Below are positions 1-28,009 of a stretch of 28,009 bases of DNA, in pieces (the stretch's first letter is position 1; each line of letters begins with the position of its first letter). Position numbers and translations under genes: made by a program. Source of the DNA: a virus. Location of the stretch: the IMG/VR virus record IMGVR_UViG_3300046472_000146, positions 1 through 28,009 of that record. The stretch is one strand, 5' to 3'. The notes below the pieces were generated by a model. It made no database searches and had not been told where the DNA came from. It was given only the letters and a program-made list of their open reading frames with translations.

Positions 1-82
1 ATTGCTCGCGCTCCTTGGCAAGCTCCAGCGGGATGTCGTGCCATTCAAGCCAACGATCGCGCAGTGTGTACGGTGAGGGCAT
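1..82 (-). CDS. Partial early-operon gene, N-terminal 27 codons only
   Basis: An ATG at 82-80 overlaps the TAA of the upstream membrane-protein gene (TAATG). The frame is then open to the window edge, giving a start MPSPYTLRDRWLEWHDIPLE. The overlap matches the translational coupling used through the rest of this operon, so I believe the start. The visible residues are charged and tryptophan-containing, with no recognisable motif. The gene continues beyond the window and its function is unknown. Confidence 0.6.
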   Translation of the reverse strand, partial: MPSPYTLRDRWLEWHDIPLELAKEREQ

Positions 83-339
83 TAGTTCCTGTAAGGCGCA
101 TCGAAGAATTGCGCTAGTACCTCACGCGGTATCCACTTCTGCACCAGCTCGAGATCTTTCTGCAGATGTTCGTTACGTTCCTCGAGAGCGCGCAGCGTGT
201 TAACAGCATCATCGATGAGTACCTGGTCGCTGACTAACTTGTCCTGGAGCGCATTCACCTTATCGACGAGAGGTATGTAACATAGCGTGATGAATACCAC
301 GCCAACGCAAAAGCCAATGATGATGCCGAGCCAGATCAT
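82..339 (-). CDS. Small membrane-anchored coiled-coil protein (85 aa)
   Basis: The protein opens with a strongly hydrophobic stretch at about residues 2-24 that looks like one transmembrane helix or signal anchor. A long charged region follows (about 27-70, rich in L, E, K, D) with a heptad-like pattern, so it is probably coiled coil. The C-terminus is short and polar. The architecture resembles small i-spanin or membrane-adaptor proteins of phages, but there is no outer-membrane lipoprotein partner or endolysin in view, so I do not assign a lysis role. It overlaps the preceding methyltransferase stop by ATGA and the following partial gene by TAATG, so it is part of the leftward operon. It is confidently a gene; the function is unknown. 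Confidence 0.65.
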   Translation of the reverse strand: MIWLGIIIGFCVGVVFITLCYIPLVDKVNALQDKLVSDQVLIDDAVNTLRALEERNEHLQKDLELVQKWIPREVLAQFFDAPYRN

Positions 340-866
340 AACAAGGTAAACTGCTCCGTTGGAGTCTCGCCACTAATGCGCCACCAAGCGTTCGTGACCG
401 CACCGGTGCCAGGAAAGAGGTCAACGAACTCATCTCCACGCTTTAGATTGAGCATCTCGATTAGCCACTTGCTGAACGCCGGGGGCTTTGCCCCTGTTAG
501 GCCTTTCTTCAATGTGATCTCCGCTGATACCCAATCACGCACCGTTGCCTGCTCGCGTGTTCGACGCCGCCCTCCACGCCAGATCACCGGCTCCCACGCA
601 TAGGCGACACCAACATTCGGCTTGAATACACAGAAGGGCTTTACCCACGCACTCACGCGGCAGTCGGCGGGGCACATAGGCAGAATCGTGGCGAGAGATG
701 GTGAACTTAGCGATAACGCCCATCCATCAGGGAACTCATCAACAAGGCGAAGTATTAGCAGACGATGCGTTGTCGGATTATCCCATTCACGAGCACCAGG
801 ATGATTCGCATCGTAGAGAGCACCGCAACCCAGGTACGGCGGATCTGCATAAGCACATTTCATCAT
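336..866 (-). CDS. Phage DNA amino-methyltransferase (permuted N6A/N4C type)
   Basis: The catalytic DPPY motif lies near the N-terminus (about residues 8-11 from the chosen start). The AdoMet-binding FxGxG-like segment, VDLFPGTGAVTNAW, lies near the C-terminus (about 148-161), preceded by KPPAFSKWLIEML. This order, motif IV before motif I, is the circularly permuted arrangement of beta-class adenine-N6 or cytosine-N4 methyltransferases. At 176 residues it is short, with little room for a target-recognition domain. An in-frame GTG exists at 872, but the ATG at 866 forms an ATGA overlap with the upstream tiny gene and follows GGTGGGT, so I chose 866. No restriction enzyme is adjacent, so an orphan self-protection or anti-restriction role is an inference. 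Confidence 0.8.
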   Translation of the reverse strand: MMKCAYADPPYLGCGALYDANHPGAREWDNPTTHRLLILRLVDEFPDGWALSLSSPSLATILPMCPADCRVSAWVKPFCVFKPNVGVAYAWEPVIWRGGRRRTREQATVRDWVSAEITLKKGLTGAKPPAFSKWLIEMLNLKRGDEFVDLFPGTGAVTNAWWRISGETPTEQFTLL

Positions 867-967
867 ACCCACCGCCAGGCAACGTAGAGAAGCAGTCCGA
901 TAATCAGGATCACGACGATCCAGATGTCAGTGCCATCGGTTGGAAATGGGCGATAGATGCGTTTCAT
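863..967 (-). CDS. Tiny single-span membrane protein (34 aa)
   Basis: The ATG at 967 overlaps the TGA of the preceding 47-codon gene (ATGA), and this gene's own stop at 863 overlaps the methyltransferase start the same way. The product begins MKRIYRPFPTDGTD, followed by a hydrophobic segment (about residues 15-31, IVVILIIGLLLYVAW) typical of one membrane helix. A longer open frame from 1078 exists, but its extra residues are arginine/serine-rich and overlap a better gene, so the short form is preferred. Function unknown. It could be a holin-like or membrane-modulating microprotein, but nothing in the sequence proves that. Confidence 0.55.
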   Translation of the reverse strand: MKRIYRPFPTDGTDIWIVVILIIGLLLYVAWRWV

Positions 968-1107
968 TTCTTTGGAACGTGACAAGGGCAGACGCACTCG
1001 GCTGCGGGATACTCGCCGAGATGATTGCGGCCTGCGGGATGCTGACCTGCGCACGCCTTGTGCGCATTCACGCGGCACGGCAGGAATAGCTCACGCGATA
1101 CTTTCAT
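964..1107 (-). CDS. Tiny Cys/His-rich protein (47 aa)
   Basis: The ATG at 1107 overlaps the TGA of the replication gene and the TGA at 964 overlaps the ATG of the next gene, both as ATGA. The protein starts MKVSRELFLPCRVNAHKAC and ends AAECVCPCHVPKK. Cysteines fall at residues 11, 19, 38, 40 and 42 with nearby histidines, so metal binding is possible. Coupling at both ends is the strongest evidence that this very short frame is translated. No family is recognised. The function is unknown, and it could be a metal-binding regulator of neighbouring replication genes. Confidence 0.55.
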   Translation of the reverse strand: MKVSRELFLPCRVNAHKACAGQHPAGRNHLGEYPAAECVCPCHVPKK

Positions 1108-1931
1108 TTCGATGCTTCGATGCCGGCACGCACAGCGGCTGCCTGCTCCTTGAGCTCCATCCGCTCAAGCTCGTCAGCCAGGCGCTGCATTGCCGCAACA
1201 TCCACCGGCTTATCAGGCGGCTTTTTCATGACCTTGCCAGTATTGCCAACCGCGTCCGCATCAGGAGTCATATCGGCGGCCAGAAACACAGCAATCGCAT
1301 AATCATCTTCGCCGCTACGCCAGACCGTCTTGGCATACGCCTTTGGCGTCTTGATGCCTTTCACCGATGCGGCATAAAGCTCGCAATCCTGGAGCGAGAA
1401 TCTGGATTTTGACTCTCTCTCACTCGTATTTCCTGCATTTGGGCGCATTTCGGGCGCAGTTTGGGCGGTCCGCGGGTGCGGAGAGGGAGAGAGAGCACCG
1501 TCAGGTGGTCTCTCTTTCTCTCCTGAAAGAGAAATAGAAATAGAAGAAGGCGATGTTACATCGCCGTTACAGATTTCTTCTTTCTTCCTATGTCTGTGAT
1601 TCTGTACGCGTTTGCGGGTTGTTACACGAGCGTTACATTCCCGCCGCATCCTGCGATTGGTGATGGAAATTGTGTCTCTTCGGAAATGAACGTGGGCAGT
1701 CCCGGATGAGGATAGCTCGGCTAGCGCATCGGACAAGTCCTTGGCAGTGCAACGGCCGAGACGAGCGAGCTGGTCGGTCGTCCCGGAGATTAACCCACTG
1801 CGATCAGACTCATGCATGGCGCATAGAATGTCTATCCAGATGCCACGGGTAGCGGGCGTGCATTTAGAGAGGTTTGGATCCTTCATCCAATCGCCTGTAT
1901 AGAAATAGAACCCCGGCCTTTTCCCTGCCAT
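1104..1931 (-). CDS. DUF1376/YdaU-like phage replication protein
   Basis: The N-terminal 110 residues carry the hallmarks of the DUF1376 family found in phage replication modules: GFYFYTGDWMKDPNL (residues 7-21), then an ARG-like TRGIWIDILCAMHES stretch, a helix-turn-helix-like LARLGRCTAKDLSDALAEL region, and an arginine-rich strand. The middle (about 115-165) is basic, then serine/proline-rich and probably unstructured. The C-terminal 100 residues form a separate predicted helical domain ending in a charged helix. Such proteins are usually placed beside helicase loaders or replicate-initiator roles, so origin binding is an inference from the family. A weak ribosome site precedes the ATG. The gene lies 60 bases downstream of the ParB-like gene and is coupled to the next tiny gene. 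Confidence 0.65.
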   Translation of the reverse strand: MAGKRPGFYFYTGDWMKDPNLSKCTPATRGIWIDILCAMHESDRSGLISGTTDQLARLGRCTAKDLSDALAELSSSGTAHVHFRRDTISITNRRMRRECNARVTTRKRVQNHRHRKKEEICNGDVTSPSSISISLSGEKERPPDGALSPSPHPRTAQTAPEMRPNAGNTSERESKSRFSLQDCELYAASVKGIKTPKAYAKTVWRSGEDDYAIAVFLAADMTPDADAVGNTGKVMKKPPDKPVDVAAMQRLADELERMELKEQAAAVRAGIEASK

Positions 1932-1991
1932 TACGCATCGCTTAATGAGGTGCCTGTCAATAATTGCGCGTGGGGAAGGCGCGCATGATAT

Positions 1992-2900
1992 TTAGCCTGC
2001 CTTCTTTTGCTGCGATTGAGATTGACGAGTCCCGGCATCAATTCGCGGCATGACGAAAGGCAGATTGCGTTCAGTGTTTTTCAGGGAGAGCGAGACGCGA
2101 TGCTTTCGCCTGAAGGCATCGATTGCTTTGATGGCAAACTGATAAAGCAGGAGCCGGCCAGGTGAGCCGAGGAACATTTGCTTTTCTTTGACGATCAGCA
2201 CCTGGAAATTGCGCAAGTCTGTATTGAATGTCTCTGCAAGGGTTGTCTGTGCTGCACGCCGGATCTCAAGTCCTGGCTCTTTGCGATTCAGATGTGGTCC
2301 GAAGATACGCAGGAACTCGCTGTGTCCGTTGTAATAGGCGGCAACCGCCGCAGCCAAGACTGGAACCTGCATTTGCTTACCACAGGTCGCCAGAACGAAA
2401 TCGATACCTTCCTTGTAATACGAGTAATAATCGATAATCAGGTGATTCCGTTCTGCCTTTGACGTTTTCCGGCTCGGTTCAACTACCAGAAAGATCATTC
2501 GCGCCACTTCAAGCGCCTTTGGCGGCGCTTCGACTCGTTCGATCTGCTGAATATCTCTGACCGTTCGCGCCTCGCCTTGATCGGTGAAACTCCGCGATTT
2601 TGGATGTAGTCCGTAGACGATGCCGATCTCGCACGGTTCGCCCGCTTTAAGAATGGCCATCAAACGATTCTGGCCGTTGACCAGACTTCCATCGGTATCG
2701 AAACCAATGAAATCAGGCACGAGCGGAAACTGATTGTTTAGGATATTGCGCGCCATCGCGTTGATGCTGTGTGTCTTCTCTTTGCGATTACCCTCGTTGC
2801 AATAGCTGAGAATAAATTTCGCTTCTTTGGGTGAGACCTTCCGAACTTCAGCCTCAGGTTTCGGCCTTGCATAGCGTTGCTTGTAATCGGGTTCGGTCAT
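1992..2900 (-). CDS. ParB/Srx-fold phage protein
   Basis: The motif DGSLVNGQNRLMAILKAG (about residues 70-87) matches the ParB/sulfiredoxin-superfamily signature, in which a DG..R or GxxR loop binds nucleotide. The rest of the 302-residue protein is mixed helical with no HTH I can place with confidence. The open frame begins at 2933, but the ATG at 2900 has an excellent site (GAGGAGG, about 6 bases upstream) and overlaps the methyltransferase stop as ATGA, so 2900 is the start. Phage members of this group are often annotated as ParB-like nucleases. No ParA is present in the window, so plasmid-type partition by this protein alone is not supported. It sits between DNA modification and replication genes. 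Confidence 0.7.
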   Translation of the reverse strand: MTEPDYKQRYARPKPEAEVRKVSPKEAKFILSYCNEGNRKEKTHSINAMARNILNNQFPLVPDFIGFDTDGSLVNGQNRLMAILKAGEPCEIGIVYGLHPKSRSFTDQGEARTVRDIQQIERVEAPPKALEVARMIFLVVEPSRKTSKAERNHLIIDYYSYYKEGIDFVLATCGKQMQVPVLAAAVAAYYNGHSEFLRIFGPHLNRKEPGLEIRRAAQTTLAETFNTDLRNFQVLIVKEKQMFLGSPGRLLLYQFAIKAIDAFRRKHRVSLSLKNTERNLPFVMPRIDAGTRQSQSQQKKAG

Positions 2901-3910
2901 TGAGCCTCCTCGGTTGGTTTTATGTTGCCCCATACATACCAGTGAGGGCGTGATTTCCTGGCAAACAACTCAAGCCAGGGCGCAGGTGAGCAATCCTCAA
3001 TCAACTCATAGGCTTCGCCCGGCTTGGTACTGTGATCGCCGGGACGAGGAGCCATAAGCAAATTCGTGCGATTCTGTGTTTTCGTGGCAAGCGATCCTTT
3101 GACAGCAAAGATCATATGCTCGGTGGTTATCTGGAAATAGGCCCCCGCTTTGGGATCTGGCTTTGCCCACGTAATCAGAGTCAGATAGCGGAAGCCCCAT
3201 TTCTTGATAAGGTCCAGACCGGAGGGCAGGAATGGATTTGTTACCCAGAGATAGAGATGCGCATCCGGCATTGAGAACTTGTCGATCGGTATGGCTTCGA
3301 TTTCGCCAAGCGACATCTGAGCGTAAGCAGGCTTGATACCCACGCTTCGTTCCGAGTAACCAATATCGCGATAATCCCAGGGCGGGTCGATAACAATTGT
3401 CGGCACCGTCATGCCTTCAGGAAGTAAACCACCATGAAGTGTCGCCACGAGACGCCGATCATCAGCTTGCCGCTTCGCGCGTCCCTGTTCTCGGGCAACG
3501 CGCAATGCCAACGCCAGAGTCAATTCACGAACCTCATGGTTCCTTTCGTAGATATCAAGCCAGACTTGCCCCTTCAGCGTCGCCAGATCGATACATTTAT
3601 TGCCAGTGGTGTGCGGAATACCAATCTCTTGCCAAGTCGGAGAAACCTTCCCGTCCGGGGAAGGTTTGGACGGACGCCCATTCAAATGACGCCCACCTCC
3701 ACTGAGCATTCCTCCGACCTTATGCAGTGCGCAGAGGCGAAGCCAACCCGCCTTATTGAGGAGCTCAAGCGTGGCACCGGCCTTCCTCAATTGCTCCTGA
3801 ATGAATAGCGCTTTGTCGGCAATATTGAATGCCTCACTTGTAGTGCTGGCTTTCTCTAAAGCCTGGCGTGCTCGGTTGAGATGGGTGAGAGCTTCAGATT
3901 GATTCGTCAT
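2897..3910 (-). CDS. MT-A70 family adenine-N6 methyltransferase
   Basis: The C-terminal half is a clear MT-A70 domain. It has IVIDPPWDY with the catalytic DPPW at 175-178, LYLWVTNPFLPSGLDLIKKWGF (about 219-240), TEHMIFAVKG at 263-272, HSTKPGEAYELIE at 293-305, and ELFARKSRPHWYVWGN near the end. The N-terminal 165 residues are helical and basic and probably bind DNA or a partner. The family transfers methyl from AdoMet to adenine N6. The gene overlaps the HNH nuclease stop by 17 bases, so the two are co-expressed, and it is coupled to the ParB-like gene by ATGA. Protection of phage DNA from host restriction is the likely role. A paired modification/nuclease function with HNH is speculative. 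Confidence 0.88.
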   Translation of the reverse strand: MTNQSEALTHLNRARQALEKASTTSEAFNIADKALFIQEQLRKAGATLELLNKAGWLRLCALHKVGGMLSGGGRHLNGRPSKPSPDGKVSPTWQEIGIPHTTGNKCIDLATLKGQVWLDIYERNHEVRELTLALALRVAREQGRAKRQADDRRLVATLHGGLLPEGMTVPTIVIDPPWDYRDIGYSERSVGIKPAYAQMSLGEIEAIPIDKFSMPDAHLYLWVTNPFLPSGLDLIKKWGFRYLTLITWAKPDPKAGAYFQITTEHMIFAVKGSLATKTQNRTNLLMAPRPGDHSTKPGEAYELIEDCSPAPWLELFARKSRPHWYVWGNIKPTEEAQ

Positions 3911-4130
3911 GCTGGTCTGTTATTTTCCGATGGCAGGCAACGCACAAGACTTCCAAATCTTCCGGCGGCTCGTGTCCGAGATTTCGATAATGCTTGTGGT
4001 GAACCTGCAACCATTCCCCGCACCCGCACCGCTCGCAGGCGAATCCAGCGGCAATCAGCCTTCCAGCCCTGCGCTTGTACCACTCACGCGAATTGATATA
4101 TGCGAGATATTCATCAGAAAAGCGTGGCAT
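3894..4130 (-). CDS. Small HNH endonuclease (78 aa)
   Basis: The protein has a compact zinc-stabilised HNH core. CERC lies at 32-35, LQVHHKHYRNLGHE at 41-54 holds the HH catalytic pair, and DLEVLCVACH (58-67) holds the second zinc pair. Spacing between the cysteine pairs and the histidines is typical of stand-alone phage HNH proteins, which nick or cut DNA. At 78 residues there is no room for an extra specificity domain beyond the N-terminal helix (SDEYLAYINSREWYKRR). The start overlaps the upstream stop by one base (TGATG), and the end overlaps the MT-A70 start by 17 bases. Terminase-associated HNH proteins exist, but this one lies in the early operon, far from head genes. Confidence 0.88.
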   Translation of the reverse strand: MPRFSDEYLAYINSREWYKRRAGRLIAAGFACERCGCGEWLQVHHKHYRNLGHEPPEDLEVLCVACHRKITDQHDESI

Positions 4131-4390
4131 CAGGGCTCACGGTAATTCCCGCTATAGGTTCGCCTGGTAAATAAATCATCGCGTGCTTTAGCTGCATCGC
4201 CTATATCAGCCGCATTGCCGGACATCTCCATCTCGAGCGCTTCCTTGAGCACCCTCACCGCCTCGGTCGGCTCAATTCCCAGGCGCAGACACATCGTGTA
4301 ATAATCCTTAGCCTTGACGATCGCCCTGGCGTTCTGCTCAGGCGTGGCGTGGGCGATCAGTTCCCGAAGATGTTTATCTGGTCTGATCAA
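4130..4390 (-). CDS. Unknown early protein with TTG start (86 aa)
   Basis: The frame opens at a TTG (4390-4388) that overlaps the TGA of the upstream gene as TTGA, and closes in a TGATG overlap with the HNH gene. The next in-frame ATG would remove 32 residues, so the coupled TTG is the better start. The product is alpha-helical and charged (RPDKHLRELIAHATPEQNAR, then VRVLKEALEMEM), with no motif I recognise. The gene is supported by tight packing and by normal phage-like composition. Function unknown; perhaps an accessory of the recombination or replication genes around it. Confidence 0.6.
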   Translation of the reverse strand: MIRPDKHLRELIAHATPEQNARAIVKAKDYYTMCLRLGIEPTEAVRVLKEALEMEMSGNAADIGDAAKARDDLFTRRTYSGNYREP

Positions 4391-4806
4391 AAGGGCATCT
4401 CGACTTCCTCGGGGAACTGATGATTCTCCTGGCGTGCCGCGAATATCGCATCAATCGCATGGATGGCCGTCAAATGAACCTGCTCTTCACGATCGAGCAG
4501 CCACACCTTGAATTCACTGCGCAGTCTGTCCAGCCGTGCCACGAGCTTGTCCTCATCCTTCTCGAGATTGCCGAGTTCTTCGGCGAGAACTGGATATTCT
4601 TCAGACTCGACAGTCATCTTCTCGATGGCCGCCTTGCGCATCGATTCGTTGCTCAAAAGCAATTTCCCATCCGGCCCTTTGGCGGTTGTCGCTTCGGCCG
4701 CGATATCAATTTCAAGAGCGCGGATCTTCGAGCGTCGCCGCTTGATCTGCTCCCTCGTCGCAGCGATCTCCAGGTAGCAGCCTTCAATCTCTTCGGGATA
4801 GTTCAT
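4387..4806 (-). CDS. Coiled-coil early protein (139 aa)
   Basis: The protein is almost entirely helical, with two charged segments (about 8-38 and 65-105) that have coiled-coil character (EIAATREQIKRRRSKIRALE and LAEELGNLEKDEDKLVARLD). No enzymatic motif is visible. It lies two genes downstream of the RecT-like protein and starts by a TAATG overlap. Phage annealing proteins are often accompanied by an exonuclease, but this protein does not look like a nuclease. A structural accessory or protein-interaction role is an inference; the family is not recognised. Confidence 0.65.
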   Translation of the reverse strand: MNYPEEIEGCYLEIAATREQIKRRRSKIRALEIDIAAEATTAKGPDGKLLLSNESMRKAAIEKMTVESEEYPVLAEELGNLEKDEDKLVARLDRLRSEFKVWLLDREEQVHLTAIHAIDAIFAARQENHQFPEEVEMPF

Positions 4807-5024
4807 TAGTCCGCCGCCTCCTGAGGCTTGATGTACTGCCGGGTCATCCTGCGTGACATTTCAATCCGTGCCGTCTCAACCTCGTCCTGTGCGTTGACGA
4901 GGTGTTTATAGATCGTTTCAGGTGAGAGCACCGTGCGGCCTCCGAGCTCGCGCCGTAACGCGAACTGGACGCGGGTCAGCTCTTCCATTGCAGATTGCAC
5001 GCGGTCAAGAATCATCTTCGACAT
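4806..5024 (-). CDS. Small helical early protein (72 aa)
   Basis: A 72-residue, strongly helical, charged protein (RVQSAMEELTRVQFALRRE, then HLVNAQDEVETARIEMSRR) directly behind the RecT-like gene. Its ATG overlaps that gene's stop (TGATG), and its own TAA overlaps the next ATG. No family is recognised. The position suggests co-function with the annealing protein, but the sequence shows only that it is translated with it. Confidence 0.6.
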   Translation of the reverse strand: MSKMILDRVQSAMEELTRVQFALRRELGGRTVLSPETIYKHLVNAQDEVETARIEMSRRMTRQYIKPQEAAD

Positions 5025-5797
5025 CAGAAGCTCACCTCCTTCTCTTCGCCCGCCGCCTTGGCGTTCTCATAGGCTGCTTCTTCGAGCTGATCGAGCCACA
5101 TGGCGTAGACGCCAATCATCTCTTCCGCCTGCTTGGAGGTGAGGTCCGCCGATTTCTCTTTGCCGGTGACATCCTTCATCTTTGCCTGGAGCACGTCGTT
5201 GGTCAGCCCGAACTTGATCTTCAGACCGCCAATGAAGTCGTTCATCTTTTTTCTCTGATCCAGGCTGATCAGATCGCCTGCGGGCACGGCCTCGACCTGC
5301 GGTGTCCCCATCGATGGGATCGTCTCGATTTCCGTCTCATCGAGAAATCCCAGGCCGCAGATCGAGAGCGTTACCCGCCGTTTGGCCTTCGTAATCGCCT
5401 TGAGTTTCGCGTTGACCAGCACGTCACCAGTCAACCCTTTGATCGAGACGGCGCCGAAGTCCACATCCTCACGGTCCTTCGTCTTGGCATAGGCCATCAC
5501 TTCGAAGACGCCATCGACGGTCGCGGTCTCAATCTTCGTGATAGAGACACCGTGGAGCCGCCGCAGTTGCTCGGTGCAGTCCTTCCTGGCGTACAGGACC
5601 ATCTTGCCGTTGAGGACCAAATATTCGAGAGGTCTCGTAAGCGGGTTAAGGTTGAGACTCTTGCATATCGCCAGGTAATAGCTATTCCGCTCTTCCGGCT
5701 TCAATTGCTTGAGGTCGCCGGCGGCGATGACTCGTTCAATAATTGCATTTGCGTCGTCCATTGGTGTCGGACCGTTGACCTTTGCTAAAGCTTCCAT
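5024..5797 (-). CDS. RecT/Red-beta-like single-strand annealing protein
   Basis: The pattern is typical of phage annealing proteins related to RecT/Bet: YYLAICKSLNLNPLTRPLEY (about 40-59), NGKMVLYARKDCTEQLRR (about 64-81), and a basic helix KAITKAKRRVTLSICGLGFLDE (about 133-154). The C-terminal third is charged, as expected for the tail that contacts partner proteins. The frame extends to a GTG at 5839, but the ATG at 5797 has GAGGATC upstream and begins with a normal N-terminus, so I use it (257 residues). The family pairs complementary single strands during phage recombination. No exonuclease is recognisable nearby. The exact subfamily is uncertain, and a related SSAP group is possible. Confidence 0.65.
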   Translation of the reverse strand: MEALAKVNGPTPMDDANAIIERVIAAGDLKQLKPEERNSYYLAICKSLNLNPLTRPLEYLVLNGKMVLYARKDCTEQLRRLHGVSITKIETATVDGVFEVMAYAKTKDREDVDFGAVSIKGLTGDVLVNAKLKAITKAKRRVTLSICGLGFLDETEIETIPSMGTPQVEAVPAGDLISLDQRKKMNDFIGGLKIKFGLTNDVLQAKMKDVTGKEKSADLTSKQAEEMIGVYAMWLDQLEEAAYENAKAAGEEKEVSF

Positions 5798-5830
5798 TAA
5801 ATTGATCCTCGTATTTGTTGCACTGTATTC

Positions 5831-5848
5831 AGGCCGCACGCGCGGCCT
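5831..5848. repeat. GC-rich inverted repeat upstream of the annealing-protein gene
   Basis: AGGCCGC and GCGGCCT form a perfect 7-bp stem with a four-base loop. On the plus strand it is followed by TTTATTTATTTA, which looks like a terminator for rightward transcription. On the minus strand, where the genes lie, there is no U-tract after it. It could therefore block stray rightward transcripts or act as an mRNA stability element between the CxxC gene and the RecT-like gene. Confidence 0.5.
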
Positions 5849-5856
5849 TTATTTAT

Positions 5857-6135
5857 TTATCGACGGCGTGCGCTGGCCAGCGTGGCCGGGGAGGCTGGCT
5901 GGACCAGTTCGCTCCCGTCCTCACTTCGAGAGTTCGCACGCCGCCGTGGGGGCACATCGCCCCTCCTTCTCATCTCACACCGCCCGCAGAACACGCCGAA
6001 GTACATCCCGTCATGCCAGACCTCGCGCACTTCGATCGTCATGCCGCTCACCCCGCATACCTCGCAGCGTCTTACGAGACTTTTCTGAGGTCGCTCTTCC
6101 GGCAGATCGGTTCGTGCTTCATCGTCTCGTGCCAT
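5857..6135 (-). CDS. Small CxxC zinc-binding protein (92 aa)
   Basis: Two cysteine pairs (CEVC at 24-27 and CGRC at 50-53) separated by a short beta-like segment suggest a zinc ribbon. The C-terminal 40 residues are arginine/proline/serine-rich and probably disordered. GGAGG lies 10 bases before the ATG at 6135, which supports this start although it overlaps the upstream HTH gene by 64 bases. An in-frame internal ATG would delete the first cysteine pair, so it is unlikely. Function unknown; small zinc-ribbon proteins in phage early operons often modulate host enzymes, but that is inference. Confidence 0.6.
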   Translation of the reverse strand: MARDDEARTDLPEERPQKSLVRRCEVCGVSGMTIEVREVWHDGMYFGVFCGRCEMRRRGDVPPRRRANSRSEDGSELVQPASPATLASARRR

Positions 6136-6275
6136 GCGTCAACGTCCTCCGGTAAGTAGTAGATTAGCCAGCCTGCGCGGTGATATTGAATCAGCCGATC
6201 GTGGCGCTGGCGCCGTACCGTGCGTTCGGATACGCCTACCTCCTTCGCAAATTCCTTTTCCGTCATCCTCGGCAT
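6072..6275 (-). CDS. Excisionase-like MerR-type HTH protein (67 aa)
   Basis: A winged-helix pattern of the excisionase/MerR type is visible: MTEKEFAKEVGVSERTVRRQ forms the helix-turn-helix, then GWLIYYLPEDVDAW resembles the wing and last helix of Xis-like proteins. It is the first gene of the leftward early operon and lies opposite the integrase, as excisionases and early regulators commonly do. The frame opens at 6284, but that ATG overlaps the predicted -10 box (6283-6288). The ATG at 6275 falls 7 bases after that box, so the mRNA is probably leaderless, and I use 6275. It may direct excision at attP, regulate the operon, or both. Confidence 0.7.
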   Translation of the reverse strand: MPRMTEKEFAKEVGVSERTVRRQRHDRLIQYHRAGWLIYYLPEDVDAWHETMKHEPICRKSDLRKVS

Positions 6276-6282
6276 ATGAGAC

Positions 6283-6312
6283 ATAATAAAGTTAACTTTA
6301 TGGATATGTCAA
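6283..6312 (-). promoter_or_regulatory. Leftward early promoter with operator in the spacer
   Basis: On the minus strand TTGACA (6312-6307) and TATTAT (6288-6283) are separated by 18 bases and match sigma-70 boxes well. A second TTGACA lies immediately upstream (6318-6313). The expected start of transcription falls at or within two bases of the HTH gene's ATG at 6275. The AGTTAAC palindrome fills the spacer, so a bound repressor would block polymerase. Confidence 0.7.
6286..6301. promoter_or_regulatory. Operator site 1: 16-bp perfect palindrome
   Basis: ATAAAGTTAACTTTAT is a perfect 16-bp dyad lying in the spacer of the leftward early promoter and touching its -10 box. It shares AGTTAAC with three further sites at 6320-6330, 6577-6587 and 6615-6625. 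The likely ligand is one of the two ribbon-helix-helix proteins encoded next to it, by inference from position. Confidence 0.65.
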
Positions 6313-6319
6313 TGTCAAA

Positions 6320-6330
6320 AGTTAACCTTA
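6320..6330 (+). promoter_or_regulatory. Operator site 2 (AGTTAACCTTA)
   Basis: This site is identical over 11 bases to site 4 at 6615-6625. Its centre is 30 bp from that of site 1, close to three helical turns, so proteins on both could lie on the same DNA face. It is just upstream of the early promoter's -35 boxes. Confidence 0.6.
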
Positions 6331-6343
6331 CGATCAAAAAAAT

Positions 6344-6553
6344 TTAGGCTGCGGCGGCCTGGCGCTTGCCTAATGTTTCGCTTTTCCTACGCAACCGCCG
6401 CCGGCAATAATCCTCAATGGCCGCCCGAACAATGGCGCCATCTTTAGTGTCGTCTTCGCGTGCAAATTCATGCACCAGGCGCTTGATCTCCGGATGTACT
6501 TTGCCCGCAACCAGTTGCAGCTTGTCCTCTATTGGCTTCAATCTTCTTGGCAT
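6344..6553 (-). CDS. Ribbon-helix-helix regulator A (69 aa)
   Basis: The central part (LQLVAGKVHPEIKRLVHEFA, then DGAIVRAAIEDYCRRRL) has the strand-helix-helix layout of Arc/CopG-type DNA-binding proteins. The N-terminus is basic and the C-terminus is a basic tail ending in alanines. The ATG at 6553 lies only a few bases after a predicted leftward promoter (TAATAA at 6572-6567, TTGTCA at 6593-6588), so the transcript has almost no leader. It is transcribed towards the early operon and away from the second RHH gene. It is a strong candidate to bind the AGTTAACCYTA sites flanking its own gene. Confidence 0.7.
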   Translation of the reverse strand: MPRRLKPIEDKLQLVAGKVHPEIKRLVHEFAREDDTKDGAIVRAAIEDYCRRRLRRKSETLGKRQAAAA

Positions 6554-6560
6554 ATTGTCG

Positions 6561-6625
6561 GATAATTTATTACAGGTAGGGTTAACTTGACAAGAGAAAA
6601 GATAATTTGTTACTAGTTAACCTTA
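6561..6625. promoter_or_regulatory. Divergent promoter region with operator sites 3 and 4
   Basis: Leftward: TTGTCA (6593-6588) and TAATAA (6572-6567), spacer 15, serve regulator A. Rightward: TTGACA (6587-6592) and the extended TGTTACTAG (TACTAG at 6611-6616), spacer 18, could serve regulator B and integrase. The two -35 boxes overlap. Site 3 (minus-strand AGTTAACCCTA, 6577-6587) and site 4 (AGTTAACCTTA, 6615-6625) cover both promoters. GATAATTTRTTAC is also directly repeated at 6561-6573 and 6601-6613, 40 bp apart. The -10 boxes are imperfect, so the exact starts are tentative. Confidence 0.6.
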
Positions 6626-6648
6626 TCTTGCGTTACCCTTGCCCCCTC

Positions 6649-6900
6649 ATGGCTAGACGCAAGAAGAAGGAGAACGACTTGCTCGAAACCGTAGGCATCA
6701 AACTCCCTCCCTCGGTGATTGCGGAACTGGATGCAATCGCGGACAACACGATCACTTCCAGGTCATGGGCTGGACGAAGACTGTTGCTGATCGGTCTGGA
6801 AATCTATCATCGCAATCGCTCACTGATCCTTGATAGTCAGACTTACAGCCCACCAATAAAGCCAGCCGAAGAGCCAGGCAAACGGAGGAAACCGGCTTGA
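6649..6900 (+). CDS. Ribbon-helix-helix regulator B (83 aa)
   Basis: After a basic N-terminus (MARRKKKENDLL) there is a CopG-like core: VGIKLPPSVIAELDAIADN, then SRSWAGRRLLLIGLEIYHRN. The C-terminal 25 residues are proline- and lysine-rich. The frame extends upstream to a TTG at 6607, but that part lies in the operator region and lacks family features, so the ATG at 6649 is used. No good ribosome site is visible. It lies 9 bases before the integrase and is probably co-transcribed with it, which suggests control of integration or of the divergent early operon. Confidence 0.7.
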   Translation: MARRKKKENDLLETVGIKLPPSVIAELDAIADNTITSRSWAGRRLLLIGLEIYHRNRSLILDSQTYSPPIKPAEEPGKRRKPA

Positions 6901-6909
6901 AGATCGGTC

Positions 6910-8055
6910 ATGCCGCGCAGTAGCATCAGCTCATCCTGCGTCTCCATCCATCCTCGCGGCTATATCTACGCCCGCGTGCTTTACTACGATTCCACCGGCA
7001 AGCGCTGTGAATATCGGGCACGTGCGTCGAGCAAAGGTGCCGCCAAAGATGCCATCCGCGACTTCGAAGCCAGGCTCAAAAGCTCCGGCATCGTTACCGT
7101 TGAGACACGCAAGCTGACCTTCGCCGATGTCGCCGCCGAATATGAGCGTGTTGAGCTGGTGCCGGTCGTCATCGTCGATGGTCACAAGGTATCCGGCAAA
7201 AAGCAGCTCGAGACGCCCAAGGGAATTCTGAAGCGCGTGCTCATCCCATATTTTGGCGACCGTCCAATCCAAGCGATAACCCGCCCTGACATCGAAGAGT
7301 TCCGCCGCGAGCGTTTCACCGTCCCAACCTGGCGCAAACAGCAACGCACCATCCGCACCGTCAATTACGAGCTCGCTGTGCTCAGGCAGGTATTCTATTT
7401 CGCGGCATCCAAGCGATGGCTTGACGGTTCACCACAGGAGATGTTCCGCAAGCTGATCTCGCCAGCCAATGAGACCAAGCGTGATCGGCTGCTAACGCCC
7501 GATGAACAGAAGCGGCTGATCCAGCACTGCGAGGGACCACGCATTCATCTCAGACCGCTCATCATCGCGGCATTGGATACCACACTACGCAAAGGCAACC
7601 TGCTGCGATTAACCTGGGCAGATGTCGATTTCAACGATCGGGTAATCCGCATTAAAAAGACATCGACCAAGACTGAGCAGGCGGTGACTATCGGACTCAC
7701 CAGGCGTCTCGAGGCTGAGCTGCACGAATTATGGCGCCTGTCGGACAAGCAGCCTGAGACGCGAGTCTTTGGAATCGACGGTGAATTCAAGCACGCCTTT
7801 GCCACGGCATGCCGCCTGGCTAAGATCGACGGGCTCAGATTTCACGATTTAAGGGCCGCAGCGAGTACAGGCATGGTAATGGCAGGCATCCCCGAAGAAA
7901 TTGTAAGGAAGGCGACCGGGCACGCACAGGCAGGCATCCTGCGCGATCACTACATTCGCGCCGACATCATCGCCGCACGTCATATAGCCGAGACGCTTGA
8001 CCGCATCCATGAGGCCGAGCGACTGACTACTGATCATAATGACCTCATCAACTGA
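6910..8055 (+). CDS. int: Phage tyrosine integrase
   Basis: The 381-residue protein has the usual three parts: an N-terminal arm-binding domain (about 12-60, GYIYARVLYYDSTGKR), a core-binding SAM-like helical domain (about 68-180), and a C-terminal catalytic domain. Catalytic residues can be placed as R227 (TTLRKGN), K250 (RIKKTST), H312 and R315 (FHDLR), H338 (TGHAQ) and the nucleophile Y348 (DHYIR). It would cut and rejoin attP with the host tRNA-Thr gene. The attP site and two pairs of putative arm sites lie directly downstream. It follows regulator B by 9 bases, so the two probably share an mRNA. Length and motifs are intact. Confidence 0.95.
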   Translation: MPRSSISSSCVSIHPRGYIYARVLYYDSTGKRCEYRARASSKGAAKDAIRDFEARLKSSGIVTVETRKLTFADVAAEYERVELVPVVIVDGHKVSGKKQLETPKGILKRVLIPYFGDRPIQAITRPDIEEFRRERFTVPTWRKQQRTIRTVNYELAVLRQVFYFAASKRWLDGSPQEMFRKLISPANETKRDRLLTPDEQKRLIQHCEGPRIHLRPLIIAALDTTLRKGNLLRLTWADVDFNDRVIRIKKTSTKTEQAVTIGLTRRLEAELHELWRLSDKQPETRVFGIDGEFKHAFATACRLAKIDGLRFHDLRAAASTGMVMAGIPEEIVRKATGHAQAGILRDHYIRADIIAARHIAETLDRIHEAERLTTDHNDLIN

Positions 8056-8058
8056 TTT

Positions 8059-8078
8059 TTATCCGCAGATTATCCGCA
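8059..8078 (+). repeat. Left pair of TTATCCGCA arm-type sites
   Basis: TTATCCGCA occurs at 8059-8067 and 8070-8078, 11 bp apart, about one helical turn, immediately after the integrase stop. The same 9-mer recurs as a pair on the other side of the attP core in the same orientation. Paired short direct repeats flanking attP are typical of arm sites bound by the integrase N-terminal domain. Confidence 0.75.
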
Positions 8079-8127
8079 ATCGCATGGCAAAAGCAGTCCA
8101 AATCTGGCCAAAGCTGACCTGCGGCAA

Positions 8128-8143
8128 TGTTCCACGTGGAACG
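8128..8143. promoter_or_regulatory. Near-perfect chromosomal-type parS site
   Basis: TGTTCCACGTGGAACG matches the bacterial parS consensus TGTTNCACGTGNAACA at every defined position except the last. It contains a perfect 14-bp palindrome. There is no U-tract after it, so it is not a terminator. It lies between the left arm sites and the attP core. Host ParB binding is the expected property, by established knowledge of the motif. The phage's own ParB-like protein at 1992-2900 could bind it too, but nothing shows this. Confidence 0.75.
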
Positions 8144-8204
8144 TAAGGTGTTTATTCAGGCCAGTTTAGGCCAATGCGGGACAAAGGTGACCGGATACGG
8201 CAGG

Positions 8205-8249
8205 TGATTCGTAATCAGTAGGTCAACAGTTCGAATCTGTTCACCGGCT
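8205..8249 (+). other. attP: attP: 3' half of a tRNA-Thr(CGT) gene
   Basis: The 45 bases reproduce a tRNA from the anticodon arm to the discriminator base. They contain loop TTCGTAA with anticodon CGT, stem TCAGT, a T-arm AACAG-TTCGAAT-CTGTT, and the acceptor strand CACCGGC. The 5' half (acceptor GCCGGTG and D-arm) is absent, and the 5' anticodon strand loses pairing upstream of 8205. It is therefore not a working tRNA but the segment that restores the host gene after integration. It lies 150 bases after the integrase. Confidence 0.88.
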
Positions 8250-8275
8250 TAGACTTACGGTTCTAATAATTGGTT

Positions 8276-8296
8276 TTATCCGCAATTTTATCCGCA
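8276..8296 (+). repeat. Right pair of TTATCCGCA arm-type sites
   Basis: TTATCCGCA recurs at 8276-8284 and 8288-8296, 12 bp apart, about 27 bases beyond the attP core and in the same orientation as the left pair. The last copy covers the stop codon of the leftward C5 methyltransferase gene. Confidence 0.75.
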
Positions 8297-9268
8297 AATT
8301 TTGATTTCTTGTGCGATGGCTGCGATGAAGACATAGGCAACCTGCGGGACGATGGCGTTCCCGAGCCCTCGCAGACGGTCCACTCTTTTGGGAATCCCTG
8401 AAGCCACTCTACCCACGTCGGGTTCAGTGAGCCAGATGCTTTCGAGGGGCTCACTGCCCTGCCAAGCAGTCCATTCACCGGGACGTTCAGCAGGTCGCCC
8501 GTGTCCTTGTGATCCCGTCCCGTTGGCGTCGGCCACATGCCCATTGTCTTGTAAACAGCCGTTGCCAGTCCGTCGCCGGCTTTCTTCGAAACGCCCTTGT
8601 AATTCCCATTGCCGTTGATCGTCGGCGTGGGCCAGTTCGCAACTGCCGTTTGCAGATTCAATCCGCCCTCCCGGCCCTGCGTACCCGCTCCCGTTGAGCA
8701 ATTGCTCGTCGGCGTGGGAAAGAATGCCCGATAGAATTCCGTGCGGTTCATCCCCGAAGACCTCTCGCCGCTGCAAGGTCTCGGAGTCGGTAAGGACAAT
8801 CCAGAGTCGGTCTCGTCTATGCAGCGCGCCAACGGCGGAAGCGGGAACGCAGTTCCACGAAGCATCAAACCCGAGCGCGGCCAGCTCACCGAGTATGCGT
8901 CCGAAGATTCGACCTCCATCCAGGGAAAGGATGCCTGGGACATTTTCCAGCAGCGCAAACCTGGGTCGTACCTCCCCAAGCAGTCGGGCAAGCTCGGGCC
9001 ATAGGAACCGCTCGTCGCTACTTCCACGCCGTTGCCCCGCACACGAGAAAGGCTGGCAAGGAAAGCCCGCTGTAACGAGATCAACGTCCTGAAACTGGTT
9101 GCCATCAATCGCTCGAACATCGCCGTAATTTACAACGCCTGGCCAGTGTAGATCCAGGATCTTCGAGCAGTAGGCGTCAGTCTCGGCGAATCCGATGGTT
9201 TCGAATCCCGCCCATCCAGCGGCAAGCGCAAATCCGCCAATGCCGCTGAACAGGTCCAGATGTCTCAT
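8288..9268 (-). CDS. DNA C5-cytosine methyltransferase
   Basis: All core motifs are present: motif I DLFSGIGG (5-12), motif IV GFPCQPFS with catalytic C71, motif VI ENV (108-110), motif VIII RRDRLWIV (151-158), and a C-terminal motif RLRGLGNAIVP (298-308). The variable region (about 165-290) is the target-recognition domain. It would methylate cytosine C5 within a DNA site I cannot predict. It is the last gene of a four-gene leftward group coupled by overlaps and starts with ATGA on the preceding gene. No restriction endonuclease is adjacent, so it is an orphan enzyme, probably for protection against host restriction. Confidence 0.95.
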   Translation of the reverse strand: MRHLDLFSGIGGFALAAGWAGFETIGFAETDAYCSKILDLHWPGVVNYGDVRAIDGNQFQDVDLVTAGFPCQPFSCAGQRRGSSDERFLWPELARLLGEVRPRFALLENVPGILSLDGGRIFGRILGELAALGFDASWNCVPASAVGALHRRDRLWIVLTDSETLQRREVFGDEPHGILSGILSHADEQLLNGSGYAGPGGRIESANGSCELAHADDQRQWELQGRFEESRRRTGNGCLQDNGHVADANGTGSQGHGRPAERPGEWTAWQGSEPLESIWLTEPDVGRVASGIPKRVDRLRGLGNAIVPQVAYVFIAAIAQEIKICG

Positions 9269-9504
9269 GCTGATAGCCTCTGTGTGAATTCCATATCCTG
9301 CCGCTCAATCTCTCGAGCAAATCGAAACGCTGCCTGAGCCTGCCAGTAGGCATCATTAGGCTTCCTCGCCTGGACTGAGGCAATGGCAAGCGCTGCCATC
9401 GCGTGCAGCTGGATGTAGAAAGCCTCGACTGACCAGCGCCGATGGAAGGAATGGACACGCCTGGCTGAATCTGAGAGGTGGTCAAAGATCAAGTCATCGG
9501 TCAT
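9265..9504 (-). CDS. Unknown small helical protein (79 aa)
   Basis: The open frame starts at 9609, but the ATG at 9504 has AGGAGG 10 bases upstream and gives a sensible N-terminus (MTDDLIFDHLSDSARRVHSF), so I use it. The protein is helical and rich in alanine and arginine, with no motif I recognise. It overlaps the preceding zinc protein by 11 bases and the methyltransferase by ATGA, so it is translated with both. Function unknown. Confidence 0.7.
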   Translation of the reverse strand: MTDDLIFDHLSDSARRVHSFHRRWSVEAFYIQLHAMAALAIASVQARKPNDAYWQAQAAFRFAREIERQDMEFTQRLSA

Positions 9505-9643
9505 CGCCGTCTTCCTCCTGTTCAGGATAAACGTCAGGATATTCTTCATGCCAGTCCTCCCACTGGCAATCTGAGCACACTTCCTGATCAAAGCAATCGC
9601 GCTCGTCAAGGGCGCCGCCGCAGCGTTTGCACATCCTGTCCAT
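9494..9643 (-). CDS. Tiny zinc-ribbon protein (49 aa)
   Basis: From the ATG at 9643 the protein reads MDRMCKRCGGALDERDCF, with CKRC at 5-8 and CSDC at 23-26, a compact zinc-ribbon pattern. An acidic C-terminus (EYPDVYPEQEEDGDD) follows, which may mimic DNA or bind a basic partner. GAGG lies upstream and the ATG overlaps the stop of the preceding gene (TAATG). The longer frame from 9682 adds a basic stretch inside that neighbour and is less likely. Function unknown. Confidence 0.7.
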   Translation of the reverse strand: MDRMCKRCGGALDERDCFDQEVCSDCQWEDWHEEYPDVYPEQEEDGDDR

Positions 9644-9918
9644 TAGTCCAGCCTCACGCCGCTCGGCACGCAGCGGCGGCAATGGCTTTGCATCTCGTAG
9701 CCCAACTCATCCGAATAGTTTGCCACGTCGATCGCCTCGACTGTCCACTCGCCGCAGTAATCACAATGCCAGGCACCGGCGGCCTCGGCTATCGCATCGA
9801 GAGCGGCAGACATACGGGCAACGAGGTCATCAATATTCGCCTGCATCTCGGCGAGCGGATCGGAGACGGGCTTGAGTTCGGGCTTGACGGTAGCGGGTGC
9901 TAAGGAATAAGTTTGCAT
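9643..9918 (-). CDS. Zinc-binding early protein, first gene of the leftward group (91 aa)
   Basis: A proline-rich N-terminus is followed by a helix with coiled-coil character (about 21-48) and then two cysteine pairs, CDYC at 52-55 and CRRC at 80-83, with H51 and H79 next to them. Together these suggest a zinc ribbon with a dimerising helix. AAAGGA precedes the ATG at a normal distance. It is the first gene after a strong leftward promoter (10015-10042) under the predicted control of the facing XRE repressor. That position is typical of early regulators or antirepressors, but no such family is recognised. Confidence 0.7.
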   Translation of the reverse strand: MQTYSLAPATVKPELKPVSDPLAEMQANIDDLVARMSAALDAIAEAAGAWHCDYCGEWTVEAIDVANYSDELGYEMQSHCRRCVPSGVRLD

Positions 9919-10014
9919 GGTTCGATCCTTTCAAAAGGGTGTTGAACGTTGGCCTGGTCGCGTTGTTTCTTTGCGGGAGTAGCGCTTCCAGGCCTTTGCT
10001 TTTTCGACACCGCC

Positions 10015-10042
10015 ATTCTACCATTGGCGCATTCTGTGTCAA
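10015..10042 (-). promoter_or_regulatory. Leftward early promoter with operator over the -10 box
   Basis: On the minus strand TTGACA (10042-10037) and TAGAAT (10020-10015) are 16 bases apart. It would transcribe the zinc-protein and C5 methyltransferase group, leaving a leader of about 90 bases. A TCTACCATTGG site (10017-10027) covers its -10 region, so repression is expected. Confidence 0.75.
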
Positions 10043-10095
10043 GTGCCCAGTGAAAATAATCTCTACCGATGGGTTGACGCGACATCTACCGTTGG
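10017..10095 (+). repeat. Three TCTACCRWTGG operator-like repeats
   Basis: TCTACCATTGG (10017-10027), TCTACCGATGG (10062-10072) and TCTACCGTTGG (10085-10095) are direct repeats differing only at two central positions. The first overlaps the leftward -10 box and the last lies in the spacer of the rightward promoter. The facing XRE repressor gene is the natural candidate for the binding protein. The layout resembles a lambda-type immunity operator by position only. Confidence 0.75.
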
Positions 10096-10102
10096 CTATA
10101 GT
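10074..10102 (+). promoter_or_regulatory. Rightward repressor promoter giving a leaderless mRNA
   Basis: TTGACG (10074-10079) and TATAGT (10097-10102) are separated by 17 bases. Only six bases (gcatct) lie between the -10 box and the repressor ATG at 10109, so transcription is expected to begin at the ATG itself. One operator copy sits in the spacer and one just upstream. Confidence 0.75.
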
Positions 10103-10108
10103 GCATCT

Positions 10109-10306
10109 ATGACTGGTGATGAACTCAAGCAATGGCGCGAAGGGCGGCATCTCACGCAAGCAGAACTGTCCGAGTTGCTCGGCGTGAAGTTCAACACGGT
10201 ATCCAGGTGGGAAGTGGGCACGCGTGCGGTGCCTTCCTTCCTGGAACTGGCGCTCAAGGGCATCGCTCAGCAGCTCAACGGCAAGAAAGGCAAATCAAAG
10301 AAATGA
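10109..10306 (+). CDS. XRE-family HTH repressor (65 aa)
   Basis: The protein is a minimal lambda-repressor-like HTH: MTGDELKQWREGRHLTQAEL, then SELLGVKFNTVSRWEVGTRA, a classic turn and recognition helix. A short helix and a lysine-rich tail follow. It has no dimerisation or cleavage domain, so it may need a partner or respond to something other than RecA. A longer frame from 10043 lies in the promoter region and is rejected because the ATG at 10109 falls at the predicted transcript start. Three operator-like repeats lie just upstream. It is followed by a coiled-coil gene coupled by ATGA. Confidence 0.82.
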   Translation: MTGDELKQWREGRHLTQAELSELLGVKFNTVSRWEVGTRAVPSFLELALKGIAQQLNGKKGKSKK

Positions 10307-10488
10307 TTACCATAGAACAGGTCTACGAGAAGCTGGTGCAACTCACGGAGCTATGCGATCGGGAATTCAAGCAACTAAACGCACAGGTTGCACGCACCGA
10401 ACGCCGCCAGCGTCAGCAGGATTCCAAGCTCGATAGCTTCATCGAAGAAATCATTGAGATGAAGCGCGACCTCAAACACCCCGTTTAA
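10303..10488 (+). CDS. Coiled-coil partner of the repressor (61 aa)
   Basis: The ATG at 10303 overlaps the repressor stop (ATGA). The protein is one long charged helix (VYEKLVQLTELCDREFKQLN, then ARTERRQRQQDSKLDSFIEE) with heptad-like spacing, so it is likely to form a coiled coil. A much longer frame in the same phase from 10132 only reads through the repressor gene. Because it is translationally coupled to a one-domain repressor, it could be its oligomerisation or modulator subunit; this is inference. Confidence 0.7.
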   Translation: MITIEQVYEKLVQLTELCDREFKQLNAQVARTERRQRQQDSKLDSFIEEIIEMKRDLKHPV

Positions 10489-10516
10489 CCCCACTTTGAA
10501 AGGAACCCGAAAGTAA

Positions 10517-11257
10517 GTGTCCCAACAATTGCAACCACCCTCACAACCCTATCTCATCCAGGCTCAAGCCGCTTATAGCTGCCCCAAGTGCAGCCAGCCG
10601 ATCAAGAGCATTTTTCGATCAAGCGGAGGCACCTCCGAATGGCTGCTGCTCGTAATTGCGATCATCCTGACGCCGGTCCTGATCGGCATCTTCTTCTGGA
10701 TTGCCTACTTCTCGAGGAAACGAAACGAACGGGATAATCAATTATGGCATTGCGAGAGCTGTGGATGGCAGGCTGCGATACTAACGCCGGAGGCCCGGAA
10801 ACGACGCGCACTCAACGCCAAGCTAGCCCTTGCCGGGATCTGCATAGCAATCCTGTACGCGCTATGGGGGGCAAGCGGGAACCCTGAAAGCAAATCGGCT
10901 GCTAGTCCAACGCCAACTCCAGTAGCTTTTCTAAATGGCGTCAAGAAACATGATGCTGAGATACTCGCCCGAAACAGTTTGGCGGATATCCAGGCGGACT
11001 ACCAGAAATTGCTGAATGATCTTTTTCCACATATGAATTGGATCAAAGTGAAGTATGCGGGCTCGGGAAAGAGCCTACATCTCTATGGCTACCACAACTA
11101 CTTCAGTCATCTCACATTGACTCTTGGTAGCGAAGGGCCGGCAATCAGCAGATGGGTCAGCCAGAATGAGACGCGCCTGAAAGCGGCCGGAATCAAACAA
11201 GTGGGAATTTACGGCCTGGGATATGCACCCTCAGGCAGCTACTTCACAGTCGATTAG
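10517..11257 (+). CDS. Zinc-ribbon membrane protein, candidate lysogenic-conversion gene
   Basis: The start is GTG with AAAGGA upstream. CPKC (22-25) and CESC (79-82) look like the two halves of a zinc ribbon, but a hydrophobic segment (about 41-65, with a central proline) lies between them. A second hydrophobic segment follows at about 102-118, then a threonine/proline-rich linker. A C-terminal domain of about 105 residues then runs to the end with aromatic and glycine motifs (YGYHNYFSHLTLTL, YGLGYAPSGSYF). It lies behind the repressor and coiled-coil genes and may be expressed in the lysogen. No family is recognised. Superinfection exclusion or another host-modifying role is speculation from position and topology. 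Confidence 0.75.
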   Translation: MSQQLQPPSQPYLIQAQAAYSCPKCSQPIKSIFRSSGGTSEWLLLVIAIILTPVLIGIFFWIAYFSRKRNERDNQLWHCESCGWQAAILTPEARKRRALNAKLALAGICIAILYALWGASGNPESKSAASPTPTPVAFLNGVKKHDAEILARNSLADIQADYQKLLNDLFPHMNWIKVKYAGSGKSLHLYGYHNYFSHLTLTLGSEGPAISRWVSQNETRLKAAGIKQVGIYGLGYAPSGSYFTVD

Positions 11258-11400
11258 CTTGCAAAGAAGAACCCCGCAGTCAGCAGTGCGAGCCCCGCCG
11301 CCGTAAGGTTAATCCTCGGCGGTGAGGGCACGTTGAATGCGGCGAGCACGAACAGGATGAACGCCGCCAGGATGAACAACAGTCTCCAGGTGAATTGCAT
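11254..11400 (-). CDS. Small two-helix membrane protein at the end of the late operon (48 aa)
   Basis: The ATG at 11400 is preceded by a strong site (AGGAGG, five bases before the start codon). The product begins MQFTWRLLFILAAFILFVLA and has a second hydrophobic stretch at about 32-47, joined by NVPSPPRINL. This gives two membrane helices with a short basic loop. It is the last gene of the leftward late transcript, and its TAA overlaps the TAG of the convergent rightward gene at 11255-11257. The size and topology suit a holin, but no endolysin is near, so I only record the possibility. Confidence 0.65.
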   Translation of the reverse strand: MQFTWRLLFILAAFILFVLAAFNVPSPPRINLTAAGLALLTAGFFFAS

Positions 11401-11408
11401 ATAGCCTC

Positions 11409-11723
11409 CTATTGACTCTTTAACGCCTTCACGTCCGCAACAAACTCCCTGAACGCTCGATCACTAAACGGCCATTCGGCGCGCTCAACTTTCTGCGCCA
11501 GGTGCACCGCTTCCTCAGCCGTCAGCTCGAGTGAGCCGTTGGCGGCTTCGATCTTCTCCGCTAATGCTTCCGCCTCGGTCATATCGAGCTCAGAGAATCC
11601 ACGCTTCGGTTGCCCCTGCGGATCGAGCGGCGCCACGTTGCGAATGATTTCCGTGAGCTGTGTCTTGTAGTCCAGCTTTAGACCGTTGCGCAGGTTGAGT
11701 GTCTTGAATTCGAGAGTGACCAT
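11409..11723 (-). CDS. Small protein downstream of the tail fibre (104 aa)
   Basis: The ATG at 11723 has AAGGAGA at an ideal distance, so I prefer it over the longer frame from 11756, which overlaps the fibre gene. It opens MVTLEFKTLNLRNGLKLDYK and continues as a charged, mostly helical protein (MTEAEALAEKIEAANGSLEL). No catalytic or binding motif is recognised. Its place after the fibre gene suggests a fibre-assembly or late accessory role, which is inference. Confidence 0.75.
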   Translation of the reverse strand: MVTLEFKTLNLRNGLKLDYKTQLTEIIRNVAPLDPQGQPKRGFSELDMTEAEALAEKIEAANGSLELTAEEAVHLAQKVERAEWPFSDRAFREFVADVKALKSQ

Positions 11724-11731
11724 AAATCTCC

Positions 11732-14700
11732 TTAGAGGTAATAAGGCATCAACCACCAGATCGCATAAAGCTCGTCGGCGATCAGTCTGATTATCTTGTG
11801 CTGATTATCAGGATTCGGGATGCCGTTCGTTCCCGGATATGCGAGTTTGAAAACCGTCGCTTGTGGCTGACCTCCACCCCATCCGTTGAACACGTCCGTT
11901 CCAACGATTGTCTGGACCTGTATCAGCTGATCATAGCCCGTTGTTAGCGGAGTCAAGATGCTCTGCACCGCGCGCATGTGGATGATGTCGACGATCATTC
12001 CCGGATTCGCTTGTGCGGACGGCAGTGTCAGATTTTGCGGACCATTGACGGTATCAACGATGACGGTTCGCCAATCCGTGCTGATCGCAGTTGTAGTCCC
12101 ACTCGGCGGTTGTAATTCCTTGGCTTTGAATCGCGTTCCACCCGTCCCAACGATCGACCCCTGTGGGTTGACGGTAAAGACATCGGCGCTGTTCTGGCGC
12201 ACCCTGATCTTGTTCTTTGTGCCTGCAAAGCCCGGCGAGTTAATCCATAGTCCTTCGGTATCGGCATCCTGGAGGATAAGCACTGCGGGATTATTGGCAT
12301 TGAAACTGGCCTCGCGAGTAAAGGCCGGGGCGGCACTGCTGTTGCGCTGTCCGTGCAATTCGATAGTCCTGTATGAGCTGATCTGGAAACGTGCGTCATC
12401 GCCTGCCTGTAGCGTGTTCCAGTCAGCATAGACATCGAAGCGCGTGCACTCGCCGCTGTTCGATCCCGCCGTCGTCACGAGCGGAATGAATCCACAGGCT
12501 CGAGGGCTCGACGAGGTTGAACTGCGCGGATAGATAAACAGGCCGTTGTAGAGATAGATCGCACCAACGCGGTTGGTTCCATTGCCAATGTTATAGCTCG
12601 CATCGGCATTGAAATTGAACGATTGATTGATTGAGGTCGTCGTCAGATTTGATAAGGCAGTATTTGCGAACCCGCTTCCGGTAGTTGGGTCAAGCCATTG
12701 AAGCACGGGCGTCCCTGACGTTGTTGTATAGCCGAGCACCTTCATCGCACCGCCCGTTGGGTATGGCGTCGATCCCGGCCAGGTATAAGGCAGATCCTTG
12801 ATGAAGGCGATGTTGCCGGTGTAATCAACCGCAAAACGATTGAGCGGGCTACCAGGTGCAGCCGGCGGGATGGTCTGCCACTGATAGTAAAACGGGTAGC
12901 CTGTGCTGTTTGCTTTTGGCAAGACAACAACGCCGTTATCGTTTGCGTTGGCACGGATGAGAAGCGCGTGCAAGGCAGTCGGGACTTCATTGAAGGCTAC
13001 GTGGAAGTTGGTTGTGTCCTCGGCGAAGTTGCTGCTGCCGACGTTGGATGTAGTTGTGAATACCGCGAGCCGTCCGATCGTTCCAGGTCCGACTGTTCCA
13101 GGACCGCCGGCAAGCGGATCGAGCCATTGCAGCTGAGGCGTGCCCGATGCGGTCGTGTAGCCCAGCACCTTCATCGCCCCACTGGCCGGATAAGTAATCG
13201 CAGTGGGCCAGTTGTACGCTTTGGCTCTGATGACTGTCAGATCGCCGTTGAAATCAACCACAAATCTGTTCTGCGGTATCGAGCCGAAGCATTGAATGAA
13301 GTTGCCTGAATACGTTGACGGCGATTGAAGGGTCAGACCGTGAACGGCTGCGCCAAGAATTCGACAATAGAAGGCGCTCGAGTTCGTCGTGCCGGTGTTT
13401 CCCGTAAGGTAATCATCGTTGAACGTCAGCTTGCCGGCAGGACCATCTATCCAGAGCCGACCCTGATTGGCACTACCAGTGCCTGCGCGGATGAGCACAT
13501 ACCCGCCGCTCGTGCTGCCCGTATTGTTGAGCGCAGGTCCGAATCTGACGATGTTGTCGGTGCCGCACGTCGCAAGCTCGCAGTAATTCGCCGGGGAAGC
13601 GTAAAGCGTGTTGACAACCTGGTTGTTGTCTACCCTAAGACCCACCGCCATGATGTGAAACTCAGTGCCGGCGTCCTCAGCCGGCGCATTGGTGATGCTG
13701 GTCCCGGCAGCGTCATACTTGACGATCCGGTTGGGCGTTCCAGGCGGAATCGTCCCAGTACCGCCCACCATTGGCATCCAGGAGAGGGTCACGGGCGCAT
13801 TTGTAGTGGCCTGCGTTGTATAGCCGAGGACCATCGGCGGGCCGGGAGGGCTGGTCGTGATGAGAGGCGTGCTCGATGGCCATGTGTATTGCCTCTTTTT
13901 GATGAAGCTCAGATCGCCATCGAATGCGACCTGGAATTGCGGCACAGTCAGCGCACCCAAGCATTGAATGAAGTTGCCCGTGTACGATGCAGGTGCTTGC
14001 ATCGTCAGGCCATTCACAGCTGCGCCGATAATCTTGGCGTAGAAGGTGCTTGAGTTCGGGGATCCTGAATTGGCCGTGTTGACGTCATTGAACGTCAGCT
14101 TGCCATTGATGCCATCTACGTAGAGGCGCCCCTGATTGCTTGCGCCGGTGCCTGAGCGAACGCATACGATAGCACCTGTTGAGCCGCCCGTTGCCGCGTC
14201 GAACTTCGGCCCGAAATAGGCGACGTCATCGGTATCGACCATGCAGAGATGAGCCGTGTTGCCTGTTCCATACACCGAGACGAGCGGCAAGGTGCGATCG
14301 AGCCATGCGCCCACGAGGATGAAATGCACCTGGCCGAATGCGTACTCAACGTGGGCGTCTTCGATGTTCGTGCCGGCTGAGTTGTACTTGGTGAAGTGAT
14401 TCGGCGGGCCTGCGGCGACTCCGGTGACAGTGCCGGTCGTGCCAACGGTCGTCCAAACCCCGTTGTATCCGAGCTTGAGCGCGCCTGCGTCGTTGACCAT
14501 CGACATATAGTTCGCGCCCACTGGCGGGGGATCTGTGCTGCCTGTCCCAGTCGTTGAGATCGGCGCGAACTCGATCGGCCTGTGCATCCTGCCGCCGAAG
14601 TCGTGGATGCCGCGCTCCCACGCGCCGAACATGTGCTTGCCTGAGCACATCCTGAAATTGGCAAAACTGATGATGACGTTATTCGGACCTGGCGTGACGT

Positions 14701-17140
14701 TGACCTGCACTTCAATCGTGCGTCCTGTGCCTGAGCCTAGAAAGCATCTGACGTGCCCGACCTGCCACGTATCCTGGACGACCGCAAAACGGCGTGTTGA
14801 CCATTGCAGAACTTCATCAATACCGCTCGAAGGATGGAGGCGTACTTCGACGTAATAGCCGGTTGTTTCGACGCCTTCCTGTGAATCGATGTTCCAATCG
14901 AAGGCAAGCGTGAATAGCCCCGGACCCGTTGTGTCAGGGATTGGCACGATCTGGCTCAGGATTTTGGTTGCGGTCGTGTTAGGCGTTTGCGTCGTCGCGT
15001 TGACGTGGACGAATGTGCCACCGCGCGTCTGTGAGTTTGTGATAAGTGGACACCAGGTAGGATTGACGACGGTCCACGCCTCGAAGCCGCCTGTGCCATC
15101 AAGGAACCTGCCATTGACGATCAGGTCGCGCCCGAACATCGAGTCATACGAGTACTCGTTGCCGGCAACGCGATTAGTGCGCGGATCGGCTGCCTGGTAG
15201 ACACGCACGCCTGAGCCAATGCGCAGCCTGTCCCACGAATTGTCCTGTTGCCAGAGATTGATATCGCCGACGATGAATGAATCATCGATCTGAATCTCGC
15301 TCGAGGTGGAATCGATTTCGAACTGAGGGCGATCATTGAAGAATGAATTCTTGACCGAGACGCAGTGGCAATTGATCAGCGCGAAATCGGAGCGGTGAGC
15401 ATTGATGAAGTCGGGCGGTCCAGCCGACGTGCCGCCCCAATTCTCGATGGTCATGGCGATGCAATTCTCCATTCGGATGGCTGCACCGCCTGGACCTGCA
15501 TTATCCTCTTCGTGAATGCCTATGAATCTGCAATTGGCTGAGTTGTAGCACTTGATGGCATTAACATCGCTGAGCGTGTTGGTCGCGCCTGAGCCGGCAT
15601 CTGCGAAGTTGCCTTGGATCGTGCTGCCATCCACGACTGTATCGTTGGCTCGATTCATCAGAATCGATGCGACGTTGACCGGGAACACCTCGAGCGTACC
15701 TGACGCGGTGAATTGAGCCTGGTGCGCGAGAGTGACATTCGAGCTGCTATTGAAGACATCAACGAAGCTGTATAGATCACCGCCGCCGGTCGCCGCTCCG
15801 TGAACGATGACGAACTTGCCCCGATCATTTGCCGTAAAGCCTGAGCCGCTGAGCGTGCGCGAGCCTGCCGTCATTGAGCCTGTGACAGTGCGCTTCGAAT
15901 CTGATGGACCTGCTGATATCGCCTGGTCGAAGGTGGAATCGGTGATTGTGTTGGCGTTCGGCTGCTTGTTAGGCGAGATGGTATCCGGTCCGACGAATGC
16001 GACGTGGCCGGACTTGTTCTCACGGAAGATGCACTGGCTGATCCAGGACACCTCCATATTGTCAGACCATAATCCGAACCTGCCCCATCCGATGACGCGG
16101 CACCGCTGCATCACGAAGTTGTTATAAATGCCGGTGTAACCCGGTGCCGTCATCCTGATGCCGATGCCCTTGCTCAGCGCATCGATCGTGCCTGATGCAT
16201 CACCGATCGTGCCGGTAGCGACAGTCAGGTCCAGGAAGACAAGCGAATCAATCTTCAAGTCAGATGTGGGAATGAAGCCATCGCCGTGATTCTGGAAGAC
16301 AAACTGCGATTGATCCCATCCAGAACCGTGAATGATTATCGAGAAGCCTTCACTGGTGGTCGGCAGCGTGATCGAGGAGCTTAGCCTGTAATAGCCGGGG
16401 GGCATGGCGAGATCGCCCTTGGCATTGAGCCACGCTTGCACGGCTGCGGTGTCATCCGCCTGGACGATCGTATACGGACCTGCCGTGAATGGTCCCGCGT
16501 TGAGCGTGATTGTCTTGCCGTCAGCAGAAACCGCGAGGCACGTTGTGACCAGTGGCGATCCGCTCACGCCGGCACCGGCAACGTAAATACCCTGCCCCGG
16601 CTGAAGCTCGAGCGTCGTTGCAAGCACGATATCCGAACCGGTGCCGCTCCATGTCGCAGTCGTCACGGCAATCTGCCCCGAAGCGTTGAAGTCCGTCTTG
16701 AGGTTCAACTGACCGGTAGGTACGCCAAATGTGGTCAGATCGCTCTCACCGAATACCGAATCGTCCTTGATCTGGAATGATTGAAGCAGATTGAGCACGG
16801 GCCTGGGCGTGGGCACTGTGCCGTATGAATAGCCGTGATTGACGCGAAGTTGCTGATAGAAGTTGCTTGGGCCAGTGCTCGTGCCAATGCCAAGCGCGCT
16901 CACCGTGTATGGCGTGGCATCACCAGGCCCCCCCATGAATCCCTGCCCACGTCCACCACGGGGAACGCAGCGTAAAACGATATCCGCATCAGTGGGAATC
17001 GGCAGCAGCACCTTTTGAGCCGTACCGATGGTGAAGGTGCCGAGCAATTGAGAACGTTGCACTGGATCGCCCGAATAATGCCAGTAGACGTCGGCATTGT
17101 GCGTCGTAACTGTCTTATCGGGATTGATGATGTCAGCCAT
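11732..17140 (-). CDS. Large tail fibre/spike with beta-helix and repeated modules (1802 aa)
   Basis: The N-terminal 110 residues are a probable tail-attachment domain. At about 229-660, DDTAAVQAWLNA and a series of short beta strands with N/D/G-rich turns fit the pectate-lyase-like right-handed beta-helix seen in phage spikes. About 660-900 holds jelly-roll-like sequence. About 900-1490 is made of three related modules, and the C-terminal 300 residues are a distinct region ending in YAIWWLMPYYL, perhaps a trimerisation tip. The gene follows the hub gene directly (stop TAA adjacent to ATG), with GAGG at 8 bases. Receptor binding and possible polysaccharide cleavage are inferred from the family. 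No catalytic residues can be assigned by eye. Confidence 0.85.
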   Translation of the reverse strand: MADIINPDKTVTTHNADVYWHYSGDPVQRSQLLGTFTIGTAQKVLLPIPTDADIVLRCVPRGGRGQGFMGGPGDATPYTVSALGIGTSTGPSNFYQQLRVNHGYSYGTVPTPRPVLNLLQSFQIKDDSVFGESDLTTFGVPTGQLNLKTDFNASGQIAVTTATWSGTGSDIVLATTLELQPGQGIYVAGAGVSGSPLVTTCLAVSADGKTITLNAGPFTAGPYTIVQADDTAAVQAWLNAKGDLAMPPGYYRLSSSITLPTTSEGFSIIIHGSGWDQSQFVFQNHGDGFIPTSDLKIDSLVFLDLTVATGTIGDASGTIDALSKGIGIRMTAPGYTGIYNNFVMQRCRVIGWGRFGLWSDNMEVSWISQCIFRENKSGHVAFVGPDTISPNKQPNANTITDSTFDQAISAGPSDSKRTVTGSMTAGSRTLSGSGFTANDRGKFVIVHGAATGGGDLYSFVDVFNSSSNVTLAHQAQFTASGTLEVFPVNVASILMNRANDTVVDGSTIQGNFADAGSGATNTLSDVNAIKCYNSANCRFIGIHEEDNAGPGGAAIRMENCIAMTIENWGGTSAGPPDFINAHRSDFALINCHCVSVKNSFFNDRPQFEIDSTSSEIQIDDSFIVGDINLWQQDNSWDRLRIGSGVRVYQAADPRTNRVAGNEYSYDSMFGRDLIVNGRFLDGTGGFEAWTVVNPTWCPLITNSQTRGGTFVHVNATTQTPNTTATKILSQIVPIPDTTGPGLFTLAFDWNIDSQEGVETTGYYVEVRLHPSSGIDEVLQWSTRRFAVVQDTWQVGHVRCFLGSGTGRTIEVQVNVTPGPNNVIISFANFRMCSGKHMFGAWERGIHDFGGRMHRPIEFAPISTTGTGSTDPPPVGANYMSMVNDAGALKLGYNGVWTTVGTTGTVTGVAAGPPNHFTKYNSAGTNIEDAHVEYAFGQVHFILVGAWLDRTLPLVSVYGTGNTAHLCMVDTDDVAYFGPKFDAATGGSTGAIVCVRSGTGASNQGRLYVDGINGKLTFNDVNTANSGSPNSSTFYAKIIGAAVNGLTMQAPASYTGNFIQCLGALTVPQFQVAFDGDLSFIKKRQYTWPSSTPLITTSPPGPPMVLGYTTQATTNAPVTLSWMPMVGGTGTIPPGTPNRIVKYDAAGTSITNAPAEDAGTEFHIMAVGLRVDNNQVVNTLYASPANYCELATCGTDNIVRFGPALNNTGSTSGGYVLIRAGTGSANQGRLWIDGPAGKLTFNDDYLTGNTGTTNSSAFYCRILGAAVHGLTLQSPSTYSGNFIQCFGSIPQNRFVVDFNGDLTVIRAKAYNWPTAITYPASGAMKVLGYTTASGTPQLQWLDPLAGGPGTVGPGTIGRLAVFTTTSNVGSSNFAEDTTNFHVAFNEVPTALHALLIRANANDNGVVVLPKANSTGYPFYYQWQTIPPAAPGSPLNRFAVDYTGNIAFIKDLPYTWPGSTPYPTGGAMKVLGYTTTSGTPVLQWLDPTTGSGFANTALSNLTTTSINQSFNFNADASYNIGNGTNRVGAIYLYNGLFIYPRSSTSSSPRACGFIPLVTTAGSNSGECTRFDVYADWNTLQAGDDARFQISSYRTIELHGQRNSSAAPAFTREASFNANNPAVLILQDADTEGLWINSPGFAGTKNKIRVRQNSADVFTVNPQGSIVGTGGTRFKAKELQPPSGTTTAISTDWRTVIVDTVNGPQNLTLPSAQANPGMIVDIIHMRAVQSILTPLTTGYDQLIQVQTIVGTDVFNGWGGGQPQATVFKLAYPGTNGIPNPDNQHKIIRLIADELYAIWWLMPYYL
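12680..14430 (-). repeat. Three related modules inside the tail-fibre gene
   Basis: Unit A (about residues 904-1125) and unit B (about 1126-1345) share GTGxxNQGRLxxDGxxGKLTFND, a GNFIQC segment, and YxWP followed by a VLGYTT ending. Unit C (about 1346-1490) keeps only the first and last parts (LNRFAVDYTGNIAFIKDLPY, KVLGYTTTSGTPVLQWLDP). The DNA also repeats: aagcattgaatgaagttgcc occurs in units A and B. The copies are clearly diverged, so this is old internal duplication. Confidence 0.75.
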
Positions 17141-19465
17141 TTATGGCCTCGGAATTGTCTGCAACTTGAAATGAAGGATGCCCGGTTCAGTCGCTATTTC
17201 GACCGGCTTCACATCTTGAGGCGAGCCAAGGATTGCGCCGCCATCGTTCTCCACTGCCGGTGCGGGCGGATAGTTTGTGTTATTAGCGATGTATTGCCGA
17301 GGGAACAATTGCGCTTCGATATCCATCTTGAGATCAGCCTTGCGCGTCAGCTTGAGCACCCTGAAATACTCGTATGGATAACCGGGCGCCTCCTGAAACC
17401 TGTTCACCGTCTGCGAAACCACACGGATGATCGAATAAGGATGCAGGCCGAGCACATCAGAGAGCAGCGACCAGGTTGTAAACTTGATTTTGAAATTGTT
17501 TATGATTCCGCCGCTTTCGAATGGCCCGAGGTCTAAGATGCGCTTCGCCATCCGGTAGGCTTCGGACATGTACATCGTGCCGACGGCGTTGTATTCCTTA
17601 GTCACCGGGCGCGTTGATTGATCGCCCGCCGCAACGCCTGCCCGCATCTGCTGAATCTCGTCATTCAGGACAAGCGGCCTTGATTGATTGTTGTACTTCG
17701 TATCATCGAAGTTGACCTTGATTTGATTCGGGATCTTGCTGTCGCTCTCGCGTGAATACTTCAGCGTCGATTGATTGTTGTCGAAGATGATGTTGCGCAC
17801 CGTGCCATCACTGCCCTGATCGGAGAATATCGGCACGGTTGAAGGCAGGCCGATCTCAAGCGGCTCGATCCTGATCTTCGATTGATGGTAATAAGGCAGA
17901 GTGAACATCCCTGCGAGGCATATATCATTCAGATGGTCAGACCACTTGCCTTCGTTGATGTCGGCATTGAACGTGGTGCGCGGAATGCTAACGGCGCCGC
18001 CGGTCTCATCTATCGAGTTGACCGCGGTATTGCAATAATTCTCCAGGTCGATCCAGTCCTGAATGACGAAGCGTGAGATATCGATGCCGAGGCCGTAACG
18101 CTTGTTGGTATAGAGGTCCAGCAGGCACCATGCGCGACTCGCGGTGTACTGCCGGGTGAAGGCTGATGTCGTCGTGTAGACTGCAATGTCCTTCTTACCC
18201 TTGATGACCGCATCGCATTTGATGTCATCAGGAGTGACGTTGCGATAATCGCCGCGCCCGTAATCCAGGCGCATAACTGCCGTGTTCGGATAGTTCAGAA
18301 CATTATCCGAGAAGGTCGTGGCGCTCTGATGTGGAGTTCCCCAGATGCCGGCGTAATCCGCATGATGGTTGGTGATCTGCAAGCCATTGATCGTGAAACC
18401 CGAGAAGTTATCCGACTCTGGAACGGCCGTAGGCTTTGGGTCATACGGTGCCCCGGATTCAGCCGCCCAAGAGTCTGAAGTAGCTGCCGCTCCCACGATC
18501 GGCCCTTCGCATACAGCCCACAGTGTTCTCAGGAATCCCGCACCGTGACTGTCGGTATAAGGCTCGGTGACATAGGCGAGCATGATCAGATCTCTGATAT
18601 ATCGGTAGCCATAAACGACCCGCAATGGCGTTCTGAGCACACTTTCATTGGCGAATGAACGCGCTACGTTATGGCTCCCAGTGATGAATTCCAGGACGAC
18701 ATCGAAGGCCTCATAATTCAGAACGCCGCCGCCGACTTTAACGCCGCTGACGACGATCACTGGCGCGGTTTTCGGTCCGAGGCGTGCCGTGCAATCACCC
18801 GGTACTCTGCGCGGGCAGCTCGTGAACGGGACGCCGCCTGGACCAAGAAGTCCGATAGTCCCGCCGATGTGCAGGTTGTAAGGGCAATCGTTGTGTGGCG
18901 GGACAAGTTTATCCAGCGTGTCAAAGTACGGCAGGCCCGTATCAGGATTGACCAGTCCGCCGAAGGTCGCCTGACATCCAGGATAAATCGCACGCCTCGG
19001 GACGATCAAGTTCGGTGATCGCAGGCCGGATGCCGCTTCGATGTTGAACCACAACCCCTCAGTCTCTTTGGGCTGCTTGAGGAATCCCCACCAGATTTCA
19101 TTCGCCAGGGCATAATCCGGGAAGTATTGCGTCACCCGGCAGCGCGTGCCTTCGCCTGAGTTGAGAAATTCCGATATCAGCACGGCGTCGGCATCCCACA
19201 TCTTCAGCTTGACGACATCGTCGGATATCTCGGTAGTGCGTGGCAGCTCAACAAACCAGTCCTTGCGGGTAAATCTGGCGTCGATGACATCGAAGCCGAA
19301 TGTCGTAAGCGCAGGGAAGTCATCAACCCATCGCCCGTCTGAGTAATGCCTGGTGCGCGTGCCGCCCTGCCAGTAGATAGTGAGAATCTCGAAGACGCGA
19401 ACAGCGCGCACATCTGCGGGCAGTAGCGTGAGAATCTCCGCGATGTCGTGTGTTGTTGCTGGCAT
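17141..19465 (-). CDS. Tail tip/hub protein with gpL-like cysteine region and J-like hub (774 aa)
   Basis: Length, order (after the tape measure and distal tail genes, before the fibre) and the central domain fit the siphophage tail hub, the counterpart of lambda gpJ. The first 230 residues resemble lambda minor tail protein L: four cysteines at C164, C194, C217 and C225, in the stretch ending with CPRRVPGDC, match the layout of the cysteines that hold the gpL iron-sulphur cluster. The hub part runs from about 250 to 690 (CLLDLYTNKRYGLG, KIRIEPLEIG, NQIKVNFDD, LKLTRKADLKMD). It would form the tail tip that anchors the fibre and opens for DNA. I infer a gpL-gpJ fusion; the iron-sulphur site is a prediction. 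Confidence 0.72.
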   Translation of the reverse strand: MPATTHDIAEILTLLPADVRAVRVFEILTIYWQGGTRTRHYSDGRWVDDFPALTTFGFDVIDARFTRKDWFVELPRTTEISDDVVKLKMWDADAVLISEFLNSGEGTRCRVTQYFPDYALANEIWWGFLKQPKETEGLWFNIEAASGLRSPNLIVPRRAIYPGCQATFGGLVNPDTGLPYFDTLDKLVPPHNDCPYNLHIGGTIGLLGPGGVPFTSCPRRVPGDCTARLGPKTAPVIVVSGVKVGGGVLNYEAFDVVLEFITGSHNVARSFANESVLRTPLRVVYGYRYIRDLIMLAYVTEPYTDSHGAGFLRTLWAVCEGPIVGAAATSDSWAAESGAPYDPKPTAVPESDNFSGFTINGLQITNHHADYAGIWGTPHQSATTFSDNVLNYPNTAVMRLDYGRGDYRNVTPDDIKCDAVIKGKKDIAVYTTTSAFTRQYTASRAWCLLDLYTNKRYGLGIDISRFVIQDWIDLENYCNTAVNSIDETGGAVSIPRTTFNADINEGKWSDHLNDICLAGMFTLPYYHQSKIRIEPLEIGLPSTVPIFSDQGSDGTVRNIIFDNNQSTLKYSRESDSKIPNQIKVNFDDTKYNNQSRPLVLNDEIQQMRAGVAAGDQSTRPVTKEYNAVGTMYMSEAYRMAKRILDLGPFESGGIINNFKIKFTTWSLLSDVLGLHPYSIIRVVSQTVNRFQEAPGYPYEYFRVLKLTRKADLKMDIEAQLFPRQYIANNTNYPPAPAVENDGGAILGSPQDVKPVEIATEPGILHFKLQTIPRP

Positions 19466-19951
19466 TTATGGAAAGGGAATACCTGGCGTGATCGTCTGCG
19501 GGACGCCCGGCACGCGCGAGAGGCGAGTCTTGACGCTAAAGTCCCACCGCTGCTTCTCGGTGCCTGACTGCGATTGGTCGATCACATTGCCGTCCATTCG
19601 CACAAGAAAGTAAGTTGGGCTCAGCGGATTGCCAGGCTCAGCGGGATCAACCATGTAGAACGCCTCATTGCCGTTCGTCATCCGTCTCGCGAAAAAGCGT
19701 TGAAGATACTTGAGGCGTGATTGCAAATCCTCGAGGGTTGAGCCGTCCTGATAGCGAGGCTGGACGAGTGCAGGCCGTTCGTATGGATCGTGATAAATGC
19801 CTGTCCAGGAGAGATCCCATGTGCGGATTGGCGTCGAGTCGAGAACCGCAGCCGCATACCAGCCGCCGCCGAAATCTGCCGTGTAGGTCTCAAACGCGAA
19901 ATGGCGCTTGATTCCGGCAGTGCCTATGTCCATTAAAACTTCGAACGGCAT
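19466..19951 (-). CDS. Distal tail-type protein (161 aa)
   Basis: The gene lies between the tape measure and the hub, where siphophages place the distal tail or gpM-like protein. It begins MPFEVLMDIGTAGIKRHFAF, contains a beta-rich core with RTWDLSWTGI and NEAFYMVDPAEPGNPLSP, and ends in a strand followed by PQTITPGIPFP. Its ATG overlaps the tape-measure stop (TAATG), and its own stop abuts the hub ATG. It probably forms the ring joining tube and tip. No signature motif fixes the exact family. Confidence 0.65.
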   Translation of the reverse strand: MPFEVLMDIGTAGIKRHFAFETYTADFGGGWYAAAVLDSTPIRTWDLSWTGIYHDPYERPALVQPRYQDGSTLEDLQSRLKYLQRFFARRMTNGNEAFYMVDPAEPGNPLSPTYFLVRMDGNVIDQSQSGTEKQRWDFSVKTRLSRVPGVPQTITPGIPFP

Positions 19952-21981
19952 TACGCAGTCCTCAATCCGCTGATTTGCAGGAATTCGCGGCTGATCGAGC
20001 CGTCACGGCGCGATGCTTCGTTGTTTGCCTGACCGATGGCTACGGGATTCTGCTCAGCGCCGCGTGTGACGATATCGCCAGGTGATGCGGTGGAAAGCAT
20101 GCTATGAATGTCGGTGAGCAGCTGAATGCCGAGTGTCGTGCCACCGCCCTGGTTGATGGTGATATCTCCCGGCTTCTGCTCGCCGCCAAACCCACCACCC
20201 CCCGCCGCTGCGCCCGTTGCGCCACCGCCAAGTCCACCAGCCGCGCCAATACCAATACCAACAGCAGCAGCAGCACCAGCGATGATTCCGAAGGTTTGGG
20301 CTGCGGCAAAATGCACATGCGCTGCTGCTATATAGCCGGGAGCCAGCGCTGCCGTGAATGGGTTGGCAGCAGCAGTAGCAGCCTTCGCTAAATCCGCGAT
20401 GCCAAAAGCGACTTCCATAATCGCTCGGACACCGGCTTCAACGGCAAGCGAGGCGATGATCGATGCCGCTAACTGTTTGAATACCTGAGCGCCGCCCTTG
20501 CCCGTGAGAATGAATGTCTCAAGTAAGTTCTCAGTTGCGCCCGCGACTCCACTAATGGCTTTGCTGGCAAAGTCCGACCACGTAGTGAAAGCCGCGCCCG
20601 AATTCTTCAGAGCATCACCAATACTGTCAAACACTCCACCGATCGGGGGCAGTGGGATTGGTGGCGGTGCGCCAGGTATTGGCCCAACGCCGCCGCCGCC
20701 CGGTACGGCCTGGGCCTGACGCGCAAGATCAGCAACAATCTCATCTGTTCGGTCATGAATAAACTCAGCATAAGTGAGCCATTGCTGTTTCAGATCAGCG
20801 AAATGCTTGGCAAAGGCATCGTGGAGTTTTTGATCAGCGGCAATGGTCTTGTTGTCTTCTTCTCGCTGTGCCTCTGCTGCCTGAGTGCGCAACACTACGC
20901 GCTGTGTTTCGATATCGTTGAGCTGCTTGGTGCGCTGGTTTTGAAGCAGTGTTGGGTCTGCCTCAACTGCCTTCTGCCGCGCATCGAGTGCGGCGGTTTC
21001 TGCTTTTTGTAGCTCAGCGAGAACCGCAATCCGCCGCTTTGCGCCCTCTTCCTGCGTGATCAGTCCCTTTGCCTGATCCTCGTTGATCTGCTTATCGGCA
21101 ATGGCGGCATCTTGTCTGACTAACGTCAGCGCGTTCTCGGCCTTTGCCTGCTCGAGTGCGGCATCAGTCAAATCCTTGCGCGCTTTTTTGATTTTGCCGC
21201 TATCTGAATCGGTCCCTGCCGGACTTGCAACGAAGTTCTTGTTTTCTTCCTGGATGCTCTTGAGGTGCTTGGCATAGGCGTCATCAAACTCACCCATGTC
21301 ATCTAAGGCGCGCTTTGCCGCGAGAGGCGGGAATAATGCTTCTAATATCGACGACCCAACACCCTGTTGCTTCGGCTTCAGACCTTCAATCGTTCGACCC
21401 AGGGCATTGAGCCTGTTGAAAGTATCTGCGAGGTCGTCGCCAACGGCCGCTGCGAGTGGTCTCAGCCTGCCGAGCCAATCGGCGATGTCTTTCAGTAGGT
21501 TGATCAGTGCGGGGCCGGAAGTCTCGATGACCTCGGCCATGAATCCCGCTGATGCTCCTTTGAGCCGATCGAATGCCCCAAGAAGTTCCTGAGCGATGTT
21601 GCGCTGAAGCTCGGTAATATGACCGCCGGCGCTTTCAACTTGTTTCTGAAGTGCGTCGAAGCTCTCTTTGGATCTGGTGCCGATTTCCTCGATTGATTGG
21701 GAAATCTCGCGAAACGCTCTAACAAGAGTCAGTCCTCCTATAAGCCGCCCAATCGCGATTCTTACGTCATTGAACGTGACGCCTAATTGCCTGGCTGAAT
21801 CGGTCGTGGCTTTAAGCGCAGTATTCGCACCCGCGAATGCTTGTGCCTCGGCCTTCATGCCATCTTCGACGCCTTTGGCAAACTCCTTGTTGGTCGCCAT
21901 CAACTGCTGGAATGCCTTCTGGGCATCACCGGCATCGACGCCAACCTTAAACAGCAATCCTAATGAACTACCTACGGGCAT
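19951..21981 (-). CDS. Tail tape measure protein (676 aa)
   Basis: The protein is alanine-rich and helical, with a long coiled coil (about 225-415, for example KKARKDLTDAALEQAKAENA), a proline-rich hinge (PGAPPPIPLPPIGG, about 445-460) and hydrophobic segments (about 520-600) ending in a glycine-rich stretch. This is the standard layout of a siphophage tape measure, which sets tail length and enters the host envelope. At 676 residues, and about 1.5 angstrom per residue, the tail would be about 100 nm. It starts inside the end of the chaperone downstream frame. Confidence 0.92.
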   Translation of the reverse strand: MPVGSSLGLLFKVGVDAGDAQKAFQQLMATNKEFAKGVEDGMKAEAQAFAGANTALKATTDSARQLGVTFNDVRIAIGRLIGGLTLVRAFREISQSIEEIGTRSKESFDALQKQVESAGGHITELQRNIAQELLGAFDRLKGASAGFMAEVIETSGPALINLLKDIADWLGRLRPLAAAVGDDLADTFNRLNALGRTIEGLKPKQQGVGSSILEALFPPLAAKRALDDMGEFDDAYAKHLKSIQEENKNFVASPAGTDSDSGKIKKARKDLTDAALEQAKAENALTLVRQDAAIADKQINEDQAKGLITQEEGAKRRIAVLAELQKAETAALDARQKAVEADPTLLQNQRTKQLNDIETQRVVLRTQAAEAQREEDNKTIAADQKLHDAFAKHFADLKQQWLTYAEFIHDRTDEIVADLARQAQAVPGGGGVGPIPGAPPPIPLPPIGGVFDSIGDALKNSGAAFTTWSDFASKAISGVAGATENLLETFILTGKGGAQVFKQLAASIIASLAVEAGVRAIMEVAFGIADLAKAATAAANPFTAALAPGYIAAAHVHFAAAQTFGIIAGAAAAVGIGIGAAGGLGGGATGAAAGGGGFGGEQKPGDITINQGGGTTLGIQLLTDIHSMLSTASPGDIVTRGAEQNPVAIGQANNEASRRDGSISREFLQISGLRTA

Positions 21982-22204
21982 GCTTCATTGCTTCCATTTC
22001 TTCTTTGATTCGCTCAGCTTCTTTATTCTCAAGCAATCGCAAATGCAGATCGGCAGCGATATCGACCTGAAGCGCGAGCGCATCATCGGGCTCGATACAA
22101 AGCAGCTCCGATGGCCTGATGCCGAAGCGCTCACCCGTTTTGGCCAACAGGAACAGGTGCGCTCCGTTCTGCGCCTTCAGGAAAGGTAGAGACGGCCTCA
22201 GCCG
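21968..22204 (-). CDS. Tail assembly chaperone, downstream (T-like) frame
   Basis: In the frame +1 to the upstream chaperone, 78 codons run from after a TGA at 22207-22205 to a TAG at 21970-21968. The sequence FLLAKTGERFGIRPSELLCI (about 21-40) and an acidic/basic helix (ADLHLRLLENKEAERIKEEM) have the look of a gpT-type chaperone domain. There is no ATG before the conserved part, so the region is expressed only as a fusion with the upstream chaperone by a frameshift of +1 (or -2). The end overlaps the tape-measure start by 14 bases, as usual for this locus. The standard -1 frame gives a serine/cysteine-rich peptide unlike the family. Confidence 0.78.
   Translation of the reverse strand, partial: RLRPSLPFLKAQNGAHLFLLAKTGERFGIRPSELLCIEPDDALALQVDIAADLHLRLLENKEAERIKEEMEAMKHARR
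22131..22204 (-). promoter_or_regulatory. Programmed frameshift window of the tail chaperone
   Basis: The two chaperone frames overlap only here. Candidate slip points are TTT C at 22184-22181 (the Phe tRNA moving from UUU to UUC) and GGG T at 22136-22133, where the A-site codon is the UGA stop, as in the RF2 type of +1 shift. No X-XXY-YYZ heptamer that would give the required frame is visible. Confidence 0.65.
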
Positions 22205-22622
22205 TCAAGTTACCGTTCGTGTTTTCGATTGGGGTTGCACCTGCGCCATTCATGCAATAGGCAATCAGGGCTGCGCGCTCTTCCGGCTCCAGCTCGGCAA
22301 AGTGAATCTCATCCTTATCGGGATCAGCTTCGACATCACCCGCAACGAGCTTCGGTGAAACGCAGGCGGCAAGCACGAGATCACGCACGACCTGGAAGCC
22401 TGACATCAGCTGATCAACGGACATATTCTCAACGGCCTGATCAGTGCCCATCTGGTGCCACGCTGAGAGCACTTCGCGTGCAAGCGTCTCAGGCATCTTG
22501 CCGGCCATCCTCCAGGCATCAATGGCAACGCGGCGCACGATGAAGGTCTCGCCTGTTGCCTCAACGGTCAGTTTGCTGAGCCGCTCACGTTTGCGGCTGC
22601 GATATTCTTTTGCTCTAGACAT
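22131..22622 (-). CDS. Tail assembly chaperone, upstream (G-like) protein (163 aa)
   Basis: A helical, acidic protein lies directly before the tape measure. It has the N-terminal RLSKLTVEATGETFIVRRV strand pair and a conserved-looking VRDLVLAACVSPKLV, typical of phage tail assembly chaperones. GAGGATTT lies upstream of its ATG. Together with the downstream frame it would supply the short and long chaperone forms that coat the tape measure during tail assembly. Its last 25 residues are low in complexity and are replaced in the frameshifted product. Confidence 0.78.
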   Translation of the reverse strand: MSRAKEYRSRKRERLSKLTVEATGETFIVRRVAIDAWRMAGKMPETLAREVLSAWHQMGTDQAVENMSVDQLMSGFQVVRDLVLAACVSPKLVAGDVEADPDKDEIHFAELEPEERAALIAYCMNGAGATPIENTNGNLTAEAVSTFPEGAERSAPVPVGQNG

Positions 22623-22628
22623 AAATCC

Positions 22629-23216
22629 TCATGGAACAAGTGTTGTGAATTGCCCTATCTGATCGGTCGGTGGCCTCGAGAACACCGGCCTTGAATCGAA
22701 GCGGAAGTTCACCTTCGTCAAATCCCGTCGATTAACGGCGAAGGTAAACGCCGTGTTATTGATGGCCTTATAGATCATTGCGTAGCCGTACTTCGGACTC
22801 GCGGGGTTGTCCATATGTCTGAACACCATCAAGAGTGACGTTGGCCCTAATTCCGGCTTGGTGGCCGAGCCGAATGTCACGAGATTCTGGCCCGACTGGA
22901 ATAGCGCAGGCGGCATCAGTATCCGCATCTTGTCGAGATCGAGCACCTGGACAAGCGTGCCCTCCATCGACATCTGATTGGCCTGGTAGACGCGGTAAGG
23001 CTCCTGCTGATCCCAGGCCTCTTCGGGCGGCGCCTGCCAGCCGATCGTAAGCGTGCAGCCCCGGTCGGTGTAGCCAAGCGGCCTGCCATCAGGCGGATAT
23101 CCGTTAGCATCAAGCACGAGCTGCGTATTAGCCGCTGGCAGGGTGACGTTCCACCAGAGGCCGACGTTCGGCCCGATGATGATCTGCGTCTCGTTGTAAT
23201 CGACGGCTGATGACAT
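22629..23216 (-). CDS. Major tail tube-like protein, copy 2 (195 aa)
   Basis: A beta-rich protein that aligns along its length with the next gene upstream. Shared elements are an N-terminal IIIGPNVGLWWNVTLPA, a GYTDRG segment, SMEGTLVQVLDLDKMRILMPP, a PTSLLMVFRHMD segment, MIYKAINNTAF and a C-terminal TDQIGQFTTL. It is the tail-tube candidate nearest the chaperones, as in many siphophages. The ATG overlaps the stop of the first copy (TAATG). Tube, second ring or decoration is possible; a paralogous role is more certain than the exact one. Confidence 0.72.
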   Translation of the reverse strand: MSSAVDYNETQIIIGPNVGLWWNVTLPAANTQLVLDANGYPPDGRPLGYTDRGCTLTIGWQAPPEEAWDQQEPYRVYQANQMSMEGTLVQVLDLDKMRILMPPALFQSGQNLVTFGSATKPELGPTSLLMVFRHMDNPASPKYGYAMIYKAINNTAFTFAVNRRDLTKVNFRFDSRPVFSRPPTDQIGQFTTLVP

Positions 23217-23797
23217 TAGGGCTCAAGCCAGACCTGCCCGACCTGATCGCCTGCCTCGCGGGTCCCGATCGAGTTGCCGCTGAAGGTGAAGGCAGTCTCA
23301 GAGGGATTCTGGCGGGTAATCGCCATGATGAATTCCTGCGTGTTGAGCGCCTTGTAGATCATCACGGCAACGATCTTGCCAGGCGTCGCGCGGTTGTGAC
23401 CGACGACCAGCACGCTCGGATATGCGCTGCTTGGCCATGAGGTCAGACCGCCTACGTGATAGGAGTCGGGCGTCTTGAAGTTGTAATTCGGGAGCATCGC
23501 GAGCAGGGTTTCCTTCTCGGCAACCTGGACCATCGTCCCCTGAATCGAGACGTTTTCCTGCGTGGGGTTGTAGAAGATCGGCGAGCGGACCTCATCAACC
23601 TCATAGCCGGTGATCGTCATGGCGCTGTGATAGGTCGTCCCGGTCTTTGTATAACCGGCGAGAAACCCATCAGCTGGCACGCCCGATGTGAGAATCGTTG
23701 AAAGCGATGCGCCGTCTGCCGGAATGGTCGCGTTGAAGTACATCTTGCCCGGTCCGACGACGAGTTTTACTGGATCGTATGCGCCTGTTACTGGCAT
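23216..23797 (-). CDS. Major tail tube-like protein, copy 1 (193 aa)
   Basis: The ATG at 23797 has an excellent AAGGAGG site. The protein shares with copy 2 the order LVVGPGKMYFNATIPA, GYTKTG, VSIQGTMVQVAEKETLLAMLP, PSVLVVGHNR, MIYKALNTQEF and a C-terminal DQVGQVWLEP. This fits the main tail protein of a siphophage, which forms the tube around the tape measure. The strong ribosome site agrees with a highly expressed structural protein. It is the first gene after a short gap following the terminator gene. Confidence 0.75.
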   Translation of the reverse strand: MPVTGAYDPVKLVVGPGKMYFNATIPADGASLSTILTSGVPADGFLAGYTKTGTTYHSAMTITGYEVDEVRSPIFYNPTQENVSIQGTMVQVAEKETLLAMLPNYNFKTPDSYHVGGLTSWPSSAYPSVLVVGHNRATPGKIVAVMIYKALNTQEFIMAITRQNPSETAFTFSGNSIGTREAGDQVGQVWLEP

Positions 23798-23808
23798 GAG
23801 TTTCCTCC

Positions 23809-24312
23809 TTACGTTTCGATGTAACTAAAGACTGCTAGTGACTGAGAAAGGCTCAGGTATTGGCCCTGCGCGTTTTGCCTTGGAAACTGGTTGATTGCTA
23901 TCTCCTGGATATCCCAGACAAGTCCGCCGAATGCGCCCGTGGTAATTCCTTCGAAGATGTCCATCGGCGAGGCCGAGAGCACCATCGCCGTGATTGCTCG
24001 AGTGCGTGTCAGGATTTCACGTGCGAGCTTTTCTGGATCAGGGCTGACGCTTGCAATCTCGATGGTGATCTCCTGCCGCATAACGACCGCCGCCTCATCA
24101 GGCGATTGCGTCATCGGTATTCGCACAGGCAGCGCAAGACATGACGGGAATATCTGCTGATCAACGCGGCGGGCGATTCCGAAGTACATCCACGGCACGA
24201 GGCCACTGCCTGCCCACTCGAGCGCCGCGACCTGATCACGCTTGAAGATGGCAAGCAGGTTGGATGCGAGACGTTCGATGGAAACCAGGTTGTAAGCAGG
24301 CGTCCAGGGCAT
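23809..24312 (-). CDS. Probable tail terminator protein (167 aa)
   Basis: The gene lies between the gp10-like completion protein and the tail tube genes, the normal place of the tail terminator. The alternation of a helix (VSIERLASNLLAIFKRDQVA), strands with bound aromatic residues (LVPWMYFGIARR), and a charged helix (DPEKLAREILTRTRAI) fits that fold. No diagnostic motif is visible. Its ATG abuts the stop of the preceding gene. Confidence 0.6.
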   Translation of the reverse strand: MPWTPAYNLVSIERLASNLLAIFKRDQVAALEWAGSGLVPWMYFGIARRVDQQIFPSCLALPVRIPMTQSPDEAAVVMRQEITIEIASVSPDPEKLAREILTRTRAITAMVLSASPMDIFEGITTGAFGGLVWDIQEIAINQFPRQNAQGQYLSLSQSLAVFSYIET

Positions 24313-24798
24313 TTAATCAATCTTCGTATCGAAGCCTAGTTGCTCGGCGTAGCGTTTGAACCGGTCAAGCACCACGGTCTGCATAACGCGCGTGTCTTCC
24401 TCAGAGATTCCTTCAGGCGGGCGTGCCGGCATCCGCGATGTGCCTGTCTGGTGAAACTGCGCATAAGGCACTGATGTACCAAGCCGCAGCTCAAGCGGCG
24501 ATTCTTCATAGACAGCACCGGCACCAGTGCGCGACGTCAGTGATTCTCTGAGCCTGCCTGTGCGCACGAGGATTGGCGCACCTGGATAATGCTTTGCCTT
24601 CCACGCCGCATAGCCGTCAGAGAGCGGTGGCCATGCGCCGAATCCGCCGGTTGAGAAACGCGCCGATTCGCTTACGTAAAACACTGCCGCGACATCAGCC
24701 CAATAAGGTCGCCAATCATTGACCGCGCCAGACATCAAGCCGAATGCCCGCGCCAACTCATCCCCGCCTTCAATGCTGACTGTTACTTCGACTGCCAT
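24313..24798 (-). CDS. Phage virion morphogenesis/gp10-like tail completion protein (161 aa)
   Basis: The C-terminal half has the family signature of phage virion-morphogenesis and HK97 gp10-like proteins: a helix-turn region with ILVRTGRLRESL, then LRLGTSVPYAQFHQTGTSRM, followed by PARPP. Members join the tail to the head or complete the neck. The length is normal. Position, between the Ig-like protein and the terminator, agrees. Confidence 0.8.
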   Translation of the reverse strand: MAVEVTVSIEGGDELARAFGLMSGAVNDWRPYWADVAAVFYVSESARFSTGGFGAWPPLSDGYAAWKAKHYPGAPILVRTGRLRESLTSRTGAGAVYEESPLELRLGTSVPYAQFHQTGTSRMPARPPEGISEEDTRVMQTVVLDRFKRYAEQLGFDTKID

Positions 24799-24801
24799 GA
24801 T

Positions 24802-25197
24802 TTAACTGAACGTGAAATTGACCGCCGCACTTACCTGGCCGTAGTCATCGCGAACGACAACCGGCACCGCGCCCGCAGCAGCGCCGCGGATATTGGCTTC
24901 CATCGACGTCGCCGATCTGAACGCTGCTCCGTCCATCAGAACGCCGCCCGCCGTGACTACACAGTTACTGGAAAAGCCTGTGCCAGTAAGCGTGACCTTA
25001 AGGCCCGATGCACCAATAGCCGCAGTTGACGGTGTGAGCGTGGTCAGCGTTGGCGCCGCGGGCTTGTGCGCAACAGGGACAGCCGATACCGGCACCTGAG
25101 CGCTGTATGGATAAGCAATGTACGTTCTTGCGGCATCGCTCGAGTCCACCACTGAGCCGTCCGCCTTGTACCAATATTCATGCGTGTTGTAGGGCAC
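24802..25197 (-). CDS. Ig-like (IPT/TIG-type) phage surface protein (131 aa)
   Basis: Residues about 48-131 form an IPT/TIG-type immunoglobulin-like domain: PTLTTLTPSTAAIGASGLKV, LTGTGFSSNCVVTAGGVLM and AVPVVVRDDYGQVSAAVNFTF. The N-terminal 45 residues are tyrosine- and valine-rich and may anchor it. The GTG at 25197 is the start, supported by GGAGG upstream; no ATG is nearby. Such domains decorate phage heads or tails and often bind carbohydrate. The site between head-joining and neck genes fits a decoration protein. Confidence 0.75.
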   Translation of the reverse strand: MPYNTHEYWYKADGSVVDSSDAARTYIAYPYSAQVPVSAVPVAHKPAAPTLTTLTPSTAAIGASGLKVTLTGTGFSSNCVVTAGGVLMDGAAFRSATSMEANIRGAAAGAVPVVVRDDYGQVSAAVNFTFS

Positions 25198-25211
25198 TCG
25201 TTACCTCCGTT

Positions 25212-25607
25212 TCAGTTAGCCCACTGCTGCTGCGCCTTGCGCGTGAATGCCGCGTCAACCGCCTCTTCACCGATCGGCTGACAGCGCAAGCGCCACACCT
25301 TCGGGACGCCAAGCATCAAGTCCTGATCACGGCGCTCATACCTGACGCCTTCGACTACCACCGCCTGAATGCTGTTGGCTGAAAAAACGCCGGCAAGGTT
25401 GCCCTGATCGGCAATCTCGATCTGGACTTCAGGCAGGCCAGACGCCTGGTTGACTACGTAGTCCGCTGACCAACCCTTCTTCACTTCAGCAAGCGTGACC
25501 CATCCATCACTGCTTATGCGCTCAAGGCGAAGGTTGCCGGTCAAACCGCGGGAGTACCTGCGGAAGTCAAGGTTGGTCGCGTAGATTTGCGTGCGCCAGT
25601 CAGTCAT
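25212..25607 (-). CDS. Probable head-tail joining protein (131 aa)
   Basis: The protein is beta-rich with several charged strands (NLDFRRYSRGLTGNLRLERI, IQAVVVEGVRYERRDQDLML). It lies between the connector-like gene and the Ig-like protein, where siphophages place head-completion proteins. I recognise no specific family. The start has a weak ribosome site and the 60-base gap upstream holds no gene I can support. Confidence 0.5.
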   Translation of the reverse strand: MTDWRTQIYATNLDFRRYSRGLTGNLRLERISSDGWVTLAEVKKGWSADYVVNQASGLPEVQIEIADQGNLAGVFSANSIQAVVVEGVRYERRDQDLMLGVPKVWRLRCQPIGEEAVDAAFTRKAQQQWAN

Positions 25608-25666
25608 TTTGTGTAGGGATTGAATCGAATCACTCGTTACTGCCCCTGATTTTTACGGTCCGTTAG

Positions 25667-26143
25667 TCATGAAACCTTCGTCGGCTCCCAGTCGCGCGCC
25701 ATTTGCCGGCAATGAACAAATAGCTGTTGCGATGCGAGCGATTGGCCGGCGCTCGAGTTCTGCACGAGCGGCGCCGCCTTCCCGGCCTTCAAGAGCCAGG
25801 CGTCCGATGTCGCCTGATCGAGATCGAAGTAGCCGCTCGCAAGCCCCACTTCGAGCCAGGTCACCGTTCCATCAGTTGTCGTCGTTCCGGCAAACTGATT
25901 AAACGCCGGCTCGCTCGCACCGCTCGTGCCTGCGACGGTGCACTGGTAGAGATGCCCATTAGGGACTGTCGGGATGACCGTGGCGGCCTGCGGATAGTAG
26001 GTATCGGCCTGCCAGGTTGATCCCACTTGCGAGTCTCGGATGACGCCCTCGAGCTCGGCAGTTGAGAGCTCAGGCGGATCGCAGGCGCAGGCTTGCACCG
26101 CGACGATCTCAACTGCTTTCTGGAAGGCTTCAGATTCAGTCAT
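25667..26143 (-). CDS. Connector-like protein with an inserted carbohydrate-binding-type domain (158 aa)
   Basis: The N-terminal 38 and C-terminal 55 residues look like parts of a head-tail connector (gp6-like) fold: AFQKAVEIVAVQACACDPPE and FDLDQATSDAWLLKAGKAAP. Between them, at about 42-100, lies an inserted repeat-like domain with STWQADTYYPQAATV, GHLYQCTVAGTSGASEPAF and TDGTVTWLEVG, a pattern seen in carbohydrate-binding or decoration modules of phage structural proteins. Such modules may bind cell-surface sugars. The insertion is my reading of the pattern. Its ATG overlaps the AT-hook gene's stop. Confidence 0.65.
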   Translation of the reverse strand: MTESEAFQKAVEIVAVQACACDPPELSTAELEGVIRDSQVGSTWQADTYYPQAATVIPTVPNGHLYQCTVAGTSGASEPAFNQFAGTTTTDGTVTWLEVGLASGYFDLDQATSDAWLLKAGKAAPLVQNSSAGQSLASQQLFVHCRQMARDWEPTKVS

Positions 26144-26409
26144 TCGGTTATCGGAAGTTTGCGCGGGCGGCCCCTGGGGCGCTTCACTGGCTGGCCTTCA
26201 ACGATCTCGGTGACGTCATCGGCTTCGTCTTCCTCTTCTTCCAGGTCTGCCACTGGCTCTTCTTTTGTGACGAGCGGATAGCGTTCAAGCTCGGAGTCTT
26301 CGATCTCGCAGCCTTTACCGACGAGTAAAAAACGGGCGAGCGGATGGCCCTCGGGCACCCGCTCGCCTGTGCTTGTAATGCACCAAGTTTGAGAAGAGAC
26401 CACTTTCAT
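26140..26409 (-). CDS. Small acidic protein with C-terminal AT-hook (89 aa)
   Basis: The first 45 residues are a compact domain (MKVVSSQTWCITSTGERVPE). An acidic stretch follows (about 53-66, EEEEDEADD) and then KRPRGRPRK at 76-84, an AT-hook of the RGRP type. The hook is known to bind the minor groove of AT-rich DNA. The gene is between the capsid and the connector and is coupled to both by ATGA overlaps, so its hook could contact packaged DNA; that is inference. The acidic part may mimic DNA or bind a basic partner. Confidence 0.7.
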   Translation of the reverse strand: MKVVSSQTWCITSTGERVPEGHPLARFLLVGKGCEIEDSELERYPLVTKEEPVADLEEEEDEADDVTEIVEGQPVKRPRGRPRKLPITE

Positions 26410-27686
26410 ACCAATGCCACCTTCGCGAAGGCTCCCGGACGCGTTACCGCGAGCGTGCCGCGCAATTCACAGACGATGGTCGTGATGTTCCGGATGAGAT
26501 CATCGTTCTTGAGTCCAACAATGAATGTCACGCCCATGCGCTGGTAGAACGTCGCGTAGCTGAAGTCGCCAACGAGCGCTGTGCCCGCTGCCTGATGCGA
26601 GTCTGCTACCACCGGCAACCCGTAGATATTCGGCGTGCCCATCTCGGTTGGTGAGCCCCAGAGATAGAAGGATGCAGGCGGTGTGCCGATCTTCGATGTG
26701 CGGACGCCCCACCAGTCGGCGGGATTCATGACAATGGCGTTGGGTACGCCGTAGCCGGTTGAGCTGACGGCGGCGATGCCCTTGGCAATCATGTCGGCGG
26801 CAGAGGTCGTGGCGACGAAAGCAACGCTCTGCACGCCTGCGAAGTTGTTAATGCCGCGGATCTGCGGAGTCGTGCCGTTACCATTCAAAACGGAATCATC
26901 GAGCTTATTGAGAAGCGCGCGACGAAGATCGAAATCGACCACCGAGCGAAGCTGCGGCAGGTCATCAAGAGCCTGAAGGGTGACAGCAGTCCACTCGGCA
27001 AGCGTCTCGATTGGGGCATCAACAGGCGCCCAACGAAGCTGAATCTCAAGCTTCGGTTGCGCTTCAGCAACCCACTCAGGCCCACTCCCGACTACCGGCA
27101 TCGTTGCCTGGTAATAGCGAATGCTCCCGGCACCGACATTGACAACGTTGATGAGCGGCAGAACTGTTGCAGGCGGGAATGGGTGCGGCACGAGACTTAA
27201 ATCAGTCATCCGTGTGCCAAACTGCGTGGTGGTTATCGGGTCGCCTGCGGCCTTGACGTTGAGACCGATAGCGTCATCGATCGTCACGCTATAGGCCGTA
27301 CCGCTGTGATGGCCCTGGTCGTGAACGGCCTTGTAGATGGCCGATTCGATGAGGCTGGATGACCACGATTTATTGCTCGATACAAGCGCCGTCTCCTGAC
27401 GCTCGACGTCAAGGTTGCGGCCATTGTTACTGGCAAGGGCGAGTCCTGGACGTGTGACAGGCTTCAGCGACTTTGCACGCTCGGCATCGTCGGCAGACTT
27501 GCGCGCTTCGTTTGCATCATCGACGCTCTTGAGCTTCAGGTATTCAGCTTCAGCGACGGTGATCTCGTCATTGAGCTTGACGGCAGCTTCGAGCTCTTCG
27601 GTGGATGGTGATTCGATGGCAAATAGCTTGTCGAGATCGGCCCGCATCGTTCTGACCTTCTCGCCCGCTCCAGTAGCGATTGGCAT
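26406..27686 (-). CDS. HK97-fold major capsid protein (426 aa)
   Basis: The N-terminal 100 residues are a charged helical delta-domain-like region (RADLDKLFAIESPSTEELEA, then AEYLKLKSVDDANEAR), which in HK97-type phages acts as an internal scaffold and is removed by the adjacent protease. The rest has capsid features: LPLINVVNVGAGSIRYYQA, WVAEAQPKLEIQLRWAPVDA, TLAEWTAVTLQALDD and NGNGTTPQIRGINNFAGVQ, the usual stretch in HK97-family capsids. AGGGAG precedes the ATG. Cleavage by the prohead protease is expected near residue 100-110. Confidence 0.93.
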   Translation of the reverse strand: MPIATGAGEKVRTMRADLDKLFAIESPSTEELEAAVKLNDEITVAEAEYLKLKSVDDANEARKSADDAERAKSLKPVTRPGLALASNNGRNLDVERQETALVSSNKSWSSSLIESAIYKAVHDQGHHSGTAYSVTIDDAIGLNVKAAGDPITTTQFGTRMTDLSLVPHPFPPATVLPLINVVNVGAGSIRYYQATMPVVGSGPEWVAEAQPKLEIQLRWAPVDAPIETLAEWTAVTLQALDDLPQLRSVVDFDLRRALLNKLDDSVLNGNGTTPQIRGINNFAGVQSVAFVATTSAADMIAKGIAAVSSTGYGVPNAIVMNPADWWGVRTSKIGTPPASFYLWGSPTEMGTPNIYGLPVVADSHQAAGTALVGDFSYATFYQRMGVTFIVGLKNDDLIRNITTIVCELRGTLAVTRPGAFAKVALV

Positions 27687-27697
27687 GTATGCTCCCT

Positions 27698-28009
27698 TCA
27701 GGCCCGTGTGCGGGCGAGTTGCAGTAATTGAAGGCGGCGCATGGCGATGCGTCGCGATTCCAGTTGAGGGTCGGATTGCTTGATGGCGCTGACCTGCGCC
27801 TGTGGATTTGCCGGGACAGTCACGACGCTCGCTTCCATGACGTCAATCTCTTCAAGGTAGCGAACGCCGTTGCGCTTCTCAGCGGACTTCACCCGATAGC
27901 CGATGCTCATACCCTGGCGCCGGCCGCGCGCCTGCTTCTCGGCGAGGCGTTGGCGTACCTGTTGAGCGTCGGGGGTTGAATAGAACTCAGCAACAATGAA
28001 GAGCCCGCG
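27698..28009 (-). CDS. Prohead protease, C-terminal part only
   Basis: The frame enters from the right edge without a start and ends at 27698, 11 bases before the capsid ATG. It contains MSIGYRVKSAEKRNG with the candidate catalytic serine, and LEEIDVMEASVVTVPANPQA, which are the conserved C-terminal motifs of HK97-type prohead proteases (U35). These proteases mature the capsid by removing the delta domain. The upstream part reads RGLFIVAEFYSTPDAQQVR. The N-terminal part with the catalytic histidine lies outside the window. Confidence 0.9.
   Translation of the reverse strand, partial: RGLFIVAEFYSTPDAQQVRQRLAEKQARGRRQGMSIGYRVKSAEKRNGVRYLEEIDVMEASVVTVPANPQAQVSAIKQSDPQLESRRIAMRRLQLLQLARTRA

Follow-up and report, generated by a model that had tools for sequence, protein, structure and literature searches.

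Why should a sequence matching parS, the chromosomal site of the segregation protein ParB, be located within the attachment site of a temperate phage, and which protein would bind it there? ParB is known to act in the segregation of chromosomes and in the loading of SMC; its CTP-bound clamps are loaded at parS, from where they slide outwards. The question was raised by an IMG/VR virus record of 28,009 bases, analysed here as a whole and referred to as the window. An initial annotation had described a parS-consensus 16-mer with a perfect 14-bp palindrome at 8128-8143, and this match was verified. We propose, with a probability of roughly 0.6, that the palindrome is a phage-borne, chromosomal-type parS, serving as a loading site for host ParB within attP.

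The palindrome and its surroundings

The features of the integrase region are as follows.

6072..6284, minus strand: small HTH_17 protein, excisionase-like (PF12728; phrog_66, excisionase and transcriptional regulator)
6637..6900, plus strand: ribbon-helix-helix (RHH, CopG-type) protein, directly upstream of int (PF01402 at the cut-off; phrog_4738)
6910..8055, plus strand: tyrosine integrase gene (int), 381 aa (PF00589, E=1.9e-21)
8059..8067, plus strand: left (P) arm-type integrase site TTATCCGCA, copy 1 (role assigned by position and repetition)
8070..8078, plus strand: left (P) arm-type integrase site TTATCCGCA, copy 2 (repeat)
8129..8142, no strand assigned: parS-consensus site, perfect palindrome GTTCCACGTGGAAC, within the 16-mer TGTTCCACGTGGAACG at 8128-8143
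8205..8248, plus strand: attP core, the 3' part of tRNA-Thr(CGT) from anticodon stem to acceptor stem
8276..8284, plus strand: right (P') arm-type integrase site TTATCCGCA, copy 1 (repeat)
8288..8296, plus strand: right (P') arm-type integrase site TTATCCGCA, copy 2 (repeat)

The layout of 8059-8296 reads as that of a classical attP, with a P arm, a core in the 3' end of a tRNA and a P' arm: the core corresponds to a tRNA 3' end and adjoins the integrase gene, and arm repeats are present on both sides, giving the order two arm sites, parS, tRNA core, two arm sites. The earlier placement of the palindrome between the integrase arm sites and the core was thus borne out by the location of the TTATCCGCA pairs and the tRNA-Thr core. 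The nonamer TTATCCGCA occurs four times in the whole 28-kb window, all within attP. The palindrome is separated by 73 bp from the end of the integrase gene upstream and by 62 bp from the tRNA-Thr(CGT) core, in which the crossover is probably located near the anticodon loop; no whole tRNA gene was found in the window. Here and below, the sequence itself served to assign arm sites, crossover points and most tRNA identities. Two DNA methyltransferases, C5 and MT-A70, are also encoded in the window, at 8263-9268 (minus strand) and 2897-3910 (minus strand), respectively, and the C5 gene borders the P' arm in the window phage only, being absent from this position in the related records L002 and L148.

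The palindrome agrees with 12 of the 12 fixed bases of the parS consensus GTTNCACGTGNAAC, and the 16-mer matches every fixed base except the last, the outermost base being G and not A. The consensus occurs once in the entire 28,009-base record, for which 28009/4^12 = 0.0017 chance matches per window are expected, a recalculation that agrees with the previous estimate of about 0.002 per 28 kb; in none of 100 shuffles did a tRNA T-loop follow parS at a distance of up to 92 bp. Chromosomal parS sites are located near oriC and usually clustered, whereas this site is phage-borne and present as a single copy in an attP; it was therefore filed as a phage-borne parS-type site and not as a chromosomal centromere.

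Conservation in relatives and recurrence in other attP types

The comparison with related phages proposed in the initial annotation was carried out, and the site was retained in both L002 and L148. These two records share the phage backbone of the window, the major capsid protein being 92% and 84% identical and the integrase 77% and 82% identical to those of the window, respectively, and TTATCCGCA repeats flank the core in both. The parS of L002, GTTCCACGTGGAAC, is identical to that of the window and at the same distance from the core, and that of L148 is GTTTCACGTGGAAC at an unchanged core distance. In the three-way alignment 13 of the 14 site positions are identical, and the sole change, C to T, hits the degenerate N at the fourth position of GTTNCACGTGNAAC; the three-way identity of the flanks is about 20% (9/45 from the P arm to the site and 12/52 from near the site to the core), with some bases just downstream of the palindrome also partly conserved. 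L002 has the same tRNA fragment as the window, whereas L148 has a tRNA-Thr with a different T-arm, indicating that its attB, and probably its host species, differ. Despite these differing tRNA-Thr sequences, the distance from the parS centre to the anticodon is 75 bp in L002 and 74 bp in L148. No parS is present in L150 and L314, whose integrases are distant relatives.

Among 78 integrase loci collected by protein similarity alone, GTTCCACGTGAAAC was found beside the 3' half of tRNA-Met in L172 and L179, of which the integrases are 65% identical to each other and about 30% identical to the window type. Near the ends of these 78 integrases, parS ranked first among 180 permuted palindromes, with two hits against a mean of 0.02, and since both hits are related they count as one independent event. 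A second scan, which looked for parS at 30-92 bp from a T-loop of a tRNA (on the anticodon side and for one T-loop form), gave at least five more cases among the matches listed, L324, L347, L366, L373 and L399, and two others, L026 and L029, were among the matches listed for the plain 14-mer; an integrase is located nearby in every one of these records. L026 shares its attP type with L373 (tRNA-Lys), and L324, L347, L399, L366 and L029 represent further types.

Judging from these comparisons, at least eight integrase lineages, the window type included, share the attP-parS arrangement. In the seven further attP types parS occupies the same nested position with different tRNA targets, and the integrases of different types are 21-33% identical. 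The targets as identified by eye are Thr, Met, Lys, Cys, Pro, a second Thr, a class-II tRNA and a Leu-type end, and the tRNA matches in the further records are partial tRNAs, as in attP or on the phage side of a junction. In nearly all of them the parS-core unit is flanked at either end by an arm-like repeat, the weakest cases being L373 and L179. Exactly one GTTNCACGTGNAAC is present in each attP-parS record, and across relatives parS varies only at the two N positions (4 and 11). The distance from the parS centre to the anticodon is constant within a type (75/74 bp as above, 27/27 bp in L172/L179 and 36/36 bp in L026/L373), and the parS-core spacing varies between types from 20 to 75 bp, which makes a fixed ParB-Int contact unlikely. 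Members within one attP type are related and hence not independent. The attP-parS phages found are all metagenomic contigs, and no close isolate relatives of the L373, L347 and L399 integrases were found. The attP of L366 (4400-4930) carries paired arm-like sites, CTTCCGCA, resembling the TTATCCGCA pairs of the window; its target is the class-II tRNA, and its int lies across the core from the parS side, unlike in the window.

The association with integrase-linked tRNA fragments was evaluated against viral loci. The motif GTTCGA located 30-92 bp 3' of parS was an integrase-linked tRNA fragment in 5 of 120 cases among the matches listed, against 1 of 913 cases in unselected viral loci (Fisher p=1e-4, odds ratio 40), and the same class was found in 0 of 684 cases elsewhere in the parS loci. 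T-arms in general near parS showed no significant enrichment (8/120 among the matches listed versus 27/683, p=0.14), because tRNA genes are common in phages; the enrichment near parS is confined to integrase-linked T-arms.

In the viral collection as a whole, GTTCCACGTGGAAC gave more than 120 matches, and when that collection was scanned in full, CTTGCACGTGCAAG, a control palindrome matched in composition and centre, was found 81 times. Part of the GTTCCACGTGGAAC matches carry T and A as flanks (60 of 121 cases among the matches listed); the use of this flank enrichment as a 16-mer signal was rejected, since it is partly hairpin-derived, and the control palindrome extends less. As judged by the sequence match, parS-type sites are common in phages, mostly in records without integrase or ParB, so that phage parS is not restricted to attP, and the attP arrangement is a distinct subset of these sites. 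Phages of the phi29 group of Bacillus carry ATGTTCCACGTGAAACAT in the connector gene (phi29 gene 10, EU771092 10444-10461), and 16- to 18-mers of parS are also present in Listeria, Gordonia, Microbacterium, Lactobacillus and Pseudomonas phages and in Microviridae; in Pseudomonas phages of the phiPsa374 group the 18-mer lies within the direct terminal repeat, about 370-440 bp from the genome end. L354 has three parS in a cluster-like array within 350 bp (11952, 11976 and 12298), and in L380 (3881), L009 (10691) and L424 (224) parS adjoins apparently complete or near-complete tRNA genes; no integrase was detected in these four records. The 19-mer of the window, GTTCCACGTGGAACGTAAG, was found in an intergenic region of L147 (1112-1130, minus strand), where no integrase was found; L147 was rejected as a relative, being an unrelated phage in which the shared 19-mer is probably due to chance.

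The ligand and competing explanations

A search for the ParB_N domain gave no match in the window and none in 10 of the 11 attP-parS records, the single match being in the record of L324; an element-borne ParB, the mark of phage ParABS systems, was thus not found for the window phage by this search. A 313-aa protein of the window (1992-2933, minus strand; phrog_5931, unknown function) contains a ParB/Srx-like DGSLVNGQNRL motif, but was rejected as the binder: no structural match was found for it, its single-sequence model (pLDDT 36) was too poor for structure search, and no relatives of this protein, nor of the C5 methylase, were detectable in L002 and L148, which retain the site. Since the site is of the chromosomal type and no parS-binding ParB of the phage was detectable, host ParB would be the natural ligand, and also the most economical one, because the site shares its fixed bases with the chromosomal parS, which is widely conserved. 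It is quite probable that ParB is the ligand of the attP palindrome. This reading assumes a ParB-bearing host. Synergistaceae were rejected as the host, since their tRNA-Thr, the sole match to a 25-mer of the tRNA in a collection of genome contigs, has a different anticodon stem; in 188 Synergistota genomes chromosomal parS was found near TCGAAC, with no integrase in the fetched loci.

Host ParB might be recruited by parS solely to position or segregate the unintegrated circular (or trapped) genome, with the attP location resulting from the travel of int-attP cassettes as a module. That parS lies far from integrases in many phages, and as 18-mers in gene 10 of phi29-like phages, is in keeping with such use, and so is the case of SGI1, an integrative element of which the own parS copies hijack the IncC plasmid ParABS for SGI1 stability (PMC10954446). 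Like SGI1, which has no ParAB of its own, the window phage is an integrating element that carries parS, putatively for a resident system, and in which no ParB_N was found; SGI1, in contrast, uses a plasmid ParB and another parS, located within DR1/DR2 repeats, whereas the window phage has the host-chromosome consensus inside attP. A segregation site could sit anywhere, and yet in eight unrelated integrase types the sole parS nests between arm and core, with a spacing to the crossover that is constant within groups. Segregation use alone leaves this nesting unexplained, and we consider it doubtful as the whole explanation.

The palindrome could instead be bound by a phage protein, such as an excisionase, an RHH protein or the integrase, its likeness to parS being coincidental. 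The RHH protein (6637..6900) is the candidate for such a DNA-binder, an HTH_17 gene is also near int, and a few bases downstream of the palindrome share in the conservation. Moreover, in lambda attP the host cofactors IHF and Fis act between arm and core, where Xis sites are also located, a position to which that of the palindrome corresponds; the layout of arm, accessory site, core and arm with a tyrosine integrase is common to both, with the difference that the accessory site of the window matches parS. Against this explanation, the same 12 fixed bases are present in integrase systems that are unrelated and differ in their accessory genes and arm repeats, and parS came first among the permuted palindromes. 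It is unlikely that phage-specific proteins share one specificity across eight integrase types, and this explanation is judged quite improbable.

A reader scanning many motifs will find some by luck, but a chance origin, or descent from oriC DNA of the host, is very improbable given the expectation of 0.0017 per window, the maintenance of the site in two relatives with diverged flanks, and a recurrence near attP exceeding the controls; the arm sites flanking parS on both sides mark the region as phage DNA and not as an oriC relic. An RNA hairpin (terminator or retroregulator) behind int is hardly credible, for although a 5-7 bp stem with an ACGT loop is possible in the window and L002, and certain copies in phages form long inverted repeats or follow terminators, no terminator-like site was found, the fold energies were not better than those of shuffles (z -1.35, -0.25 and -0.05), the L148 form does not fold likewise, and in L366 int sits on the opposite side of the core.

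A possible role of host ParB at the insertion site

The nested position of a single parS suggests that phages may recruit the host segregation protein ParB at their insertion site, and the chances that its role lies in recombination or lysogeny control, rather than in pure segregation, appear about even. The functions suggested in the initial annotation were stable maintenance of the circular form, the placing of integration, and compaction or silencing of the region, each of which may apply. After entry and circularisation of the phage genome, host ParB-CTP clamps would load at the single parS and slide across the adjacent arm sites, the core and the end of int, and the attP complex would thus be tethered to the host partition machinery while integrating. 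After integration, parS would stay with the P-arm half-site, which in the window type lies next to int at a distance of about 75 bp, and ParB on the integrated P arm could hinder arm occupancy and disfavour excision, or dampen int. More broadly, and only as a tentative and somewhat unlikely generalization, host ParB may act as a general host cofactor in the site-specific recombination of phages, much as IHF or Fis do: many unrelated temperate phages of ParB-bearing hosts would have independently built parS between the P arm and the core, and ParB-CTP loading would control integration, excision or int expression, coupling lysogeny to chromosome segregation. We know of no host ParB acting as a cofactor of phage integration.

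Phage phi29, a further precedent for use in segregation, is virulent, has neither integrase nor attP, and reportedly depends on Spo0J for spore entrapment. Both phi29 and the window phage have chromosomal-type parS, phi29 being without ParB and the window phage without a detectable one, and host ParB is used by phi29 and putatively by the window phage; the phi29 sites are in coding sequence, whereas the window site is in attP. Repression of promoters adjoining parS in a ParB-dependent manner was described in Pseudomonas aeruginosa (PMC5521831; review PMC7022226). Extrachromosomal mycobacteriophages encode ParABS, with ParA/ParB and a direct-repeat parS, and one of these, RedRock, is without integrase (PMC7157519); a parS in a temperate phage is common to these and the window phage, but the latter is without ParB_N and has an integrase and a palindromic parS.

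The exploitation of a resident ParABS by mobile elements is thus already known, and what appears to be new is parS in attP across unrelated integrases. A literature search that covered few subscription journals and no bioRxiv preprints gave no description of a parS of the chromosomal type within the attP of a phage. The statement of the initial annotation that host ParB binding to a phage attP would be unusual calls for a qualification: parS-type sites proved to be widespread in phages, and the attP-parS arrangement itself recurs in no fewer than eight integrase lineages.

If the proposed function of the palindrome as a host ParB loading site is true, attP-parS is predicted to be present in phages of ParB-bearing hosts and absent where hosts are without ParABS, such as E. 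coli. ParB would gain a role in phage integration or lysogen stability, lysogeny would be linked to the partition machinery, and the arrangement would explain how some prophages could shape chromosome folding.

Follow-up and report, generated by a model that had tools for sequence, protein, structure and literature searches.

The 28,009-nt window, the whole stretch of viral DNA analysed (IMG/VR record IMGVR_UViG_3300046472_000146), probably contains a second, self-contained repressor circuit that regulates itself and serves an accessory DNA-modification operon next to attP. A tiny XRE-type repressor would very likely turn down its own gene and the neighbouring DNA-modification genes. Gene order, promoters, sites, start codon, conservation, regulator swapping and a hairpin were read directly from the sequences of the window and its relatives (Table 1). 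The closest of these, IMGVR_UViG_3300045241_000012 (L004/L013, hereafter L013), encodes an XRE protein with 88% identity.

Table 1. Features of the two control regions and of the adjoining operons; positions are those of the window.
Feature	Position	Strand	Remarks
Leftward RHH-type protein, first control region	6344-6553	-	Weak family scores
Rightward RHH protein	6649-6900	+	Directly upstream of integrase; Pfam RHH_1 at cut-off; PHROG Arc-like/CopG
attP core, 3' half of tRNA-Thr(CGT) gene	~8205-8247	+	Common to the five-phage group
C5 cytosine DNA methyltransferase, distal gene of leftward operon	8288-9268	-	Pfam DNA_methylase 4e-42; phrog_363 2e-73
Third small ORF, leftward operon	9265-9504	-	ATG with SD AGGAGG; homologues in L013, L017
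Second small Cys-rich protein, leftward operon	9494-9682	-	Homologue in L013
Small CxxC zinc-type protein, first gene of leftward operon	9643-9918	-	Conserved in 5/5 phages
Terminator-like hairpin and U-rich tract	9951-10007 (hairpin 9951-9994)	+	In leader of leftward gene
Leftward promoter TTGACA-16-TAGAAT	10015-10042	-	-35 10042-10037, -10 10020-10015; 11/12, TG-extended; unchanged in L013
Operator-like site 1, TCTACCATTGG	10017-10027	+	Overlaps leftward -10 box and spacer; identical in L013
Operator-like site 2, TCTACCGATGG	10062-10072	+	Abuts rightward -35 from upstream; identical in L013
Rightward promoter TTGACG-17-TATAGT	10074-10102	+	-35 10074-10079, -10 10097-10102; 10/12; unchanged in L013
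Operator-like site 3, TCTACCGTTGG	10085-10095	+	Wholly inside rightward promoter spacer; identical in L013
XRE (HTH_3) regulator, 65 aa	10109-10306	+	Pfam HTH_3 4.4e-10; PHROG transcriptional regulator 6e-10
Coiled-coil partner, 61 aa	10303-10488	+	C-terminal motif FIEEIIEMKRDLKHPV common to partners of unrelated regulators
Zinc-ribbon protein with membrane segment, next gene of rightward operon	10517-11257	+	LITAF-like, just under Pfam cut-off

Promoters, operator-like sites and the start of the regulator gene

A preliminary description had reported strong divergent promoter boxes overlaid by three copies of TCTACCRWTGG, and a leaderless repressor gene with its ATG six bases after its own -10 box. 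The boxes are strong on both sides when scored as sigma-70-like, a consensus that may not be that of the host. No exact match other than the three copies, all on the + strand, occurs in the window, and the reversed pattern used as a control has none; since the pattern was derived from its own three copies, this count is descriptive. The overlay holds for two of the sites. Four bases of the leftward -10 box and part of the spacer fall within site 1, and site 3 lies in the rightward spacer, but one base separates the end of site 2 from the rightward -35 box, which it only abuts. The region thus combines divergent promoters, several operator-like sites on core elements and one promoter driving the regulator, the arrangement expected of an immunity repressor.

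The sites are direct repeats whose starts lie 45 and 23 bases apart. Although palindromes are the targets of most XRE repressors, no clear dyad symmetry was found in the 11-base site. When the intergenic region was dinucleotide-shuffled 400 times, no comparable 11-mer triple (pairwise at most two differences, within 80 bp) appeared. Across the whole window, two other such clusters occur in the real sequence and six in 20 whole-window shuffles. Because such clusters arise by chance at that scale, the repeats alone are not decisive. Decisive for these candidate operators is their position on both promoters together with their exact conservation in L013; chance repeats were rejected.

The regulator belongs to the XRE/HTH_3 family (PF01381, 39.9 bits against a curated cut-off of 23), and its PADLOC matches are limited to the HTH domain. 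Six bases (10103-10108) separate TATAGT from the ATG at 10109, as described, and from this gap +1 is predicted at the A of the ATG. No Shine-Dalgarno sequence precedes this ATG, the best SD-like run being 3 nt. With +1 placed at the start codon and an SD absent, the XRE mRNA is predicted to be leaderless. An in-frame upstream GTG (10043) reads GAG in L013, and a later start is implausible because the HTH domain begins at residues 3-6. The window was scanned on both strands for ATGs with a promoter-like pair (at least 9/12) ending 4-10 nt upstream. The layout was found at 4 of 895 ATGs, namely those of XRE, the leftward RHH protein and two alternative xis starts; within this genome it is confined to regulator genes.

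The XRE gene and the gene of its coiled-coil partner overlap at ATGA. Further downstream, the C-terminal half of the zinc-ribbon protein also occurs in two more distant relatives (L017 and L018, see below).

Comparison with related phages

The conservation evidence lies in the contrast between the control region and its flanks. The 94-bp block from the leftward -10 box to the ATG is 95.7% identical in L013, compared with 70% in the adjoining leader, 86% in the XRE coding sequence and 48% in the partner gene. The four differences in the block all fall outside the sites and boxes, and no spacing is altered, although so few changes would by themselves lend no significance to their avoidance of the sites. 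The XRE gene differs at 4, 7 and 17 first, second and third codon positions, mostly the third. Site conservation rests on one genome pair, as only L013 also carries XRE; searches for more distant XRE relatives gave only partial matches, under 60%. Other collection matches with a site pair were rejected as unlike the XRE switch: L006/L007 are repetitive coding sequence, and L008/L009 contain a short tandem duplication in large A+T-rich phages.

Three further relatives, L017 (IMGVR_UViG_3300045110_000141), L018 (3300040339_000003) and L019 (3300047508_000194), were found by searches with the attP core and the tail-end gene. All five phages, which have the tRNA-Thr attP in common, carry a slot with a small DNA-binding regulator, a coiled-coil partner and a divergent zinc-protein operon. 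Two of the five (window, L013) have XRE as the regulator, and L017, L018 and L019 have an unrelated HTH_17 protein. TCTACCRWTGG is absent from these three, so that operator type tracks regulator type among the relatives. On its slot promoters, L019 carries GCTTGCARTGACRCAAGC twice and L018 carries GTTGAN6YCAAC twice, the latter read from the sequence. Despite the unrelated regulator, L019 and the window have coiled coils with 77% identity; the coiled coil of L017 is far more distant and has a membrane segment. The leaderless-looking start extends to all five phages, with distances from the -10 end to the regulator ATG of 6, 6, 8, 8 and 8 nt, although the slot promoters of L017-L019 score only 8-9/12, a threshold at which chance matches also occur.

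In both XRE phages the last gene of the leftward operon is one for DNA modification: the methyltransferase in the window and, at the corresponding place in L013, a Mom-like gene (L013:2925-3365; phrog_1384, 1.6e-32). The operon of L018 also includes a Rad52-type annealing protein, and a near-identical ORF is found in L019. An operon with a Rad52-like protein would fit early lytic functions better than accessory ones. An MT-A70-type methyltransferase is encoded in the replication operon of the window (2897-3910), and the phage therefore carries two kinds of DNA methyltransferase.

The hairpin upstream of the slot has a minimum free energy of -25.7 on the + strand (z -5.3) compared with -17.4 on the - strand. 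A long + strand hairpin followed by a U-rich tract is possible in all five phages, with the tract interrupted in each. Substitutions in the relatives give G-U pairs on the + strand and C-A mismatches on the - strand, which identifies + as the strand on which the hairpin holds. Of the pair cells, 92% hold, compared with at most 55% when the structure is slid, a comparison whose shuffle control is weak with five sequences. No Rfam match was found near the hairpin. The structure faces the regulator gene, where it would block transcription entering from the integrase or tRNA side.

The control region beside the integrase

In the window, L013 and L017, the integrase is adjoined by divergent RHH-type genes, several of which score weakly or not at all against families. 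Divergent XRE genes occupy this place in L018 and L019. The rightward RHH genes of the window and L013 have 27% nucleotide identity, though the XRE region is common to both phages; both control regions therefore apparently swap regulators independently. Several GTTAACYT copies are scattered around the RHH genes (6290-6640), and ACTAG-type repeats are found at the matching place in L013. From these differing repeats, the operators of the first region would also vary between relatives. At 6275-6312, the excisionase-like HTH_17 gene is preceded by a separate TTGACA-18-TATTAT promoter, which stops 7 nt short of an in-frame ATG at 6275. This xis gene, beside GTTAAC repeats, is a second leaderless-looking regulator gene. 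A conserved early protein (5024-5797), 78% identical in L017 and without Pfam or PHROG match, is suggested by its position to have a recombination function.

The two regions had been described as flanking attP in an unusual arrangement. Their flanking position is supported, attP being located in the tRNA-Thr(CGT) gene between them, and the map would thus place them at opposite ends of the prophage. The word unusual was too strong: phage P22 has two immunity regions, and four related phages have a matching two-region layout. As judged from gene position, the RHH pair adjoining integrase and excisionase is a likelier lysogeny switch than the XRE region.

Alternative functions of the XRE region

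XRE could instead be the main immunity repressor, with the RHH pair merely controlling integrase and excisionase. XRE/CI-type proteins are the usual phage repressors, and slot regulators and operators are swapped between relatives as in immunity regions. This assignment is unlikely nevertheless. The leftward operon that XRE would control is short and ends at attP, the replication genes lie downstream of the RHH region, and in L018 and L019 an XRE pair replaces RHH beside the integrase, marking the place of the main switch. The 11-mer is not palindromic and its binding by XRE is predicted from sequence, which would leave room for another factor, a host regulator or the coiled-coil partner, to bind the repeats while XRE acts elsewhere. 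Such a factor is rather improbable, since the motif is confined to the promoters adjoining the XRE gene and is found together with XRE, and L019 has the closely similar coiled coil with an HTH_17 regulator and lacks the motif.

Two further functions have very little probability. The combination of a small XRE protein, a predicted leaderless mRNA and a divergently encoded methyltransferase resembles C.AhdI (PMC5333194), so that XRE might be a restriction-modification-like controller, a C protein timing the methyltransferase. No restriction endonuclease gene was recognised beside XRE, the sites are direct repeats rather than clear dyads, and L013 keeps XRE and its sites with the Mom-like gene in place of the methyltransferase. 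The C-protein assignment was rejected, as the linked endonuclease and palindromic C boxes of such systems were not found. Equally improbable is a toxin-antitoxin pair of an MqsA-like XRE antitoxin and a coiled-coil toxin. The overlapping two-gene operon with an autoregulation layout and a weak MqsA_antitoxin Pfam match under the cut-off would fit, but no toxin family resembles the partner, which in L018 and L019 accompanies unrelated regulators. An MqsRA system was rejected because the window contains neither the toxin partner nor the palindromic ACCT-N3-AGGT operator.

Proposed mechanism

The autoregulated accessory circuit would operate as follows. We infer DNA binding, repression, a leaderless mRNA, timing, terminator activity and a role of the coiled coil from the layout. 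The 65-aa XRE protein would be made from an mRNA beginning at its own AUG and would bind the three 11-base sites. Occupancy of site 1 would cover the leftward -10 box and switch off the accessory operon (small zinc-type proteins, C5 DNA methyltransferase). Sites 2 and 3, flanking and filling the core of the XRE promoter, would limit XRE synthesis, and the putative upstream + strand terminator would shield the regulator from int/tRNA-side read-through. In the prophage, the leftward operon would lie at the end opposite the integrase and the RHH switch, since it adjoins attP. The RHH pair would decide on lysogeny, while in the lysogen the XRE circuit would keep expression of the DNA-modification operon low or off. 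The placement of a modification or recombination gene under a dedicated repressor suggests that it is expressed shortly after infection and silent in the lysogen. On infection or induction the operon may show a burst of expression while the repressor is still scarce. A more speculative and rather doubtful extension is a plug-in slot, in which the leaderless position, the kind of coiled coil and the first target are kept, and the DNA-binding protein (XRE or HTH_17) is exchanged with its operators. In such a slot the coil would serve either regulator as a shared adaptor or anti-repressor.

Similarity to described systems

Phage P22 has a primary immunity region immC plus a secondary region immI with Arc/Mnt (PMC8022706). 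It likewise is temperate, with primary and secondary repressor regions apart in the genome, one of HTH type and one of RHH type, and with a secondary region that varies among relatives. The assignments differ: in P22 the primary repressor is C2, and Arc/Mnt, the secondary one, controls an antirepressor within the late operon, whereas in the window phage RHH lies by the integrase and XRE over the DNA-modification operon beside attP. No antirepressor, as would define a P22-like immI, was found by Pfam and PHROG among the proteins of both control regions. CvkR, the MerR-type repressor of type V-K CRISPR transposons, is leaderless (PMC9938897). It has a short divergent spacer and an adjacent repressed operon, both features predicted for the window, and regulators of different families were apparently acquired independently. 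It differs in its MerR family, its palindromic motif and its location on a transposon rather than a phage. The restriction-modification C protein C.AhdI has a leaderless transcript (PMC5333194) and is, as predicted for XRE, a small autoregulated HTH regulator near a methyltransferase. In contrast, no endonuclease gene was recognised beside XRE, the methyltransferase of the window is not conserved with the regulator, and the sites are direct repeats.

The lambda repressor cI is also translated without a leader but binds palindromes and has a C-terminal domain; the relationship to XRE does not extend beyond the HTH domain. The phage P2 repressor C has a direct-repeat operator. It has a matching HTH fold, a weak match in the PDB search only, and no sequence relationship to XRE beyond the HTH domain. 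N29 and R33 of XRE align with the DNA-contacting N97 and R101 of MqsA, a lead that depends on what we take to be the MqsA sequence and numbering. The MqsA half-site is ACCT and the XRE operator contains ACC, but MqsA binds an ACCT-N3-AGGT palindrome, and XRE comes without an MqsR toxin or a zinc domain. Two immunity regions (P22) and leaderless regulators (lambda cI, C.AhdI, CvkR) are already known, and the XRE slot is a variation on a known theme.

As a compact natural set, the phage group lends itself to the question why leaderless regulator genes are so common in mobile elements: unrelated regulators in one slot all begin 6-8 nt after a -10 box, unlike the ordinary genes of the window. The group also points to a second, separately controlled DNA-modification circuit at the prophage end, with exchangeable specificity.

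Additional observation

A 22-nt block, GTTYAACMCCMYTTTGAAAGGA, occurs in the translation-start regions of the leftward zinc gene (9926-9948, - strand) and of the gene after the coiled coil (10482-10504, + strand). A search of the window with up to 3 mismatches gave these two matches, on opposite strands, compared with 0 expected.
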